From assembly GCA_016793095.1 (NCBI GenBank), contig JAEUJQ010000001.1, forward strand, positions 248,001-312,000: a stretch of 64,000 nt of DNA, read 5' to 3'. A model generated the notes under the pieces. The model searched no databases and was not told where the DNA came from. It saw only the letters and a list, made by a program, of their open reading frames with translations. The stretch comes from Myxococcaceae bacterium. GTDB taxonomy: Bacteria; Myxococcota; Myxococcia; Myxococcales; Myxococcaceae. Below, in pieces: positions 1 through 64,000 of this stretch (its first letter is position 1; every line of letters begins with the position of its first letter). Position numbers and translations under genes: made by a program.

Positions 1-439
1 CGCCCGCGATCGCCCCCGACATGCCGACGCCGTTGATCCACGTGAAGGCCCGCCGCGCCTCCCGGGCGTCGAAGGCCTCCCCCACGGTGCCCCAGAAGGC
101 GAGCGAGACCTGCGTCGCGAAGGCCTCGGCGAAGAGGTAGGCGGCCAGCGGCGTCAGCGGCACCTCGAACTTCACCGCGACGAGGAAGCCGAGGGCGATC
201 ACCCCGCCGAGCAGCGCGAGCCAGTCAGGGCTGCGGCGCCGCCTACCGGCCTGCGCGCCGAGGAGCGCGAGGGCGCCCGTGAGGATCGAGGCCCCGAGGT
301 ACAGCCAGGGCATCGCGCTGGACTGGAAGCGGGACAAGACGAGCGCGTTCGTCGCGGGCTTCAGCATCGCGACCGCGCCGATGAAGCAGAACTGGAATGC
401 CGCCGCGGGACCGAGCCGCCGGGCCCACGAGCGCGCCAT
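1..439 (-). CDS. NTP/NDP-exchanger-like (MFS-related) membrane protein, 5' part only
   Basis: An open frame starts at an ATG (437-439) and runs off the left edge, so only about the first 146 residues are present. The translation begins MARSWARRLGPAAAFQFCF and continues with hydrophobic helices around residues 12-30, 42-60 and 72-90. A motif-like stretch, SLAFWGTVGEAFDAREARR, is followed by FTWINGVGMSGAIAG. This pattern resembles the ATP/ADP-translocase-like branch of the MFS superfamily (Npt1/Npt2-type), which in free-living bacteria is often a large protein of unknown substrate with cytoplasmic domains behind the membrane part. Its start lies 6 bases beyond the stop of the upstream lipoprotein gene, so it is probably the last gene of the bac-pyrE run. 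The family call rests on short sequence memory and the C-terminus is not visible. Confidence 0.55.
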   Translation of the reverse strand, partial: MARSWARRLGPAAAFQFCFIGAVAMLKPATNALVLSRFQSSAMPWLYLGASILTGALALLGAQAGRRRRSPDWLALLGGVIALGFLVAVKFEVPLTPLAAYLFAEAFATQVSLAFWGTVGEAFDAREARRAFTWINGVGMSGAIAG

Positions 440-445
440 CGGGCG

Positions 446-1048
446 TCACTCCCCCGCGAACGACAGCTCGGCCTTACCCACCGACGAGGCGATCTTGAGC
501 GTCATCGGGCCGCCAGAAGACCTGGGGAAACGCACGCGGTAGCCCACCCAGAAGGGCTCCATGTAGCTGTAGGTCGAGCGTTGCTCGGTGTTGGTACGCC
601 CGATGCGCTCGATCAGCTCCGGCGTCGTCTCCTTGCCGTCCACCACCAGCGCGAGGCGCCACATCGAGTCTCTGCGATCGAAGTCGTCCATCTTCGGATC
701 GTTGGCGTGCACGGCGAGGTGGAACTCGGTGACGTCCTTCAGGCGTTGGCGCTCGGCCTCGAGGGCGGCGCGCTCTTCCTCGGCAGGCAGGGCCCGGAAG
801 CGGGCGAAGCGCTTCACCCGCGCCTCGACGAAGGGCGTCGCTTCCCAGGTGGCGTGCACGAAGAGCCTGGTGTCGAGGTAGTCGAAGATGCCCTGGCTGC
901 GGGTGTAGCGCTCGAGCGTCTGCTGGTACGCCGACTCGATGGCGGGGTCGGAGTCGATGGGCGCCGGGTCGCCACTGACGCGCGGAATGCGGGCGTTCGC
1001 GCAGCCGAGCAGCAGGACGGCGCCGGCGGTGGCCACCACGGCCCTCAT
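446..1048 (-). CDS. Lipoprotein of unknown function
   Basis: This is a 200-residue protein. It starts at the ATG 1046-1048, which overlaps the pyrE stop as ATGA and so suggests translational coupling. The N-terminus [19 protein letters not shown] is a lipoprotein signal with lipobox LLGC and Cys16 as the lipidated residue. The mature part is charged and mostly helical at first (ARVKRFARFRALPAEEERAA), then has a beta-rich C-terminal half ending in MTLKIASSVGKAELSFAGE. I do not recognise the family. A longer open frame extends upstream inside pyrE but has no signal peptide and is arginine/glycine-rich shadow sequence. The likely location is the periplasmic face of a membrane. Confidence 0.8.
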   Translation of the reverse strand: MRAVVATAGAVLLLGCANARIPRVSGDPAPIDSDPAIESAYQQTLERYTRSQGIFDYLDTRLFVHATWEATPFVEARVKRFARFRALPAEEERAALEAERQRLKDVTEFHLAVHANDPKMDDFDRRDSMWRLALVVDGKETTPELIERIGRTNTEQRSTYSYMEPFWVGYRVRFPRSSGGPMTLKIASSVGKAELSFAGE

Positions 1049-1629
1049 CGAGGGAAGTCCTCTCGCGTGAAGAGCGAGACCACCTGCACGCCCAGCGCGC
1101 TGATCGCCTCGCGCCCACCCTCCTGGCGATCCACCAGCGCAAACACCGCGGTCGGCGTCAGCCCCTCGGCCCGCGCGCGCTCGATCGCCTTGATCGCCGA
1201 GCCGCCGGTGGTGATCACGTCCTCGACGATGGCGACCTGCGCGCCGTCCGCCAGCGAGGAGCGCCCCTCGATCCACTGACCGGTGCCGTGCCCCTTGGGC
1301 TCCTTGCGAACGAGGAAGGCCTGCAGCGGCTTCGCGGCGAGGTGGCTCACCAGGCTCACCGCCGAGGCGAGCGGGTCGGCGCCCATCGTGAGGCCGCCCA
1401 CGCCGGTGGCCTGCGGCGTCTGCTTCGCGATGGCGGCGAACAACAGCCGGCCCACCAGCCAGTGCCCTTCGGCGGTCAGCGCCGTCTTCTTGCAGTCGAT
1501 GTAGAAGTCCGACTCCCGGCCGCTCGCGAGCGTCACCTTGCGCTTCTGGTAGCTCTTCTCGGTGAGCAGGGCGAGCAGGCGGCGGCGATCGGCCTCGAGC
1601 GCCTGGGGCCCGAGCTCGAACCCGTTCAC
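1045..1629 (-). CDS. pyrE: Orotate phosphoribosyltransferase
   Basis: PyrE transfers the phosphoribosyl group of PRPP to orotate, giving OMP in de novo pyrimidine synthesis. The 194-residue length is normal for the family. The sequence shows the substrate-binding segment [16 protein letters not shown], the [13 protein letters not shown] region, the [15 protein letters not shown] loop, and the PRPP-binding motif [18 protein letters not shown] placed the start at GTG 1627-1629, which overlaps the padC stop as GTGA. The longer frame adds about 40 arginine-rich residues encoded inside padC and is not family-like. It is translationally coupled to padC before it and to the lipoprotein after it. Housekeeping genes commonly share operons with the bactofilins. 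Confidence 0.93.
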
Positions 1630-2459
1630 TTCCTGCTCTCCAGGAACGCCACCAGATCGATCGAGTAGCGGAGCTGGGTCAGCAGCGCCTCGCGCTTCTC
1701 GTCGTCGAGCTGATCGAAGACGTCGGCGAGCAGCGAGAGATCCTGGTTGCACTGCGACAGGCGCATCGTCACGTCGGCCGCCAGCTCGTCCGCGTCGACC
1801 TCTTCTTCGACGTTCTCGGGAGCGAGCTCGTCGCTGGCGAGGGCCTTCGCGAGCATGTCGCGCGCGGCCGGAGTCAGGGCGCCCATCGCCTCGAGGCGCT
1901 CCTGCACGGCCTCGAGGGCCTCGGCGCCGACGGAGCGGGAATGGATCGCCGAGGCGATCGCCATCAGCATCGCGTCTGCGTCGGAGAGCTCGGTGTGCAG
2001 CCGCGCCAGCACCTTGTCGCGCTGCAGGAAGCGCAGGGCCGCGACGCGGCGGAAGCCGGTGATCACCTGGATTCGATCGGGCGGTACCAGGCGCACGTCG
2101 ATGGGGAAGAGCTGGCCCAGCCGCGCGATGTCGGTGGCGAGCGCGGTGAGGTCGTGCAGCTCAGCCCCTGGCCGGATCAGGAAGGTCTGATCGTCGTCGA
2201 GCCGATCGAGCGCCAGCAGCGCCGGCGCGGAGAAGTGACGGGGGACCTCGTGAGGTTCGACCTCGATGCTGTCGGGGCCAGGTGTTGGAGCGTCCTGCGG
2301 GGCGCCGGTCGGTTCGCTGGTCGGAGCCTCGGGTGAGGCGGCCGCCTCGGTGGAGGTGGCCGGCTCGGTGGGCGGAGGCGTGACGAGCACACCAGACGAC
2401 TCTGCCGGCAGAGCACCGTCGGTGGCGCCTTCATTCTGGGTGTTCGTCACGTCTGACAT
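1626..2459 (-). CDS. padC: PadC-like ParB/Srx-domain protein, bactofilin-ParA adaptor
   Basis: This 277-residue protein has a Pro/Thr/Glu-rich N-terminus (residues 1-75) and a ParB/Srx-type domain (about 75-175). Within it are [19 protein letters not shown], a GQLFPIDVR strand and a degenerate GERR box, [12 protein letters not shown]. The C-terminal half is helical and acidic, ending in a leucine-rich segment. It lies directly downstream of three bactofilin genes, the same order as bacNOP-padC of Myxococcus xanthus. There PadC binds CTP and links the bactofilin scaffold to ParA during chromosome segregation. No helix-turn-helix domain is obvious, so it is not a canonical ParB. The name rests on synteny plus the domain. 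CTP binding is inferred from the family and not visible as an intact motif. Confidence 0.8.
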
Positions 2460-2466
2460 GGCTCGC

Positions 2467-3054
2467 CTACTTCTTCTTCTTCACCAGCACCTTCTTCTTG
2501 CCGCCCTCGCCGACGAGCACGGGCTGCGGCGGCGGTGGTGGCGGTGCGGGCTTGCTCTCGACCTTCCCCTCGACCTTCGCCACGGGCGGAGGCTGGGGCT
2601 TGGCGATGGGCCTGGCGGGCACCGCTGGGCGCGCGGGCACGGTGGCAGGGCGCGCAGCGGGACGAACCACGGGACGGGCGGCGGGGCGCTCTCCTTGCGG
2701 CCGGGGCTCCGCGTTGCCCATGTCCACGTGGCCGCGGAAGCTGGCGCCGTCGACGATGATCACGCGGGGGCTGTTGATGTCACCCACCATGCGGCCTTCG
2801 CGGGTGAGCTCGACGCTCTCGGTGGCGGTGATGTTGCCCACCACCACGCCAGAGACGATCGCGTTGCGCACCGAGACGTTGGCCTTCACGATGCCGCTGG
2901 TCTCGACGATCAGCGTCTTCGACAGGTTCAGCTCGCCCTCGACCCGGCCGCGGACCGTGAGGTCCTCGTCACCGGTGAGCTTGCCGCTGATGAGAATGGA
3001 CGGGCCGATGACGGTGGCGTCACCGCTCGACGAGAACTCCTTGGTGGCCGCCAT
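2467..3054 (-). CDS. bacP: Bactofilin with proline-rich, lysine-tailed C-terminus (BacP-like)
   Basis: Bactofilins polymerise without nucleotide into membrane-associated filaments. This 195-residue protein has the bactofilin beta-helix at residues 12-100, seen in repeats such as [19 protein letters not shown] and [17 protein letters not shown] long Pro/Ala/Arg-rich linker (about 105-175) follows. It ends in a basic tail, [12 protein letters not shown]. This long-tailed architecture is what sets BacP apart in M. xanthus, where BacP recruits partners to the filament through the tail. The start ATG lies 4 bases after the bacO stop and the stop lies 7 bases before padC, so the genes are almost certainly one transcript. 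The symbol comes from order and architecture. Confidence 0.85.
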
Positions 3055-3058
3055 GGAC

Positions 3059-3382
3059 TCAGCGCTCCTTCACGTCCATGTCGACGTTGCCCTTGAAGCT
3101 CGCACCGTCGGCGATGAGGATTCGCGGCGCCCGCACGTCACCCACGACGCGGCAGTCGGCCTTGAGCTCGACCTTGTCGGTGGCGGCGATGTTGCCCGTC
3201 ACCCGGCCCGCGATGTCGACGTTCTGCACCTCGATGTCGGCCTCGACGACGCCCGAGGCCTCCACGAAGAGGCTCTCCTTCAGCGAGATCTTCCCCTTCA
3301 CCGTCCCCTGGATCACGAGATCCTCGTCTCCGGAGATCTCTCCGTCGATGACGATGCTCGAGCCGATGATCGTGTTCGCCAT
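3059..3382 (-). CDS. bacO: Bactofilin (BacO-like)
   Basis: This is a 107-residue, nearly all-core bactofilin. It begins MANTIIGSSIVIDGEISGDE and shows the right-handed beta-helix rungs typical of the family: DLVIQGTVKGKISLKESL, VVEADIEVQNVDIAGRV and RVVGDVRAPRILIADGA. It ends with GNVDMDVKER and has only very short tails, like BacN and BacO of Myxococcus. It lies 53 bases downstream of the first bactofilin gene and 4 bases upstream of the third. Assigning O rather than N is based only on position in the cluster. It probably co-assembles with its neighbours into polar scaffolds. Confidence 0.85.
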   Translation of the reverse strand: MANTIIGSSIVIDGEISGDEDLVIQGTVKGKISLKESLFVEASGVVEADIEVQNVDIAGRVTGNIAATDKVELKADCRVVGDVRAPRILIADGASFKGNVDMDVKER

Positions 3383-3435
3383 GTGTCGTCCTTCGCCCCT
3401 CGATTGAAGTGCTGCGTGCGCTGCGGAGAGTCAGG

Positions 3436-3780
3436 TCAGATGTCGTCGGGCAGCTTGACGTCCATCTCGATCGAGCCGTTGAACACGGCGCCGTCTTCGA
3501 TGACGACGCGCGTGGCCTTGATGTCGCCGTTCACCTTCGCCGACTGGTTGATGCTGCACTTCGTGCCGGCGTCGATGTTGCCCGACGCGGTGCCGTTGAT
3601 GGTCAGCTCGTCGGCGCGGATGTCGGCTTCCACGACGCCGCTCGACTCGATCGTCAGGTGGTTCTTCAGGTTCACCTGACCCTCGACACGGCCCTCGACG
3701 ACGAGATCGCCGCCGCCCGTGAGGCTGCCCCGAATGGTGATGCCCTTGCCGATGATGTTGATTTGATCGTTGGTGGCCAT
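3436..3780 (-). CDS. bacN: Bactofilin (BacN-like)
   Basis: This 114-residue bactofilin starts at ATG 3778-3780 with MATNDQINIIGKGITIRGSL. The open frame could extend 16 residues upstream, but the family start matches this ATG. Core rungs include DLVVEGRVEGQVNLKNHL, VVEADIRADELTINGTASGN and RVVIEDGAVFNGSIEMDVK. It is the first of three adjacent bactofilin genes, equivalent in position to M. xanthus bacN. A hydrolase gene ends 19 bases upstream on the same strand, so bacN may be read from that promoter as well as its own. Confidence 0.85.
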   Translation of the reverse strand: MATNDQINIIGKGITIRGSLTGGGDLVVEGRVEGQVNLKNHLTIESSGVVEADIRADELTINGTASGNIDAGTKCSINQSAKVNGDIKATRVVIEDGAVFNGSIEMDVKLPDDI

Positions 3781-3799
3781 GAGCGCGTGAGTTCCTACG

Positions 3800-4636
3800 T
3801 CAGAGGTGGCCCGAAATCCACGCCACAATGTCGCCCATCGGCTGCTCCTTGTTCAGCTCGCAGAGCACCTCGTGGCGGAAGTCGGGGTAGTCCTTCCAGG
3901 TCTTGTCAGCAGACGCGACGGTGTCGAAGAAGGCTCGGGCCGCCGGCATCGAGGCGATGCGATCGGCCGTCCCGGCGACGACGAAGAGGGGCACCGTCAG
4001 GTCCTTTCCGCGGCCCGCGAGCCGCTCTTGAGCAGCCATGCAACCGAAGAACCAACGGGGCGTGGTGACGTGGAGATAGAGCGGGTCCTCCGATGACAGC
4101 TTCTGCCAGGCGAGATCGCGGGACAGCTCCTCGACCTTGAGCTCGTTCGAGAGGTGCAGGGCAGGAAGGAGCCCCTTGATGAGCTTCGCCCCCAGCAGCT
4201 TGAGCGGGGGCGGCTCGAAGGCGAGCCGATAGAACGGCGCCGACAGGACGAGCGCCTTCAGCTCGGCGGGGCGGTGCTGGAGCACGAAGTGGGTCGCGAT
4301 GAGCGCCCCGTGGCTGTGGGCGAGGACGAAGACGGGCTGCGCGCCTGCGATGCCGCGGAGCTTCTCCCAGAAGACCTCGAAGTCGCCGAGGTAGTCGTTC
4401 CAGTCGGCCGCGTCCGCGCGCCGGCCATCGGCCTTGCCGTGTCCGCGGTAGTCGAGCGCCAGCACGCCGAAGCCGGCGGCGACGAGCTGATCGATGACCC
4501 AGAGGTAGCGCCCGGAGTGATCGCCATAGCCGTGCACCAGGCCGATCCACGCGCGGGGTGGAGCGTCGGGCACGGCCAGGCGCCAGTACAGCCGCAGGTT
4601 GTCCTTCGCCGAGAAGTAGCCCTCGTCGCGTCTCAC
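3800..4636 (-). CDS. Alpha/beta hydrolase, monoacylglycerol-lipase/lysophospholipase type
   Basis: This 278-residue serine hydrolase has an oxyanion-hole segment GLVHGYGDHSGRY (residues about 33-45), the LDYRGHGKADGRR segment, and a nucleophile elbow AHSHGA. Candidate acid and histidine residues are in AGTADRI and in DFRHEVLCE near the C-terminus. These features match the Hydrolase_4 family, whose members cleave monoglycerides or lysophospholipids. No signal peptide is seen, so it is probably cytoplasmic. The start is GTG 4634-4636, preceded by a strong GGAGG ribosome site four bases away. It lies directly upstream of bacN. I infer no functional link to the bactofilins beyond shared transcription. 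Confidence 0.85.
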   Translation of the reverse strand: MRRDEGYFSAKDNLRLYWRLAVPDAPPRAWIGLVHGYGDHSGRYLWVIDQLVAAGFGVLALDYRGHGKADGRRADAADWNDYLGDFEVFWEKLRGIAGAQPVFVLAHSHGALIATHFVLQHRPAELKALVLSAPFYRLAFEPPPLKLLGAKLIKGLLPALHLSNELKVEELSRDLAWQKLSSEDPLYLHVTTPRWFFGCMAAQERLAGRGKDLTVPLFVVAGTADRIASMPAARAFFDTVASADKTWKDYPDFRHEVLCELNKEQPMGDIVAWISGHL

Positions 4637-4679
4637 ACGCCCTCCGTCGCGAAAGGTGGGACGCTACACGCCCGTCGCG

Positions 4680-4699
4680 GCGAAGTGATGCACTTTCGC
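4680..4699 (-). terminator. Hairpin after the TPR gene, possible terminator
   Basis: Six bases after the TPR gene stop, the minus strand reads GCGAA-A-GTG-CAT-CAC-TTCGC. This can fold into an 8-bp stem with one bulged A and a 3-base loop. There is no T-run behind it, so it would be an atypical intrinsic terminator, or merely an RNA-stability hairpin. It occupies the only spacer (4637-4705) between the TPR gene and the hydrolase-bactofilin run. Confidence 0.35.
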
Positions 4700-4705
4700 A
4701 GGCGC

Positions 4706-6547
4706 TCAGAGGCCCCGGAGCCGCTTCTCGAGCTCGGCCCGCTGGGACGGCCGATCGGCCGCGTCGGGGTTCTCGACGAGCAGCTGAACCGCCCGCTTGA
4801 GCGCCGCCTCCGCGCGGGCCTTCCGGTTCGACCGGGCGCACGCCTCAGCCAGGTGCTCGAGCAGCGTCGGCTCGTCCGGCGACTCGGCGACCGCGCGCTC
4901 GAGCAGCTCGACAGCCCGATCGAACTGGCCCTTCCGGAAGGCCACCCAGCCCATGGAGTCGAGGTACGCCGCCGAGTCAGGCCGCACGGCGAGCGCCTTC
5001 CCCACGAGCTTCTCGGCCTCGTCGAGGTCGCCACCACGATCGGCGAGCGTGTAGCCGATGAAGTTGAGCGCCGCTGCGTTCGAGGGGTTGAGGTCGACGA
5101 CCTGCCGCATCGTCTCGATCCCCCGCTGCCAGTCGCCCATGCGCTCCTGCGCCGCGGCGAGGGCGAAGAGCAACGGCTCGTCCTTCGGGCTCTTCGCCAG
5201 GGCCTTCGACAACAACGCCACGGCCTCGGCCGGCCGGCCCTGACGATCATAGAAGCCCGCGAGCGTGTCGAGGAGGTCGGGGGTGCGGCTCGACTCGAAG
5301 GCCTTGAGCAGCAGCGCCTCGGCCTCCTTCGTCTTCCCGGCCCGCTCGAGCGCGCGACCGTAGCCGGCCGGGAGTCCCGAGAGCTGGGGGCGCTCCTCGA
5401 TCAGCTTCGCGAAGGCGTCGAGCGCCGGCTTGTGCTGGCCGAGCGACGACTGGCACATCGCCTTGTGGAGCCGGGCCTCGAAGGACAGCTCGGAGCCGTC
5501 ACGCGGCACGCCGTCGAACGCCTCCACGGCCCTGGCCCACGCGTGCACCCGCTCGTGAACCAGCCCGGCGTAGAAGTGCAGCCGCGGCTCCCCGCTGTGC
5601 TGTCTTCGCGCCGCGTCGAGCACGGCCGCTGCCTCGGCGAGCCGGTGCATGGCCAGGTACGAGAAGGCGACCTTCACCACCGTCTCGGGATCGCGCCCGA
5701 GGGAGAGCAGCTGATCGAAGTAGGCGCGGGCCTCGACGTGCTGCTCGAGCCTCAAGGCGAGGCGCCCCGCCGAGAGGAGCACCTCGCGGTTCTCGGGATC
5801 GCGCTCGACCGCCCTGCCCCACGCCTCGAGGGCCTTCGGGCCGCGACCGCTGGCGTCGTAGATCCGGGCCAGCGTCGTCCAGGCGTCCACGTCTCCGGGA
5901 TCCCGCTCGACGGCCCGGGTGAGCAGCTTCTCGGCGCGCGCTGAGTCACCCCGCTCCGCCAGCGCCAGGCCAAGACGCCGGTAGCCGATGGGCTCGCCCG
6001 GCACCGCGCCGCCGAGCTCCTCCACCACCTTGACCGCCTCCTCGACGCGCCCCTGATCGAGCCAGAGCTGGGTGAGCACCAGGTACGCGTCGGCGTCGTT
6101 GGGGCGGAGCTTGATCGCGCGCGCCAGGTGCACGCGAGCGCGCGTCGTCTTCTGGGCCTCGTACAAGACGCGCCCCATCAGCAGCTGGGCTGGGGCGTAC
6201 TCGGGGTTGCGATCGAGCACCCGCTTGAGGTGCGCCTCGGCCCGCTCGAGCTCCGAGGTGCGCGCGTACTGCTCGGCGAGCTGGGTCAAGAGGTACGGGT
6301 TGCCGTCATCGGACGCGAGCGCGAGCCGCAGCTCGTCCATCGCGCCGCGATGATCGCCCTCGTGGTGCGAGAGGCGGGCGCGGAGGAAGTGCGAGTACGA
6401 GGCCGCGCTGGGGTACACGATGGAGGACTCGGCCGGTGCACCCATCGCCTCCTGCATCGCCTGGAGATCGACGGCCGGGCGCTTCGGCGGCCCCGCCCAT
6501 GCGTCGAGGCCGAGCAGCACCGCCAGGGGCAACGCGAGACGCGACAT
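4706..6547 (-). CDS. Secreted/periplasmic TPR protein
   Basis: This is a 613-residue protein. The start ATG 6545-6547 gives a clear signal peptide, MSRLALPLAVLLGLDAWAG. The rest is a long superhelix of TPR units from about residue 50 to the C-terminus. Examples are NPYLLTQLAEQYARTSELER, AYLVLTQLWLDQGRVEEAV and AAYLDSMGWVAFRKGQFDRA. The block LNFIGYTLADRGGDLDEAEK is typical of a widespread family of bacterial TPR proteins thought to act as envelope scaffolds. The longer open frame upstream is arginine-rich shadow sequence in the kinase 3' end. The histidine kinase gene ends 31 bases upstream on the same strand. The specific partner cannot be told from sequence. Confidence 0.85.
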   Translation of the reverse strand: MSRLALPLAVLLGLDAWAGPPKRPAVDLQAMQEAMGAPAESSIVYPSAASYSHFLRARLSHHEGDHRGAMDELRLALASDDGNPYLLTQLAEQYARTSELERAEAHLKRVLDRNPEYAPAQLLMGRVLYEAQKTTRARVHLARAIKLRPNDADAYLVLTQLWLDQGRVEEAVKVVEELGGAVPGEPIGYRRLGLALAERGDSARAEKLLTRAVERDPGDVDAWTTLARIYDASGRGPKALEAWGRAVERDPENREVLLSAGRLALRLEQHVEARAYFDQLLSLGRDPETVVKVAFSYLAMHRLAEAAAVLDAARRQHSGEPRLHFYAGLVHERVHAWARAVEAFDGVPRDGSELSFEARLHKAMCQSSLGQHKPALDAFAKLIEERPQLSGLPAGYGRALERAGKTKEAEALLLKAFESSRTPDLLDTLAGFYDRQGRPAEAVALLSKALAKSPKDEPLLFALAAAQERMGDWQRGIETMRQVVDLNPSNAAALNFIGYTLADRGGDLDEAEKLVGKALAVRPDSAAYLDSMGWVAFRKGQFDRAVELLERAVAESPDEPTLLEHLAEACARSNRKARAEAALKRAVQLLVENPDAADRPSQRAELEKRLRGL

Positions 6548-6578
6548 CCACCGTGAACGATAGCGGGCACGCTCGTGC

Positions 6579-8888
6579 CTACGCCAGCAGCCGTTCGAGC
6601 AGGGCCTCCGCGCCGGGGCTACCTTCGCGCACATCGAGCAGGCGCGCCTGGTAGTCGAGGCCCTCGGCTGCGAGCAGCGCGCACAGGCGCGAGACGAGCA
6701 GGTGCCCACCGGCCTTCGGGGTCTCCGGCATCAACACGACGAAGACGCCGCCGCCGAGGTGCCCGATGACGTCGGGCGATCGAAGCACCTTGCGCGCCAG
6801 CGCCGCGGAGGAGGCCAGCCTGGCGTTCGGGCTGCGCGGCTTGAGGACCCCCACCGTGAGGGACCGGCCGTAGCGCACGCTGCGCGACAGCTCCTGATCG
6901 AGCCGGTTCACCAACCCGAGCTGATCGAACAGCCCGGTCTCGGCGTCGACCCCCACCGCCGACACCTTGCCGGCGCTGCGCTTCATGGTGTCACCGACGC
7001 GGGTGAGCAGCTGGCTGAGGGCGAACGGCTTGGTGAGGATGTCGACGTGCCCGAGGTCGAGGGCTCGCAGCTTCTCCGAGATGTCCGGGTTCCCGGAGAT
7101 GAGGAGCACCGGAATGCCGGCGGTGGCGGGCGTCTGCTGCAGCTCCCGCAGCGCGTCGAGGCCGTCGCGGTTGGGCATGAAGACGTCCATCACGACGAGA
7201 TCGGGTGAGAGCGCCTTCGCCTTGGCGACCGCCTCGTTGCCGTCGCGCGCGAGCTCGACGCGGTAGTGGCCCGAGAGCCCCATGGTGCAGACGCGTGCGA
7301 AGACCGGGTCATCCTCCGCCAGCAACACCATCGGGACTCCCGGCTTCGCCACCGGCTTCCGCACCGTCTTCGCCTGCCGAATCGGCAGGGTGAACGAGAA
7401 CCGCGCGCCGCCCTCGGCCGGCGCCTCGGCCCAGATCTCGCCGCCATGCCGCTCGACGTAGTCGCGACAGATCGACAGCCCGAGGCCGGTCGACCGATCG
7501 AAGGCCAGCAGCAATGCGTTGGGGTCGCGCACGATGCCGTCGTCGCTCACCTCGACGAGCGCCACGTCTCCGTCTGGCCGTGGCTTCAGCTTCGCGCGCA
7601 CGACCACCGACCGCGCCTCGTGCGCGTGCTTGAGGGAGTTGGTGATGAGGTTCTGCAGCACCTGGCGGATCTTCTGCTCGTCACCCAACACGTCGAGGCT
7701 CATCGGCGCCTCGACCCGCAGCCCCACGCCACGCTCTCGCGCGAGGATCTGCAGATCGTTCACGGCCTCCTGACAGGTCTCGGCGACGTCCATCGCCTTG
7801 CTGAAGAGCACGATGCGGCCGTCATCTCCGCGGCTCGTCTCGAGGAGCGACTCGACGAGCTCGAGCATCTTCCGGCCCGAGCGCTGGATGGCCTCCGCCG
7901 ACGGCTTGAGCGATCTCGGGAGCGAGGCGTCGGTGAGGAGCAGGTGCGCGTGCCCGAGCTGCACGTTCAACGGAGCGCGGAGATCGTGGCTCAGCACCGC
8001 GAGCAGCTCGTTCTTCCGGCGATCGAGCGCCTGCAGCCGCTGGTTGGCTTCGTGCAGCTCCTTGAAGCGCTCGAGGTAGGCGGTCTCGAGCGACGAGCGG
8101 GTCCGGCTGCTCGACTGCTCCACGGCGGCGCGCTCGGCAGCGTTCCCCAGGGCCACGCAGATCGCCGCGAGAAAGTCGCGCTCCTCCTGCTCGAGCGGGG
8201 CCACGCGCTTGAGCGTCAGCGCCGCGAAGGCCGGAGGCTCTCCAGGCACGGGGTACACCCACGACCCGTCGCCCCCCGCCACCTCGCGCGTCTCGAGCGC
8301 CTTGCGCAGCGTCGGCGAGACCGCGAGCTCGACCGCGGTCCTGCCCCGTTCGTCAACCAGGAAGGCCTTGCGCGGCCCCTCTCCCTCGAGCTGCAGCACG
8401 CGCACCTCGTCGCAGCCCAGCGCGGCCCTCAGCCGGGGCGCGACCAGCTCAGCCATCTTCGACGGGGGCGCTCGATCGTTCCCCGCCCGGGTGACGTCGA
8501 GGAGCAGCTCGAGCCGGCGCCGCACCAGCTCGTCACGATCAGCCACGCGCCGGGCCCGGATGCCGGCCACGAGCTGGCTGGCGACCTCGTCCACCGAGCG
8601 CGCGACGATGTCCACGTCGAGCTTCTCGAGCGACCTCGCAGACACCCGCGTGCCGTCGAGCACCAGCGGCACGCCGCGGGCCGGGCCGTGCTTGCGGAGG
8701 GCGTTCACCGCGGCCCCGACCGACTTCACCGGCAGGGAGATGACGATCGCGTCAGGGCGCCGCCTGTCCACCGCCTCGAGGGCCTCCGCGGATCTGCTCG
8801 ACGCCTCGCACTCGAAGCCACGAGACGTGAGCCCCTCGGCCAGCCCGGGGGTCCGCTTCCCAAGAATCAGCACGCGGCCCGAAGACAC
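6579..8888 (-). CDS. Hybrid sensor histidine kinase with receiver and degenerate GGDEF-like C-terminus
   Basis: This is a soluble-looking hybrid kinase of about 769 residues. In order it has an N-terminal receiver-like domain without a clear phospho-Asp (1-115), a GAF-like domain (about 135-265) and a coiled coil. Then come HisKA with the phospho-His in AVLSHDLRAPLN and an HATPase domain with N box NLITNSLKHA and G2-type GLGLSICRDYVERHGGE. Last are a receiver with phospho-Asp in VMDVFMPNRDG and a domain that resembles GGDEF but carries HLGGGVFVVLMPET in place of the GGDEF loop. The expected DxGxG (G1) box is altered to SDDGIVRDP. I chose GTG 8886-8888 over an upstream ATG at 8939, because the latter would add residues lying in the divergent promoter region. 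No membrane helix is seen. Confidence 0.85.
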   Translation of the reverse strand: MSSGRVLILGKRTPGLAEGLTSRGFECEASSRSAEALEAVDRRRPDAIVISLPVKSVGAAVNALRKHGPARGVPLVLDGTRVSARSLEKLDVDIVARSVDEVASQLVAGIRARRVADRDELVRRRLELLLDVTRAGNDRAPPSKMAELVAPRLRAALGCDEVRVLQLEGEGPRKAFLVDERGRTAVELAVSPTLRKALETREVAGGDGSWVYPVPGEPPAFAALTLKRVAPLEQEERDFLAAICVALGNAAERAAVEQSSSRTRSSLETAYLERFKELHEANQRLQALDRRKNELLAVLSHDLRAPLNVQLGHAHLLLTDASLPRSLKPSAEAIQRSGRKMLELVESLLETSRGDDGRIVLFSKAMDVAETCQEAVNDLQILARERGVGLRVEAPMSLDVLGDEQKIRQVLQNLITNSLKHAHEARSVVVRAKLKPRPDGDVALVEVSDDGIVRDPNALLLAFDRSTGLGLSICRDYVERHGGEIWAEAPAEGGARFSFTLPIRQAKTVRKPVAKPGVPMVLLAEDDPVFARVCTMGLSGHYRVELARDGNEAVAKAKALSPDLVVMDVFMPNRDGLDALRELQQTPATAGIPVLLISGNPDISEKLRALDLGHVDILTKPFALSQLLTRVGDTMKRSAGKVSAVGVDAETGLFDQLGLVNRLDQELSRSVRYGRSLTVGVLKPRSPNARLASSAALARKVLRSPDVIGHLGGGVFVVLMPETPKAGGHLLVSRLCALLAAEGLDYQARLLDVREGSPGAEALLERLLA

Positions 8889-8948
8889 GCTCGCAGTGTA
8901 ACAAGAGCGCAGGTAGAGTCCGCCGCGGCCGTCACCCACACCGGACCC

Positions 8949-11189
8949 ATGCGACGCACATCACTCCTCTTCGGACTCCTGCTGGCTTCCCTCTCCCTGG
9001 CCCAGACGGGTGATGAGTGGAGCAGCCCCTTCTCCCAACCTGCCGCGACGCCAGCGAAGCCAGCCACGTCGCCCGCGACGCCAGCGGAGCCCGAGCCTCC
9101 GAAGAAGACGACGCCCGCGCCTGCGGCCACGCCGAGCCCCCCGAGCGCGACGCCGAGCGCGACGCCGGCGCCCGCGCCGAAGCCAGGCTCGAGCCGGCTG
9201 AGCGATGACGACGCGGCGATGCAGCCGAAGGCCGACGCGAAGGCCCGCGTCGAAGATCGCATGAAGGCGGCCACCGGGAAGGCCGACCCGAAGAGCGACA
9301 AGGACGAGGGCCTGCCGGTCGTCTCGAAGAAGGAGTCGTTCCTCGCGGGCACCGAGCCGCACAGCCCCTCGACGTGGATCACCAGCCTCGACACGCCGGG
9401 CAACGCGCGCGTCACGCTGGGTCAGGTCACCATCGGCACGCCGTATCTCCCATCTGCGCGCCTCGGGCCGAAGGGGCTCGTCCGCGTCGGCTTCCTGGGT
9501 GAGTACCTGAACCAGGTCGACTTCCCCGTCCGCAACGCCCAGAACATCCGCTCGGGCATCACCTTCGCCGCCAGCTTCCAGCCGTTCAGCTGGGGTGAGG
9601 TGTACGTCGGGTACGCGGCGGCCGCGAACACCAACAACCGCACCTCCCCCAACCTGATCCAGGCGCTCGGCGATCTCACGCTGGGCGTGAAGGCGTCGAA
9701 CGAATGGGTGAAGGGCCTGCACGCGGGCGTGGACGTGCGGCTGCTCACCTTCTCGGGCGTCGGCAACCAGAGCATCGATCGGTTCGCGGTCGGCTTCCGG
9801 CCGACGGTGCTGGTCGCCTACGACGTGCGCAGCCTGTCCCCGAAGGTGCCGGTCATCGCCAACATGGGCATCGGCTTCACCCTCGACTCGACCGTGAACC
9901 TCGTCACCCAGCGGCTGAACGCCTCCGAGGAGTTCGCGCTCGGAATCAACCGCTACCACCGCTTCAACTTCGGCGTGTCCGTCGAGGTGCCCCTGCCCAT
10001 CGTCACCCCGTACCTCGAGTACAACCTCGCGGCGCCGCTCGGTGTGCCGAGCGGGCTGCTCACCGGCCCTGACGGCGCGACGGTGCCGGTTGGTGCGGCC
10101 ATGCCCCAGACGCTCGGGCTGGGACTGAAGGTCACCGCCGTGAAGGATCTCACCGTCGTCACCGGCGTGAACCTCGGCCTCACCCGCAACGTCGGCCTGG
10201 GCGTACCGGCGACGCCGCCCTGGAACTTCTTCGTCGGCGCCAGCTTCGCGATCGATCCGTTCCAGCGCGGCGAGACGAAGACCGTCGAGATCGTCCGCGA
10301 GCGCAAGGTGGAGAAGAAGGTCGAGGTCGCGAAGGCGCGCGTCGAGGGCACCGTCCTCAACGCGGCGACGAAGGCCCCCGTCGCGGGCGCGATCGTCTCG
10401 GTCCCTGGCGTGCTCCCTGCGGCCACCGACGAGAAGGGCCGCTTTACGACGCTCGAGATCGCCGACGCGAAGACGAAGGTGAACGTCACGCGTGACGGCT
10501 TCAAGCCCGGCTCCCAGGACGTGACGCTCGAGGCAGGGAAGACGGCGAAGGTCGAGATCGCTCTCGAGGAGGAGATCAAGAAGGGCACGTTCGAGGTCGC
10601 CGCGACCAGCAAGGGCAAGCCGGTGAAGGCCACCGTCACCCTGCGTGGAGAATCCGAAGCGGGCGTCGAGCTCACCGACGGCCCGAAGGATCTCGAGGTC
10701 ACCGCCGGCACCTTCTCCGCGTCGGTGACCGCCGAGGGCTATCTCTCTCAGACCCGCGAGGTGCAGATCCCGGCCGGAGGCCGCATGCCGCTCGCCTTCG
10801 AGCTGGCGCCCGCCCCGAAGAAGATGCTCGTCATCTTCAAGGGCGACAAGATCGAGATCCTGCAGCAGGTGCACTTCGCCACGGGCAAGGCGACGATCCT
10901 CCCTGACTCCTTCCCGCTGCTGCAGCAGGTGGTCGACGCGATCGTCCGCAACAACGTCAAGCGGGTCTCCGTCGAGGGCCACACCGACAACAAGGGCATC
11001 AAGACGGCGAACCAGACCCTGTCGGAGGATCGCGCACGGAGTGTGCGGGACTACCTCATCTCACAGGGGGTGGAGGCGAAGCGACTCGAGGCAGTGGGCT
11101 ATGGTGACACCAAGCCGATCGCTCCCAACCTGACGGCGCGGGGCCGAGAGCTGAACCGCCGCGTCGAGTTCATCGTGCTGGAGAAGTAA
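8949..11189 (+). CDS. OmpA-family outer-membrane protein with carboxypeptidase-regulatory-like domain
   Basis: This 746-residue protein starts at ATG 8949 with signal peptide MRRTSLLFGLLLASLSLAQ. A Pro/Ala/Thr-rich linker (about 30-85) is followed by a region rich in amphipathic beta strands (about 150-430) that looks like an outer-membrane barrel. Next are a segment KTVEIVRERKVEKKVEVAKA, a carboxypeptidase-regulatory-like fold (RVEGTVLNAATKAPVAGAIV) and a second Ig-like repeat. The C-terminal OmpA/peptidoglycan-binding domain (about 625-746) carries VEGHTDNKGIKTANQTLSEDRA and NRRVEF. It probably anchors the outer membrane to the cell wall. The open frame runs far upstream into the kinase antisense, but the signal peptide fixes the start. 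The next gene begins at the base after its TAA. Confidence 0.9.
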   Translation: MRRTSLLFGLLLASLSLAQTGDEWSSPFSQPAATPAKPATSPATPAEPEPPKKTTPAPAATPSPPSATPSATPAPAPKPGSSRLSDDDAAMQPKADAKARVEDRMKAATGKADPKSDKDEGLPVVSKKESFLAGTEPHSPSTWITSLDTPGNARVTLGQVTIGTPYLPSARLGPKGLVRVGFLGEYLNQVDFPVRNAQNIRSGITFAASFQPFSWGEVYVGYAAAANTNNRTSPNLIQALGDLTLGVKASNEWVKGLHAGVDVRLLTFSGVGNQSIDRFAVGFRPTVLVAYDVRSLSPKVPVIANMGIGFTLDSTVNLVTQRLNASEEFALGINRYHRFNFGVSVEVPLPIVTPYLEYNLAAPLGVPSGLLTGPDGATVPVGAAMPQTLGLGLKVTAVKDLTVVTGVNLGLTRNVGLGVPATPPWNFFVGASFAIDPFQRGETKTVEIVRERKVEKKVEVAKARVEGTVLNAATKAPVAGAIVSVPGVLPAATDEKGRFTTLEIADAKTKVNVTRDGFKPGSQDVTLEAGKTAKVEIALEEEIKKGTFEVAATSKGKPVKATVTLRGESEAGVELTDGPKDLEVTAGTFSASVTAEGYLSQTREVQIPAGGRMPLAFELAPAPKKMLVIFKGDKIEILQQVHFATGKATILPDSFPLLQQVVDAIVRNNVKRVSVEGHTDNKGIKTANQTLSEDRARSVRDYLISQGVEAKRLEAVGYGDTKPIAPNLTARGRELNRRVEFIVLEK

Positions 11190-12875
11190 ATGCGCCGACT
11201 GTTGAGCGGAGTCGTGGTGGTGGTGGCCCTCGTGTGCACCGCCTGTCCGGACCCCAACCCGGTCCCCCCGACTCCGCCGGCGCCGCCGCGCGCCTTCCTC
11301 ACCCTGCCCGCCACCACCGTCGTCGCGCCCAGCGTGAAGGGCTCGGTGACGACGATGGGGTGCAAGAAGGTGGGGCAGGTGCAGATCCTCGAGAGCGGCA
11401 ACTTCATCATGGACGCGAAGTACTCGGGCGAGCCGACGAACTTCGAGATCCTGCCCGCCCTCTTCAACCCGCTCTTCCCCGTGCGCGGCTTCTCCACCCG
11501 CCTGTCCCTCTCGGCGAAGGTGGTGTGCGAAGACGTCAACACCCTGCCAGACGGCGGCTTCACGATTCGTGAGGGCCTCTCGCAGCCGCTGAGCCTCACC
11601 TTCCTGCCGGTCGAGAGCGTGCGGACGCTCGGCGGCCAGCAGACTCTGCCTGACACCTTCGTCGCGGAGGGCGGCGTCGCCGGGCAGCCCACCACCTTCA
11701 TCGGCTGCGCGGGCACCAACACCGGCGCGAACGCGTTGATCCGCATCGACACCACCGGCCGCGTCGTCGCGCAGAACACGTCACTTCCCTTCCCGTGCGA
11801 CTACTCGTCGACCATCACCGACCGCAACTCCGTGTCCGGGACCCGCTGGCTGTGGGTGCCGCAGGCCGGCGCCTTCTCGTTCGACGGAGACCTCAACATC
11901 CGCTCGACCTTCACCGGCGAGATCAGCCGCCTGAGCGTCTCGCCGATCGAGGGCGACGCGCTCATCACGCTCGAGGATCCCTCGGCGGCGACCAAGGCCC
12001 AGGTGATCAGGCTGCGGGCGCGGCAGATGATGGGTCAGGACTCCAGGGTGTGGAGCACGCTCAAGGGGCCCCTCGACACGGGCTTTCCTGGCCAGTTCAA
12101 CGCCGATCCCGTCGTCGACGTCGGCTCGCGCCGCGTCTACACCTCGTCATGGCAGAAGGCGCTGCAGTCCACGACGGGGCTCATCGCGGTCCTCGTCTAC
12201 AGCTACGACACGGGTGATCTGGTGAACGCCCCGCCCCCCGCGATCCTCACCTTCAGCTTCCCGAACGTCCTCAACCGGCCCATCGTGCCGAACGGCGCCT
12301 TCAAGGAGGACGGCACCGTCTATTACGCCCCCCTCATCAGCATCGACAACGCAGGCAACGTCTCGACCACCACGCTCGCCTGCGCGACCAACACCTCAGG
12401 CTGCCAGGGCGCGGCCCGACGCTGGACAGGCCCCACGTGGCGCGGAGAGCTCACGACCATCGTCCCCTTCTCGCGCGGCAACTTCGTCGCGGTGGTGGGC
12501 CCGTTCGCGACCTACTTCATCGGCACCTCTGACGGCCTGGTGAAGAACCTCGGCGGCGTCGAGCCGCTGCGGCCGACCGGCAGCCTCATCACCGTCGGCG
12601 TCACGCCCGGCAAGGGCACCGACTTCTACCTGCTGAACGCGCCGGTCCCCTCGGGCATGAACCCGACCTTCCCGACGGAGATCATCGCGACCGACCACCC
12701 GGCCTCGGGGGAGCTGTGGAACCTGTCGATCGCCGGCGGCGGGCAGCCAGCCGACTCGATCTTCATCGCCGTGGATGACAACGGCCAGCCGTGGATGCGT
12801 GTCGGACCCGATCAGGTGCGCCCGCTCGGCAACATGCAGTACCGCGACAGGCGCGGGGCGACCACGCCCCCCTGA
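11190..12875 (+). CDS. Probable lipoprotein, family not recognised
   Basis: This is a 561-residue protein whose ATG abuts the TAA of the OmpA-like gene, so the two are surely co-translated. The N-terminus MRRLLSGVVVVVALVCTAC is a secretion signal. A lipid-attachable Cys19 is plausible, although the lipobox (CTAC) is imperfect. A proline-rich stretch follows (PNPVPPTPPAPPRAF). The body is rich in short beta strands and in Gly, Asn and Thr, for example SFDGDLNIRSTFTGEISRL. This could be a propeller-like fold, but no conserved motif is visible. Several Cys pairs (CAGT, CATNTSGC) suggest disulfides in an exported protein. Its partner may be the OmpA-like protein in the outer membrane. Confidence 0.8.
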   Translation: MRRLLSGVVVVVALVCTACPDPNPVPPTPPAPPRAFLTLPATTVVAPSVKGSVTTMGCKKVGQVQILESGNFIMDAKYSGEPTNFEILPALFNPLFPVRGFSTRLSLSAKVVCEDVNTLPDGGFTIREGLSQPLSLTFLPVESVRTLGGQQTLPDTFVAEGGVAGQPTTFIGCAGTNTGANALIRIDTTGRVVAQNTSLPFPCDYSSTITDRNSVSGTRWLWVPQAGAFSFDGDLNIRSTFTGEISRLSVSPIEGDALITLEDPSAATKAQVIRLRARQMMGQDSRVWSTLKGPLDTGFPGQFNADPVVDVGSRRVYTSSWQKALQSTTGLIAVLVYSYDTGDLVNAPPPAILTFSFPNVLNRPIVPNGAFKEDGTVYYAPLISIDNAGNVSTTTLACATNTSGCQGAARRWTGPTWRGELTTIVPFSRGNFVAVVGPFATYFIGTSDGLVKNLGGVEPLRPTGSLITVGVTPGKGTDFYLLNAPVPSGMNPTFPTEIIATDHPASGELWNLSIAGGGQPADSIFIAVDDNGQPWMRVGPDQVRPLGNMQYRDRRGATTPP

Positions 12876-13211
12876 GCCAGCGCTCGACCAGTCCGTCGCC
12901 CGGGCGCTGGGCAAAGCCACTCGTTGAACTTCTGCGCCGGACGCCCGAACGAGGTGCTGAAGCGCTCCGGCCCCCGGCTCGACCGCGTTGGTGCTGTGCG
13001 CCTCGACCGCGATGGCTGTGCGCCTCGACCGCGATGGTTGTGCGTCTCGACCGCGCTGGCTGTGCGTCTCGACCGCGATGGCGCTGCGCTCTCGGCCGCG
13101 ATGGCTGTGCGCCTCGCCCGCGATGGCGCTGCGCACTCGACCGCGATGGTGCTGCGCGTGCGGACGGCCGGCCCGTAGGAGCGCGGTGCCGTCGCCCTCG
13201 ACCCATCGGCC
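12876..13211. other. Intergenic region between convergent genes
   Basis: This 336-base stretch separates the probable lipoprotein gene (plus) from tlyA (minus). It contains the 22/23-bp repeat block and about 100 bases of unremarkable GC-rich flank to the left. I see no RNA gene, no clear intrinsic terminator with a T-run and no convincing small coding sequence. Open frames that cross it consist of repeat-encoded Arg/His/Ala-rich sequence. Confidence 0.7.
12978..13157. repeat. Degenerate 22/23-bp direct-repeat block (about eight units)
   Basis: Eight copies of a unit with core CTCGACCGCGATGG begin at 12978, 13002, 13024, 13046, 13068, 13091, 13113 and 13136, with spacings of 24, 22, 22, 22, 23, 22 and 23. 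Copies differ by single bases, such as CTCGGCCGCG and CTCGCCCGCG. The period is not a multiple of three and the reading frame drifts, so it is unlikely to encode a repeated peptide. All three frames stay open only because the unit lacks stop codons. It fills the space between two convergent genes. There is no unique spacer between copies, so it is not a CRISPR array. Its function is unknown. Confidence 0.85.
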
Positions 13212-13946
13212 TCACGGCCGCGTCGCGACGAGGAGCGCCTCGACGTTTCCCGCCGGCCCCGGCACCGGGCAGTCCATCGTGCCCACGAGCGCCAGCCCCT
13301 GCGACACCACGAATCCGCTGATGCGATCGATGGCGGCCTGGCGCGCCACCGGATCACGCACCACCCCGCCCTTCTCGATCTGCGCCGGGCCCACCTCGAA
13401 CTGCGGCTTCACCAGGGCGATCAGCACACCGCCGCGCTCCAGCTTCGGCAGCACGCCCGGCAGCACCAGGGTGAGCGAGATGAAGCTGACGTCGATGACG
13501 ATCACGCGCACCGGCTCTGGCAGATCGGCGTCGGTGAGGTGCCGCGCGTTGACGCGCTCGCGGCTCACCACCCGTGCATCGGTGCGCAGCTTCTCGTGCA
13601 GCTGGCCATACCCGACGTCGATGGCGTGCACGCGCGTGGCCCCGCGCTGCAGCAGGCAATCGGTGAAGCCACCCGTGCTGGCCCCGATGTCGGCGCAGAT
13701 CGCGCCCGCGACGTCGAGCTCGAAGCGCTCCAGGGCGGCCTCGAGCTTCAGGCCGCCGCGCGAGACGTAGGGCAACACCTCGCCTTTCAACCGCAGCTCG
13801 GCCCCGACGCTGACGCGGGTGCCGGGCTTGTCGACGCGCTGATCGTCCACCACGACCTGGCCCGCGAGGATCAGGGCCTGCGCGCGCGCGCGGCTCTCGG
13901 CGAGCCCCCTCTCGACGACCAGCACGTCCAGGCGCTCCTTCTTCAT
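13212..13946 (-). CDS. tlyA: TlyA-family rRNA 2'-O-methyltransferase / hemolysin-like protein
   Basis: This 244-residue protein has an N-terminal S4 RNA-binding domain, MKKERLDVLVVERGLAESRA to about residue 65. An FtsJ/RrmJ-type methyltransferase fold follows, with the SAM-binding motif CADIGASTGGFTDCLLQRGA, the segment VIVIDVSFISLTLVLP, and LVKPQFEVG. The YVSRGGLKLEAAL segment joining the domains is diagnostic for TlyA. Family members methylate ribosomal RNA 2'-hydroxyls; in mycobacteria they modify 16S and 23S rRNA. The start ATG overlaps the dxs stop as ATGA, and the xse-ispA-dxs-tlyA order is common in bacteria. Longer upstream frames lie inside dxs and are shadows. Confidence 0.93.
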   Translation of the reverse strand: MKKERLDVLVVERGLAESRARAQALILAGQVVVDDQRVDKPGTRVSVGAELRLKGEVLPYVSRGGLKLEAALERFELDVAGAICADIGASTGGFTDCLLQRGATRVHAIDVGYGQLHEKLRTDARVVSRERVNARHLTDADLPEPVRVIVIDVSFISLTLVLPGVLPKLERGGVLIALVKPQFEVGPAQIEKGGVVRDPVARQAAIDRISGFVVSQGLALVGTMDCPVPGPAGNVEALLVATRP

Positions 13947-15670
13947 GGCCGCCGCTCCAGCAGCTCGCGGGCGGCGCGCTCGATGCCGTCTGACGACAGG
14001 CCCAGCTCGCGGCGCTGCGCGTTGGCCTCGCCATGGCGCACGATCCGATGTGCCGGCAGGGCCACCTGCGCGACGAGCGGCGCGCAGCCGACACGCGCCA
14101 GGCCTTCCAGCACCGCGTCGAACAGGCCGCCGCGCGGCATCACCTCCTCGATCACGAGCAGGCGGCCCCGCGCTGCCTCGCGGAGCGGGCCCTCGTCGAG
14201 TTCGCAGAGCTCGCCGACGTCGAGCACGCTCCACGGCCGCCCCTCGCAGGCCTCCAGCGCCTGCAGCCCGGTGACGCCCGAGGTCACGCAGGTGAGCTCG
14301 CCACCCTCCACCCTGCGCAGCCAGCGCGTCGCAGGAGCCGGCACGATCGACGGCGGTCGCGGCCCCGTCACCACGCCGCGGGGGAACCGCACCGCCGAGG
14401 GCCCCCGCCTCGCCAGCGCCGCGTCGAGCAGCGTGCCGAGATCGTCGAGGAAGACTGGCGAGGTGAGCGACAGGCCTGGCAGCGGTCGAAGGAGCGAGAC
14501 GTCGAAGACGCCCTGGTGCGTGGCGCCGTCGGCCCCGACGAGGCCCGCCCGATCGACGGCGAACACCACGGGGAGCCCCGGCAACACGACGTCGTGGACG
14601 ATCTGATCGTACGCCCGCTGAAGGAAGGTCGAGTACAGGCAGACGATCGGCCGCGCGCCGCTCTTCGCCAGCCCTGCGGCGAAGGTGACTGCGTGCTGCT
14701 CGGCGATGCCGACGTCGAACACCCTCGCCGGGAAACGCGCCTGGAGCCCGCCCAGCGAGCTGCCCTCGATCATCGCGGGCGTCACCACGACGAGGGATGG
14801 ATCACGCGCGAGCCGCTCCTCGAGCAGGGCCGCGAAGGCGTCAGACCAGGTCGCGCGCCCAGGCCGCGCGCGCACGAGCTTTCCGTCGCGCAGCTCCCAC
14901 GGCCCCATCGCGTGCCCGCGGGTTCGTCCGTCGGCCTCGGCGGGCGCGAAGCCCCTGCCCTTCTCGGTGCGCGCGTGGATCACCACCGCCCTGGCGCAGT
15001 CCTTCGCTTGCCGGAGCACCGCCACCAACGCGCCCACGTCGTGGCCATCGACAGGGCCGACGTAGCAGAAGCCCATCGCCTCGAAGAAGCGGCGCGCGTC
15101 GCTGCGCAGCAGCCTGGCCACCGCGCCGACGTTGCGTGAGATGCTCATGCCGTTGTCGTTCACCACCACGATGAGTGGACGAGACGCGACCGCCGCCTGG
15201 TTCAGGCCCTCGAAGGCCTCTCCGCCGGTCAGGGCTCCGTCGCCGATCACGGCCACCACCCGGCCAGGCGCGCCGGTCACCACGAGGCCCTCGAGCAGGC
15301 CGACGGCCGCCGAGATCGCCGTGCTCGAGTGGCCCGCACCGAACGCGTCGTGCTCGCTCTCGGTGGGGTCGAGGAACGGTGCGAGCCCGCCCGCCTGCCG
15401 CAGCGTGCCGAGCTGCTCACGCCGGCCCGTCAGCAGCTTGTGGGCGTACGCCTGGTGGCCGACGTCGAAGACGAGGCGATCGATCGGGGAGCGAAAGACG
15501 CGGTGCAGGGCGACGATGAGCTCGACGGCGCCGAGCGAGGCGCCCAGGTGTCCGCCCACGCGGCTGCAGACCGAGATGATCTCTTCTCGCAGCGCGGCGC
15601 AGAGCGCTGGCAGCTCGTCGTCGCCCAGCGCCCGGACCGCGGCTGGGGAGTCGAGGCCCTGCAGCGTCAC
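13943..15670 (-). CDS. dxs: 1-deoxy-D-xylulose-5-phosphate synthase
   Basis: DXS condenses pyruvate and glyceraldehyde-3-phosphate with thiamine diphosphate, the first step of the MEP isoprenoid pathway. The protein shows GGHLGASLGAVEL (catalytic-region His41), FDVGHQAYAHKLLTGR, and the TPP/Mg motif from GDGALTGGEA (GDG at 143-145) to NDNGMSIS. It also has VGPVDGHD, the catalytic-Glu segment FDVGIAEQHAVTFAAG, and GLVGADGATHQGVFD. At 575 residues it is shorter than the usual 620-640. The difference lies mainly in the linker after NDNGMSISRNVG, where VGAVARLLRSDARRFFEAMG is much shorter than usual. The start overlaps the ispA stop by four bases, and ispA makes the next-stage isoprenoid products. 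Confidence 0.95.
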   Translation of the reverse strand: MTLQGLDSPAAVRALGDDELPALCAALREEIISVCSRVGGHLGASLGAVELIVALHRVFRSPIDRLVFDVGHQAYAHKLLTGRREQLGTLRQAGGLAPFLDPTESEHDAFGAGHSSTAISAAVGLLEGLVVTGAPGRVVAVIGDGALTGGEAFEGLNQAAVASRPLIVVVNDNGMSISRNVGAVARLLRSDARRFFEAMGFCYVGPVDGHDVGALVAVLRQAKDCARAVVIHARTEKGRGFAPAEADGRTRGHAMGPWELRDGKLVRARPGRATWSDAFAALLEERLARDPSLVVVTPAMIEGSSLGGLQARFPARVFDVGIAEQHAVTFAAGLAKSGARPIVCLYSTFLQRAYDQIVHDVVLPGLPVVFAVDRAGLVGADGATHQGVFDVSLLRPLPGLSLTSPVFLDDLGTLLDAALARRGPSAVRFPRGVVTGPRPPSIVPAPATRWLRRVEGGELTCVTSGVTGLQALEACEGRPWSVLDVGELCELDEGPLREAARGRLLVIEEVMPRGGLFDAVLEGLARVGCAPLVAQVALPAHRIVRHGEANAQRRELGLSSDGIERAARELLERRP

Positions 15671-16554
15671 CTGGTCCGCTCCACGGAGTACTCGGCGAGG
15701 GCGGCCAGAACGCCGGGGGTCGGCTCGACGGTGAGCACGGCCTGACGGGCGCGGACGATGAGATCGTGCGCGAGCTTCTTCGAGGCCTCGAGCCCGACGA
15801 CCGCGGGGAAGGTGAACCGGCCTGCCGCGGAGTCAGCCTTCACCGGCTTGCCGAGCGCTTCGGCGGTCGAGGTGACGTCCAGCACGTCGTCGGCGATCTG
15901 GAACGCGAGCCCGAGATCTTCGCCGTACCGATCCGCCGCCGCCAGCGCCTCAGCGCTCCCCTTCGCTGCCAGCACGCCGAGCCGGCAGGCCGCCTTGAGC
16001 AGCGCGCCGGTCTTCAACCGATGGAGCTGCATGAGGTACTCCTGCGCGGCGGGCCGATCGTCGGCGATGTCGAGCACCTGCCCCCCCACCATGCCGCCTG
16101 CTCCGGCCGCGACCGCGAGCTCCGACGCCATCATCGCGCGAGCGGGAGCCTCGGCGGCAGGCCCGGTGGTGACGAGCCAGAAGGCCTCGGTGAGCAGCGC
16201 GTCGCCCGCGAGGATCGCCAGCGCTTCGCCGAACACCTTGTGGCTCGTGGGCCGGCCGCGGCGGAGCTCGTCGTCGTCCATCGCCGGCAGATCGTCGTGG
16301 ATGAGGGAGTACGTGTGAATGCACTCGAGCGCACACGCCGCGTCTTCGGCGGCCTTGCCCCCGCCCCCCAGCGCGTCAGCGAAGGCGAGGCAGAGCGCAG
16401 GCCGCAGCCGCTTGCCACCGTCGAGCAACGAGTACCGCATCGCTTCCGCCAGGCGCGTGGGCGTCCGCACGGCGATGAGATCCATACGATCGGCGAGCAG
16501 ACGCTCGATGCGCTGCTGGGTCGCGGGCAGCCAGGCTCTCAGCTCGAAGCTCAT
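15667..16554 (-). CDS. ispA: Polyprenyl (farnesyl/geranylgeranyl) diphosphate synthase
   Basis: This 295-residue trans-prenyltransferase elongates allylic diphosphates with IPP. The first aspartate-rich motif is in SLIHDDLPAMDDDELRRG and the second in LAFQIADDVLDVTS. The substrate-binding segments GGKRLRPALCLAFADA and HRLKTGALLKAAC are also present. Residues before the first Asp motif (ECIHTYSLIHDD) match short-chain synthases making C15 or C20 products; the exact chain length is not determinable by eye. The start at ATG 16554 (MSFELRAWL) fits homologues, and an ATG at 16563 would add three residues. It overlaps dxs by ATGA and sits downstream of xseB, the classic xseB-ispA-dxs order. Confidence 0.92.
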   Translation of the reverse strand: MSFELRAWLPATQQRIERLLADRMDLIAVRTPTRLAEAMRYSLLDGGKRLRPALCLAFADALGGGGKAAEDAACALECIHTYSLIHDDLPAMDDDELRRGRPTSHKVFGEALAILAGDALLTEAFWLVTTGPAAEAPARAMMASELAVAAGAGGMVGGQVLDIADDRPAAQEYLMQLHRLKTGALLKAACRLGVLAAKGSAEALAAADRYGEDLGLAFQIADDVLDVTSTAEALGKPVKADSAAGRFTFPAVVGLEASKKLAHDLIVRARQAVLTVEPTPGVLAALAEYSVERTR

Positions 16555-16600
16555 GGCCAGCATCTGTCACGACGCGCGCTGGAACGCACGCGGACGCCCA

Positions 16601-16933
16601 TCAGAACGGAACGTCGTCGTCTTCGGCCGGGGGCGAAGGCTTCCGGGCCGCAGGGGGCGGCGCGCGAGTGGCGGCCGTCACCGGAGCAGCGGGCAGCTCT
16701 CGCACCTCGATGGGCGCCGTCTGCCCGTCTTCGGTGAGCAGCTGCTCGATGCGCTTCTCGGCGTCCGTCAGCAACCCCTCGCCCTGCTTCACCAGGGCGA
16801 TGCCTTCGGCGAAGCGCTCGAGCGAGTCCTCGAGCGACAGCTCCCCGCCCTCGAGTGACGCCACGATCGCCTCGAGGCGCTTCACCACGTCGTCGTACTG
16901 AACCTTGCCGCCGCTGCCGGTCGTCTTCGCCAC
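16601..16933 (-). CDS. xseB: Exodeoxyribonuclease VII small subunit
   Basis: XseB partners XseA in exonuclease VII, which degrades single-stranded DNA from both ends. The 110-residue protein has the canonical helical core VQYDDVVKRLEAIVASLEGG, ELSLEDSLERFAEGIALVKQ and AEKRIEQLL (residues about 11-67). A Pro/Ala-rich tail ending in EDDDVPF makes it longer than the usual 70-80 residues. The stop of xseA lies 3 bases upstream, so the two subunits are coupled. The acidic-hydrophobic end resembles the C-terminal tip of single-strand-binding protein (DDDxPF). That suggests, as inference only, that it could dock to SSB-binding partners. Confidence 0.92.
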   Translation of the reverse strand: MAKTTGSGGKVQYDDVVKRLEAIVASLEGGELSLEDSLERFAEGIALVKQGEGLLTDAEKRIEQLLTEDGQTAPIEVRELPAAPVTAATRAPPPAARKPSPPAEDDDVPF

Positions 16934-16936
16934 GTG

Positions 16937-18787
16937 TCACTCCTCGTCCTTGCCGCTGGCGCGTGCCTCGACCCGCACCGTGAGCCGATCGCCCTGATCG
17001 AGGCGCACCGTCAACTCGTCCTGCACCTCGACGTCCACCGCACGTCGCACCACGAGGCCACCCTTCGAGACGATCGCGTAGCCGCGCCCCAGCACCTTGA
17101 GCGGGCTGAGCGCGTCGAGCCGGGCGCTCAGAGCCGCGAGCGTGCGCCGGTTCTCGTCGAGGCGCCGTCGCACGGCCGCGGGGAGCTGACGGGTCGAGAG
17201 CTCGAGGCGCCGACGGGCTTCGCGGACACGCGGCCGCGGCGAGGTGCGCTCGAGCGAGAGGCCCAGCCGGTGCACCCGGGCGCGCTCCTCTCGGAGGCGA
17301 CGCTGCAGCGACGCTCGCACGCGCGACGAGAGCGCGGTGAAGGCGAGGCGACGCTCGGCGAGGCGGGTCTGCGGCCGGAGCCGGGCCAGCCGCGCGCCGA
17401 GGTCCACCAGCGACTTCCGGCGGGTGCGGACGTGGCGCTCCGACGCGCGGCGAAGGCGCTCGGCGAGATCGGCGATCCTCAGCTGGCGCGTCGCCACCTG
17501 GCGGCGGGGGTCGCCGAGCCGGGCGCGCGTCGCCTGCAGGCGGTGCGAGAGCTCGAGCACGCGGCGCTCCATCGCCTGGCCCAGGCGGCGCCGGGTGAGG
17601 ACGAGGCGGTGCGACAGCTCGGTGACGACGGGGACGACGGCCTCGGCGGCGGCGCTCGGCGTCGGCGCCCGCAGATCGGCCACGAGATCGGCGAGGGTGA
17701 CGTCCACCTCGTGCCCCACCGCCGACACCACCGGCACCGGGCTGTTGAAGATCGCGCGCACGACGCGCTCTTCGTTGAACGTCCACAGATCCTCGACCGA
17801 GCCGCCGCCGCGGGTGACGACGATGACGTCGACGTCCGTCCGGGCGAGCCAGCGCAGGCCGCGCGCGATCTCGATTGGCGCGTCGTCGCCCTGCACGCGG
17901 GCGTTGCAGAAGAGCACCGAGACGCCGGGGTGCCGGCGGTGCAGCACCTTCAAGAAGTCCCGCCAGGCCGCGCCAGACGAGCTGGTGACGACGCCGATGC
18001 GCCTGGGGAGGAACGGCAGCGGCCGCCTCGGCTTCGTGCGGCCCTCCCCGATGAGGCCTTCCTTCACCAGCTTCGCCTTGAGCTGCTCGAACGCGAGCGC
18101 CATCGCGCCCACGCCCTCGGGCTCGACCCGCTGCGCGATGAGGCTGTAGCGGCCCTGCACCTCGTACAGGTTGATGCCGCCCTCGATGATCAGCGACAGC
18201 CCATCACGAAGCTGGAACTTCAGCGCGCGGGCCTGGGTCTGCCAGATGCGGACGTCGATCTGCGCCGTCTCGTCCTTGAGCGCGAAGTACAGGTGCCCCC
18301 GCGCGTTCGGGCCGCGGAAGCCGGTCACCTCGCCGCGCACGATCACCCGGGGGAACCGTGGCTCGAGGGCCTCCTTGAGCTGCCACGTCAGCTCGGAGAC
18401 GGTCAGGACCTTCCGCGCGGGAGCGCTCTTGCGCCACGCCGGCGTGCCTTCAGGAGCCGGCTCGAGCTCGCCCCGCGCCGGTGCGTCGGTCTTCTGGGCG
18501 AGCGGGCGCGCTGCTTCGGGAGGCTTCACGGCCACGCGCCGCGCCTCGCGCTCGGGCGAGTTCACCGCGGGCGCTCCCTGCCCGGCGGGAGCCTGCTCCC
18601 GCGCCGCACTCGCGGGCGTCACGCGCCGAGGGTCCTGGCGCGCTGTGTCCCGTTCCGGCACGACGTCGGGGGCCTGGGGCCGGCTGAGCAGGTCAGGCTG
18701 CGCTCGGCGAGGGCCGGGCCTGGGGGCGACGGGGCTCCGCTCGGGCGCCTCCGCCGCCGTCCCTCCGAAGAGGTCGCCCTGCTTCAT
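16937..18787 (-). CDS. xseA: Exodeoxyribonuclease VII large subunit with long N-terminal extension
   Basis: This 616-residue protein starts at ATG 18785-18787, overlapping the FHA-protein stop as ATGA. Residues about 125-235 form the OB-fold (LTVSELTWQLKEALEPRFPR, VRGEVTGFRGPNARGHLYFA). The catalytic region includes IGVVTSSSGAAWRDFLKVL, VIVVTRGGGSVEDLWTFNEE and PVVSAVGHEVDVTLADLVAD. A long arginine-rich coiled coil and the C-terminal SPLKVLGRGYAIV follow. The first 125 residues are Pro/Ala/Arg low complexity (KQGDLFGGTAAEAPERSP) and are not part of the family, whose members usually have 400-460 residues. The open frame runs further upstream but that part is arginine-rich shadow of the FHA gene. 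Confidence 0.93.
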   Translation of the reverse strand: MKQGDLFGGTAAEAPERSPVAPRPGPRRAQPDLLSRPQAPDVVPERDTARQDPRRVTPASAAREQAPAGQGAPAVNSPEREARRVAVKPPEAARPLAQKTDAPARGELEPAPEGTPAWRKSAPARKVLTVSELTWQLKEALEPRFPRVIVRGEVTGFRGPNARGHLYFALKDETAQIDVRIWQTQARALKFQLRDGLSLIIEGGINLYEVQGRYSLIAQRVEPEGVGAMALAFEQLKAKLVKEGLIGEGRTKPRRPLPFLPRRIGVVTSSSGAAWRDFLKVLHRRHPGVSVLFCNARVQGDDAPIEIARGLRWLARTDVDVIVVTRGGGSVEDLWTFNEERVVRAIFNSPVPVVSAVGHEVDVTLADLVADLRAPTPSAAAEAVVPVVTELSHRLVLTRRRLGQAMERRVLELSHRLQATRARLGDPRRQVATRQLRIADLAERLRRASERHVRTRRKSLVDLGARLARLRPQTRLAERRLAFTALSSRVRASLQRRLREERARVHRLGLSLERTSPRPRVREARRRLELSTRQLPAAVRRRLDENRRTLAALSARLDALSPLKVLGRGYAIVSKGGLVVRRAVDVEVQDELTVRLDQGDRLTVRVEARASGKDEE

Positions 18788-20535
18788 CGCCGCTGCAGTT
18801 CCTCGAGCCGCGACTTCGCCTTCTGGTGATCGGTGTCGTCCGGAGGCGTCATCATGATGACCTCCTTGAACAACCGCGCAGCCTCGTCGGGGCTCGTCTC
18901 GCGCAGCTGGTAGCCGCGCAGGTAGATGTCGTGGGCCTGATTGCGGCCTTCCTGGATGATCGCGGTCGCGCCCGGGTGGCCCGGATCGACCTCGAGGACC
19001 ACCTGCGCCTTCTGGATCGCCTCGACCCAGTTCCGCACCGTCTTGGCGTTCGAGGCTTCCTTGTAGAAGACGGTCGCCATGCGCGTCTTGATCTGCTTCG
19101 ACAGATCGCTCGACTGCCCGCCCGCGATGCGCTTGTCGAGGTTGAAGAGGCCCCGCACCTCGGCGGACGACAGGTTCTCGAGGTTCTTGTTCTTGTTGTC
19201 GAAGTCCTTCATCTGCCCCTCGAGCGCGCGGCACTGGGCGTTCTTCGCGGCGCAGGCCTGGGCCAGCGACATGGCGCCCGAGAGGTCTCCGTTCCGGAAG
19301 CGCGCGCTCACCTCGAGGTGAGGCATCTCGGGGACCGGCGGAGGCAGGTTCGGGTTCTTGATGCGGTTGATGTTGTCTTCCGCCTGCCGCTTGATGTCGG
19401 GGGCGTCCCGGTCCTCCGGCCGCGCTGCCATGACGTCCTCGGCCATCGCCTTCACCTGCTCCATCACCGCCAGGTCGCGCGGGCTGGCCGACAGCTTCTT
19501 GCGGGCGTCGATCACCTTCTCGCCGAGCCGCGTCTCGAGCAGCTCCTTGAGCTCGTTGAGCGGGCGCTCCATGGTGATCGTGTTCTTCACGCGCGCGAGG
19601 GCGGCTGAGGCCTTGCCGAGCTGATCGTCTGCGATCGCCTTCTTCGCCTCGCCGATCGCCTGCTCGTTGGGGATCTCGACGTTGGCGCGCTCGAGGTAGG
19701 TCGCGATCGACTTCTTCTCCTGCTCCGTGAAGGCGTTCACCTCGGCGTCGAAGGCGACCAGCTGCTCGAGGCGCTCCTTCGCCTCGACCCACCGGCCCTC
19801 CTTCGTCATGTTCTTCGCTTCCTGGAAGGCGGCGGTGAGCTCTTTGCGCTGGGCCACGATGGCGGCCCGCTTGCGCCCCAGCTCTTCCTCCTTCTTCTTG
19901 GCGATCGCCTTGTAGCCGACGAAGACGGCCATGAGGACCGCGAGCGCGCTGCCGCCGATGATGAAGACCCGCTTCCGCTTCTTCGCCGCCGCCGCCGGGT
20001 CCTCACCCATGCGGGAGGTGCGAACGGGGCGCGACCGCCCTGGCGTCCCTCCACCAGTGCGCGCCGTACGGACAGGTGGCCGCCGGGGCGAGGGGGCGAG
20101 CGCGTCAGCGGCTGGTCGGGCGCCGTTCCCCGCGCCTTGATCGACGAACTGAAACTCGCTGTCGCCCAGCGTGATCACGTCGTCTGGGGCCAGCGGCTGC
20201 TCCTCGGAGATCCCCTCGCCGTTGACGATGGTGCCGTTCCCCGAGCCCAGATCGCTCACCGCCCAGCCGTCCTCCGTCTTGCGCAGCAGGGCGTGCTTGC
20301 GGCTCACGGACGTGTCGGGGACGGACACGGTGGCGTCAGCCGCGCGACCGATGGTGACCTCGTCACCCGACAGCGGGAACTCCTGACCCGACGCTGGACC
20401 TGCGGTACAGACGAGCCGCGCCGCGGGCTTCACCGCTGACGCGACGCCGGTGCGCCGCCGCGCTGGAGCAGCCGCTGCCGGAGCCTGACCAGTCCTGGCG
20501 CGCGCGGGCGGGTTCTTCGAGGGAGGAGGAGGCAT
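18784..20535 (-). CDS. FHA-domain, single-pass membrane protein of the Tad cluster
   Basis: This is a 583-residue protein. After a Pro/Ala/Arg-rich start it has an FHA domain (about residues 40-131) with the phosphothreonine-binding landmarks TIGR, SVSRKH, LGSGNGT and VNG. A basic linker follows, then one membrane helix, RVFIIGGSALAVLMAVFVGY (about 190-208). The large C-terminal part is helical and TPR-like (AKERLEQLVAFDAEVNAFTE, EASNAKTVRNWVEAIQKAQV). FHA domains bind phosphothreonine, so it may couple Ser/Thr kinase signalling to the pilus/secretion machinery encoded by the preceding cpaB-tadB-tadC. The start is ATG 20533-20535, 14 bases after tadC. It overlaps xseA at its stop. The exact role is inference. 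Confidence 0.85.
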   Translation of the reverse strand: MPPPPSKNPPARARTGQAPAAAAPARRRTGVASAVKPAARLVCTAGPASGQEFPLSGDEVTIGRAADATVSVPDTSVSRKHALLRKTEDGWAVSDLGSGNGTIVNGEGISEEQPLAPDDVITLGDSEFQFVDQGAGNGARPAADALAPSPRRPPVRTARTGGGTPGRSRPVRTSRMGEDPAAAAKKRKRVFIIGGSALAVLMAVFVGYKAIAKKKEEELGRKRAAIVAQRKELTAAFQEAKNMTKEGRWVEAKERLEQLVAFDAEVNAFTEQEKKSIATYLERANVEIPNEQAIGEAKKAIADDQLGKASAALARVKNTITMERPLNELKELLETRLGEKVIDARKKLSASPRDLAVMEQVKAMAEDVMAARPEDRDAPDIKRQAEDNINRIKNPNLPPPVPEMPHLEVSARFRNGDLSGAMSLAQACAAKNAQCRALEGQMKDFDNKNKNLENLSSAEVRGLFNLDKRIAGGQSSDLSKQIKTRMATVFYKEASNAKTVRNWVEAIQKAQVVLEVDPGHPGATAIIQEGRNQAHDIYLRGYQLRETSPDEAARLFKEVIMMTPPDDTDHQKAKSRLEELQRR

Positions 20536-20549
20536 CGGCGAGAGGGGTC

Positions 20550-21440
20550 CTAGGTTCCTGCCGCATTGTTGAACACGAAGGCGAACACGATGGGTCCGAA
20601 GAGCACCATGAACACCGTCGGGAAGATGCAGGCGATGAGGGGGAACAGCATCTTGACGGGGGCCTCGTTCGCGAGCTTCTCGGCGCGCTGGGTGCGCTCG
20701 ATGCGCAGCTGCGTGGACTGAATGCGCAGCACCTTGCCGAGGCTGGTGCCCATCTTGTCGGCCTGGATGAGCGCGGTGACGAACTGGGTCAGGGCGGGCA
20801 GATCGACGCGCGCGATCATCGACTTCAGCGCCTCCTCGCGCGTCTTGCCCATCTTGAGCTGCTTGAGCACGAGGTTGAGCTCTTCGCGCAGCGGGCCCTG
20901 CTTGCCCTTCTCGACCACCTTCGCGAGCGCGGCCGTGAAGTCGAGACCAGCCTCGACCGAGAGCGTCAGCAGGTCGAGGTTGAAGGGCAGCGCGCGGCTG
21001 ATCGCCAGGTGACGCTTGGTGACCTTGTCGTTGATCCAGATGAGCGGGTAGAAGAGGCCGATCAACGCGCCCACGAGCGACCAGAGCAGGTTGAGGTTGA
21101 AGAAGTTGGCGACGATGAGCCCGAAGAGCACCCCGACCACGAAGCCGATCTCCTGGAAGGCCATGATGTCTTCGGCCTTCCAGTTCGACGATTCGCCGGC
21201 CTTGATCAGCTTCCGGCCCATGCCTGACTCGTAGCCTGGCCACATGATGCGGCGGTTCATGGTCCCGAGCTTGCGCACCGCGACCGCGCCGGCGCCCTGC
21301 ATGCCGCCCGCCGACTCTTCCTGCACCTCGACCACGAACTGCTCGAGCAGGTTCGCGTAGAGGCTCATCGAGAACAGCGCGACCGCGGCGACCGTCAGCA
21401 TCGCCGTCAGCACCATCAGAATCGTCGTCAACGGATCCAT
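20550..21440 (-). CDS. tadC: Tad/Flp pilus assembly inner-membrane protein TadC (T2SF domain)
   Basis: This 296-residue polytopic protein has an N-terminal helix (LTTILMVLTAMLTVAAVALF), a hydrophobic pair around residues 95-135 (IGFVVGVLFGLIVANFF) and a C-terminal helix (LFPLIACIFPTVFMVLFGPI). Between them lies the T2SF/GspF cytoplasmic domain with LPFNLDLLTLSVEAGLDFTA and LKQLKMGKTREEALKSM. That domain is characteristic of TadB/TadC platform proteins, which work with the TadA ATPase to assemble Flp pili. It follows tadB by 16 bases. The neighbour order cpaB-tadB-tadC supports calling this one tadC. Confidence 0.9.
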   Translation of the reverse strand: MDPLTTILMVLTAMLTVAAVALFSMSLYANLLEQFVVEVQEESAGGMQGAGAVAVRKLGTMNRRIMWPGYESGMGRKLIKAGESSNWKAEDIMAFQEIGFVVGVLFGLIVANFFNLNLLWSLVGALIGLFYPLIWINDKVTKRHLAISRALPFNLDLLTLSVEAGLDFTAALAKVVEKGKQGPLREELNLVLKQLKMGKTREEALKSMIARVDLPALTQFVTALIQADKMGTSLGKVLRIQSTQLRIERTQRAEKLANEAPVKMLFPLIACIFPTVFMVLFGPIVFAFVFNNAAGT

Positions 21441-21456
21441 GTGGGTCCCTGTCCCG

Positions 21457-22302
21457 TCAGATGTCGATGTTGGTGATGCGGCGGATGATGATCACCCCGA
21501 GGATCTCCATGAGCATGATCGCCGCCACCAGCACGTAGCCGAACCAGTGATCGAGCATCGGCTGCATGAGGTCGGGGCGCATGTAGTTGAGCACCACCCC
21601 GAGGATGAGCGGCATCGCCGACACGACCCAGCCCTGCAGCTTGCCCTGCGCCACCAGCGCCTCGATCTTGCCCTCGAGGCGGAAGCGCTCGCGAATGGTG
21701 CTCGACAGCGTCTCGAACATCTCGGCCATGTTGCCGCCGAGCTGCCGCGAGATGTTGGTGGCGGTGGCCACGAGGTCCATGTCGTCGCTGCCCACGCGGC
21801 GCGCCATGTTGTTGAGCGCCTCCTCCATCGGAACGCCGAGCTTGACCTCCTTGGTGAAGAGGCCGAACTCCTGCTGCAGCGGCGGGTAGGAGTCCTTCGC
21901 GATCTGCTCGGTGGCCTGCTGGAAGGTGAGGCCGGCCTTGAAGGCGTTGGCCATCGCCTGGAGCGCGTCCACGAGCTGCTGGTTGAAGCGCTTGATGCGT
22001 TTCTTGCGGTAGTGCTTCACCATGATCATCGGCAGGAAGAAGCCGAAGATCGTCGCGCCGACGCACACGAGCGGGTTGATCACGAAGTACGAGAACAGGC
22101 CGAGCAGCGCCATCGACGCGACGTTCAGCACCAGCATCTGCCGCGGGTCGATGAAGAGGAACATGTCCGACAGGTCGTTCATCGACTTGACGATGTACCG
22201 CTCCTGGTACTGCTCGAACGCCTTCGAGAGGACGCCCATCACCACCAGGCAGAGGAAGAAGACCGAGCCGGTGACCAGCAGCGCGACGAGACCTTTCAGC
22301 AT
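21457..22302 (-). CDS. tadB: Tad/Flp pilus assembly inner-membrane protein TadB (T2SF domain)
   Basis: This 281-residue T2SF protein has membrane helices near the N-terminus (LVALLVTGSVFFLCLVVMGV), around residues 60-90 (MALLGLFSYFVINPLVCVGA) and at the end (YVLVAAIMLMEILGVIII). The cytoplasmic domain contains FNQQLVDALQAMANAFKAGL, ATNISRQLGGNMAEMFETL and RERFRLEGKIEALVAQGK, typical of TadB. It should form the inner-membrane platform together with TadC. It lies 7 bases after cpaB and 16 before tadC. The ATPase, secretin, prepilin and prepilin peptidase that normally complete the system are not in this window. Confidence 0.9.
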   Translation of the reverse strand: MLKGLVALLVTGSVFFLCLVVMGVLSKAFEQYQERYIVKSMNDLSDMFLFIDPRQMLVLNVASMALLGLFSYFVINPLVCVGATIFGFFLPMIMVKHYRKKRIKRFNQQLVDALQAMANAFKAGLTFQQATEQIAKDSYPPLQQEFGLFTKEVKLGVPMEEALNNMARRVGSDDMDLVATATNISRQLGGNMAEMFETLSSTIRERFRLEGKIEALVAQGKLQGWVVSAMPLILGVVLNYMRPDLMQPMLDHWFGYVLVAAIMLMEILGVIIIRRITNIDI

Positions 22303-22309
22303 GGCACGC

Positions 22310-23131
22310 TCACTCCGCCGGGGCCGAGGTGCGGCTCTCGGTCGCCGACGCGCCCTTGATGACCTGAATGGTGTTGAAGCGCTTGGCCTGCAACACCTTG
22401 GTGCGCTCGCCTGACAGCAGCGTGTTGATGGTCGCGCGGCCGCGCTCCTCGAGCACGTCGATGTCGTCTTCGTTGCGCAGCGAGAGGGTCAACGCGCCGA
22501 GCTCCTGCGCGAGCACCAGGATCTCCGCCTCCTCGGGGATGACGAGGAGCGAGACGTTGGCGTACTCGCGCTGGCCGTCCGGGACGAGGTTGATGTTGGT
22601 GGTGCCGGTGATCTTCCCGGTGGCGAGCACGATCACGTTCTGCAGCAGCGTGACGGCCACCTGCTCGCCGGTCGCGGGGTCCTTGAAGGTGCCGATGATG
22701 TCGACGTGATCGTTCGGGCGCACCCAGCCACCGACCGACTGCGCCCCCTTGGTCTCGATGGTGACCGCGCGCGCCTTCTTCTGCACCTTGGTGGACAGGC
22801 GCTCGGCGGCCTTGGTCGTCTCGAACTGGCTCCAGAGCAGCGGGTCACCCGCCTGCAGCGGGACGAGCACCTTCTGGTTCACGATGTATGAGGCCGAGTC
22901 CGGCTTGACGACCGACGAGGTGACGAACTGCTCGGGGATCGAGCGCTGGCTGATCATCTCCATCGTCACCACGGTGCCTTCCGAGATGTCGACGGCCGCG
23001 ACGACGACCTGCACCAGGTTCCAGCCCTTGCGGACGTCCATCTCCTTCTTGCGGACGGCGGAGTACGCGATGACACCGGCCACCAGGCCGAGGCCGAGCG
23101 CGACGATGAGTGGGGTCTTGCCTTTGAGCAT
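22310..23131 (-). CDS. cpaB: Flp pilus assembly protein CpaB/RcpC
   Basis: This 273-residue protein has one N-terminal membrane anchor, TPLIVALGLGLVAGVIAYSA. A SAF-like domain follows (VVAAVDISEGTVVTMEMISQ, then VNQKVLVPLQAGDPLLWSQF). The RcpC/CpaB segment comes next, with ARAVTIETKGAQSVGGWVRP, DHVDIIGTF and LQNVIVLATG. CpaB proteins are periplasmic factors that associate with the Tad secretin. It is the first gene of the tad run, with a strong promoter candidate 64-93 bases upstream. It lies downstream of an ECF sigma/anti-sigma pair on the same strand. Confidence 0.9.
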   Translation of the reverse strand: MLKGKTPLIVALGLGLVAGVIAYSAVRKKEMDVRKGWNLVQVVVAAVDISEGTVVTMEMISQRSIPEQFVTSSVVKPDSASYIVNQKVLVPLQAGDPLLWSQFETTKAAERLSTKVQKKARAVTIETKGAQSVGGWVRPNDHVDIIGTFKDPATGEQVAVTLLQNVIVLATGKITGTTNINLVPDGQREYANVSLLVIPEEAEILVLAQELGALTLSLRNEDDIDVLEERGRATINTLLSGERTKVLQAKRFNTIQVIKGASATESRTSAPAE

Positions 23132-23194
23132 GTGGAGGACTCTCCCGTGAACCGGTGTCGGCGAAAAGCTTCGTCGAGGGGAAACGCGAAACCG

Positions 23195-23224
23195 ATGCTA
23201 GCGATCGCAAATCCGCAGTGTCAA
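23195..23224 (-). promoter_or_regulatory. Sigma-70-type promoter for cpaB-tadB-tadC
   Basis: On the minus strand a perfect -35 hexamer TTGACA (23224-23219) is followed by an 18-base spacer and TAGCAT (23200-23195, four of six matches to TATAAT). The -10 ends 63 bases before the cpaB ATG. It lies in the 157-base gap between the anti-sigma gene and cpaB, the largest non-coding gap of the long minus-strand run. This suggests the tad-xse-isp-dxs-tlyA part has its own promoter. Confidence 0.5.
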
Positions 23225-23288
23225 AGGACAAGCGGCGGGGGAGGACGATGTCGGCAAGCATCGCACAGCGCCTCAACCGCGACCGCAG

Positions 23289-24935
23289 TCACTGGGCGGC
23301 GGCAGGCAGGTCTTCGGCGGGCTTCTTCTCGTTCAGCTCGGCGTCGGCGCTCCGTGCCGGGGCCTTTGGCTTGAGCTGGGCCTTCTTGCGTTCGACGACC
23401 TGTCGGGCAGCGGCGGTGCCGGGGAACTCGGAGATCAGCGCACTGCAGAACTGCTGCGCCCGATCGTACTCACCCAGCGCCTCGAACCCGTCGCAGGCGC
23501 GCTTGAGCGCCTCGGCCCGCGAGTACCCCGAGGCGCCGGCCTGCAGCGCCTTCAACGCCGCCATCACCTCGCCCCGGCGATCGCCGCTGTTGGCCGACGA
23601 CCTGGCCTGGGCGAGCTGAGCATCGACGTTGAGCTGTTTGTCACGCGCCCGGCTCGCCTCCGCGTCGCCGCTGGTGGCGATGGACTCGGTCGCCGCAACC
23701 GGAGCGTCCTGGTCGAACGAGGAGGACGGGGCGCTGCGCGGCATCACGCCGTAGCCGGCCTTCGACTTCTTCATGGGCGTGCTCCCCATCGGGGCCTGCT
23801 GCGGTGCTGGGGACGACGGCTGTGCGGTGGGCGGCGGCGGGGGCATCACGGCCTGCGCACCACGCGTGGCGCTCTCGGCCTCGGCGCGCGCGACCTGAGC
23901 CTTCTTGCCGTCCACCTCGTCAACCGGGCCGGCCAACGACCCCGTCGAGACGCCGAAGCCCGGACGGTTCGCGGTGCCGCTCATGGACTGCGCCACCGCG
24001 GCGCCGTCGTTGAGCTGATCGTCCACGTTCGACCTCTCGCGCGCCTTGCCCGTCACGTCGGCCTTCGTCGCGTCCTTCGCCTTCTCCTTCAGCTCCTCGA
24101 GCTTCACGGCGCGGCCGGCGTTGCCGAAGTCGTCGAACCGCCCGGCGCCTTCGCCGCCAGCCGGCGCGGAGCTCCGCTTCGACTCGGACTGCCGCGCGCC
24201 TGACGAGCCCTGCAGCCCGCCCTTGTCACTGCCCAGCACCGGATCGAACGCGCCCGTGTCGGCCGTCTTCGGCGCAGGCATCGGCTTCGAGGGGGCCTGC
24301 TTCTGCACCGCCGCGAGCTCCTCGTTGGCCTTGCGATCCCTGGCGAGCTTGTTGCCCAGCTTCTCCGCGCGCGCGTCGGCGTAGTTGAGATCGAGCGCAG
24401 GCTCAGCGGGCTTCTCGTCCGCCGGCGGGCCACCACGCTTCGTCTGCCGCTCATCCCAGACCTGCTGCCGCTCCTGCTCCGCGGCCTGGACGGGAACCGG
24501 CGCCGCGGCGCTCGGAGCGACGGCGACGACTTCCTCTGCGGCCTTGCGGGCGGTCTTCTCGTTGGCGGCGATGACGTCGCTCGCCGACTGGGGCGCTTCC
24601 TTCGAGGCGCGCACGGCCACCACGCCAATCACCAGCAGGCCTGCGGCCGAGGCCAGCGCGAACACCCAGCGCCGCCAGGGCGCCTGCGTCTCCTTCTTCG
24701 CGCGGCGGGCGTGCTGCTCGGCATAGGCGAGGAGCGACTCGAGGCCGGCCTCCGGCGCCGCGGTCATCGGCAGCGGGGCGAACACCGAGCGCACTCCTTT
24801 GATCTGCGCGAGCGCGTGGCTGCACTTCGCACAGGTGCGCACGTGCGCGTCGACGGCGGCGGCCTCGTTGGCCGGCAGCTCGCCGTACGCGTAGTCGAGG
24901 AGCTTGTCCTCGTATTGGTGCACACCCGTGTTCAT
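23289..24935 (-). CDS. Membrane anti-sigma factor with zinc-finger domain and long low-complexity periplasmic part
   Basis: This is a 548-residue protein. Its N-terminus carries an anti-sigma zinc-finger motif, AHVRTCAKC (His31, Cys35, Cys38), placed as in the ZAS family. One membrane helix follows, WVFALASAAGLLVIGVVAVR (about 90-109). The remaining 430 residues are charged and rich in Ala, Pro and Lys, with no recognised fold until a TPR-like C-terminus (AEALKRACDGFEALGEYDRA). It starts 2 bases after the ECF sigma stop, the usual arrangement in which the anti-sigma holds its sigma factor at the membrane. The very long outer part is unusual, since typical members have 150-300 residues. Confidence 0.85.
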   Translation of the reverse strand: MNTGVHQYEDKLLDYAYGELPANEAAAVDAHVRTCAKCSHALAQIKGVRSVFAPLPMTAAPEAGLESLLAYAEQHARRAKKETQAPWRRWVFALASAAGLLVIGVVAVRASKEAPQSASDVIAANEKTARKAAEEVVAVAPSAAAPVPVQAAEQERQQVWDERQTKRGGPPADEKPAEPALDLNYADARAEKLGNKLARDRKANEELAAVQKQAPSKPMPAPKTADTGAFDPVLGSDKGGLQGSSGARQSESKRSSAPAGGEGAGRFDDFGNAGRAVKLEELKEKAKDATKADVTGKARERSNVDDQLNDGAAVAQSMSGTANRPGFGVSTGSLAGPVDEVDGKKAQVARAEAESATRGAQAVMPPPPPTAQPSSPAPQQAPMGSTPMKKSKAGYGVMPRSAPSSSFDQDAPVAATESIATSGDAEASRARDKQLNVDAQLAQARSSANSGDRRGEVMAALKALQAGASGYSRAEALKRACDGFEALGEYDRAQQFCSALISEFPGTAAARQVVERKKAQLKPKAPARSADAELNEKKPAEDLPAAAQ

Positions 24936-24937
24936 CG

Positions 24938-25573
24938 TCAGCCCGTCACCGTTCTCGAGGCTTCGACCATCGCCTCACCATCGACTCCCAGATCTCCCAG
25001 CTTCTTCCGCAGGCCCTCCAGGGCGTAACGCATGCGGCTCTTCACCGTGTTCTCGTTCACGCCGGTGACCTCGGCGATCTCCTTGAAGCCGATGCCGTGG
25101 TACTCGCGCAGCAGGAAGACCTCGCGCTGCTCCGACGGCAGGCTCGAGATCGCACGCTCGAGCAGCGGCCTCAGCCTCGCGTTGTGCGCGCCGCGATCGG
25201 GGGTGGCCACGGCCTCGTCAGCCACCAGCTCACCCTTCGAGGGCCCCTCGGCGCCCTGCTCACCCGACGCCGGCGCGTCGAGCGAGTCGGTGGCCCTGAA
25301 GGCTTCTTTGCGCGCGCTGTCCACGCAGAGGTTCCTCGCGATCGTGTAGACCCAGGTGGTGAACCGGGCCTTTGGCTCCCATTCGCTGCTGCTGCGCACC
25401 ACCTTCAGCCACGTCTCCTGCAGCAGGTCCTCGGCACGTTGCCGATGACCGACATAACGCAGGATGAAGTTGAACACCGGCTGCCGATGCCGGGAGACGA
25501 GCGTGCTGAACGCTCGGGCGTCTCCCGACTTGAACGCGAGCATCAGCTGCTCGTCGGCAGTTGGCGGTCCCAA
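24938..25573 (-). CDS. ECF-type RNA polymerase sigma factor
   Basis: This 211-residue sigma-70 family protein has region 2 (ARAFSTLVSRHRQPVFNFIL, AEDLLQETWLKVVRSSSEWE, FTTWVYTIARNLCVDSARK) and region 4 (LPSEQREVFLLREYHGIGFK, then IAEVTGVNENTVKSRMRYAL). It has no sigma region 1 or 3, so it is ECF type. A linker of about 45 residues joins the two regions. The start is uncertain. The frame opens with TTG 25571-25573 after a GAGGA site, and no in-frame ATG or GTG lies upstream before the stop; ATG 25543 would give a protein ten residues shorter. It is coupled to the anti-sigma gene that follows. Confidence 0.88.
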   Translation of the reverse strand: MGPPTADEQLMLAFKSGDARAFSTLVSRHRQPVFNFILRYVGHRQRAEDLLQETWLKVVRSSSEWEPKARFTTWVYTIARNLCVDSARKEAFRATDSLDAPASGEQGAEGPSKGELVADEAVATPDRGAHNARLRPLLERAISSLPSEQREVFLLREYHGIGFKEIAEVTGVNENTVKSRMRYALEGLRKKLGDLGVDGEAMVEASRTVTG

Positions 25574-25624
25574 CTCATCCTCGTTGTGTCGCCCCGAGTT
25601 GAACGCATGGAGCGGCCGGGTGAT

Positions 25625-26032
25625 CTACCCGCGGGGTCTACCGCGGTAAGTCGCGAGAATGACAGGCAACACGATGCCTGTCACCAGCGCGAATTGCGCC
25701 AGCAGCACCGTCGGAAACGGCCGCTGGAGATGGATGAACAGGCTGCGTCCGAGCGCGAGTCCCAGGAGCACGCCCGTGAAGGTGCGCCAGAGGTTCGAGA
25801 GGGCGTGGGGTCGAAACCGCCCAAACGCCCAGTCCAGGGTCGCCGGCGCGGTGAGGCAGAGGACGACGGGAAGATCGAGTGGGTGCTCGAGCGGCGCGCG
25901 CACCGCGAAGAGCGCCACGAGCATCACGACGAGGGTCGGGTAGACGCCCAGACAGCGCGCGCAGACGTGCAGCGGCCCCACGCGGTAGCAGCGATCGTAC
26001 TCCTCGGGCGGGTGGTGGCTCAGCCAGAACAT
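25625..26032 (-). CDS. DUF2085-type small membrane protein
   Basis: This 135-residue protein has an N-terminal Cys-containing motif, DRCYRVGPLHVCARCLGVY, which matches the CxRC signature of DUF2085 membrane proteins. Three to four hydrophobic helices follow (LVVMLVALFAVRA, LPVVLCLTAPATLDWAF, FTGVLLGLALGRSLF, LLAQFALVTGIVLPVILATY). The family's function is unknown; the paired cysteines hint at metal or disulfide chemistry at the membrane. It lies 6 bases after the peptide-ABC ATPase and 51 bases before the ECF sigma gene. Confidence 0.75.
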   Translation of the reverse strand: MFWLSHHPPEEYDRCYRVGPLHVCARCLGVYPTLVVMLVALFAVRAPLEHPLDLPVVLCLTAPATLDWAFGRFRPHALSNLWRTFTGVLLGLALGRSLFIHLQRPFPTVLLAQFALVTGIVLPVILATYRGRPRG

Positions 26033-26038
26033 CGCGGC

Positions 26039-26917
26039 TCACTTCACCATGACGCAGGCGGCGCCGTGCTGCCCGTTGGTGAGGGCGGGGGTCGTGGCGC
26101 ATGAAGCGACCGCGAGCGGGCAACGGAGCCGGAAGGCACAGCCCGGCTCTTCGGCGACCGGCTGGTCGAGGGCTGGCTCGATGCCCGCCCCCAGCAGGGC
26201 GCGGGTGTACGGGTGCAGCGGCGACGAGAACACCGACCTCAGCGGGCCCTGCTCCACCACCCGACCGGCGAAGAGGACGGCGACCCGTGTCGCCAACGCC
26301 CGCACCACCCCGAGATCGTGCGTGACGATCACCAGGGTGAGGCGGCGCCGCGCGCGCAGTGAGGTCAGCAGCTCGAGCACCTGAGCCTGCACCGAGACGT
26401 CGAGCGCGCTCACCGGCTCGTCGAGCAGCAACACCTCGGGCTCGAGGGCGAGCGCCCGGGCGAGCGAGACCCGTTGGCGTTGTCCCACCGAGAGCGCCGC
26501 CGGCCGTTGCGCGAGCAGCTCCAGCGGGAGCTGAACGTCCGAGAGCAGGGCCTCGAGCTGGGCGGCCACGACGGGGCGACGGTGGATCTGGAAGGGCTCT
26601 GCGAGGCTCTCCCTCACGGTGCGGAGCGGGTCGAGCGCAGCCGAGGGATCCTGAAAGACGGGCTGCACGCGCCGACGCCGGCTCGCGAGCTGAGCCGCCG
26701 AGAGGGAGCCGATCACCTCGTCGCCCCACCGCACCAGGCCGCCGCTCGCGGGGAGGAGGCCCAGCCAGGCCCGGAGCAGCGTCGACTTGCCCGAGCCGCT
26801 CTCGCCGAGAATGCCGAGCACCTCGCCCTGCGCGACCGAGAGCGAGACGTCCTTCACCACCAGCCGGCGGGTTCCTGGCCAGGCCACCGAGAGGTGCTCC
26901 GTCGAGAGGATGCTCAC
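26039..26917 (-). CDS. Peptide/dipeptide ABC transporter ATP-binding protein (OppF/DppF type)
   Basis: This 292-residue ATPase has Walker A GESGSGKST, a Q-loop in PVFQDPSAALDPLRTV, the signature LSVGQRQRVSLARAL, Walker B VLLLDEPVSALDV and the switch His in IVTHDLGVVRA. Its C-terminal Cys-containing domain (GCAFRLRCPLAVASC) is typical of the Opp/Dpp/Nik subfamily. The start is GTG 26915-26917, overlapping the preceding ATPase stop as GTGA; the extra N-terminal residues of the longer frame do not match the family. It energises uptake together with the other ATPase and the two permeases encoded upstream. Confidence 0.92.
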   Translation of the reverse strand: MSILSTEHLSVAWPGTRRLVVKDVSLSVAQGEVLGILGESGSGKSTLLRAWLGLLPASGGLVRWGDEVIGSLSAAQLASRRRRVQPVFQDPSAALDPLRTVRESLAEPFQIHRRPVVAAQLEALLSDVQLPLELLAQRPAALSVGQRQRVSLARALALEPEVLLLDEPVSALDVSVQAQVLELLTSLRARRRLTLVIVTHDLGVVRALATRVAVLFAGRVVEQGPLRSVFSSPLHPYTRALLGAGIEPALDQPVAEEPGCAFRLRCPLAVASCATTPALTNGQHGAACVMVK

Positions 26918-27834
26918 GATCCCCCCAGCCGGTGGTGACACGCGACGCCGCTCGAGAACCCGGGCTGTGCGGCGCACACGTCGGTCGCTCGATCACACCG
27001 GGGGGCGAAGCGACAACCGGGCGGCCGCTGCGCGATCCCGGGTACCGCGCCGGGCAGCACGCGAGGAGCGTCGTGATCGAGCCGCGCCGCGAGCAGGCCC
27101 GCGGTGTAGGGGTGTCGAGGCCGGCTGAAGACGTCTGGGAGCGCGCCCAGCTCGGCGACCCGACCCGCGTAGAGCACGAGCACCTGGTCGGCGATGGACT
27201 CGGCGGCCGCGAGATCGTGGGTGATGAGGAGCAGCGCGAGGCCGCGCCGCGTGGCCAGCCGCTCGAGCAGCTCCAGCACGCCCCGGCGAAGGGACGCGTC
27301 GAGCGCGGTGGTGGGCTCGTCGGCGATGAGCACCCTGGGGCCGGCCGCGAGGGTCGCGGCGAGCAGGGCGCGCTGACGCATCCCGCCCGAGAGCTGATGC
27401 GGGTACTGGCGAGCGACGACCTCGGGATCCGAGAAGCCCACCTCGCTGAGCAGCGCCGAGACGCGGCCTCGAAGCTCGCGTGCAGGCAGGTGCGCGACCC
27501 GCTGGAGCACCTCGGCGATCTGCCCCCCGACGCGCATGACGGGATCGAGCGCACCCGACGGGTCCTGCGGCATCAACGCGACGGTGCGACCTCGGAGCGG
27601 CGCGAGCGCGGCGGCGTTCGCGAGGGCCTGGCCGCCGATGGTCAGCCGCTGCCACCGCGCCGTCAGCCCCTGCGGGAGCACACCACCGAGCGCAGCGGCG
27701 GTGACCGACTTCCCGCTGCCGGACTCTCCCACCAGCGCGAGCACCTGGCCTGCGTCCAGCCGCAGCGAGAGCTGATCGACCAGGGTCGCGCTGGGAGCGG
27801 CAACCTCGAGGCCCTCGAGCTCGACGAGGCTCAT
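26914..27834 (-). CDS. Peptide/dipeptide ABC transporter ATP-binding protein (OppD/DppD type)
   Basis: This 306-residue ATPase starts at ATG 27832-27834 (MSLVELEGLEVAAPSATLVD). It has Walker A GESGSGKSV, Q-loop ALMPQDPSGALDPVM, signature LSGGMRQRALLAATL, Walker B VLIADEPTTALDA and switch LITHDLAAAES. The C-terminal oligopeptide-ABC domain contains GCRFAPRCDRATDVC. It precedes the second ATPase with a 4-base overlap and follows an MshEN-domain gene by 5 bases. The transporter operon is therefore interrupted by the two MshEN genes but remains in one direction. Confidence 0.92.
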   Translation of the reverse strand: MSLVELEGLEVAAPSATLVDQLSLRLDAGQVLALVGESGSGKSVTAAALGGVLPQGLTARWQRLTIGGQALANAAALAPLRGRTVALMPQDPSGALDPVMRVGGQIAEVLQRVAHLPARELRGRVSALLSEVGFSDPEVVARQYPHQLSGGMRQRALLAATLAAGPRVLIADEPTTALDASLRRGVLELLERLATRRGLALLLITHDLAAAESIADQVLVLYAGRVAELGALPDVFSRPRHPYTAGLLAARLDHDAPRVLPGAVPGIAQRPPGCRFAPRCDRATDVCAAQPGFSSGVACHHRLGGS

Positions 27835-27839
27835 CGCGC

Positions 27840-29681
27840 TCAGGACTTGTCGAGCGCGGCGAGGATCTCCGCCTCCGAGACGAGGCCCTTCAAGACCAGC
27901 GCCTTCACCGCGCCAACGATCAGCCGCGACGGCGGCACGTCGTCGAGCTGCCCCGTCCACTCTCCCGGCTTGATCACCAGCGTGGGGCCGATCTGCGGCC
28001 CTTCGGGCGACGACGGCGTCGCACCCAGCCATGACGGCAGCGATTCACGCGGCGCGCCGGGCGGAGGACCAGCGTCGGCCAGCTCAGGGACCGGTGGCCC
28101 GGACTCCTGCGGTGGAGGCAGGGGCGCGGGGGCTGGCGCGTGAGCCACCGCGGAGGGCGCGTGCGGCTCAGGGGGCGGCTCGAAGGGGAAGTCTGGAGCG
28201 CTCTGTGGCCGCTGCTCGGCGTCGGCGAAGAGCTCGTCCGTCATCGCTGCGACGGACCCGAAGAGCGCCTCCGAGACGTTGGGCTGCGGCTGCGAGTCGG
28301 ACGACTGGGGCAGCTCCTCGATCGAGACCGACTCCTCCTGCGTCGAGAACGCGCCAGGCGTCTGGGCGAAGAAGTCGTCCACGCTCGCTGGCGGGGCGGC
28401 TGGCTGCGCCTGCGCCGGGAAGTCTCCGGACGACTCTCCGATCTCGAAGTCACCGGACGACTCGGCCGGTGGGGCGTCGATGGCGACCTCGAAGTTGCCT
28501 GACGACTCGGCTGGCGGCGCGGCATCGACCGCCACCTCGAAGGCGCCGGACGGCTCGCTCGAGAAGCTGGCGTTCGCCGACTCGGAGAGGGTGGCCTGGT
28601 CGAGGTGGCCGGACTCGAGCGAGACCTGGAAGCTGCCTCCCGACTCCACCGGGGGCGCATCGACCGCGACCTCGAACGTGCCGGACGGCTCGGCCGCGGG
28701 CGTGCCGAAGTCGAAGCCCTCAGCGGGGGGGACCTGGAAGACAGCCTGCGACTCGGTCAGCAGGACACCCGAGGGGGCCGAGCCGTCGAGCATGACGTTG
28801 CCCTGTGGCTCCGGCGGCGGATCGAAGTCGAAGGTGCTGACGGAGAAGGTGCCGCTCGACGACGACGTCAGGCCGTGATCTGCCGGCTCGAGGGACAGCT
28901 CGTCGTGACCCGGCGCGACCATCGGGGCGGGGCTCGGCGGGATGCTCGGCGGCGCCGGAGCATGCACGACGGGTACGACGGGCTTTGCCTCGAAGAACTC
29001 CGGCTCTTCTTCGTCGGGGACCTCGACCACCTGCGCGTCGGGCACCTGCTCGAGCTCGAACGACGCGCTGACGGGCAGGACCGCGGGTGGTGGTGGCACG
29101 TCTGCGGTCGTCGGCGGCAGGTCGAGCCCCGAGAACAGCTCGTCGCCCAGACTCGAGGACGACGACCCCGGGCTCTCGTCGAGGCCACCGAACAGCGCAT
29201 CGGCAGAGGGCCCCTGGCTCACGGGAGCGACGACGGGCGCGATGCTGGGCAGCTCGACGCTGGGCGGAGCGAGCATCGCGTGCGCCGCGTCGATCTCGTC
29301 ACCCGCGCCGACGTACCGGTTGACCTTCTTGTTGAGCGAGGTCTCCAGCTCCTCGATCAGGTCCGTGTTCGACGGGTCCGCCATCGCGATCGAGATCGAG
29401 TCTCCCGTCACGCGGAACGGCACGAAGCGGTGCTGCTGCTGGTACTCGACCGGCACCGAGCCCAGCACGTCGTGCGGCACGGGCGGCAGCTGGATGAAGG
29501 GGATCGCGTGCTGCTGAGAGAGCGCCTTCGCCAACTGCATCGGGGTGAGCCGACCGAGCGAGACGAGCAGATCTCCGAGGCGCGCGGGCTCTCCGGCGGT
29601 CTGATCACCCAGCGCGAGGTCGAGATCGGCCTGGGTCACGGCGCCCGACGCGAGCAGGATTTCACCGAGCTTCTTGCGCAT
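27840..29681 (-). CDS. MshEN (GspE N-terminal)-domain protein with repeat-rich acidic linker
   Basis: This is a 613-residue protein. Residues 1-135 form the MshEN/GspE-N domain (KLGEILLASGAVTQADLDLA, LGDLLVSLGRLTPMQLAKAL, PFIQLPPVPHDVLGSVP), which in PilB- and MshE-type ATPases binds cyclic di-GMP. Here no ATPase follows. Instead there is a long acidic Pro/Ser linker with imperfect ESSGxFEVAVDAPP repeats (331-424). The last 30 residues (RLIVGAVKALVLKGLVSEAE) resemble the end of the neighbouring paralogue. ATG 29681 is chosen; a GTG at 29684 is also possible. It sits between permease and ATPase genes of a peptide transporter. The role may be c-di-GMP-responsive scaffolding, by inference. Confidence 0.8.
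   Translation of the reverse strand: MRKKLGEILLASGAVTQADLDLALGDQTAGEPARLGDLLVSLGRLTPMQLAKALSQQHAIPFIQLPPVPHDVLGSVPVEYQQQHRFVPFRVTGDSISIAMADPSNTDLIEELETSLNKKVNRYVGAGDEIDAAHAMLAPPSVELPSIAPVVAPVSQGPSADALFGGLDESPGSSSSSLGDELFSGLDLPPTTADVPPPPAVLPVSASFELEQVPDAQVVEVPDEEEPEFFEAKPVVPVVHAPAPPSIPPSPAPMVAPGHDELSLEPADHGLTSSSSGTFSVSTFDFDPPPEPQGNVMLDGSAPSGVLLTESQAVFQVPPAEGFDFGTPAAEPSGTFEVAVDAPPVESGGSFQVSLESGHLDQATLSESANASFSSEPSGAFEVAVDAAPPAESSGNFEVAIDAPPAESSGDFEIGESSGDFPAQAQPAAPPASVDDFFAQTPGAFSTQEESVSIEELPQSSDSQPQPNVSEALFGSVAAMTDELFADAEQRPQSAPDFPFEPPPEPHAPSAVAHAPAPAPLPPPQESGPPVPELADAGPPPGAPRESLPSWLGATPSSPEGPQIGPTLVIKPGEWTGQLDDVPPSRLIVGAVKALVLKGLVSEAEILAALDKS
28410..28691 (-). repeat. Coding tandem repeats in the MshEN protein linker
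   Basis: Within the MshEN-domain gene, about six imperfect units of 9-16 residues follow the pattern [E][S/P]SGxFEVAVDAPP. They cover protein residues 331-424, with the best copies at 331-345, 376-391, 392-406 and 407-415. The DNA of adjacent units is clearly similar, pointing to expansion by duplication. The encoded segments are acidic and probably unstructured. Confidence 0.7.
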
Positions 29682-29687
29682 CACGCC

Positions 29688-30434
29688 TCAGCGCTTCACC
29701 TTCGCCAGGTACTCATCCCGGGTGAACACACCCTTCTCGATCAACAGCTCCACCATCGCCTTGAGCGCGCCGACCTCTTTGCGCTGGGCGTCTTCGATGG
29801 CCTTCAGCATCTGCGTGGGCGTCTTGCCGGTCGGCGCTGCCGAGGGCGCGGGCACGTCGGCGAGCGAAGCGGTGCGCTGCGCGGGGATCGACTCCTTCGT
29901 CGCCTTGCGCTTCGCGATCTCCTCCGCGCTCTTGATGATCGTGTGGCCCTGCGAATCGACGAGCTTGAAGCTGCCCTCGACGTCGTCCACGTCTCCCGTG
30001 CCGTCGTAGAACCGGGCGAACGCCCGGGCGATCGCCTGCCGGCCAGCGATCTGCGGCACCACCTTGCACCGCGAGACCGAGCGCAGGGTGTCGAGCTGCT
30101 TCAGGTTCTGCGGCTCGGCCATCGCGACGACCAGAGTCCGGCCCTCGTCGCGGAGTTGTAGCGGCAGCGCCACCAGATCGCGGGCGATGTCCTGGGGGAT
30201 CTTCGCGCGCACGTGCGCGGGCACTCCCTGGACTGCTTCGAGGTTCACCGCGGGCACGTTGAGCTGCTTTGACAACGCCTTGACGAGCATGTCCTCGGTG
30301 ACGAGGCTCATCCGCACGAGGATCTCGCCGAGCCGGCCGCCCCACTTCTGCTGCTCCTGGAGCGCGGCCTTGAGCTGGCTCTCGGAGACGACTTTGGCTT
30401 TGACGAGCAGATCGCCCAGGCGAATCGAAGGCAT
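29688..30434 (-). CDS. MshEN (GspE N-terminal)-domain protein
   Basis: This 248-residue protein's first 145 residues are a full MshEN domain: IRLGDLLVKAKVVSESQLKA, GGRLGEILVRMSLVTEDMLV, LNVPAVNLEAVQGVPAHVRA, then VALPLQLRDEGRTLVVAMAE. A charged linker follows (TKESIPAQRTASLADVPAPS). The C-terminal helix ALKAMVELLIEKGVFTRDEY resembles the end of the next gene's product. No ATPase domain is present. It is the first of two adjacent MshEN genes and lies 22 bases after a peptide permease gene. Paralogy of the two proteins is supported by both ends of the chain. Confidence 0.85.
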   Translation of the reverse strand: MPSIRLGDLLVKAKVVSESQLKAALQEQQKWGGRLGEILVRMSLVTEDMLVKALSKQLNVPAVNLEAVQGVPAHVRAKIPQDIARDLVALPLQLRDEGRTLVVAMAEPQNLKQLDTLRSVSRCKVVPQIAGRQAIARAFARFYDGTGDVDDVEGSFKLVDSQGHTIIKSAEEIAKRKATKESIPAQRTASLADVPAPSAAPTGKTPTQMLKAIEDAQRKEVGALKAMVELLIEKGVFTRDEYLAKVKR

Positions 30435-30456
30435 GAACGGCCCGGAGTCTACCGCC

Positions 30457-31407
30457 TCAGGGCCGGGCGTCGAATCTTCGCGCGAGCCCTCTTCCGACCG
30501 CCTGCGTCGCGAGGACGAGGGAGGCGATGGCGAGGCCAGGGAAGAGGGCCAGCCACCAGGCGTCGGGCGTCACGAGCGACCGATGGGCCTGCTGCAACAG
30601 CTCGCCCCAACTCGGGGCCGGCGGGGCCGCTCCCAGCCCCAGAAAAGACAGGGCGGACTCGAGCAACACCGCGCTGCCGACGGCGAAGGTGGCGGACACG
30701 ACGATGGGTGGCAGGGCGTTGGGCACCACGTGCCGCCCCAGGAGCCACAGCTCGCCCGCGCCGAGCGCCCGCGCCGCCACGACGAAGTCCCGGTCCTTCA
30801 GGCGCAACACCTCGGCGCGCATGAGCCTTGCTGCCTCGGGCCATCGGGTGAGGGCGAGCACCACGATCACGGCCGTGACGCTCGGCGTGCGCAGCGCGGC
30901 CACGATGACGATCAGGAAGAAGACGGTCGGGAAGGTCGAGGCGACCTCGAGGGCACGCGACACCAGCAGGTCGGCCACCCCACCCTTCCAGCCCGCCAGC
31001 GCCCCGAGGGCCACGCCCAGCAACGTCGAGAGCAGCACGACCCCCAGCGCGATCAGCAGCGTCAGCCGGGCGCCGTGGACGAGGCGCGCCAGCACGTCAC
31101 GGCCGATCTCATCGGTGCCGAGCCAGTGGCGGTCGTCCGGGCTCCACGGCGGCGGCTCGGGGCGCACCAGCCCTGACGTCACCACCGTCTGCGTGGGCCC
31201 GAAGGGCACGAGGGTGCCGAGCATCCACGCGGCGCGGCCGCGCAGCGTCGCCTGGGTCTGGTGCTGGAGCGCCTCGGGCCGCGTGAGCGCAGGGAGCACG
31301 AAGGTCTCGCCGTCGAGGCTGATGGCGATGGGCAGGTCCGACGCGATCAGATCGGCGCAGAGCGCGACCGCGCACCAGCACGTGAGCACGAACAGGCCGG
31401 CCCTCAT
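30457..31407 (-). CDS. Peptide/dipeptide ABC transporter permease (OppC/DppC type)
   Basis: This 316-residue permease has an N-terminal helix (LFVLTCWCAVALCADLIAS), a periplasmic loop containing HWLGTDEIGRDVLARLVHGA (the DppC-specific motif before TM2) and four to five further helices. The BPD-transport EAA-loop region is AARALGAGELWLLGRHVVPN. It pairs with the OppB-type permease, whose stop it overlaps by four bases. The loop between the first helix and the LGTDE motif is longer than usual. Confidence 0.92.
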   Translation of the reverse strand: MRAGLFVLTCWCAVALCADLIASDLPIAISLDGETFVLPALTRPEALQHQTQATLRGRAAWMLGTLVPFGPTQTVVTSGLVRPEPPPWSPDDRHWLGTDEIGRDVLARLVHGARLTLLIALGVVLLSTLLGVALGALAGWKGGVADLLVSRALEVASTFPTVFFLIVIVAALRTPSVTAVIVVLALTRWPEAARLMRAEVLRLKDRDFVVAARALGAGELWLLGRHVVPNALPPIVVSATFAVGSAVLLESALSFLGLGAAPPAPSWGELLQQAHRSLVTPDAWWLALFPGLAIASLVLATQAVGRGLARRFDARP

Positions 31408-32363
31408 CGGGCTCCGCTCCCGGGAAGCCGGATGCGTGGATCGACCCAGGCGGCGGCGAGATCAGTGAGCAGCATCGACACCAGCGTGACGGCCGCCATC
31501 ACGGTCGCGACGCCCATCACCACCGGGTAGTCGCGCGTGCCGATCGCCTCGAAGGCCAGCACGCCCATGCCGTGAATGCCGAAGACCCGCTCGATCACCA
31601 CGCTGCCGGCGACGACGTGGGGCAGGTGCAGCCCGAGCACCGTGACGACGGGGATGAGGGCGTTCGGCAGCGCGTGCCGGAGCACCACCGTGCGCTCGTC
31701 GAGGCCGCGGGCGCGCGCGGCCCGGACGAACTCCTGCCTCAACGCCGACGAGACGCCTTCACGGACGTAGCGCGCGAGCATCGCGACGGTCGGCCAGGCG
31801 AGGCACGCGACCGGCAGCACCAGGTGCCACGCGAGATCGAGCCCGCCGCCCCCTTCCGACGACAGCCCCTGAAACGGGAACAGCTCGACGCCCCGCGGAG
31901 TGGCGAGCCAGAGCAGCGCGAGCACGGCCACCCAGAACGACGGGACGCCCGAGGCGAGCGCGAGCACCGCGCCAACCGCTCTCGTCGCCTTCGTCTCGCG
32001 CACCGCGAGCAGGACGCCCAGCGCGATCGCGAGCAGGGTCGCGACCACCAGCGCCAGCCCCGACACCAGCACCGTGCGCGGCAGCGCGTCCCCGATCTTC
32101 TCTGTCACCAGCGACCGATCGACCACGCTGCGGCCGAGATCGGCCGTGGCCAGGCGGCCCAGCCAGACGAAGTACCGCGCCACGAGCGGGCGATCGAGCT
32201 CCAGCTCCTTCCGGGCGGCCTCGACCGCCGCGGCCGACGCGCCCTCCTCCGAGAGCTGCAGGGGATCGCCCGGCGCGAGGTGGGCCACCGCGAAGGTGAT
32301 CGCGGTGATCACCAGGAAGGTCGGCACCATCCACACGAGGCGGGTGACGATCAGCCGGCGCAT
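31404..32363 (-). CDS. Peptide/dipeptide ABC transporter permease (OppB/DppB type)
   Basis: This 319-residue protein begins MRRLIVTRLVWMVPTFLVIT, the classic OppB first helix. The OppB-specific segment PGDPLQLSEEGASAAAVEAA and the ELDRPLVARYFVWLGRLATA stretch follow. The permease core contains VREGVSSALRQEFVRAARAR and LDERTVVLRHALPNALIPVV. The last helix ends in LTDLAAAWVDPRIRL. It starts 1 base after the substrate-binding protein stop and overlaps the next permease by four bases, so it is fully coupled. Confidence 0.93.
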   Translation of the reverse strand: MRRLIVTRLVWMVPTFLVITAITFAVAHLAPGDPLQLSEEGASAAAVEAARKELELDRPLVARYFVWLGRLATADLGRSVVDRSLVTEKIGDALPRTVLVSGLALVVATLLAIALGVLLAVRETKATRAVGAVLALASGVPSFWVAVLALLWLATPRGVELFPFQGLSSEGGGGLDLAWHLVLPVACLAWPTVAMLARYVREGVSSALRQEFVRAARARGLDERTVVLRHALPNALIPVVTVLGLHLPHVVAGSVVIERVFGIHGMGVLAFEAIGTRDYPVVMGVATVMAAVTLVSMLLTDLAAAWVDPRIRLPGSGAR

Positions 32364-32364
32364 G

Positions 32365-34053
32365 TCAGCGGTCCACCCATGCCTTCGAGAGATCGTACCA
32401 GGCGATCGACGGCGCCAGCCCGTGCACGCGGCGCTTCACGGCGTCGAGGGCCGGGCGGGCCGTGAGGAAGAGGTAGACCTGGTCGTCGAACAGCGCGCGG
32501 TGGAGCTGACGCTCGAGGGCCTGGCGTTCGGCGGGCTCGGTGGGGCGCCGGAGCTGCTCCAGCAGCGCGTCGATGGCCGGGGATCTGAGGGCGACGTAGT
32601 TCTTCCCGCCGTCGAGCTGAGACGAGTGGAACAGCTCGAACTGATCGGACACGGCGTCGGGGCTCGACCAGCTCATCGCCGCCGCGTCGAAGTCGTGCGC
32701 GCGCAGGCGGGCGAGGCTCTGCGCCGCGTCCACCGGCTCGAACGCCAGCTCGACCCCTGCGAGCTTCAGCTGCTCCTGAAAGAGCGGGAGCACCCGCCCG
32801 AGCCGCTGCGAGCTCGTCGGCATCAGGAACCCGAACGCGAGGCGCTGGCCGTCCCTCACGCGCACGCCGCCCGGCCCCGGCTTCCAGCCCGCCTCGTCGA
32901 GCAGCGCCATCGCCGCGGCCGGATCGAACGGCAGCGGCTTCACCTCGGGATCGCAGCTCGCCGAGCCGAGCAGGAAGGGGCACGTGGTGCGCGACTCGAG
33001 GCCCAGCTCGACGGTGCGCGAGACGAGCTCCGCAGGGTACAGCATCGCCAGCGCGCGCCGCACCCGCACGTCCTGGAACACGGGCCGTTGGCGGTTCCAC
33101 CCGATCCACGCGTACGCGTTCTCGTCGACCCGGAAGCGGCGATAGCCGGTGAACGCCCAGGCCTGTGACTCCATCGCGCGCCAGACGGGGGGTGGAATGC
33201 GCGTCATCACGTCGAGCTCGCCCTTCTCCCAGAGCTGCGTCGCGATGGTGTCGTCCTTGACGATCCGGAAGACGATCGCGTCGAGCCAGGCAGGCGCGCG
33301 GTGCGCCCCGTTGCGCTTCAGCACCAGCCGCTCGCCCTTCACGAACGAGTCGAACACGAACGCCCCGGTGCCGATGGGCGCCTGGTGGAGGGCGAGCGTG
33401 TCGAAGTCACCGGCGAGCGCTTCCGACGGCATCATCGGCACGGCGCCGAGCAGCGCGCGCACCTCGAACGGGCTCGGAGCACGCTTCCAACGGACGACGG
33501 CGGTGAGCTCGTCGGGGGTCTCGACGGAGGAGACGTCTCCGATCGCGGCGCGCATGGCGACCGTCGCGTTCTTCGGCGCCATCACCACGTCCAGCACGGC
33601 CTTCAGATCCCCCGAGGTGAAGGTGGAGCCGTCGTGGAAGCGCACGTCCGGCTCGAGCGAGAGGGTCAGCGCCTCACCGAGCGTCCAGCCGCGCGCGAGC
33701 CAGGGCAGGAGCGGGCCGTCTGGTCGCGCCGGATCGACGCGGCCGAGGCTCTCGTAGATCGTCCCCGTCGTCGCGCGCACCATCGTGCCTTCGGCGAAGC
33801 GATCATGGATTCGCGAGAAGCCGAGCGGCTCGACCGGGAGCCGGATCGTGAGCGTGCCTCCGCGCCGGGGCGTGCCGGCGTCTTCGGGGCTCGGGCGACC
33901 CGCGAGCCAGTCAGGGTCGGGCGTGGGTCCTGCTCCCGCGTCGGACGCCGCGTTCCCGCCGCACCGGCTGCAGGCGGCGATCGCGCTCGCGACGAGCAGC
34001 CAGCGCACGACGCCACCGATCCCCACGAGCGTCGGCCGATGCAGGTGATTCAT
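32365..34053 (-). CDS. Peptide ABC transporter substrate-binding lipoprotein (SBP family 5)
   Basis: This 562-residue protein has lipoprotein signal LLVASAIAACSRCGG (lipobox IAAC, Cys28). The family-5 binding-protein fold follows: GGTLTIRLPVEPLGFSRIHD, TTGTIYESLGRVDPARPDGP, WTLGEALTLSLEPDVRFHDG, and PIGTGAFVFDSFVKGERLVL. It should capture peptides or similar oligomers in the periplasm and deliver them to the adjacent permeases. Its stop lies one base before the OppB-type gene. The substrate cannot be read from sequence. A LolA/LolB-like lipoprotein gene lies 10 bases upstream. Confidence 0.92.
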   Translation of the reverse strand: MNHLHRPTLVGIGGVVRWLLVASAIAACSRCGGNAASDAGAGPTPDPDWLAGRPSPEDAGTPRRGGTLTIRLPVEPLGFSRIHDRFAEGTMVRATTGTIYESLGRVDPARPDGPLLPWLARGWTLGEALTLSLEPDVRFHDGSTFTSGDLKAVLDVVMAPKNATVAMRAAIGDVSSVETPDELTAVVRWKRAPSPFEVRALLGAVPMMPSEALAGDFDTLALHQAPIGTGAFVFDSFVKGERLVLKRNGAHRAPAWLDAIVFRIVKDDTIATQLWEKGELDVMTRIPPPVWRAMESQAWAFTGYRRFRVDENAYAWIGWNRQRPVFQDVRVRRALAMLYPAELVSRTVELGLESRTTCPFLLGSASCDPEVKPLPFDPAAAMALLDEAGWKPGPGGVRVRDGQRLAFGFLMPTSSQRLGRVLPLFQEQLKLAGVELAFEPVDAAQSLARLRAHDFDAAAMSWSSPDAVSDQFELFHSSQLDGGKNYVALRSPAIDALLEQLRRPTEPAERQALERQLHRALFDDQVYLFLTARPALDAVKRRVHGLAPSIAWYDLSKAWVDR

Positions 34054-34063
34054 GGCCCCGGGC

Positions 34064-34867
34064 TCACGGCGTCACCGCCTGCCCGTTCGCCTGCACCTCG
34101 ACGACGGGAATGCCCTCGGGAGGCTCGAGCTCGAAGAGCGTCACCTCGGGCGTCTCGTTGACGGTGATGTCCTTGTAGAGCAGCTCGACCCTCGTGCTCG
34201 CGACCTTCGCGTCGAGCGTGAGGTGCTTCGGCAGCACGGCGGGCCCGAAGTCGGTGAGCTCTTCAGCGTCGATGGCATAGGTGGTGAGCCCCTCGACTCG
34301 CGAGCGGACGACCCGATGCGAGCCCGTGGCCACGTGGAGCCGCTGCACGACCGCGCCGCGCTTGAGGACGAGCTGGTACGCGCGCGCCGCCTCGTCGACG
34401 GACAGCTCGGTGGACTCCGGGGGCACCCGCGGCACCCGCCCCAGCAGCAGCGCGCCGAGCTCTCTCGGCGGCAACGCGATCGGCAGGAAGCGGGCCATGT
34501 TCTCGACGGAGGCCGGGCCGCGGAAGAACTTCTTCTGCCTCGCGTCGTACAGCCCGAACTGCTCGCCGTCGGTGACGAGCACGCCCTCGGGCCGGCCGAA
34601 GAAGTCGAGCTGCTCGATGTGAATGCGCGAGGGGTGCAGCACCGCGACGAAGAGCGACACGCTGCCCTTCCCCTGCGGGCTGTCCACGATCAGCTTCGCG
34701 TCGCCCCTCACCGAGATCACCTGCGCCTCGGCCACCTCGATGCGCTTGAGCAGGTCCGCGCCGTCCTTCGCCGGGCCGTCCTTGCCGTAGTCCAACGGGG
34801 GGAGCCGGGGACAGCCACCCAGGAGGCCCACCAGGAGCAACAGCCAGGCTCCGCGAAGCAGCGTCAT
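34064..34867 (-). CDS. LolA/LolB-like lipoprotein
   Basis: This 267-residue lipoprotein has signal LLRGAWLLLLVGLLGGCPRL (lipobox LGGC). The body reads as antiparallel beta strands (ISVRGDAKLIVDSPQGKGSV, LFVAVLHPSRIHIEQLDFFG, GVLVTDGEQFGLYDARQKKF), the pattern of LolA/LolB-like or DUF4292 proteins that carry lipids or lipoproteins. No sequence motif proves the family. The gene is divergent from the TolQ-like gene and heads the long minus-strand run, 10 bases before the peptide-binding protein gene. Its start ATG is 34865-34867. Confidence 0.75.
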   Translation of the reverse strand: MTLLRGAWLLLLVGLLGGCPRLPPLDYGKDGPAKDGADLLKRIEVAEAQVISVRGDAKLIVDSPQGKGSVSLFVAVLHPSRIHIEQLDFFGRPEGVLVTDGEQFGLYDARQKKFFRGPASVENMARFLPIALPPRELGALLLGRVPRVPPESTELSVDEAARAYQLVLKRGAVVQRLHVATGSHRVVRSRVEGLTTYAIDAEELTDFGPAVLPKHLTLDAKVASTRVELLYKDITVNETPEVTLFELEPPEGIPVVEVQANGQAVTP

Positions 34868-34907
34868 GGCGCCGGAGAGTATGGCTCGCTATGTCTGCGG
34901 TCCATCA

Positions 34908-35627
34908 ATGAGCTTCGACGAGCTGGTCCATTACATCCGCCTGGGCGGGCTGACGATGGCGGTCATCCTGCTCGCGTCCGTGCTCGCGCTCGGCGTCGGC
35001 ATCGAGCGGCTGCTGGCGCTCTGGGGAGTCGGCTCGAAGGCGCGCGAGCTGGGGCAGACGATCGCCCGCCACCTCCTGCGTGGAGACGTCCCCGCCGCGC
35101 GCTCAGCGGCTGATCGTGCCACCACGATGTCGGCCGATCTGTTCCGCGCCGGGTTCGAGCGCGCGCAGAAGACGACGGGGCCGCCGCTCGACGCCGCGGT
35201 CGATCGCGAGCGGCAGCAGCTCGCCCTCAAGATGAAGCGCGGGCTGTGGATTCTCGGCACCATCGGCGCCACCACGCCGTTCGTAGGCCTGTTCGGAACG
35301 GTCGCTGGCATCATGAAGTCGTTCCGCGACCTGGGCCTCGACGTCGAGCAGGGGGGCACCGGCGGCTCCGCGGCGGTGATGACGGGCATCTCGGAGGCGC
35401 TGATCGCGACCGCCGCCGGCATCGTCGTTGCCGTCGAGGCGGTGGTGCTCTTCAACATCTTCCAGGCGCGGCTGTCGCGGCTCAACGTCGAGCTCAAGCT
35501 GATCGCCGAGGAGTTCGTCGAGCTGCTCCGAGAGGCGCCGAAGCAGGGCACGCCCTCGCCCGAGTCGTCGAGCCCCGCCGCGAGCGGGCCCGTGAGCACG
35601 GCACCGGCGCCCGCTGGAGGCAGCTGA
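34908..35627 (+). CDS. TolQ/ExbB-family proton-channel protein
   Basis: This is a 239-residue inner-membrane protein. It has a first helix (LGGLTMAVILLASVLALGVG), a long cytoplasmic helical domain, and the conserved MotA/TolQ/ExbB core KRGLWILGTIGATTPFVGLF to GTVAGIMKSF. The third helix is SEALIATAAGIVVAVEAVVL. The C-terminus is Pro/Ser-rich. With the TolR/ExbD protein encoded 3 bases downstream it should use the proton gradient to energise outer-membrane processes. ATG 34908 is preferred because MSFDELVHYIRLGG matches homologues. ATGs at 34866 and 34881 are in frame but would overlap the divergent gene start region. Confidence 0.9.
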   Translation: MSFDELVHYIRLGGLTMAVILLASVLALGVGIERLLALWGVGSKARELGQTIARHLLRGDVPAARSAADRATTMSADLFRAGFERAQKTTGPPLDAAVDRERQQLALKMKRGLWILGTIGATTPFVGLFGTVAGIMKSFRDLGLDVEQGGTGGSAAVMTGISEALIATAAGIVVAVEAVVLFNIFQARLSRLNVELKLIAEEFVELLREAPKQGTPSPESSSPAASGPVSTAPAPAGGS

Positions 35628-35630
35628 GCC

Positions 35631-36089
35631 ATGGCCGGCGGACGCACGCCAGGCAGCTCTGATGATCCCGGCGACGAGGAGGCCGTGTTCTCGGAGATCA
35701 ACATCACGCCGCTGACTGACATCTTCCTGGTGCTGCTGATCATCTTCATGGTGACCAGCTCGGTGATCGTGAACCAGGGTCAGGGCGCGAAGGCGGGCCT
35801 GAAGGTGAACCTGCCGCAGGGCGGCGCGGCCGACGTGAAGGCCGACTCGTCGGATCTGTCCGTCGCGATCCTCACCGACGGACGGCTGGTGCTGAGCGGC
35901 AACGTGGTGACGGCCGAGGAGCTGAAGAAGGCCTTCGAAGACACGAAGGCGAGGAACCCGGACACGCTGGTGATCGTCCAGGCTGACGAGGGCGTGCCGC
36001 ACGGGAAGGTCGTCGAGGTGATGGAGGCCGCGAAGGCCGCCGGGCTCGCGCAGCTGGCCATCGGCGTGCGTGAGAGCCCGACGAAGTAG
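35631..36089 (+). CDS. TolR/ExbD-family protein
   Basis: This 152-residue protein has the hallmark FSEINITPLTDIFLVLLIIF, in which the Asp of PLTDIFLVLL is the proton-relay residue. The single membrane helix is followed by a periplasmic domain with VNLPQGGAADVKADSSDLSV and AGLAQLAIGVRE. The N-terminus carries an acidic stretch, SSDDPGDEEAV. It follows the TolQ-type gene by three bases. No TolA/TonB gene is adjacent in this window. Confidence 0.92.
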   Translation: MAGGRTPGSSDDPGDEEAVFSEINITPLTDIFLVLLIIFMVTSSVIVNQGQGAKAGLKVNLPQGGAADVKADSSDLSVAILTDGRLVLSGNVVTAEELKKAFEDTKARNPDTLVIVQADEGVPHGKVVEVMEAAKAAGLAQLAIGVRESPTK

Positions 36090-36137
36090 CGTCGCTGGAC
36101 AGCGAGACCACAGAATCTCTGACCGCGCGCGCCTCCT

Positions 36138-36153
36138 GGAAACCACCGGTTCC
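36138..36153. terminator. Small hairpin downstream of the TolR-like gene
   Basis: In the 99-base gap after the TolR-like gene, GGAA-A-CC-ACC-GG-TTCC can form a 6-bp stem with one bulged A and a 3-base loop. No clear T-run follows. It could be a weak terminator or processing site. The rest of this gap (36090-36188) holds no other signal I can support. Confidence 0.25.
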
Positions 36154-36188
36154 TTGCGAGCCCGTCAGGTCGGTCCCACACTCGGCCC

Positions 36189-37379
36189 GTGCCCGACGAC
36201 GCCGCACAACGACGGCAGGTTTACCTGCTCGGGGCGGTGGCGATCGCCCTCGTGGGGCTCCTCTTCGGGGGCGCGCTCGTCTGGTGGTTCCTCGGCTGGG
36301 CGGCGCACGTCGCGACGGTTGGCCTGCTCGTCGGCCGCAAGACGCTCAGCCTCAAGGTTGGCGGGCTGGTGTCGTCCGTGGGCGGGGCCGTCTTCCTGCC
36401 GCTGATCTTCGAGCGCGCTGGCGTTCACGTCGGAGCCGTCGCCACCCTGCTCGTGTGCATGCCGCTGATCATCGCCGCGCTCGCGCCCGACGATCGGGGC
36501 TCGGTGCTCGTCTTCGCCGCGGGTGGGCTGGGCTGGCTGTCCTGGGGCGGGGCCGGCCTGCCGCCCGCTGAGCGGGGACTCATGCTGGTGATCTCGGCCG
36601 CCTGCTCTGGCATCGCCTTCCTCGCGACCGTTCAACACGCGCGCGTGAAGGCCGCTGAAGCGAAGGCTGCCCGCGAGCGGCTCCAGGCCCTCGATCGGCT
36701 GGCGGCAAGCGAACGCCTGGCCGTCATCGGCAAGCTGGTCGCCGGTGTCGCTCACCAGATCAACAACCCGCTGGCGTACGTCGTCTCGTCGTCCAGGTAC
36801 GTCAGAGACGAGACGGCGGACGAGGCGGAGCGCGGCGAGGCGTGGAAGGACATCGAAGAGGGCCTCGAGCGCATTCGCCTGATCGTCGATGAGCTGAGGC
36901 TGTTCGCGAGGCCCGACGGTGGGCAGTCCTGCGATCCCGAGTCCGCGCTGGACGAGGCGCTGGTGGCCTGCACGGCGAAGCTGACCGGCGTCGAGGTGGT
37001 GCGCTCGATCGAACCCTCGCTCCCGAGAGTCGCGATGGGCCAGCTTCACCTCGCCACGGTGCTCGCGAACCTCGTCAGCAACGCCGCCGACGCCCTCGTG
37101 GGCAGGGAGCGGCGCGTCGTGACGATGACGGGGCGCGCGCGCCCGGACGCGGTGGAGCTGGTCGTCGATGACTCGGGGCCAGGCCTCGCTCCAGAGATCG
37201 TGGCGCGCCTCTTCGAGCCGTGGTTCACCACCAAGGGCCGTCGCGGGACGGGCCTCGGCCTCGCCGTCTGCCACCAGTACGTGAGCCTCGCCGGGGGGCG
37301 GTTGACCGCGGCGAACAACGAGGGGGGCGGCGCGCGCTTCACCCTGTCGCTGCCCATCGCCCCCGAGGCCGCTGACTGA
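36189..37379 (+). CDS. Membrane sensor histidine kinase
   Basis: This 396-residue protein starts at GTG 36189. Residues 1-148 form four or five membrane helices (VYLLGAVAIALVGLLFGGAL, HVGAVATLLVCMPLIIAALA, LMLVISAACSGIAFLATVQH) with no large periplasmic domain. A short coiled coil leads to the phosphoacceptor helix VAGVAHQINNPLAYVVSSS (His189), N box LANLVSNAADALV, G1 VDDSGPGL, F-box FEPWFTTK and G2 GTGLGLAVC. The HQINNP form is common in soluble NtrB-like kinases. No response regulator is adjacent, so its partner is elsewhere. Confidence 0.9.
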   Translation: MPDDAAQRRQVYLLGAVAIALVGLLFGGALVWWFLGWAAHVATVGLLVGRKTLSLKVGGLVSSVGGAVFLPLIFERAGVHVGAVATLLVCMPLIIAALAPDDRGSVLVFAAGGLGWLSWGGAGLPPAERGLMLVISAACSGIAFLATVQHARVKAAEAKAARERLQALDRLAASERLAVIGKLVAGVAHQINNPLAYVVSSSRYVRDETADEAERGEAWKDIEEGLERIRLIVDELRLFARPDGGQSCDPESALDEALVACTAKLTGVEVVRSIEPSLPRVAMGQLHLATVLANLVSNAADALVGRERRVVTMTGRARPDAVELVVDDSGPGLAPEIVARLFEPWFTTKGRRGTGLGLAVCHQYVSLAGGRLTAANNEGGGARFTLSLPIAPEAAD

Positions 37380-37381
37380 CC

Positions 37382-38179
37382 TCACCGCCCGAGCACGAAC
37401 GGCGCCAGCACCTGCCAGACGTCTTCGCGGCTCGCGACGTCGTTGTGCTGTCCGCCCGCGATCGTCACCAGCTTCGCCGACGGCAGCAGCCGCGACAGCC
37501 GCTCTCCCAGCGCCCAGGGCACTACCTCGTCGTCGGTGCCGTGGATGATCAACACCGGCTGGCGCACCTCGGCCGCCTTCGACGCCGAGTCGAAGCGATC
37601 GCGCATGAGCAGCCGCACCGGCAGGAACGGCAGCGCGCCCGCCGCCACGTCGGGCAGCGAGGTGTAGGGCGTGAGGAGCACCACCCGGGCGCCGATGCCC
37701 CGACGCGCCAGCTCCACCGCCGCGCCCGATCCCAGCGACTGGCCCGAGACGATCAGCCGCTCGTTCGGAACGCCCATCACCGTCTGCAGGTACTTCAGCG
37801 CAGCCTCGGCGGCAGCGACGATGGACGCCTCCGAAGTGGCGCCCTTCCCTCGCGCCAGCCCGTAGCCGGGGTACTCCACCGCCACGAAGCCAACGCCGTG
37901 CTGCTGGTACGCCACGCCCATCCACTCCGTCCACGCGAGCTGCTCGCCGTTGCCATGGAAGTGCAGCACCACCGGCGCGGTCGGAGTTGGCGGCGAGCGC
38001 ACGAGGAGCACCGTCTCGGGCAGCTCGATCACCCGCGACGCGCTGGACGGCTGTGCGGTCTGTGGGGGCGCCGGGAACAGCAGAGAGCGCTGGGCGAAGA
38101 ACGCGAGCGCGACGAGGCCCAGATAGCCCACCGCCAGGATCGCGATCGTCGTCCCGAGCACCCGCACGAGCCTCCGCAT
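37382..38179 (-). CDS. Membrane-anchored alpha/beta hydrolase (ABHD/BEM46-like)
   Basis: This 265-residue protein has an N-terminal anchor helix (LGTTIAILAVGYLGLVALAF). The hydrolase fold has the HFHGNGEQ oxyanion segment, VEYPGYGLARGKG, nucleophile elbow VSGQSLGSGAAVEL, acid region IIHGTDDEVVPWALGERLS and a late His in AGGQHND. This architecture matches BEM46/ABHD13-like serine hydrolases of unknown substrate. ATG 38179 is preferred over the adjacent GTG at 38182. It is convergent with the histidine kinase gene, with only 2 bases between stops. Confidence 0.88.
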   Translation of the reverse strand: MRRLVRVLGTTIAILAVGYLGLVALAFFAQRSLLFPAPPQTAQPSSASRVIELPETVLLVRSPPTPTAPVVLHFHGNGEQLAWTEWMGVAYQQHGVGFVAVEYPGYGLARGKGATSEASIVAAAEAALKYLQTVMGVPNERLIVSGQSLGSGAAVELARRGIGARVVLLTPYTSLPDVAAGALPFLPVRLLMRDRFDSASKAAEVRQPVLIIHGTDDEVVPWALGERLSRLLPSAKLVTIAGGQHNDVASREDVWQVLAPFVLGR

Positions 38180-38192
38180 CACGCCTCAGCGC

Positions 38193-38870
38193 CTACCCAG
38201 CACTCGCCGACAGCTCGCGCGGCGGTCGCAGTGCCTGGGCGTCCAGCTTGATCCGCTCGAGCGCATCCGCTGAGAACTCACGCCGTGCGTCGCGGAGCAA
38301 GGCGTTCCACTTCGCCTCGTCGTCCGCGACCTGCGCGAAGAGGACCGCGAAGACGCGCTCCCGCAGGTTCTCATCGTTGAGCAGTGCGGAAGCACTGCGA
38401 AGGAAGAGGCGCGGGTCACCTCGCTCATGCCGCCGCCAGCCCGGGGACGCCAACCGGAGTGCGCCGAGGGTCTCCTCGAGAAGCAGGCGAAGAAGGTCGT
38501 GGGCCCGCGTGTGCGTGGTGATCAACCCAATGACGGAATGGGCGTGAAACGCATGTTGAAAGGCGGGCGAATGCAGCAGATCCATCCAGAACCGCTCGCG
38601 GTCCCAGTGCGGCCAGGGCTCGAACAGCGGGCGCTCCGGGAGGTAGAGCAGGACGGGCGCAGGCGTGGCCGTCTCCAGTTCGCGCTCGAAGCGATGAAAC
38701 AGCCCGCGCTCGACGGCGCGGTCGAACTCGACCTTGTCCATCGCGACCCGCTCCATGTGGTGCGGCGTGCACCGGAGCAGCTCGAGTCCGTCGCCGGCCA
38801 CCGCAACCACGGGGAGGAGTCCCGCCGCTTGCGGAACAACAGCCCCCTCGAATCCCACGATGACGGTCAT
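38193..38870 (-). CDS. Protein of unknown function (second of an overlapping pair)
   Basis: This 225-residue protein is not recognised. The N-terminus MTVIVGFEGAVVPQAAGLLP reads like a beta strand and loop. The middle has an aromatic cluster (LLYLPERPLFEPWPHWDRER) and several histidines (HAFHAHSVIGLITTHTRAHD). The C-terminus is helical and charged (ARREFSADALERIKLDAQAL). No signal peptide or membrane helix is seen. Its ATG overlaps the stop of the upstream unknown gene by four bases, so the two products are probably made together. Base usage looks slightly less GC-biased than its neighbours, a weak hint of later acquisition. Confidence 0.75.
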   Translation of the reverse strand: MTVIVGFEGAVVPQAAGLLPVVAVAGDGLELLRCTPHHMERVAMDKVEFDRAVERGLFHRFERELETATPAPVLLYLPERPLFEPWPHWDRERFWMDLLHSPAFQHAFHAHSVIGLITTHTRAHDLLRLLLEETLGALRLASPGWRRHERGDPRLFLRSASALLNDENLRERVFAVLFAQVADDEAKWNALLRDARREFSADALERIKLDAQALRPPRELSASAG

Positions 38871-39583
38871 GAGAGTGCTCCAGACGCGACAAGCCGTTCG
38901 ACCTCAGTGTGCATCGTGGCTGGATCGAAGGCCCGCACGAGGCCCTCGTCGAGCAGGCGCTCCCACGACTGGTGGAGTCCGGGGTTCGTCGCCATCGCGT
39001 GCCGGACGGCCTCGTGAGCCGCGGGGCTGAGGCCGATCAGCCGGACTCCCTCGAGCAATGCGTGGTCATTCTCGAGGCGTACCTCGACTGTCCACGCCCG
39101 ACGCTCGTTTCGGGCATGCAACAACCGTCCAACCTCGTCGTTCCTCACCGCACGACGGCCGGTGAAATAGGCGGCGTCGCTCTCAAACCAGCTCGCGACG
39201 TACCCCAGGAAGCGTTCAGGCACCTCGGGGAGGGCCCATCGGTGCGCCGGCGCGCCTGACCACACGATGCGCTCGGTGCTGCTCAGCTCGGGGTCGAAGT
39301 GGATGTGTCCCGCATGCAGTCCGCCCGTGTCGTGGTCGCTCGCAGAGCCTACGGAGTCGGCGATCCGCTCGAGCTCGTAGACGAGCACGAGGGCTCCGAA
39401 GGCGGGGCAGGCATGCCCGACGTAGAAGTACAGGCTCGGAGGGAGCCGCAACGCTGCCTCCGCCGCGCGCGCGGTGTCGTCGCGCGACTCGACCCGAAGG
39501 GGCTCCTCAGCGAGGAGCCGATCCACCGAGAGCGCGTAGCCCGTCTGGTAGGTCTTGCCTTCGGTGCGGATGAGCGGCGTCAC
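38867..39583 (-). CDS. Protein of unknown function (first of an overlapping pair)
   Basis: This 238-residue protein is not recognised. Notable stretches are PSLYFYVGHACPAFGALVLV, DHDTGGLHAGHIHFDPELSS and RFLGYVASWFESDAAYFTGR. The Cys/His/Asp/Thr-containing pieces could form an active or binding site. No signal peptide or membrane helix is seen, so it is probably cytoplasmic. The start is GTG 39581-39583 with no strong ribosome site, and its stop overlaps the next gene's ATG. It lies between an acyl-CoA dehydrogenase and a hydrolase gene, with no clear functional link. A two-component enzyme, effector or toxin/partner pair are possibilities only. Confidence 0.7.
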   Translation of the reverse strand: MTPLIRTEGKTYQTGYALSVDRLLAEEPLRVESRDDTARAAEAALRLPPSLYFYVGHACPAFGALVLVYELERIADSVGSASDHDTGGLHAGHIHFDPELSSTERIVWSGAPAHRWALPEVPERFLGYVASWFESDAAYFTGRRAVRNDEVGRLLHARNERRAWTVEVRLENDHALLEGVRLIGLSPAAHEAVRHAMATNPGLHQSWERLLDEGLVRAFDPATMHTEVERLVASGALS

Positions 39584-39638
39584 GAGTGAGACTGTAGTCC
39601 AACAGCCTCGCTCGAGCCCACCACACGCCTGCGCCGCT

Positions 39639-41480
<1,842 letters not shown>

Positions 41481-41542
41481 GTGCGTTGCTCCAGGAGACG
41501 GCCCAGATCACGACCGTGACGTACTGCGTCGTAACGGGCGCA

Positions 41543-41572
41543 ATCCTGCGCGTCACCTGATTTTCAAGTCAA
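41543..41572 (-). promoter_or_regulatory. Possible promoter for the acyl-CoA dehydrogenase gene
   Basis: In the 125-base gap before the gene, the minus strand carries TTGACT (41572-41567), an 18-base spacer and CAGGAT (41548-41543). The -35 matches five of six consensus bases and the -10 only three, though with the key A and final T. A short inverted repeat GACG-TACTG-CGTC lies closer to the start and could be an operator. Both are weak calls. Confidence 0.3.
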
Positions 41573-41605
41573 CGCTTTTCGACGCAATGCGGCAGACCGA
41601 CCGGG

Positions 41606-42304
41606 TTACTTCTTTCGTTTCGAAGACTTGGCCGGCTTCCTGGCCCCGGTCTTCTTCGGCTTTGCGGGCTTCTTCGGCGCCGCCTTCTTCTTCGGAGCGG
41701 ACCTGGTCGCCTTCTTCGCGGGCTTCTTCGAAGCGGCGGGCTTGCCCTTCGGAGGCTTCGACGCGGTGCTCGAGGGCGCCGGCGCAGGTGCAGGCGGCGC
41801 GTGCAGCAGCGACTCCCGCGGCACGTTGACGATCAGCGGCGGCTGGCCGGTGCGGAAGCGGGTCTCGTCCTCGAACGAGTAGAAGACCTTCAACGCGACG
41901 GTGCCGCGGACGACCAGCTCGCCCTTCTGGTTCTCGGCCCACACGTCGAGCTCGACGAAGTACCTGCCGCCCTCTCCCCAGCGATCGCTCACGCGCCCCT
42001 TGCAGACGAGGGTGTCGCCTGGCCACAGCATGCGGGTGAAGCGGGCCGAGGCGCGGCGCACCTGGCCGCCACGCGCCCAGTCGGTGACGAGCTGGCCGAG
42101 GAACCCGAGACCGAGGGTCGAGGGCGCCACCACCGAGGGCATGCCGATCGCCTTCGCCTGCAGCTCGTCGATGTTCAGCGGGTTGTAGTCGTTGGTGGCG
42201 GCGGCGTACCGCGCGAGCTGCACGCGATCGATCGGCGCCTTGGCCATCGCGGGCAGCTCGTCGCCGATGCGGAGGTTCTCGAAGTAGAGCTTACGCGGAG
42301 GCAT
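41606..42304 (-). CDS. MaoC-like hot-dog protein with histone-H1-like lysine-rich tail
   Basis: This is a 232-residue protein. Residues 1-165 form a MaoC-type hot-dog domain (IGDELPAMAKAPIDRVQLAR, YAAATNDYNPLNIDELQAKA, VVAPSTLGLGFLGQLVTDWA, RFTRMLWPGDTLVCKGRV). The hydratase motif GDxNPxHxD appears as NDYNPLNID, so the catalytic His is replaced by Asn. Residues 183-232 are almost only Lys, Ala, Pro and Ser (KKPAKKATRSAPKKKAAPKK), resembling histone H1 or bacterial AT-hook/PAKKA tails. The ATG overlaps the preceding MaoC gene stop by one base. It probably pairs with that protein as a two-subunit dehydratase-like complex; the tail may bind nucleic acid or polyanions (inference). Confidence 0.85.
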   Translation of the reverse strand: MPPRKLYFENLRIGDELPAMAKAPIDRVQLARYAAATNDYNPLNIDELQAKAIGMPSVVAPSTLGLGFLGQLVTDWARGGQVRRASARFTRMLWPGDTLVCKGRVSDRWGEGGRYFVELDVWAENQKGELVVRGTVALKVFYSFEDETRFRTGQPPLIVNVPRESLLHAPPAPAPAPSSTASKPPKGKPAASKKPAKKATRSAPKKKAAPKKPAKPKKTGARKPAKSSKRKK

Positions 42305-42750
42305 CAGGACTCCCGGGTGGCGCGGACGACGTAAGAGCGGCGGGCACGGAAGACGAGGTGGCCCTCTTCGTCACGGCCTTCGTCTTCGATCACCGCGACC
42401 TCGACCCGACCGGCGGGCCCGGTGCGATCGGCGATCTCGGCGACGCGGCTGGTGACCAGCAGCCGATCGCCCGCCACGATGGGGCGCTCGTACTCGAAGC
42501 TCACCTCGCCGAGCAGCAGCGAGCGCGACGGCACGCCGACCAGCTCGCGCAGATCCGAGCCCGACGCGAACGAGATGGGGAACGACGGGGGCGCCGCGAC
42601 GTTGCTGAAGCCTGACGCGCGCGCGTACTCCCCGTCGAAGTAGATCGGGTTGTAGTCACCGAGGGCCTCGGCGAAGCGACGGATCGCCCCACGCTCCACT
42701 TCGTTCAGCGTCGGCGGTGTCGTTCGTCCTACGGCGGAGCGATCGAGCAT
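42304..42750 (-). CDS. MaoC-like N-terminal-type dehydratase (FAS1/HadA-like subunit)
   Basis: This 148-residue protein matches the MaoC_dehydrat_N form: RRFAEALGDYNPIYFDGEYA, RASGFSNVAAPPSFPISFA and SFEYERPIVAGDRLLVTSRV. The GDxNPxHxD motif reads GDYNPIYFD, with Tyr in place of His, as is usual for the non-catalytic HadA-like partner. Such proteins pair with a HadB-like subunit to hydrate or dehydrate enoyl thioesters. Here the next gene, overlapping by one base, is the obvious partner but also lacks the catalytic His. It lies 10 bases after an NAD-binding dehydrogenase gene. Confidence 0.85.
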   Translation of the reverse strand: MLDRSAVGRTTPPTLNEVERGAIRRFAEALGDYNPIYFDGEYARASGFSNVAAPPSFPISFASGSDLRELVGVPSRSLLLGEVSFEYERPIVAGDRLLVTSRVAEIADRTGPAGRVEVAVIEDEGRDEEGHLVFRARRSYVVRATRES

Positions 42751-42760
42751 CGGAGTCTCC

Positions 42761-43801
42761 TCAACGTCCGGCGGGGAGCTCGAGGACCGTCAACAGCCCG
42801 GCCTGCGAGGCGGTCATTCGGGGCGCTGCGTTCACGACGAGATGGGCGGTGGCGCGATCGCCGGGAATCCCTCCGGGGATGACCACCTTGAGCCTGGGAT
42901 CGGCCTCGAGCTCGATCACGTCGCCGGGATCCTCTGCGCCGAGCGCGATGGTGAGCTCGAGCCGCACCCGCTCCTGGCCGTCATCGAGCGCCACCGCGAC
43001 CTGGTGCATGCCTGCCACCTGGCCCTTCTTCACCGGGAACGCGCCGGTCGTGAGGTCTTCCTCGGCGAAGACGGGCGTGAGCTCTTCTTCATAGTCGTCG
43101 CAGTCGAGCCCGAGCCCCAGGGCGCAGAGCGCCGCGGACTCCACCAGGCCCACGTGACCGATGCGCCCCTGATCGACGAGCTTGAAGAACTCCTCTTCCG
43201 ACAGCCCGGCGCCCACCTTCCGCTGCAGCGCCGCCCGTCGCGTGAGGGCGTCCACCGTGCGGGTGACCTTCGCGTGGTGAACGCTGCCGCACACCTGGCC
43301 CACGGTGGCGACGAGGCGATCGAGGACGAAGCCGGGGTTCACGCCCGAGCCGACGATGGAGACGCCCGCCCGCTGCGCCGCCCCGTCGAGCTGCTCGGCG
43401 ATCTCAGGGTGGTTGAACCAGGGAAACGCCAGCTCCTCGCACGTCGAGACGACATGCAGCCCGTGGGACATCGCCTCGAGCAGCTGGTCCTTGACCTGCG
43501 GCAGGCGGGAGCCGGTCGCGTGCAGGAGCACCACGCCCTTCCGCCGCGCCACCGCCGCTGACAACGAGCGCTGCACCTTCACCTGTCCCGCAGGCTGACC
43601 GATCACCTCGGAGAGCGCGCGGCCGGCCAGGTGCGCGCTGGTGTCGACCGCGCCGATCAGCTCCACCTCGTCATGGGCCAGCGCCGCGCGCGCGATCTCC
43701 TGGCCGATCACGCCCAACCCCATCACGATGACCGGTACCCGGCCCGCTGGAGGAGGCGTCGGTGAGGTGGGGGACTTCGCGCGGCTTGCGCCTCTCGCCA
43801 T
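42761..43801 (-). CDS. NAD(P)-binding dehydrogenase of the dihydrodipicolinate-reductase-like family
   Basis: This 346-residue protein has a Rossmann start VPVIVMGLGVIGQEIARAAL. It continues ELIGAVDTSAHLAGRALSEV, LLHATGSRLPQVKDQLLEAM, HVVSTCEELAFPWFNHPEIA, and VSIVGSGVNPGFVLDRLVAT. This overall pattern and length resemble the DapB-like/2,4-diaminopentanoate dehydrogenase group rather than true DapB, which is shorter. The first 20 residues are a Pro/Ser-rich extension. The gene starts at ATG 43799-43801, divergent from the HD-GYP gene, and probably heads the transcript with the two MaoC genes. The substrate is not known. Confidence 0.8.
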   Translation of the reverse strand: MARGASRAKSPTSPTPPPAGRVPVIVMGLGVIGQEIARAALAHDEVELIGAVDTSAHLAGRALSEVIGQPAGQVKVQRSLSAAVARRKGVVLLHATGSRLPQVKDQLLEAMSHGLHVVSTCEELAFPWFNHPEIAEQLDGAAQRAGVSIVGSGVNPGFVLDRLVATVGQVCGSVHHAKVTRTVDALTRRAALQRKVGAGLSEEEFFKLVDQGRIGHVGLVESAALCALGLGLDCDDYEEELTPVFAEEDLTTGAFPVKKGQVAGMHQVAVALDDGQERVRLELTIALGAEDPGDVIELEADPRLKVVIPGGIPGDRATAHLVVNAAPRMTASQAGLLTVLELPAGR

Positions 43802-43919
43802 AAGGTGTCGCGATGGTAGACGACGGCAACGGGGAGCGGCCAGAAAAGCGTTGCCCGGATCCCGGTGAAGTGTGAGAACCGCAGATCACCCCGCGGACGC
43901 ACCGGCCGAAGAAAAGCCG

Positions 43920-43924
43920 AGGAG
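43920..43924 (+). promoter_or_regulatory. Ribosome-binding site fixing the HD-GYP start
   Basis: AGGAG lies 10 bases before ATG 43935. This favours the ATG over the upstream GTG at 43872, which has no such site and would add 21 residues not matching a receiver domain. Confidence 0.55.
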
Positions 43925-43934
43925 TTTCCAATAC

Positions 43935-45065
43935 ATGGAGCGTTTTCTCATCGTCGATGACGACCCCTCGATCACCGACGTGCTTCGGCGGGTGCTGGAG
44001 TCGATGGGCCACGCGGTCACCGTCCACAACGACCCGCTGCAGGCCGCCAAGGAGACGGACTTCGACCTCGTGGTGACGGACTACATGATGCCGAACCTCA
44101 ACGGCGTCGAGCTGCTCGCGGTGCTGCGGGCGAAGAGACCGGACGCGGTGCGGCTGTTGATCACCGCGGCCCACGACTTCAAGGTGGCGATCGAGGCGGT
44201 GAACCGCGGCGAGGTCTTCCGCATCATCGGCAAGCCCTGGCAGCTCCACGATCTGCGGTTCGGGCTGCAGCAAGCAGTGGACTACTACCGGCTCGTTCAG
44301 GAGAACCGACGGCTGACGAGAGAGCTGGCCGATCGCAACCAGCGGCTCGCCTCGCTGAACGCGGTGCTCGAGCAGCAGGTGACCGAGCGTACGAACGGGC
44401 TGCTCGAGGGCATGATCCGGGCGCTCGACTACCGCGACACGGAGACCCAGTGGCACTCGTGGCGGGTGGCGAAGTTCACCCGGCGCATCGCCGAGGCGGC
44501 CGGGCTCGCAGGCGACGTGCTGGTGCACATCGAGCAGGGCGCCCTGCTGCACGACATCGGGAAGATCGGCGTGACCGACTCCATTCTGCTCAAGCCCGGC
44601 AAGCTCACCCCCGACGAGTGGGTCGAGATGCGCAAGCACCCCGAGATGGGGTACCGCATGCTGGCCAACATTCCCTACCTGCAGGACGCGGCGCAGATCG
44701 TCTTCCAGCACCAGGAGCGGTGGGACGGGCGCGGCTACCCGCGGGCCCTCAAGGGCGAAGAGATCGTCATCGGCGCGCGGATCTTCTGCATCGCCGACAC
44801 CTTCGACGCGATCACCTCTGACCGGCCGTACCGCAAGGGCTCCCCCGCCGAGGTGGCGATCGCCGAGATCGGGCGCCTGGGTGGCACCCAGCTCGACCCG
44901 AACCTCGTCCAGACCTTCCTCGCCATCCCGATGAGCGAGTGGGAGCGCATTCGCGCCGAGATCAGCGCGCTCGAAGACAAGGAGAAGGGCCGCTGGGATG
45001 AGTACCTGGTGGCGCCTGCGCCGCTGATGGGTGGCCAGACGAGCGACCCTCCGAAGGCGTCCTGA
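43935..45065 (+). CDS. Response regulator with HD-GYP phosphodiesterase domain (RpfG-like)
   Basis: This 376-residue protein begins with a receiver domain: MERFLIVDDDPSITDVLRRV, phospho-Asp49 in VVTDYMMPNLNG, and Lys100 in IIGKPWQ. A coiled-coil linker leads to an HD-GYP domain with ALLHDIGKIGVTDSILLKPG (His206, Asp207), KHPEMGYRML, and HQERWDGRGYP (259-269), where HH of the usual HHExxDG is HQ. These enzymes hydrolyse cyclic di-GMP, so this regulator probably lowers c-di-GMP when phosphorylated. That may be relevant to the MshEN proteins encoded elsewhere in the window, which belong to a c-di-GMP-binding family. No cognate kinase is adjacent. Confidence 0.92.
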   Translation: MERFLIVDDDPSITDVLRRVLESMGHAVTVHNDPLQAAKETDFDLVVTDYMMPNLNGVELLAVLRAKRPDAVRLLITAAHDFKVAIEAVNRGEVFRIIGKPWQLHDLRFGLQQAVDYYRLVQENRRLTRELADRNQRLASLNAVLEQQVTERTNGLLEGMIRALDYRDTETQWHSWRVAKFTRRIAEAAGLAGDVLVHIEQGALLHDIGKIGVTDSILLKPGKLTPDEWVEMRKHPEMGYRMLANIPYLQDAAQIVFQHQERWDGRGYPRALKGEEIVIGARIFCIADTFDAITSDRPYRKGSPAEVAIAEIGRLGGTQLDPNLVQTFLAIPMSEWERIRAEISALEDKEKGRWDEYLVAPAPLMGGQTSDPPKAS

Positions 45066-45071
45066 CGTCGA

Positions 45072-46739
45072 ATGGAGCGGCTGCCGCGGGTAGGCCTGGG
45101 GTGCATGCGGCTGTCGACCGAGCCGCGTGATGAGGCGCAGGCGCTCGGCGTCGTCCACGCCGCCCTCGACGCGGGCCTTCAGCTCTTCGACACGGCCACG
45201 GCCTACTGCGCCCACGACGCGCTCGGTGAGAACGAGCGGCTGCTCGCGAAGGCCCTGGCCACGCACCCACGGGGCGATCGGGCGATCATCGTCAGCAAGG
45301 GCGGGCTCCGGCGGCCGGGCGGTGCGTGGCGGCCCGACGGGCGGGCGAGGTCGATCCTCGAAGACGCGGAGCGCACCGCCGAGGCGCTGGGGCGTCCGCC
45401 CGAGCTCTACCTGCTCCACGCGCCCGATCCGTCGGTGCCGTGGGCGACCTCGGTGCGCGCGTTGGGCGAAGTGGCCAGCCGCGGGCTCGCGAGGCGCATC
45501 GGGCTGTCGAACGTGACGGTCGCGCACCTCGACGAGGCGTGCGCGCTGGCGCCGATCTCGGCGGTTCAGCAGGGGTGGTCGCTCTTCGACGATCGCGCGC
45601 GGCTGTCAGGCGTGCTCGCGTGGTGCTTCGAGCGGGGCCTCGAGGTGATGGCCCACTCTCCGCTCGGCGGCCCAAAGCGCATCGCGAAGCTCGCGGGGTC
45701 GCCGGTGCTCTCCGCCCTGGCGGCTGCAAAGGGAGAGACGGCGGCGGTGATCGCGCTGGCGGCGCTGCTCGACCGGCACCCGTTGGTGAGCGTGATCCCC
45801 GGGGCGCGGCGGGTGGAGACGATCGCCGACGCCGCCCGGGCTGAGCGAGTGAGCTTCACGGACGACGAGCGGGCCCGCCTGCGCGAAGCATTCACCGCGC
45901 TCGCGGCCCCGATCGCGGCGACGACCTCGGCTGGCGGCGGTCGCGGAGAGGTCGTGCTGCTCATGGGCCTTCAGGGCTCGGGCAAGTCGCGGCTCGTGGA
46001 CGAGTACGTCGCCAACGGCTTCGCGCGCTTCAACCGCGATCTGCTCGGCGGCACCCTGAAGGACGTCGCCCACGCCATGTCGCGGGCCCTCGCCCAGGGG
46101 GCCACCCACGCGGTGCTCGACAACACGTACACCACGCGCGCGGCCCGGGCGGCGGCCATCGAGGCGGCGAAGCAGCGGGGCGCGAAGGTGCGGGGCATCT
46201 GGCTCGACGTGCCGCTCCACGAGGCCCAGGTGAACGTCATCAGCCGCATGCTCGACGCCCACGGCCGGTTGCTGGGGCCCGACGAGCTCAAGCGCCAGCG
46301 CGACAACACGGGGCTCACGCCGCTCTCGCACTTCAAGACCCTGCGCGAGCTCGAGCCGCCGGTCCGGGAGGAGGGCTTCGACGTGCTCGAGACCCGCCCC
46401 TTCGTGCGCGCGCCCCGGTCGGGCGGCGGGGGCCGCTTCATCGCCTTCGAGGCGGTGGAGACCGTCACGCGGAGCGACGAGCCGACGTTCGTCTTTGCCT
46501 GGACGGAGCGCGGGAGCGCTGTCGCGGAGGCAGCCCAGCGGCTCGGCGCGCAGGCCCTCGTCTGCGCCCATGGAGGCGGGCCGCCGGCGTGCTGGTGCCG
46601 CCCTCCCCTGCCCGGGCTGCTGCTCGAGGCCTGTCACCGGGCCGGGCTCGACCCCTCGAAGTGCACGGTGATCGGCACGACCGAGACGCACCAGGTGCTG
46701 GCGGCGGCGGTCGGGGCGCGGTTCGTCAGTGCCGGGTGA
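45072..46739 (+). CDS. Aldo/keto reductase - polynucleotide-kinase-like - HAD-like fusion protein
   Basis: This is a 555-residue fusion. Residues 1-275 form an aldo/keto reductase with the catalytic tetrad visible: Asp40 and Tyr45 in FDTATAYCAH, Lys76 in VSKGG and His116 in YLLHAPDP. Residues about 290-440 form a polynucleotide-kinase-like P-loop domain, with Walker A LMGLQGSGKS (299-306), FNRDLLGGTL and LDNTYTTRAAR as in PNKP and T4 kinase. Residues about 455-555 look like a degenerate HAD domain related to HisB/GmhB or PNKP phosphatase: CAHGGGPPACWCRPPLPG, then TVIGTTETHQVLAAAVGARF. No intact catalytic DxD is seen. It follows the HD-GYP gene by 6 bases. The reading frame is continuous and codon usage is uniform, so the fusion is real in this assembly. 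Confidence 0.85.
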   Translation: MERLPRVGLGCMRLSTEPRDEAQALGVVHAALDAGLQLFDTATAYCAHDALGENERLLAKALATHPRGDRAIIVSKGGLRRPGGAWRPDGRARSILEDAERTAEALGRPPELYLLHAPDPSVPWATSVRALGEVASRGLARRIGLSNVTVAHLDEACALAPISAVQQGWSLFDDRARLSGVLAWCFERGLEVMAHSPLGGPKRIAKLAGSPVLSALAAAKGETAAVIALAALLDRHPLVSVIPGARRVETIADAARAERVSFTDDERARLREAFTALAAPIAATTSAGGGRGEVVLLMGLQGSGKSRLVDEYVANGFARFNRDLLGGTLKDVAHAMSRALAQGATHAVLDNTYTTRAARAAAIEAAKQRGAKVRGIWLDVPLHEAQVNVISRMLDAHGRLLGPDELKRQRDNTGLTPLSHFKTLRELEPPVREEGFDVLETRPFVRAPRSGGGGRFIAFEAVETVTRSDEPTFVFAWTERGSAVAEAAQRLGAQALVCAHGGGPPACWCRPPLPGLLLEACHRAGLDPSKCTVIGTTETHQVLAAAVGARFVSAG

Positions 46740-47370
46740 TGAGCGCGCGGAACTGCTTGAGCGCGCGGTGCTGCTCGGGCGCCGTGGAGAACTTCGTGAT
46801 CAGCTCGAAGTCGAGCGCGGGGACGAGCAGGCTCTTCGCGTGCTGCTTCCACTGCCCGTTCTTGAGGATGAAGGCGCTCAGCCTGCCGTCTTCCCAGATC
46901 CACACCTCGCGCACGCCGAGGCGACGGTAGATCTCGAGCTTCTCCACACCGCCGCGGGTCCACACGACCTCCACGGCGATGTCGGGCACCTGCTTCCGGC
47001 CGCGCGGGCCGAGGATGTAACACTCGTCGGGCTCGACGCCGGTCTTGAGGCGCTTGTTCTTGAGCAGCCACGAGCCGTAGCCGTTGAGCTCGACGTCCAC
47101 CTCGAGCGCCCACGTCTCGATGAGGCGGGCGAGGTTCTTCTTGATCGTCTCGTGGTTCTCGCCGGGCACGAGGACCTCCAGAATGCCGTCGAGGTATGCG
47201 ACCCGTTGGCCGCTCACCTCACCCCGCCGGCGCACCCACGCCTCGAAGGCGCTCCACGACGCATGCGCCGACGAGCGCGAGTCGGCGTCGGGCGAGTCGA
47301 GGTCGAGCACGACCTGCCGGTCCATGAGGACGCCGGGGCGGGCAGGACGCGCAAGGTACGGGCGGCTCAT
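46726..47370 (-). CDS. Uma2-family (DUF820) PD-(D/E)XK endonuclease-like protein
   Basis: This 214-residue protein shows the Uma2 pattern: VAYLDGILEVLVPGENHETI, LNGYGSWLLKNKRLKTGVEP, DECYILGPRGRKQVPDIAVE and VVWTRGGVEKLEIYRRLGVR. A GVREVWIWEDGRLSAFIL segment follows. The Asp/Glu residues of EPDECY and VPDIAVEVV are candidate nuclease residues. Uma2 proteins are abundant in cyanobacteria and myxobacteria, with no settled biological role. Its 3' end overlaps the fusion gene on the other strand by 14 bases, and its start overlaps the mrp stop as ATGA. Confidence 0.88.
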   Translation of the reverse strand: MSRPYLARPARPGVLMDRQVVLDLDSPDADSRSSAHASWSAFEAWVRRRGEVSGQRVAYLDGILEVLVPGENHETIKKNLARLIETWALEVDVELNGYGSWLLKNKRLKTGVEPDECYILGPRGRKQVPDIAVEVVWTRGGVEKLEIYRRLGVREVWIWEDGRLSAFILKNGQWKQHAKSLLVPALDFELITKFSTAPEQHRALKQFRALITRH

Positions 47371-48449
47371 GAAGCCACTTTTACCACGGGCCCCTGACGC
47401 GCGACGTTCTCCTGCGAGATGCGCGCGGCCACCTGCCCCGCGATCGCCATGAAGGCCTTCGTCTCGGCGCTGTCGGGGTGGCTGGCCGTGACGGGGAGGC
47501 CGCGATCGCCGCCCTGGCGGATCTTCAGCTCGAGCGGCACCTCGCCGAGGAACGTCAGCGCCATCAGCTCGGCCGCCTTCCGGCCTCCGCCGTTGTCGAA
47601 GATGTGGGTGCCCTTGCCGCAGTGCGGGCAGAGGAACTGGCTCATGTTCTCGACGATGCCGAGCACGGGGATGTGCAGCTTGTCGAACATCGCCTTCGCG
47701 CGAATGACGTCGGCCAGCGCGAGATCCTGCGGCGTGGTGACGAGCACCGCGCCCGAGCTGCGCACCTGCTGCGCGATGGTGAGCGGCACGTCACCGGTCC
47801 CCGGGGGCAGGTCGAGCACCAGGTAGTCGAGCTCGCCCCAGTTCACGTCGCGCACCAACTGCATCAGCGCGCCCTGCAGCATCGGCCCGCGCCAGATGAG
47901 CGCCTGGTCGGCCTCGATGAGGAAGCCGATGGACATCACCTTGAGGCCGTGTGCCTCGAGGGGCTCCAGGTTCTTCCCGTCCTTGCTGACCGGCTGCCGT
48001 TTGATGCCCGTCATCAACGGGATCGAGGGGCCGTAGAAGTCGGCGTCGAGCAGGCCGACCTGCGCGCCGTGCTTCGCGAGCGCCACCGCGAGGTTGAGCG
48101 CCACCGTGCTCTTGCCGACGCCGCCCTTGCCCGCGCCGACCAGCACCACGTTCTTCACCCCCGGGAGCAGCGAGTCCTTCGAGGCGCCCGTCGGCCCGGC
48201 GCGCGTCTTCGCGGTCATGGCCAGCTTCAGGTCCGCGAGCCCCGAGACCTTCTTCAGGGCCACCTCGGCGTCCGACTTGATCTTCTCCTTCAGCGGGCAC
48301 GCCGGAGTCGTCAGCTCGATGGTGACGCTCACCGTGCTGCCGTCGATCTTCAGGTCCTTCACCATTCCCGCCTTGACCACGTCGAGGTTCAGGTCGGGGT
48401 CGATGACCGTCGAGAGGGCTTTGAGGACGTCGCTTTCCTGCACGCTCAT
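47367..48449 (-). CDS. mrp: Iron-sulfur cluster carrier Mrp/ApbC (NBP35 family)
   Basis: This 360-residue protein has an N-terminal MIP18/DUF59 domain (VLKALSTVIDPDLNLDVVKA, TVSVTIELTTPACPLKEKI). The ParA-like ATPase domain has deviant Walker A GAGKGGVGKST, LLDADFYGPSIP, VLDLPPGTGDVPLTIAQQ and the Cys pair NMSQFLCPHCGKGTHIF. Mrp holds and transfers Fe-S clusters to apoproteins. The start is ATG 48447-48449; the open frame upstream overlaps the divergent gene. It is divergent from the polytopic glycosyltransferase-like gene and coupled to the Uma2 gene. Confidence 0.93.
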   Translation of the reverse strand: MSVQESDVLKALSTVIDPDLNLDVVKAGMVKDLKIDGSTVSVTIELTTPACPLKEKIKSDAEVALKKVSGLADLKLAMTAKTRAGPTGASKDSLLPGVKNVVLVGAGKGGVGKSTVALNLAVALAKHGAQVGLLDADFYGPSIPLMTGIKRQPVSKDGKNLEPLEAHGLKVMSIGFLIEADQALIWRGPMLQGALMQLVRDVNWGELDYLVLDLPPGTGDVPLTIAQQVRSSGAVLVTTPQDLALADVIRAKAMFDKLHIPVLGIVENMSQFLCPHCGKGTHIFDNGGGRKAAELMALTFLGEVPLELKIRQGGDRGLPVTASHPDSAETKAFMAIAGQVAARISQENVARQGPVVKVAS

Positions 48450-48522
48450 GGTGACTCCGGTTTTTCGGGCGGCTACAGCGGCACTGCCCAATACGAGCCA
48501 CGCCCCGGCCACGCAAGCAGAC

Positions 48523-50256
48523 ATGAGCCACTACCTCTCCGGCATTCTCAAGATCATCGTCATCGAGGGCTTCATGGCGTTGCTGGTGATCGACCGCCTC
48601 ACCGGCGAACGGTGGGAGCGCGAGAAGCACCTCGCCTACACCGCCCTCACCACGCTCATGGTGTTCGGCTGGACGAACTGGGGCACGGGGCGGGGCACCA
48701 GCCCCTGGTGGATCCTCGCCGCCATCGGCGTCGTGTGGCTGTGCTGGTGGATGGTGCGCGCCGCGCTGGGACGGGAGCCGTCCGCCCGGGCGAAGCAGTT
48801 CGCCGCCACCATGACGTCGCTGGGGCGCCCGGTGAAGGCGCCGGGCATCGCGGTCGCGTCGATCGCCGCGGGCCTCGTCGCGTTCGGCTTCTGCTGGCTC
48901 GGCGTCAACAACGGCTCGATCAACTGGGTGCACCAGCACGAGCAGTACCACTTCTATCTGGGCGCCAAGTACCAGAAGGAGGTCGGCTGGTTCGATCTCT
49001 ACACCGCCACGATCATGGCCGATCGCGAGACCATCAACGCGATGGCTGGGGTGTCGAAGACCCGCGACAACCACACCTTCGAGGAGATCCCCGTCGAGAA
49101 GGCCCTGGAGCAGGCCCCCCGGATCCGCGCGCGCTTCACCGACAGCCGGTGGGAAGACTTCAAGGCGGACTGGGTGACGATGGCGAAGGCCTGGCCGTGG
49201 ATGAACTGGCAGACCGTGATGAACGATCACGGCAACTCGAACTCGCCCGCGTGGTCGATCATCGCCGGGCCCATCGCCTCGCTGGTGCCGCTGTCCGCGC
49301 AGAACCAGTCGCTGCTCGGCTGCCTCGACCTGCTGCTGATGCTCGCGCTCTTCATCGTCGTGTACGAGACCTTCGGCTTCCGGTTCGCGGGAGTCGCGCT
49401 GTTCATGTGGGCCTGCGTGCCGGTGGCGTTCGACTACCTGTCGGGCAGCTTCCTGCGCTGGGACTGGCTGTTCGCGCTCGGGCTCGCCGTGTGCTTCCTC
49501 CACAAGAACCGCTGGGGCACCGCGGGCGCGCTCTTCGGGTACGCGGTGGCCACCAAGCTGTTCCCCATCTTCTTCGGGCTCGCGCTGCTGGTGCGCGTGG
49601 GCTTCGAGTACCTGAAGGACAAGCAGCTCAAGAAGGAGTGGATCGCCTTCGGCCGCAACGCCGTCATCGTCGGAGCGATCTGCGTGGCGCACGCGACGAT
49701 CGCCTTCGGCACGTCGGCCTGGACCGAGTACGCCGAGCGCATTCAGGTGGCCCAGACCGAGAAGTTCTACTCGAACCAGCACTCGCTGAAGACGGTGTTC
49801 CTGCAGCTGGTGGGGCCGGGCGAAGGAGGCCTCTCGAGCGGCATCTTCCCGCCGACGATCAAGCAGTCCCTCGCCGAGGTGGACATCAAGGACTACACCT
49901 TCGGCTTCCTGTTGGCCCGGCTCGCGTTCACTGCGGTCGTGATCGTGCTCTTGCGGCGCGCGACCTTCGTGCAGGCCTTCACGCTCGGCCCGCTGCTCGT
50001 CTTCGCGTGGCTGACGGTGAACATGTACTACTGGAACATGCTCGCCCTGCTGGCGCTCGGCCTGGCGATGCGCGACGGCGTGCGCTGGCTGATGATGCTG
50101 CTCACGTTCTTCGCGGCCTACATCACCTACTACACGTACCAGCACCTGAACCGCGGCTTCGCCGAGGGCTACCTGATCGCGCTGATCATGACGGGGCTGA
50201 CGGTGGTGATCGCCTTCTTCGAGTGGCGCTCGTGGAAGACGCCCACCGTCACTTGA
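48523..50256 (+). CDS. Polytopic membrane protein resembling GT-C (GT87-type) glycosyltransferases
   Basis: This 577-residue protein has about ten to twelve membrane helices, for example IIVIEGFMALLVIDR, APGIAVASIAAGLVAFGFCW, LLGCLDLLLMLALFIVVYE, and GTAGALFGYAVATKLFPIFF. The YAVATKLFPIFFG segment is typical of GT87/DUF2029 polyprenyl-phosphate-linked mannosyltransferases. A large loop with many charged residues and Trp sits between helices 4 and 5. A catalytic Asp of the GT-C type would be expected in the first outer loop, and I cannot assign it with confidence. The start is ATG 48523, 73 bases from the divergent mrp start. It probably acts in envelope glycan assembly. Confidence 0.75.
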   Translation: MSHYLSGILKIIVIEGFMALLVIDRLTGERWEREKHLAYTALTTLMVFGWTNWGTGRGTSPWWILAAIGVVWLCWWMVRAALGREPSARAKQFAATMTSLGRPVKAPGIAVASIAAGLVAFGFCWLGVNNGSINWVHQHEQYHFYLGAKYQKEVGWFDLYTATIMADRETINAMAGVSKTRDNHTFEEIPVEKALEQAPRIRARFTDSRWEDFKADWVTMAKAWPWMNWQTVMNDHGNSNSPAWSIIAGPIASLVPLSAQNQSLLGCLDLLLMLALFIVVYETFGFRFAGVALFMWACVPVAFDYLSGSFLRWDWLFALGLAVCFLHKNRWGTAGALFGYAVATKLFPIFFGLALLVRVGFEYLKDKQLKKEWIAFGRNAVIVGAICVAHATIAFGTSAWTEYAERIQVAQTEKFYSNQHSLKTVFLQLVGPGEGGLSSGIFPPTIKQSLAEVDIKDYTFGFLLARLAFTAVVIVLLRRATFVQAFTLGPLLVFAWLTVNMYYWNMLALLALGLAMRDGVRWLMMLLTFFAAYITYYTYQHLNRGFAEGYLIALIMTGLTVVIAFFEWRSWKTPTVT

Positions 50257-50689
50257 GCGTGTCGACGTACTCGCGCGTCAGCTCGAGCGAGGCCTTGCCA
50301 GCCGATGAGACCGTCTCATGCACGAGCTTGTCGTCGCCGCGGGGCGTCAGCGTCACGGAGGTCACTGGTCCGCCCTTGCCTTCGAACTCCAGCTTGCCGC
50401 CCTTCGCCTCGAGCCGTGGTGCTCCGGCTGCGCCGTAGTGGGTCAACACCAGCTTGCCGCCGTCGAGGTGGTAGACGGTCGCGCTCAGCACCTTCGTGCG
50501 ATCGGCCGCGGTCACCATCTCGAGCACCGCCGTCGCGTTCGAGATGACCCGCAGCGACACGTACTTCGTCGCGTCCTTCTCTCCCGCCTTCCAGTTGCCC
50601 TCGAGGGCCTTGAGCTTCTCGAAGGCTGCCGCCCCGTCGACCGGGGGCGCAGCGAGGAGCATTCCAACGGCGACGAAGAGCGGGGTCAT
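50249..50689 (-). CDS. Small exported protein, lipocalin/DUF1579-like
   Basis: This 146-residue protein has signal peptide MTPLFVAVGMLLAAPPVDGA. The mature part begins FEKLKALEGNWKAGEKDATK, a start typical of small beta-barrel proteins in the lipocalin-like/DUF1579 group, and continues as alternating strands (VLSATVYHLDGGKLVLTHYG, KLEFEGKGGPVTSVTLTPRG). A strong AAGGAGA ribosome site lies 7 bases before the ATG 50687-50689. Its 3' end overlaps the glycosyltransferase-like gene on the opposite strand by 8 bases. Function unknown. Confidence 0.75.
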   Translation of the reverse strand: MTPLFVAVGMLLAAPPVDGAAAFEKLKALEGNWKAGEKDATKYVSLRVISNATAVLEMVTAADRTKVLSATVYHLDGGKLVLTHYGAAGAPRLEAKGGKLEFEGKGGPVTSVTLTPRGDDKLVHETVSSAGKASLELTREYVDTLK

Positions 50690-50750
50690 GGAGGTCTCCT
50701 TCGAGGGGCGCGTCGAGCATAGCGGGCGACGCAGCCAGCGTGGGCCTTCT

Positions 50751-51833
50751 TCAGCGCCGCGTCGCGGTGCGCACCGAGCGCTTGAGCCCTTCCCAGGGCA
50801 CGCGCGCGATCGCCTCGGCGGCAGACACCCACTCCGACGCGTCGTGCTCGTCCGACAGACGCACCGGCGCGGCGTCGGGAACCCTGGCCATGAACGGGAA
50901 CTCGCGAGCCAGCCGGGGCGCGGTGCCCGGTGAGGACGGCAGCGCGAAGGCGTGAGGCACGTCGATGGGCTCGAGCGTCGCCTCGAGGCCGGTCTCTTCC
51001 CGAAGCTCACGGAGCGCCGCCCGATCGGGCCGCTCCCCCGGCTCCACCGACCCCGTCACCGGCTGCCAGAACCCACCCCTCGCGGCGGAGCGCCTCAGCA
51101 CCAGCACGCGATCGCGCGCCTCGTTCACCACCGTGACGCTCACCGTGTCCCGGGGCGGCGCGGCGCAGGTCAGGTCCGCCTCGAAGACAGCCCCGAAGTG
51201 GTGCACCAGCCGCGCCTCGACCTCGGCGAGCGTCGGCGCGAGCCCGGGCAGCTCCCTGGCCATCGAGGTCACGCCCGCCTCGCTGATGCCGCAGGGGACG
51301 ATCAGCTCGAAGTGCGAGAGATCCGGGTCGACGTTCAGCGCGAAGCCGTGCCGCGTGTACCAGCGGCTCAGGTGCACGCCGAGGGCGCAGATCTTCCGCG
51401 GGCCGCCCAGCCGCGAGGTCTCCACCCACACGCCGGGCCACTTCTCGATGCGCGTCGCGGTGATGCCGAAGTCCGCCAGCGCGCGGATGATCACCTCTTC
51501 GATGCTGCGCACGTAGCGGCGCACGTCCTGGCGACCCGGCCCGAGGTGAAGCAGCGGATAGCCGACGAGCTGACCGGGCCCGTGGTAGGTGACGTCGCCC
51601 CCGCGATCGGTCTCGAAGACGCCCACGCCCAGGGCGTCGAGCTCCTCCCGGCTCCGGAGAATGTTCGAGCCGTCGGCGCCCCGGCCCAGGGTCAGGACTG
51701 GAGGGTGCTCGAGCAGCAGCAGCGTGTCGGTGACGAGCCCGGCCCTCCGCGCCGCCTGGAATCGGTTCTGCAGCTCGAGCCCGTCGGCGTACTCGACGCG
51801 GCCGAGGCGGTGCCAGGTGACCGGGACGTTCAT
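50751..51833 (-). CDS. lipB: Lipoyl(octanoyl) transferase LipB fused to a NUDIX hydrolase
   Basis: This is a 360-residue fusion. Residues 1-225 are LipB, which moves octanoyl from acyl carrier protein to lipoyl domains. Landmarks are VLTLGRGADGSNIL, RGGDVTYHGPGQLVGYPLL, the acyl-transfer Lys147 in KICALGVHLSRW, and catalytic Cys181 in IVPCGISEAGVTSM. Residues 230-360 are a NUDIX domain with the perfect box GSVEPGERPDRAALRELREE-TGL (261-283), so both parts look active. The NUDIX part resembles NudB-like nucleoside-triphosphate hydrolases. ATG 51833 overlaps the preceding gene's stop by one base; GTG 51836 is an alternative. The purpose of the fusion is unknown. Confidence 0.93.
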   Translation of the reverse strand: MNVPVTWHRLGRVEYADGLELQNRFQAARRAGLVTDTLLLLEHPPVLTLGRGADGSNILRSREELDALGVGVFETDRGGDVTYHGPGQLVGYPLLHLGPGRQDVRRYVRSIEEVIIRALADFGITATRIEKWPGVWVETSRLGGPRKICALGVHLSRWYTRHGFALNVDPDLSHFELIVPCGISEAGVTSMARELPGLAPTLAEVEARLVHHFGAVFEADLTCAAPPRDTVSVTVVNEARDRVLVLRRSAARGGFWQPVTGSVEPGERPDRAALRELREETGLEATLEPIDVPHAFALPSSPGTAPRLAREFPFMARVPDAAPVRLSDEHDASEWVSAAEAIARVPWEGLKRSVRTATRR

Positions 51834-52960
51834 CACGGCGTCTTGTAGCGACCGGCAGGGATGCGCGCGATCAACGCCGCGAGCTCACGGGCGCCGCGGC
51901 CCGACCGTTCCGCCAGCGCGACGATGGACTCCAGCGCATCGGCGGGCAGCTCGATGTCCCGCGCGGCGAGCAGGCTCTTCGCCAGGTGCAGCAGCGCCTC
52001 GTGATCCGGCGTCGGCAGCGGCAGCACGGCGTCGACCTTCGAGAGCAGCCCCGGCGACAGGTGCGACGCGACCGCCTGGCTGAGCGAGTTCGTGTCGTAG
52101 ACGGGCTCCTCGCCGTGCTCTCCCTGGAGCACGAGCACTGGCCGGGGCGCATCGCCGCGCGCCGCGAGCACCGCACGTCGTTTCGGGTGCGCGTCGAGCC
52201 ACGCCTGCAGCGCGGCCTCGTCCTCTGGCGTCAACGGGGTGTTGAGATCGACGAGCAGCGTGTCCGTGTCGGGCAGCCGTGAGAGTGGTCGAGCGATGGG
52301 CTGGCCAAGAGACTCGAGGAAGGTCGTCTTCCCCGCGCCCTCGGGGCCCAGCACCAGGGCCACCTTCGGCAGGCGCCGATCCCAGATCGTCTTCGCCTTC
52401 GACTGCGAGGGGAGCTGGTGACGCAGGGCTGCGGGCCTGCGCGAGGCCGTCGGCGCAGGCACCGGGAGCTCGGCGATCGGAGTCCCCAGCAGCTTCGCGG
52501 CCGTCGAGACGCACCCGGCGCACACGTAGGCGCCTGCCGGGCCCGCGACCAGCGCGCCGACCTCGCCCTTCGGGCGACAGCAGAAGGAGCACCAGGCATC
52601 GATGGCGGGATCCGCCCGTTGAGCGCCCCGATCGAAGCTCGTCGAGCGCACCCCCTCGCCGCGGCGAGCCGGGCCGTCGAGCAGCTCGTCCCCGAACCCG
52701 AGCCCGTCGTCGTCGAGCTCGTCGTCGTCAACCGAGCCCTCCTCCAGCCCCTCCAAGAGATCACCGGGATCGCTGGGCGCCAGGACAGGCCGGCCCTCGA
52801 GGCGAGCGATGTGGCGCTCCATCTGTGCCGCCCGGCGCCCCAGGTTGCGGGCCCGATAGAAGTCCGCGGCCTGCTGCAGGTGCAGCACCGCCTGCTCGAC
52901 GTCGCCGGTCGCTTCGGCCTGCTGCGCGCTCGCGAGGAGCGCCCGGATCTCGGAGCTCAT
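51833..52960 (-). CDS. P-loop protein with ClpX-type C4 zinc finger and TPR-like N-terminus
   Basis: This is a 375-residue protein. Residues 1-60 form helical TPR-like repeats (EIRALLASAQQAEATGDVEQ, VLHLQQAADFYRARNLGRRA), followed by an acidic linker (residues 70-95). A C4 zinc finger of the ClpX type (CSFCCRPKGEVGALVAGPAG to YVCAGC; Cys124, 127, 147, 150) comes next. Then there is a P-loop domain with Walker A GPEGAGKTTFLESL (205-212) and a Walker-B-like VDLNTPLTPEDE. The last 40 residues (DALESIVALAERSGRGAREL) resemble the ClpX/Lon sensor region. It lacks the rest of an AAA+ unfoldase, so it is a divergent ClpX-like regulator rather than ClpX. The neighbouring lipB-NUDIX gene is coupled to it. 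Confidence 0.75.
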   Translation of the reverse strand: MSSEIRALLASAQQAEATGDVEQAVLHLQQAADFYRARNLGRRAAQMERHIARLEGRPVLAPSDPGDLLEGLEEGSVDDDELDDDGLGFGDELLDGPARRGEGVRSTSFDRGAQRADPAIDAWCSFCCRPKGEVGALVAGPAGAYVCAGCVSTAAKLLGTPIAELPVPAPTASRRPAALRHQLPSQSKAKTIWDRRLPKVALVLGPEGAGKTTFLESLGQPIARPLSRLPDTDTLLVDLNTPLTPEDEAALQAWLDAHPKRRAVLAARGDAPRPVLVLQGEHGEEPVYDTNSLSQAVASHLSPGLLSKVDAVLPLPTPDHEALLHLAKSLLAARDIELPADALESIVALAERSGRGARELAALIARIPAGRYKTP

Positions 52961-53077
52961 TCGGCGCGCACTCTACCGCGCCGCCGTGAGGAGGGTCTGC
53001 ACACGATCGTCGGCTCCCTCGCCTCCGCTCCTCCGCGATCACGGTCAGAAGCCTTGCACGCGGTGCGTCGTGCCCGC

Positions 53078-54268
53078 ATGACCGCCCTCACCTTGACCGA
53101 ACGCGGCCTCCATCGGCTGACCGAGGGGCTGCCCAGGCCCTACTGGTTCCTCTGGGCCGGGCTGCTCATCAACCGCACCGGCAGCTTCATCGTCCCGCTG
53201 ATGACCGTGTACCTGACGCGCGAGCGCGGCCTCTCGCTCATCGACGCAGGGGGCATCGTCGCCCTCTACGGCGTGGGATCGATCGCGGGCACGACGCTGG
53301 GCGGCTGGCTCGCCGACCACCTCGGCCGTCGCGCCACGCTGCTGCTGAGCCTCGTCTCCTCTTCGGTGGTCATGGTGGCGACCGGTCAGGCGCGCGAGCT
53401 GTCCACCATCTCGGCGCTCGTCTTCACCCTGGGCCTCACCGCCGATCTCTTCCGCCCTGCCAGCCAGGCGCTCGTCGCCGATCTCGTCGCGCCCGAGTAC
53501 CGCGTGAAGGCCTTCGGCACCCAGTACTGGGCGATCAACCTCGGGTTCGCGTTCGCGGCGTTGGTGGGTGGCTTCGTGGCACGCCACGGCTTCGAGGTGC
53601 TCTTCTTCGCCGACGCGGCCACCACGCTCGCCTGCGCAGGGGTGGTGTTTGCGGGAGTGCCGGAGACGCGGCCCGAGCGGAAGGCAGCGCTCGAGGGCTC
53701 GCTCATCACGCCGTTCCTCGACGGACGGTTCGTGCCGTTCCTCGTGCTCAGCTACGCCACGGCGTTCGTCTTCATGCAGCACCTGACCTCCCTGCCCAAG
53801 GACATGACGGACAAGGGCCTCGGCCCCGAGGCGTTCGGCATGGCGCTGTCGGCCAACGGGATCCTCATCGTCGTGCTCCAGCCGCTCATCCTGCGGGTGG
53901 TGACGACCGGCGCTCGTGGGCGACCGCTCGCGCTGGGCGCGTTGCTCACCGGGGTTGGCTTCGGGACCACCGCCTTCGCCGAGACGCTCCCGCTGTTCGT
54001 GCTGAGCGTCGCGGTGTGGACGCTCGGGGAGATCGTGATGGCCCCGGTGAACTCGACGGTGGTAGCCGATCGAGCGCCCGCACACCTGCGCGGACGGTAC
54101 CAGGGGGCGTTCGGGCTCACGTGGAGCCTCGCCCTGGTGACCGCGCCGATCGTGAGCCCCCGCCTCATCGCGGCGACCGGCATGACGGCGTTCTGGGGCC
54201 TGTGCTTCGCGGCCTGCGCGGTGGCGGCGCTCGGCTATCTCGTCTCCCTGCCAGCACAAACGCGGTGA
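53078..54268 (+). CDS. MFS transporter (drug/metabolite efflux type)
   Basis: This 396-residue protein has 12 predicted helices and the MFS loop motif GGWLADHLGRRATLLLS between helices 2 and 3. Family-like segments include AGLLINRTGSFIVPLMTVYL and FRPASQALVADLVAPEYRVK. The latter is typical of the DHA1-type multidrug transporters that begin with a DLxPxxxR signature in helix 4-5 loops. The start ATG 53078 has no strong ribosome site; GTG 53063 in the same frame is an alternative. It is divergent from the ClpX-like gene. The substrate is not determinable. Confidence 0.88.
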   Translation: MTALTLTERGLHRLTEGLPRPYWFLWAGLLINRTGSFIVPLMTVYLTRERGLSLIDAGGIVALYGVGSIAGTTLGGWLADHLGRRATLLLSLVSSSVVMVATGQARELSTISALVFTLGLTADLFRPASQALVADLVAPEYRVKAFGTQYWAINLGFAFAALVGGFVARHGFEVLFFADAATTLACAGVVFAGVPETRPERKAALEGSLITPFLDGRFVPFLVLSYATAFVFMQHLTSLPKDMTDKGLGPEAFGMALSANGILIVVLQPLILRVVTTGARGRPLALGALLTGVGFGTTAFAETLPLFVLSVAVWTLGEIVMAPVNSTVVADRAPAHLRGRYQGAFGLTWSLALVTAPIVSPRLIAATGMTAFWGLCFAACAVAALGYLVSLPAQTR

Positions 54269-54307
54269 CGCTTCAGGGGAGCGGCCGTTTCATCTACGGT
54301 CGCCCTC

Positions 54308-55030
54308 ATGCTGGCCATCGCGCTCACCGTGAGCCTCGTCCTCGCGCAGGATCCCGAGCCGGCGGCTGAGCCGCCACCAGATGACGCGCCCGCGGCCGCT
54401 CCTGCTCCCGACGGAACCGCTGCCCCGACTGGCGCCCAGCCGAGCGGCACGGGCGGTCCGGATCCGGCGATCACGGCCATGAAGCGGCAGACTGACGAGC
54501 TCGCTCGCGCTGCCGCGAAGCTGAAGGAGCTCACCGGCCAGGAGCGCGACAAGGCCCTCGAGGAGCTCCGCAAGAAGACCACCGGCGTCAGCGCCAACCC
54601 TGTGCTGCCGCCGCGCGACTTCAACCTCGAGGAGTACTTCGCGCTCTCGGAGCCCGAGCAGGCCTTCGTGGTGGCCCGCAGCTTCTTCGAAGCGCTCGTC
54701 TCGGGCGATGCCGGCCGGGTGGTGGACTACGCGGGCCTGCCCTTCATGCTCGAGGACAGGCGGATCGAGCGCCCCGACGAGCTGCGCTCGATCTGGGCCA
54801 AACACCTGCGCAGCAAGCGCACCGATCTGCTTGCCCTCTACGGCATTGAGGTGATGACGCCGCCCGAGATGGAGAAGAAGTACGGCCAGCCGCCGCCGCG
54901 CCTCAAGAGCTGGCCGTGGCGGAGCGGCCCGCAGCAGTACCTGGCCGTCGCCAACGTCTCGGGCCGCGCCGCCGTCGTGCTGCTCAGGTACGTCGGCTCG
55001 ACGTGGCAGGTGATCGCCTACCACGACTGA
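54308..55030 (+). CDS. Exported protein with NTF2-like C-terminal domain
   Basis: This 240-residue protein has signal peptide MLAIALTVSLVLAQ. A Pro/Ala-rich linker (about 20-50) is followed by a helical coiled segment (MKRQTDELARAAAKLKELTG). The C-terminal domain (about 100-240) includes YFALSEPEQAFVVARSFFEA, LVSGDAGRVVDYAGLPFMLE and AVVLLRYVGSTWQVIAYHD. That pattern fits a SnoaL/NTF2-like cone fold. It follows the MFS gene by 39 bases and ends 12 bases before the convergent unknown gene. Function unknown. Confidence 0.75.
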   Translation: MLAIALTVSLVLAQDPEPAAEPPPDDAPAAAPAPDGTAAPTGAQPSGTGGPDPAITAMKRQTDELARAAAKLKELTGQERDKALEELRKKTTGVSANPVLPPRDFNLEEYFALSEPEQAFVVARSFFEALVSGDAGRVVDYAGLPFMLEDRRIERPDELRSIWAKHLRSKRTDLLALYGIEVMTPPEMEKKYGQPPPRLKSWPWRSGPQQYLAVANVSGRAAVVLLRYVGSTWQVIAYHD

Positions 55031-55042
55031 GCGACGCCGCGC

Positions 55043-55558
55043 TCACCCCAACCGTCGCAGCCAGAACGGCTGGTCGGTTCCAGCCCAGTCCAGGTCGTCG
55101 ATCGACGGGCCCTCTCCGAACAGCTCTTTCAGCACCACGTCGGCCTCCGCGCGGCCCTCGTCGCATGAGGTCTCGTCCCACCGCACGCACCTGCCGCCAG
55201 GGACGAAGAGCTGACCGCAGTCGGAGATCGAGCTGTCGCCAGGAGAGGCCGCGGCGAGCCGCTCTTCTCGGGCGACGAGCGCGAGGGTCGTGAGGAACTG
55301 ATCGGCCTCGCCGACCGGGTGATCGGGTGGGAGCGGCGGGAGGACACGAGGGTGTTCAGCGGGCTCGAGCGCTGGCGCCGGCGCCGCGCCGCGCGAGACG
55401 TCGAAGGAGAACACGGTGCACGTGCCGCTCCAGTCAGGTGCCGCACAGAGCACGGGCCCACGCATCGCGGGACGCGCGCGAACGGCGTTCGCCCAGCGGG
55501 TGATGGTGGCGACGTCCGGCCTTCCCTGGACGAGGGTCAGCTGGACGCTGAAGCCCAC
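55043..55558 (-). CDS. Protein of unknown function
   Basis: This 171-residue protein starts at GTG 55556-55558 (GFSVQLTLVQGRPDVATITR). It contains a Pro-rich middle (APALEPAEHPRVLPPLPPDH) and four cysteines, in APDWSGTCTVFSFDV, CGQLFVPGGRC and SCDEGRA. No signal peptide or helix-rich membrane segment is seen. It follows the aminotransferase-bearing run in the opposite order (upstream on the minus strand is the aminotransferase, 3 bases away). I do not recognise the family, but the length, coupling and codon bias support a real gene. Confidence 0.6.
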   Translation of the reverse strand: MGFSVQLTLVQGRPDVATITRWANAVRARPAMRGPVLCAAPDWSGTCTVFSFDVSRGAAPAPALEPAEHPRVLPPLPPDHPVGEADQFLTTLALVAREERLAAASPGDSSISDCGQLFVPGGRCVRWDETSCDEGRAEADVVLKELFGEGPSIDDLDWAGTDQPFWLRRLG

Positions 55559-55561
55559 CGC

Positions 55562-56758
55562 TCAGCTCACCTTCGAGGCGAAGTCGGCGATGCGCCCGAG
55601 GCCCTTCTCGATGATCGCCTGCGAGGTCGCGAACGACAGGCGCAGGTACCCCTCGGCGCCGAACGGCTCGCCAGGCACCGCCGCCAGCAGGAAGTCCTCG
55701 AGCAGGATCTCGGACAGCTTGAGCGAGCCGGTGATCGTCTGGCCCTTGTACGACTTGCCGATCAGCTCACCCACGTCGGCGAAGCAGTAGAAGGCGCCCT
55801 CGGGGCGCGGGCACTTGATGCCCGAGATGCGGCTCAGCCCGTCGGCCATCAGATCGCGCCGCTTCAGGTACTCCTGCACCATCGCCAGCATCGGCTCCTG
55901 CGGCCCCTTGAGCGCCGTGACCGCCGCCTTCTGGATCACCGAGGTCGCGTTCGAGGTCGACTGATCCTGCACCATCTGCATGCCGGCGATCAGCTCCTTC
56001 GGACCCGCGGCGTAGCCGAGCCGCAGGCCGGTCATCGCGTAGGCCTTCGAGAAGCCGTTCACCACCACCGTGCGCGGCGCGAGATCGGGCGCGACGTTGG
56101 CGATGTTCTGAAAGCCCCCCTCGACGTACAGCAGCTTCTCGTAGATGTCGTCCGAGATGAGCAGGCAGTCGTGGCCGCGCACCGCCTCAGCGATGCCGAG
56201 CAGCGTCTGCTTCGAGAACACGCCGCCGGTCGGGTTCGACGGGCTGTTCAGCACCACCGCGCGCGTGCGGGGCGTCAGCGCCCTGCGCAGCTGCGCCGGG
56301 TCGGGCGCCCAGGTGGTGTGCGCGTTGGTCTCGACGATCACCGGCACACCGTCGGCCAGCCGCACCATGTCGGGGTAGCTCACCCAGTACGGCGAGAAGA
56401 TCACCACCTCATCGCCCGGCGAGAGGAGCGCCTGGAAGAGGTTGTAGAGCGAGTGCTTGGCGCCCACCGACACCAGGATCTGCTCGGGCGTGTACTCGAG
56501 CCGGTTCTCGCCTCTCAGCTTGTCGATGATCGCTGCCTTCAGCTCGGGGATGCCTCCGGTCGCGGTGTACTTGGTGAAGCCCGCGTCGAGCGCCCCCTTG
56601 ATCGCGTCCTTGATGTGCGCAGGCGTGTCGAAGTCCGGCTCGCCGGCGGCGAAGGAGACGACGTCGGCGCCCTTCGCAGCCAGCGCCTTGGCCTTGGCGT
56701 TCAGCGCGAGGGTGGGCGACGGCTTCGCGCTCTTCAGTCGGTTGGCGAGCTTGATCAT
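55562..56758 (-). CDS. Aspartate-aminotransferase-type PLP enzyme (class I/II)
   Basis: This 398-residue aminotransferase has KPSPTLALNAKAKALAAKGA, FAAGEPDFDTPAHIKDAIKG, GFTKYTATGGIPELKAAI, the PLP-binding NSPSNPTGGVFSK, LISDDIYEKLLY and the Schiff-base Lys in VNGFSKAYAMTGLRLGYAAG. Those features match AspC-type class Ib transaminases (aspartate or aromatic amino acids). ATG 56758 overlaps the coaD stop by one base; the GTG at 56761 in the same frame is an alternative. The coaD-aminotransferase order suggests a housekeeping run rsmD-coaD-aspC. Confidence 0.93.
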   Translation of the reverse strand: MIKLANRLKSAKPSPTLALNAKAKALAAKGADVVSFAAGEPDFDTPAHIKDAIKGALDAGFTKYTATGGIPELKAAIIDKLRGENRLEYTPEQILVSVGAKHSLYNLFQALLSPGDEVVIFSPYWVSYPDMVRLADGVPVIVETNAHTTWAPDPAQLRRALTPRTRAVVLNSPSNPTGGVFSKQTLLGIAEAVRGHDCLLISDDIYEKLLYVEGGFQNIANVAPDLAPRTVVVNGFSKAYAMTGLRLGYAAGPKELIAGMQMVQDQSTSNATSVIQKAAVTALKGPQEPMLAMVQEYLKRRDLMADGLSRISGIKCPRPEGAFYCFADVGELIGKSYKGQTITGSLKLSEILLEDFLLAAVPGEPFGAEGYLRLSFATSQAIIEKGLGRIADFASKVS

Positions 56759-57252
56759 CACGGCGTGGATCCCTTGTTGGCGTACTTCGCGCGCAGGCCG
56801 GCGGCGACGTTCGCAGGCACCAGCCCGTCCACGTTGCCTCCGAAGCTGGCCACCTCGCGCACCAGGTTCGACGAGACGTAGAAGTAGTCTTCGCCGGTCA
56901 TCATGAAGACCGTCTCGAACTCGGGGTCGAGCTTGCGGTTCATGTTCGCGAGCTGGAACTCGTACTCGAAGTCGCTCACCGCCCGCAGGCCGCGCAGCAT
57001 CACCTTCACGCCCCGCCGCTTGCCGTAGTCCACCAGCAGGCCCTGGAAGTCGTCGACCTCGACGCGCGCCTCGTCCGGGAACGCGTCGCGGATGAAGGTC
57101 TTCCGCTCTGGCACGGTGAAGAGCGGCTGCTTCTTCGGGTTCACGGCGATGGCGACGATCACCTTGTCGAACAGCTTGAGGCCCCGCTGGATCAGCGAGA
57201 GGTGACCGTTCGTGAGTGGGTCGAACGAGCCTGGATAGATGGCGACGGACAT
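56758..57252 (-). CDS. coaD: Pantetheine-phosphate adenylyltransferase
   Basis: CoaD makes dephospho-CoA from 4'-phosphopantetheine and ATP. This 164-residue protein has the nucleotidyltransferase motif [40 protein letters not shown], and [23 protein letters not shown] 57252 gives the family-normal length; the GTG at 57273, which overlaps the rsmD stop, would add 7 residues. It follows rsmD, the common rsmD-coaD order, and is coupled to the aminotransferase gene behind it. Confidence 0.95.
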
Positions 57253-57269
57253 CGGGCGCGCAGCGTCGT

Positions 57270-57830
57270 TCACGAGGCCAGGTGGGTCAATCGGAAGATC
57301 GAGACGACCGTCGCGCCGAACGCGCGCTCGTCGAGGCGCTGCCAGCGGCCGACCTGCTCAGGGAGCGCCTCGTCGGCCCCGTGCTCGATCACCGCGACGC
57401 CCTCTGCAGTGACGAGGGGCTCGATCGCCGTCAACACCTCGACGCCCGCGCGCGCCGCGTACGGGGGATCGGAGAAGACGAGCTCGAACCGGCCCCCCTC
57501 GGTCGCGAGCTGCTCGACCGCCTTCGTCACCGGCGCCGCGATCACCCGCGCGCGCGCCTCGAAGCCCAGGGCCTTCACGTTCTCGCGGCACAGCCCCACC
57601 GCCTCGCGCCCGCTGTCCACCAGCACCGCCTGCGCCGCGCCCCGCGAGAGCGCCTCGAGCCCCAGCGCGCCCGTGCCCGCGAACAGATCGAGCACCCGCA
57701 GCCCGTCGCACGTCTGCCCCAGCACGTTGAAGATCGTCTCACGCACCCGGTCGGCCGTCGGACGCGTCACATCCGAGCCTCTCGGCGTCTTGAGCGTTCG
57801 CCCTCTGGCTGATCCCGCGACGATGCGCAT
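57270..57830 (-). CDS. rsmD: 16S rRNA (guanine966-N2)-methyltransferase
   Basis: This 186-residue enzyme starts at ATG 57828-57830 with [20 protein letters not shown], the diagnostic RsmD N-terminus. Other landmarks are [17 protein letters not shown], the SAM motif [19 protein letters not shown], and the catalytic NPPY-like [14 protein letters not shown]. It methylates the N2 of a 16S rRNA guanine. The longer open frame toward the divergent gene lacks a family match. It is immediately followed by coaD. Confidence 0.94.
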
Positions 57831-57939
57831 GCGACCGGGGAATACCTTTCCCTCCCTGGACCTGCACGTCTTCGTCCACATTTCGGACACCGATCGAGTA
57901 CACCTGTCGTCAGTTCAGACGAACGAGGCTGAAACGGGC

Positions 57940-59539
<1,600 letters not shown>

Positions 59540-59547
<8 letters not shown>

Positions 59548-60451
59548 CGGCGGCTCGAGGTACTTCCACCAGTCGATCTTCACCACCGACGACGGGGCGC
59601 CGCTGTGGTTCGAGCAGCGCGGTGAAGGCCAGGCGCTGCCGGCGGTGCTCTGCGACGGCCTCGGCTGCGACGGCTTCATCTGGCGCTACCTGTGGGAGCC
59701 GCTCACCGCCCGCCGCCGTGTGCTGCACTCGAACTACCGCGGCCACGGCAAGTCCGGCACCGCGACCGATCCGACCCGCATCGGCGTGGACTACACCTGC
59801 GACGATCTCGCGCGGCTGATGGATCACGCCGGCCTCGAGCGCGCCGCGATCTTCGGTCACTCCATGGGCGTGCAGGTCGCGCTCGAGTTCCATCGCCGCT
59901 ACCCGGCGCGGGTGGCCGGGCTCGTGCTGCTCTGTGGCTCCTACGGCACCCCGCTCGACACCTGGCACGATCACTCGCTGCTGCGCCTGGCCTTCCCCCG
60001 CATCAAGGCGTTCGTCGAGCGCTACCCGTCGATGGCGCGGCTGGTGACGTCGAAGCTGCTGCGCACCGAGCTGGCGGTGGAGTTCGGAATTCGCACCGAG
60101 CTGAACCCGTTGCTCATCAACCACAACGACTTCCACCCGTACATGGAGCACCTGGCGAAGATGCACCCGCTCGACTTCGTGCGAACGCTCGATTCGCTGA
60201 AGGACCACTCCGCCCTCGATCACCTCGCCGAGGTGAAGGTGCCGGCGCTGGTGGTCGGCGGCGAGATCGATCGCTTCACGCCCGTGTGGCTCTCGCAGCG
60301 AATGGCCGAGCTGCTGCCCGAGGCGAAGTACCTCTTCGTCCCCGGCGGCAGCCACACCGCGCCCCTCGAGCGTCCCGGCCTGGTGAACGGCGAGATCGAG
60401 GCCTTCCTCGACCGCCTGGAAGCCAGCGCGCCCTCGTGGCCGGTCGGCTGA
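59540..60451 (+). CDS. Alpha/beta hydrolase (haloalkane-dehalogenase/lipase-like)
   Basis: This 303-residue hydrolase has oxyanion segment VLCDGLGCDGFIWRY, SNYRGHGKSG, nucleophile elbow FGHSMGVQVALEFHRR, acid region VVGGEIDRFTPV and His in PGGSHTAPLERPGLV. The start is GTG 59540 with a strong ribosome site. It overlaps the sigma-54 activator gene by eight bases, so both proteins are coupled; it may act on the lipid or ester sensed by that regulator (inference). No signal peptide is seen. Confidence 0.88.
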
Positions 60452-60458
60452 CGCCGAA

Positions 60459-61505
60459 ATGGCGACCTGCCCCGATCACCCCCGGGAGCTCGCCGCCGCG
60501 ACGCCAGGCCGCGCGTGTCCCTTCTGCCGCGGGGTGCTGCTGACGACCGAGGAGCTCGAACACGAGCGCCCTGGCGCCGGCGCGGTGCTCGAGGTGGAGG
60601 GCCGTGACGACGCCCTGCCCTTCAAGAAGCCGCGTCGCTGCCCCGACTGCGGCGGCCCGATGACCCCGCTGCGCATCGGGCGCCTCGAGGCGTGGGTCGA
60701 GAAGTGCGCGGCCTGCGAGCTGCTCTGGGTCGAGCGCGGCGACCTCACCTCACTCGCGCTGGTGACGAAGACGATCCAGCGCCAGGACGCGTGGGCCTCG
60801 ATGGACAGCGCGACCCGCGCCGAGGCCGCGAAGGAGCTCGCCGACGTGCCAGAGCGAGCGCCACAGCCGACGCTCGGGCAGACGGCGCAGGCGCTGGTGG
60901 GGCTGCCGGTGCTCGGCCAGCTCGAGGGCGCCCAACCGTCGGTCGCGACGTGGGTGTCGTTGGGGGTGCTCGTCGCGGTCTTCGCGGGTGGCCTGGCGGC
61001 GCCCGACGTCCTCGGCTTCGAGGCGCTCGCGTGGCGCCGCGATCGCGACTCGCTCATGGGCCTCTTCCCTGCCGTGCTGGCCCACGACGGCTGGGCGCAC
61101 GTCATCGGCAACCTCGTCTTCGCGTGGCTGTTCGGCGACGCCGTCGAGCGCAAGAGCCCGCACTGGCTCATGCCCGCCATGCTCTTCGGTGGAGGCGCGC
61201 TCAGCCTGCTGATCGACTCGTTCTTCACCCCGGCGACCGTGCTGATCGGCGGCGCGAGCGGGGGCGTGTTCGGGCTGATGGGGCTGACGCTCGTGCTGCA
61301 GCGCCGCGGCCGGTGGATGATCCCTCTCGCCGGCCTGCGGACCGCCTTCCTGCCGTTGCCCTTCGTCATGGTCCTCTATGTCGCGCTCGACGTGTGGGTC
61401 GCGTCGTCTGCTGACTCGGGCATCGCGTGGATCGCCCATGCCGCGGGCTTCGGCCTGGGAGCGCTCGCGGGCGTCGCGGCTGGGCGCAGTCAGCGAGGCA
61501 GCTGA
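60459..61505 (+). CDS. Rhomboid-family intramembrane protease with zinc-ribbon N-terminus
   Basis: This 348-residue protein has two N-terminal zinc-ribbon-like Cys sites, C4/C20/C23 and a zf-TFIIB-type CPDCGGPMTPLRIGRLEAWV to EKCAAC (Cys61, 64, 83, 86). The membrane part holds the rhomboid features: His209/His214/Asn218 in HDGWAHVIGNLVF, the active Ser267 in GGASGGVFGLMG and the catalytic His327 in WIAHAAGFGLGALAG. Rhomboids cleave membrane proteins within the bilayer. It follows the hydrolase gene by 7 bases and overlaps the next gene's 3' end by 16 bases on the other strand. Confidence 0.9.
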   Translation: MATCPDHPRELAAATPGRACPFCRGVLLTTEELEHERPGAGAVLEVEGRDDALPFKKPRRCPDCGGPMTPLRIGRLEAWVEKCAACELLWVERGDLTSLALVTKTIQRQDAWASMDSATRAEAAKELADVPERAPQPTLGQTAQALVGLPVLGQLEGAQPSVATWVSLGVLVAVFAGGLAAPDVLGFEALAWRRDRDSLMGLFPAVLAHDGWAHVIGNLVFAWLFGDAVERKSPHWLMPAMLFGGGALSLLIDSFFTPATVLIGGASGGVFGLMGLTLVLQRRGRWMIPLAGLRTAFLPLPFVMVLYVALDVWVASSADSGIAWIAHAAGFGLGALAGVAAGRSQRGS

Positions 61506-62053
61506 CCGCGCAGCTCGTCGAGCTCGTCCACCAGCGCCTGGCCGAAGACGACCCGCAGCTCGCTCCTCGAGCCGTCGTAGAGCGACTCTCCGGCCCCCGC
61601 GCACACGAGATCGTCCTTCACGTCGGAGTTGGGCCGCAGCACGCCCCGGTCCCACGTCACGGGGAACAGCCAGCACACCATGGGCTTCATCGGGTGGTAG
61701 TCACGGCCCGTCTTCAGCGCGAACGCGTGAATGCCGCAGCCGCGCCCCGCCGGCGCCAGGAAGACGCAGCCACCGTTCCGCACCGCCGAGCGCACGTAGC
61801 GGCCCGTCGGGTAGTCGGCGTCTTCGAAGACCTCGGGCTTGAACCACTGGCTGCTCGGCACGCCGAGGAAGGGCTCGAGCTCGTCCTTTACCGCCAGGAT
61901 CGCGTCGCGCTCGGCCAGGTTCACGTCGCAGCCGTACTGGCAGCACCCGTCGTTGCAGAAGGTGCACTGCATGCAGCGCTGGAAGTACCTGAGGTTGAAG
62001 ATGTCGCTGTCGACCTCACGGAGCGTCGGCACCGACTTCAGCGGCAGCAGCAT
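61490..62053 (-). CDS. Cysteine-cluster protein (YkgJ/DUF3109-like)
   Basis: This 187-residue protein has a dense Cys cluster, FQRCMQCTFCNDGCCQYGC, followed by further Cys in GGCVFLAPAGRGCGIHAFAL and PMVCWLFPV. The CxxCx(2)Cx(3)CCx(3)C spacing resembles YkgJ/DUF3109 proteins, which are thought to bind zinc or iron-sulfur. The start ATG 62051-62053 (MLLPLKSVPTLREVDSDIF) is preferred over upstream ATG 62095. It is divergent from typA, with 81 bases between. No signal peptide is seen. Function unknown. Confidence 0.8.
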   Translation of the reverse strand: MLLPLKSVPTLREVDSDIFNLRYFQRCMQCTFCNDGCCQYGCDVNLAERDAILAVKDELEPFLGVPSSQWFKPEVFEDADYPTGRYVRSAVRNGGCVFLAPAGRGCGIHAFALKTGRDYHPMKPMVCWLFPVTWDRGVLRPNSDVKDDLVCAGAGESLYDGSRSELRVVFGQALVDELDELRGQLPR

Positions 62054-62134
62054 GGGCGTGGCCGCGTAGAGAACGACTGACGCCGCCGCAAGCACTATTC
62101 AAGGCGGAATAAGCCGTGTAGAGGCCGCCGCGCC

Positions 62135-63973
62135 ATGTTCCCCCGAGAGAAGATCCGCAACATCGCCATCGTCGCCCACGTCGACCACGGCAAGACGACC
62201 CTCGTCGATTTCATGCTCCGCCAGGGAGGCGCGTTCCGCTCCAACGAGCAGGTCGCCGAGCGCGTGATGGACTCGAACGATCTCGAGCGCGAGAAGGGCA
62301 TCACCATCATGGCCAAGAACACGGCCATCATGTGGAAGGACCACCAGATCAACATCGTCGACACGCCGGGCCACGCGGACTTCGGCGGCGAGGTCGAGCG
62401 CGGCCTGCGCATGGTGGACGGCGTGCTGCTGCTGGTGGACGCCGCCGAGGGCCCCCTGCCCCAGACGCGCTTCGTGCTCTCGAAGGCGCTCGGCCTCGGC
62501 CTCAAGACGGTGCTCGTCATCAACAAGATCGACCGCAAGGACGCCCGCGCGAAGGACGTGCTCGACTCGGTCTACTCGCTCTACATCGACCTGGGCGCCG
62601 AGGAGAAAGACCTCGAGTTTCCCGTCATCTACGCCATCGCGCGCGAGGGCAAGGCGTCGCTCAAGCTGGACGAGCCCAACCCCGATCTGAAGCCGCTGTT
62701 CGACAAGATCATCGAGCACATCTCGCCGCCGCCAGCGCCCGAAGAGGGCGCGCCGACCCAGCTGCTGATCGCCAACCTCGACTACGACGACTACGTGGGC
62801 CGCATCGGCATCGGGCGCATGAGCTCGGGCCGCCTGGCGCCGAACATGCCCGTCGCGGTCTGTCGCGACGGCGGGAAGATCCAGCAGGGGAAGGTCGTGA
62901 AGCTCTACGGCTTCTCGGGCCTCAAGCGGGTCGAGATCGCCGACACGGGCCCGGGCGAGATCGTCTGCGTCGCCGGCATCGAAGAGCTGTCGATCGGCGA
63001 CACCATCACCGATCCCGAGAAGCCGAAGGCGCTGCCCCGCATCAAGGTCGATGAGCCGACCATGATGATGGTGTTCCGCGTCAACGACGGGCCCTACGCG
63101 GGCAAAGAGGGCAAGTACGTCACCTCACGCAACCTGCGTGACCGCCTCACGAAGGAGTCGTACCGCAACGTCTCCATCCGCGTGGAGGACACCGAGAGCC
63201 CCGACGCGTTCCGCGTGGTGGCCCGCGGCGAGCTGCAGCTGGCGGTGATCATCGAGACGATGCGCCGCGAGGGCTACGAGCTGACCGCCTCGAACCCCGA
63301 GCCGATCATCAAGGAGATCGACGGCGTCAGGCACGAGCCCATGGAGCTGCTCGTGTGCGACCTGCCCGAGACCGCCATCGGCGTCGTCACCGAGCGCCTC
63401 GGGCCCCGCCGCGGTCGCATGGTGGACATGGTGCAGCTCGGAGGCGGCCGGACGCGGGTCACCTACCGGATCCCCGCGCGTGGGCTCGTCGGCTTCCGCA
63501 GCGAGTACCTCACCATCACCAAAGGCGAGGGCCTGATGTCGTCGCAGTTCGACGGCTGGGAGCCGCACATGGGGTACATCCCCCGGCGCTCGAATGGCGC
63601 GATCATCGCCGACCGGCTGGGCGACTCGATCCCCTACGCGCTCTTCAGCATTCAGGAGCGCGGGAAGCTCTTCGTCGGCCCGGGCGTGCAGCTCTACGAG
63701 GGCATGATCATCGGCGAGCATGCCCACCCGAACGATCTCGACGTCAACGCGAGCCGCGAGAAGAAGCTCACCAACATCCGCGCGGCAGGGCGTGACGAGA
63801 ACGTGATCCTCACCCCGCCCATCGAGATGGGCCTCGAGAAGGCGCTGGAGTGGATCGGCTCTGACGAGCTGGTCGAGGTGACGCCGAAGTCGATCCGCCT
63901 GCGCAAGCGCATGCTGGGCTTCAACGACCGCTACCGCGCCGAGCGTGACCGCAAGCGCGAGAAGGAGGAGTGA
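62135..63973 (+). CDS. typA: Translational GTPase TypA/BipA
   Basis: This 612-residue protein has P-loop AHVDHGKTT, switch [48 protein letters not shown] (NKID), and the EF-G-like domains with [20 protein letters not shown]. The diagnostic TypA C-terminal segment is [40 protein letters not shown], and [20 protein letters not shown]. TypA binds the ribosome and aids 50S assembly and stress adaptation. The ATG 62135 fits homologues ([20 protein letters not shown]). It ends 27 bases before the window edge. Confidence 0.96.
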
Positions 63974-64000
63974 CGCGCGCCCCCCTCTTTGGCGCATGAT

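Follow-up and report, generated by a model that had tools for sequence, protein, structure and literature searches.

The MshEN receptor domain (PF05157) is known from MshE, PilB and GspE, where it is fused to a traffic ATPase, and its motif comprises two copies of RLGxx(L/V/I)(L/V/I)xxG(L/V/I)(L/V/I)xxxxLxxxLxxQ separated by a 5-residue spacer (PMC5013675). Genes encoding the domain are numerous in myxobacteria, with up to 22 in M. xanthus (PMC5013675). Family-5 ABC importers of the Opp/Dpp/Nik type are built from an SBP_bac_5 binding protein, two BPD permeases and two oligo_HPY ATPases. In the shared importer ATPases MsmK and MsiK, the ATPase genes are unlinked from the permease genes (PMC4519317, PMC4890002).

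The locus described here, found in a 64,000-nucleotide stretch of a Myxococcaceae genome (hereafter the window), resembles these systems in part. Its two MshEN proteins, Msh1 and Msh2, share with MshE, PilB and GspE the domain, the fold, the two 24-residue motifs and, in Msh1, the contact residues, but they lack a fused traffic ATPase, carry an extra C-terminal helical segment and are encoded in linkage with the ATPases of an ABC importer. That importer has the Opp/Dpp/Nik components, whereas two MshEN genes are inserted among them and the ATPases, AtpD and AtpF, are often encoded without permeases. Unlike MsmK and MsiK, these ATPases are peptide-type and coupled to MshEN genes, and their sharing is putative. 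The component families are all known; the coupling is without published precedent in the open-licence PMC papers searched, in which we found no MshEN protein coupled to ABC-importer ATPases, no function for stand-alone MshEN proteins and nothing relevant on this locus or rpoE1.

In the window, a minus-strand run from 34867 to 23289 reads Lp-SBP-PermB-PermC-Msh1-Msh2-AtpD-AtpF-DUF2085-Sig-Anti (Table 1) and contains a complete family-5 (Opp/Dpp/Nik-type) importer set, with one SBP_bac_5, two BPD_transp_1 and two ABC_tran plus oligo_HPY genes. The initial annotation had placed two MshEN genes between the permease and ATPase genes; the coordinates are exact and the Pfam domains agree. It had also described them as having no ATPase of their own, and a profile search likewise found no ATPase domain in Msh1 or Msh2. 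The intergenic gaps are 22 bp between PermC and Msh1, 3-6 bp between Msh1 and Msh2 (the Msh2 open reading frame spans 27840-29684 on the minus strand, with a likely ATG at 29681) and 5 bp between Msh2 and AtpD, while AtpD and AtpF overlap by 4 bp. Since no gap exceeds 22 bp, the transporter, Msh and ATPase genes are likely one transcript. No promoter-like or terminator-like matches were detected between PermC, Msh1, Msh2, AtpD and AtpF, in a scan that is weak at 70% G+C. Scores of the binding protein and permeases lie between those of the oligopeptide and nickel models and below every equivalog cut-off, so that sequence cannot tell the transported substrate.

Table 1 Genes of the Msh locus in the window, listed in the direction of the minus strand
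Gene	Coordinates	Strand	Predicted product	Supporting match
Lp	34064..34867	-	Predicted lipoprotein, DUF4292-like (LolA/LolB-type)	
SBP	32365..34053	-	SBP_bac_5 family-5 substrate-binding protein	196 bits
PermB	31404..32363	-	BPD_transp_1 permease (OppB/NikB type)	120 bits
PermC	30457..31407	-	BPD_transp_1 permease (OppC type)	99 bits
Msh1	29688..30434	-	MshEN protein, 248 aa	PF05157 59.4 bits; PDB 5htl 34% identity
Msh2	27840..29681	-	MshEN protein, 613 aa	PF05157 51.3 bits
AtpD	26914..27834	-	OppD/DppD-type ABC ATPase	ABC_tran + oligo_HPY
AtpF	26039..26917	-	OppF/DppF-type ABC ATPase	ABC_tran + oligo_HPY
DUF2085	25625..26032	-	DUF2085 membrane protein	PF09858 40.9 bits
Sig	24938..25573	-	ECF sigma factor	Pfam and NCBIfam
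Anti	23289..24935	-	zf-HC2 anti-sigma-like protein	PF13490

The window copy of Lp gave no match in a Pfam search; its orthologues match DUF4292, one of them above cut-off, and the gene lies upstream of Msh1 or of the transporter in most relatives. The DUF2085 gene after AtpF is also kept in relatives. Divergent ExbB/ExbD-type proton-channel genes adjoin Lp (34866-36089), a position kept in Myxococcaceae. Tad/Flp pilus genes (CpaB, TadB-like; 20550-23131) follow the anti-sigma gene, and CpaB and TadB are retained beside Msh1-Msh2 in several distant relatives.

Both Msh proteins exceed the cut-offs for Pfam MshEN (23.1 bits; Table 1) and for the NCBIfam MshE-type c-di-GMP motif (74.5 bits for Msh1 and 47.0 for Msh2, against 38 bits). 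In the Msh1 model, the MshEN domain is confidently predicted over residues 1-142 and is followed by a disordered linker (146-203); two helices, at 206-233 and 239-247, make up a C-terminal segment (206-247). Its top PDB matches are PilF GSPII-A and MshE with c-di-GMP (5htl_B, E 3.5e-10). A model of an Msh2 orthologue is organised likewise, down to the C-terminal helical segment, except that its linker is longer. With 66 D/E against 3 K/R over 425 residues, the linker of window Msh2 is acidic, and an SSGxFEV-like unit recurs along it, as expected from the acidic repeat linker ascribed to one of the pair. The similarity proposed for the two C-termini holds in so far as they share the motif L(I/V)xKG(V/L)xTxxE(Y/I)LA and are both predicted to be helical, but profile comparison of Msh1 with Msh2 aligned the N-domains alone and not the C-termini. 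Among crown species, Msh2 (L197:9078-10094) carries a conserved VPVVVFGGAA motif within the disordered linker. A further stand-alone MshEN protein, whose C-terminal segment is similar, is encoded next to ExbB/ExbD genes in the window's genome (L173:8336-9184).

Contacts to c-di-GMP were scored as R, L, G, L, L and Q in each of the two motifs, 12 in all. Window Msh1 retains 12/12 with a spacer of 5, and the turn glycines of both motifs are lost (Lys and Ser instead). Msh1 hardly varies at the Leu, Gly and Gln contacts across 74 sequences and never departs from a 5-residue spacer, whereas most orthologues carry Lys instead of Arg at position 1. Window Msh2 keeps 11/12 (Lys for Arg) with a spacer of 6 rather than 5; in many relatives its motifs are degenerate, with 6-8/12 contacts in crown Msh2 and as few as 3/12 in several soil-clade sequences. 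For PilF GSPII-A, small changes abolish c-di-GMP binding (PMC12002112). A second-messenger input, as originally suggested, fits Msh1, on its full set of contacts, its MshEN fold model and its match to MshE with c-di-GMP; that both N-domains sense the ligand is doubtful because the Msh2 site is degenerate in many relatives.

Conservation of the locus was examined in 60 near relatives, of which 44 match Msh1 at E values no higher than 1e-39; matches in the remaining 16 are weaker and possibly paralogous. Synteny compared by tblastn resolves three main states. The first, a full transporter around the pair, is shared by many Myxococcaceae, by further families of the order and by a genome of another order (G109, L180). 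The full order Lp-SBP-B-C-Msh1-Msh2-D-F is found again even where Msh1 identity has fallen to about 40%, so the arrangement is not chance, and its spread over several families and a second order shows it to be ancient. The second, Lp-Msh1-Msh2-AtpD-AtpF without binding protein or permeases, is found in Myxococcus, Corallococcus, Pyxidicoccus, Citreicoccus, Hyalangium and Archangium; there Msh2 and AtpD usually overlap by 4 bp. In M. xanthus AM003 the contig ends after Msh2, and D/F are not seen on it. A record titled Comamonas sp. KCTC 72670 (L115) has a Myxococcus-type locus, groups with Myxococcaceae and is probably mislabelled. The third, in a clade of soil MAGs, reads Lp-Msh1-Msh2-Sig(-Anti)-CpaB-TadB and contains no transporter gene. 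In other classes, Msh1-Msh2 is accompanied by DUF2085, CpaB or Sig, and loci with D/F and the pair without permeases are also present. On the Msh1 tree, several deep branches of which are long and uncertain, full-transporter loci fall in separated clades and the crown clade branches from within these, which suggests that the crown state arose by loss of the binding protein and permeases.

Among loci with enough upstream sequence, D/F occur without permeases at 26 and permeases without D/F at one (L126). With start codons chosen by rule and 17/53 loci not measurable, the Msh2-AtpD spacing is -4 bp in 18/36 loci and 13 bp or less in 31/36. In a locus of another class (L192), the Msh2-AtpD overlap is retained alongside a divergent Msh1. 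The AtpD proteins of Msh loci form one group, separate from another OppDF pair of G128, which supplied the only two outgroup rows. Walker A, signature, Walker B and oligo_HPY are kept in AtpD/AtpF, including at permease-less loci, and a Walker-A variant with Cys, GESGCGKS, occurs among them. Judged by gene content and spacing, the Msh pair is tied to the two ATPases and not to the whole transporter. The conservation check advised in the initial annotation thus found the gene order conserved in other myxobacteria, but with co-conservation limited to the two ATPases; the proposed peptide-transporter link persists as Msh1-Msh2-D-F without the binding protein and permeases, and is absent from the soil clade, where the pair has no transporter gene beside it.

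Crown genomes encode SBP-permease-permease trios at other sites, Opp-type by family models, and no ABC ATPase was detected in the 17-19 kb fetched around them by a scan that recovered both positive controls. The complete genome G119, G022 and the window's genome have no oligo_HPY ATPases besides AtpD/AtpF, while a further OppDF set, itself complete, is present in G012, G116 and G128. In the window's own genome AtpD/AtpF are linked to permeases; the combination of unlinked ATPases that are also the sole candidates of their type is found in G119 and G022 only. There, ATPase sharing is the simplest reading, because no other oligo_HPY ATPase is present and the trios lie elsewhere without one. That crown genomes merely relocated the window-type SBP-B-C trio was rejected: the Archangium-type ATPase-less trio is a paralogue, since G029 has such a trio beside an intact window-type locus. 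In several crown Myxococcaceae an Opp-type trio without ATPases lies directly downstream of a lon-like gene (L198:6985-11126); its assignment as YejABE was rejected, as family models place its parts with the general Opp type. The window's genome holds a second binding protein (46% identical; L207:5527-7119) with no permease genes nearby.

Because the pair stays with the ATPase genes across much of the phylum, even at loci that have lost the other transporter genes, these patterns suggest that c-di-GMP may control the motors of peptide uptake, although evidence from gene order is indirect. In the reading that we favour, if tentatively, Msh1 would be the c-di-GMP sensor and would act with Msh2 to gate or recruit AtpD/AtpF, with use in trans in crown Myxococcaceae. 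Msh1 and Msh2 would be dedicated partners of these Opp-type ATPases. The MshEN domain of Msh1 would bind c-di-GMP as the sensor, and its conserved C-terminal helical segment, carried on the disordered linker, would dock on Msh2 or on the ATPases. Msh2, a tethered and partly degenerate MshEN partner, would act as an adaptor. Through this joint action of the two proteins on the ATPases, peptide import would be switched with the motile/sessile signal, and in crown Myxococcaceae AtpD/AtpF would act in trans on permease trios encoded elsewhere. Here we infer c-di-GMP binding, contact with the ATPases, the direction of control and use in trans. A unified version, in which Msh1-Msh2-AtpD/AtpF form a c-di-GMP-gated energising hub that, in crown Myxococcaceae, powers peptide importers with binding-protein and permease genes at other sites, we consider unlikely.

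The main rival holds that the pair serves its other neighbours, namely the DUF4292/LolB-like lipoprotein, the ECF sigma/anti-sigma genes or the Tad/Flp pilus, and that the transporter genes merely share the operon. We judge this rather unlikely, although the usual partners of MshEN domains are ATPases of pilus and secretion systems (PMC5013675), and both the soil-clade arrangement and the DUF2085, CpaB or Sig companions in other classes fit it. Against it, CpaB/TadB were not found within the fetched flanks in Myxococcus, where D/F are retained, Msh2 and AtpD mostly overlap or lie a few bases apart, and loci L139 and L078 retain the transporter together with the pair. The soil clade is the strongest evidence against an exclusive tie to D/F; as it has no transporter gene, the pair therefore has a use without them.

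The N-domains of Msh1 and Msh2 may, instead, not bind c-di-GMP, and the proteins would then serve as structural adaptors for positioning or stabilising the ATPases. The degenerate Msh2 motifs, the position-1 Lys and missing turn Gly of most Msh1 sequences, and long disordered linkers carrying conserved short motifs are all compatible with this. The near-invariant Leu, Gly and Gln contacts and fixed spacer of Msh1, however, suggest ligand constraint, and we consider a purely structural role unlikely. Less credible still is that the crown-genome ATPases beside Msh1-Msh2 have been repurposed and no longer power import: the locus lacks permease genes, as do D/F-plus-pair loci in other classes, but oligo_HPY and the ATP-site motifs are retained and the trios elsewhere have no ATPases of their own. 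Least plausible of all is a neutral history of the operon, without any functional link; the loss of each part in some lineages could be cited for it, but the gene order has persisted between families and into a second order, and the genes remain closely spaced.

If c-di-GMP control of AtpD/AtpF through Msh1 and Msh2 is correct, c-di-GMP would have a direct route to set nutrient import, and stand-alone MshEN proteins would gain a testable role. In predatory, fruiting bacteria, a biofilm/motility signal would thus be joined to peptide uptake.
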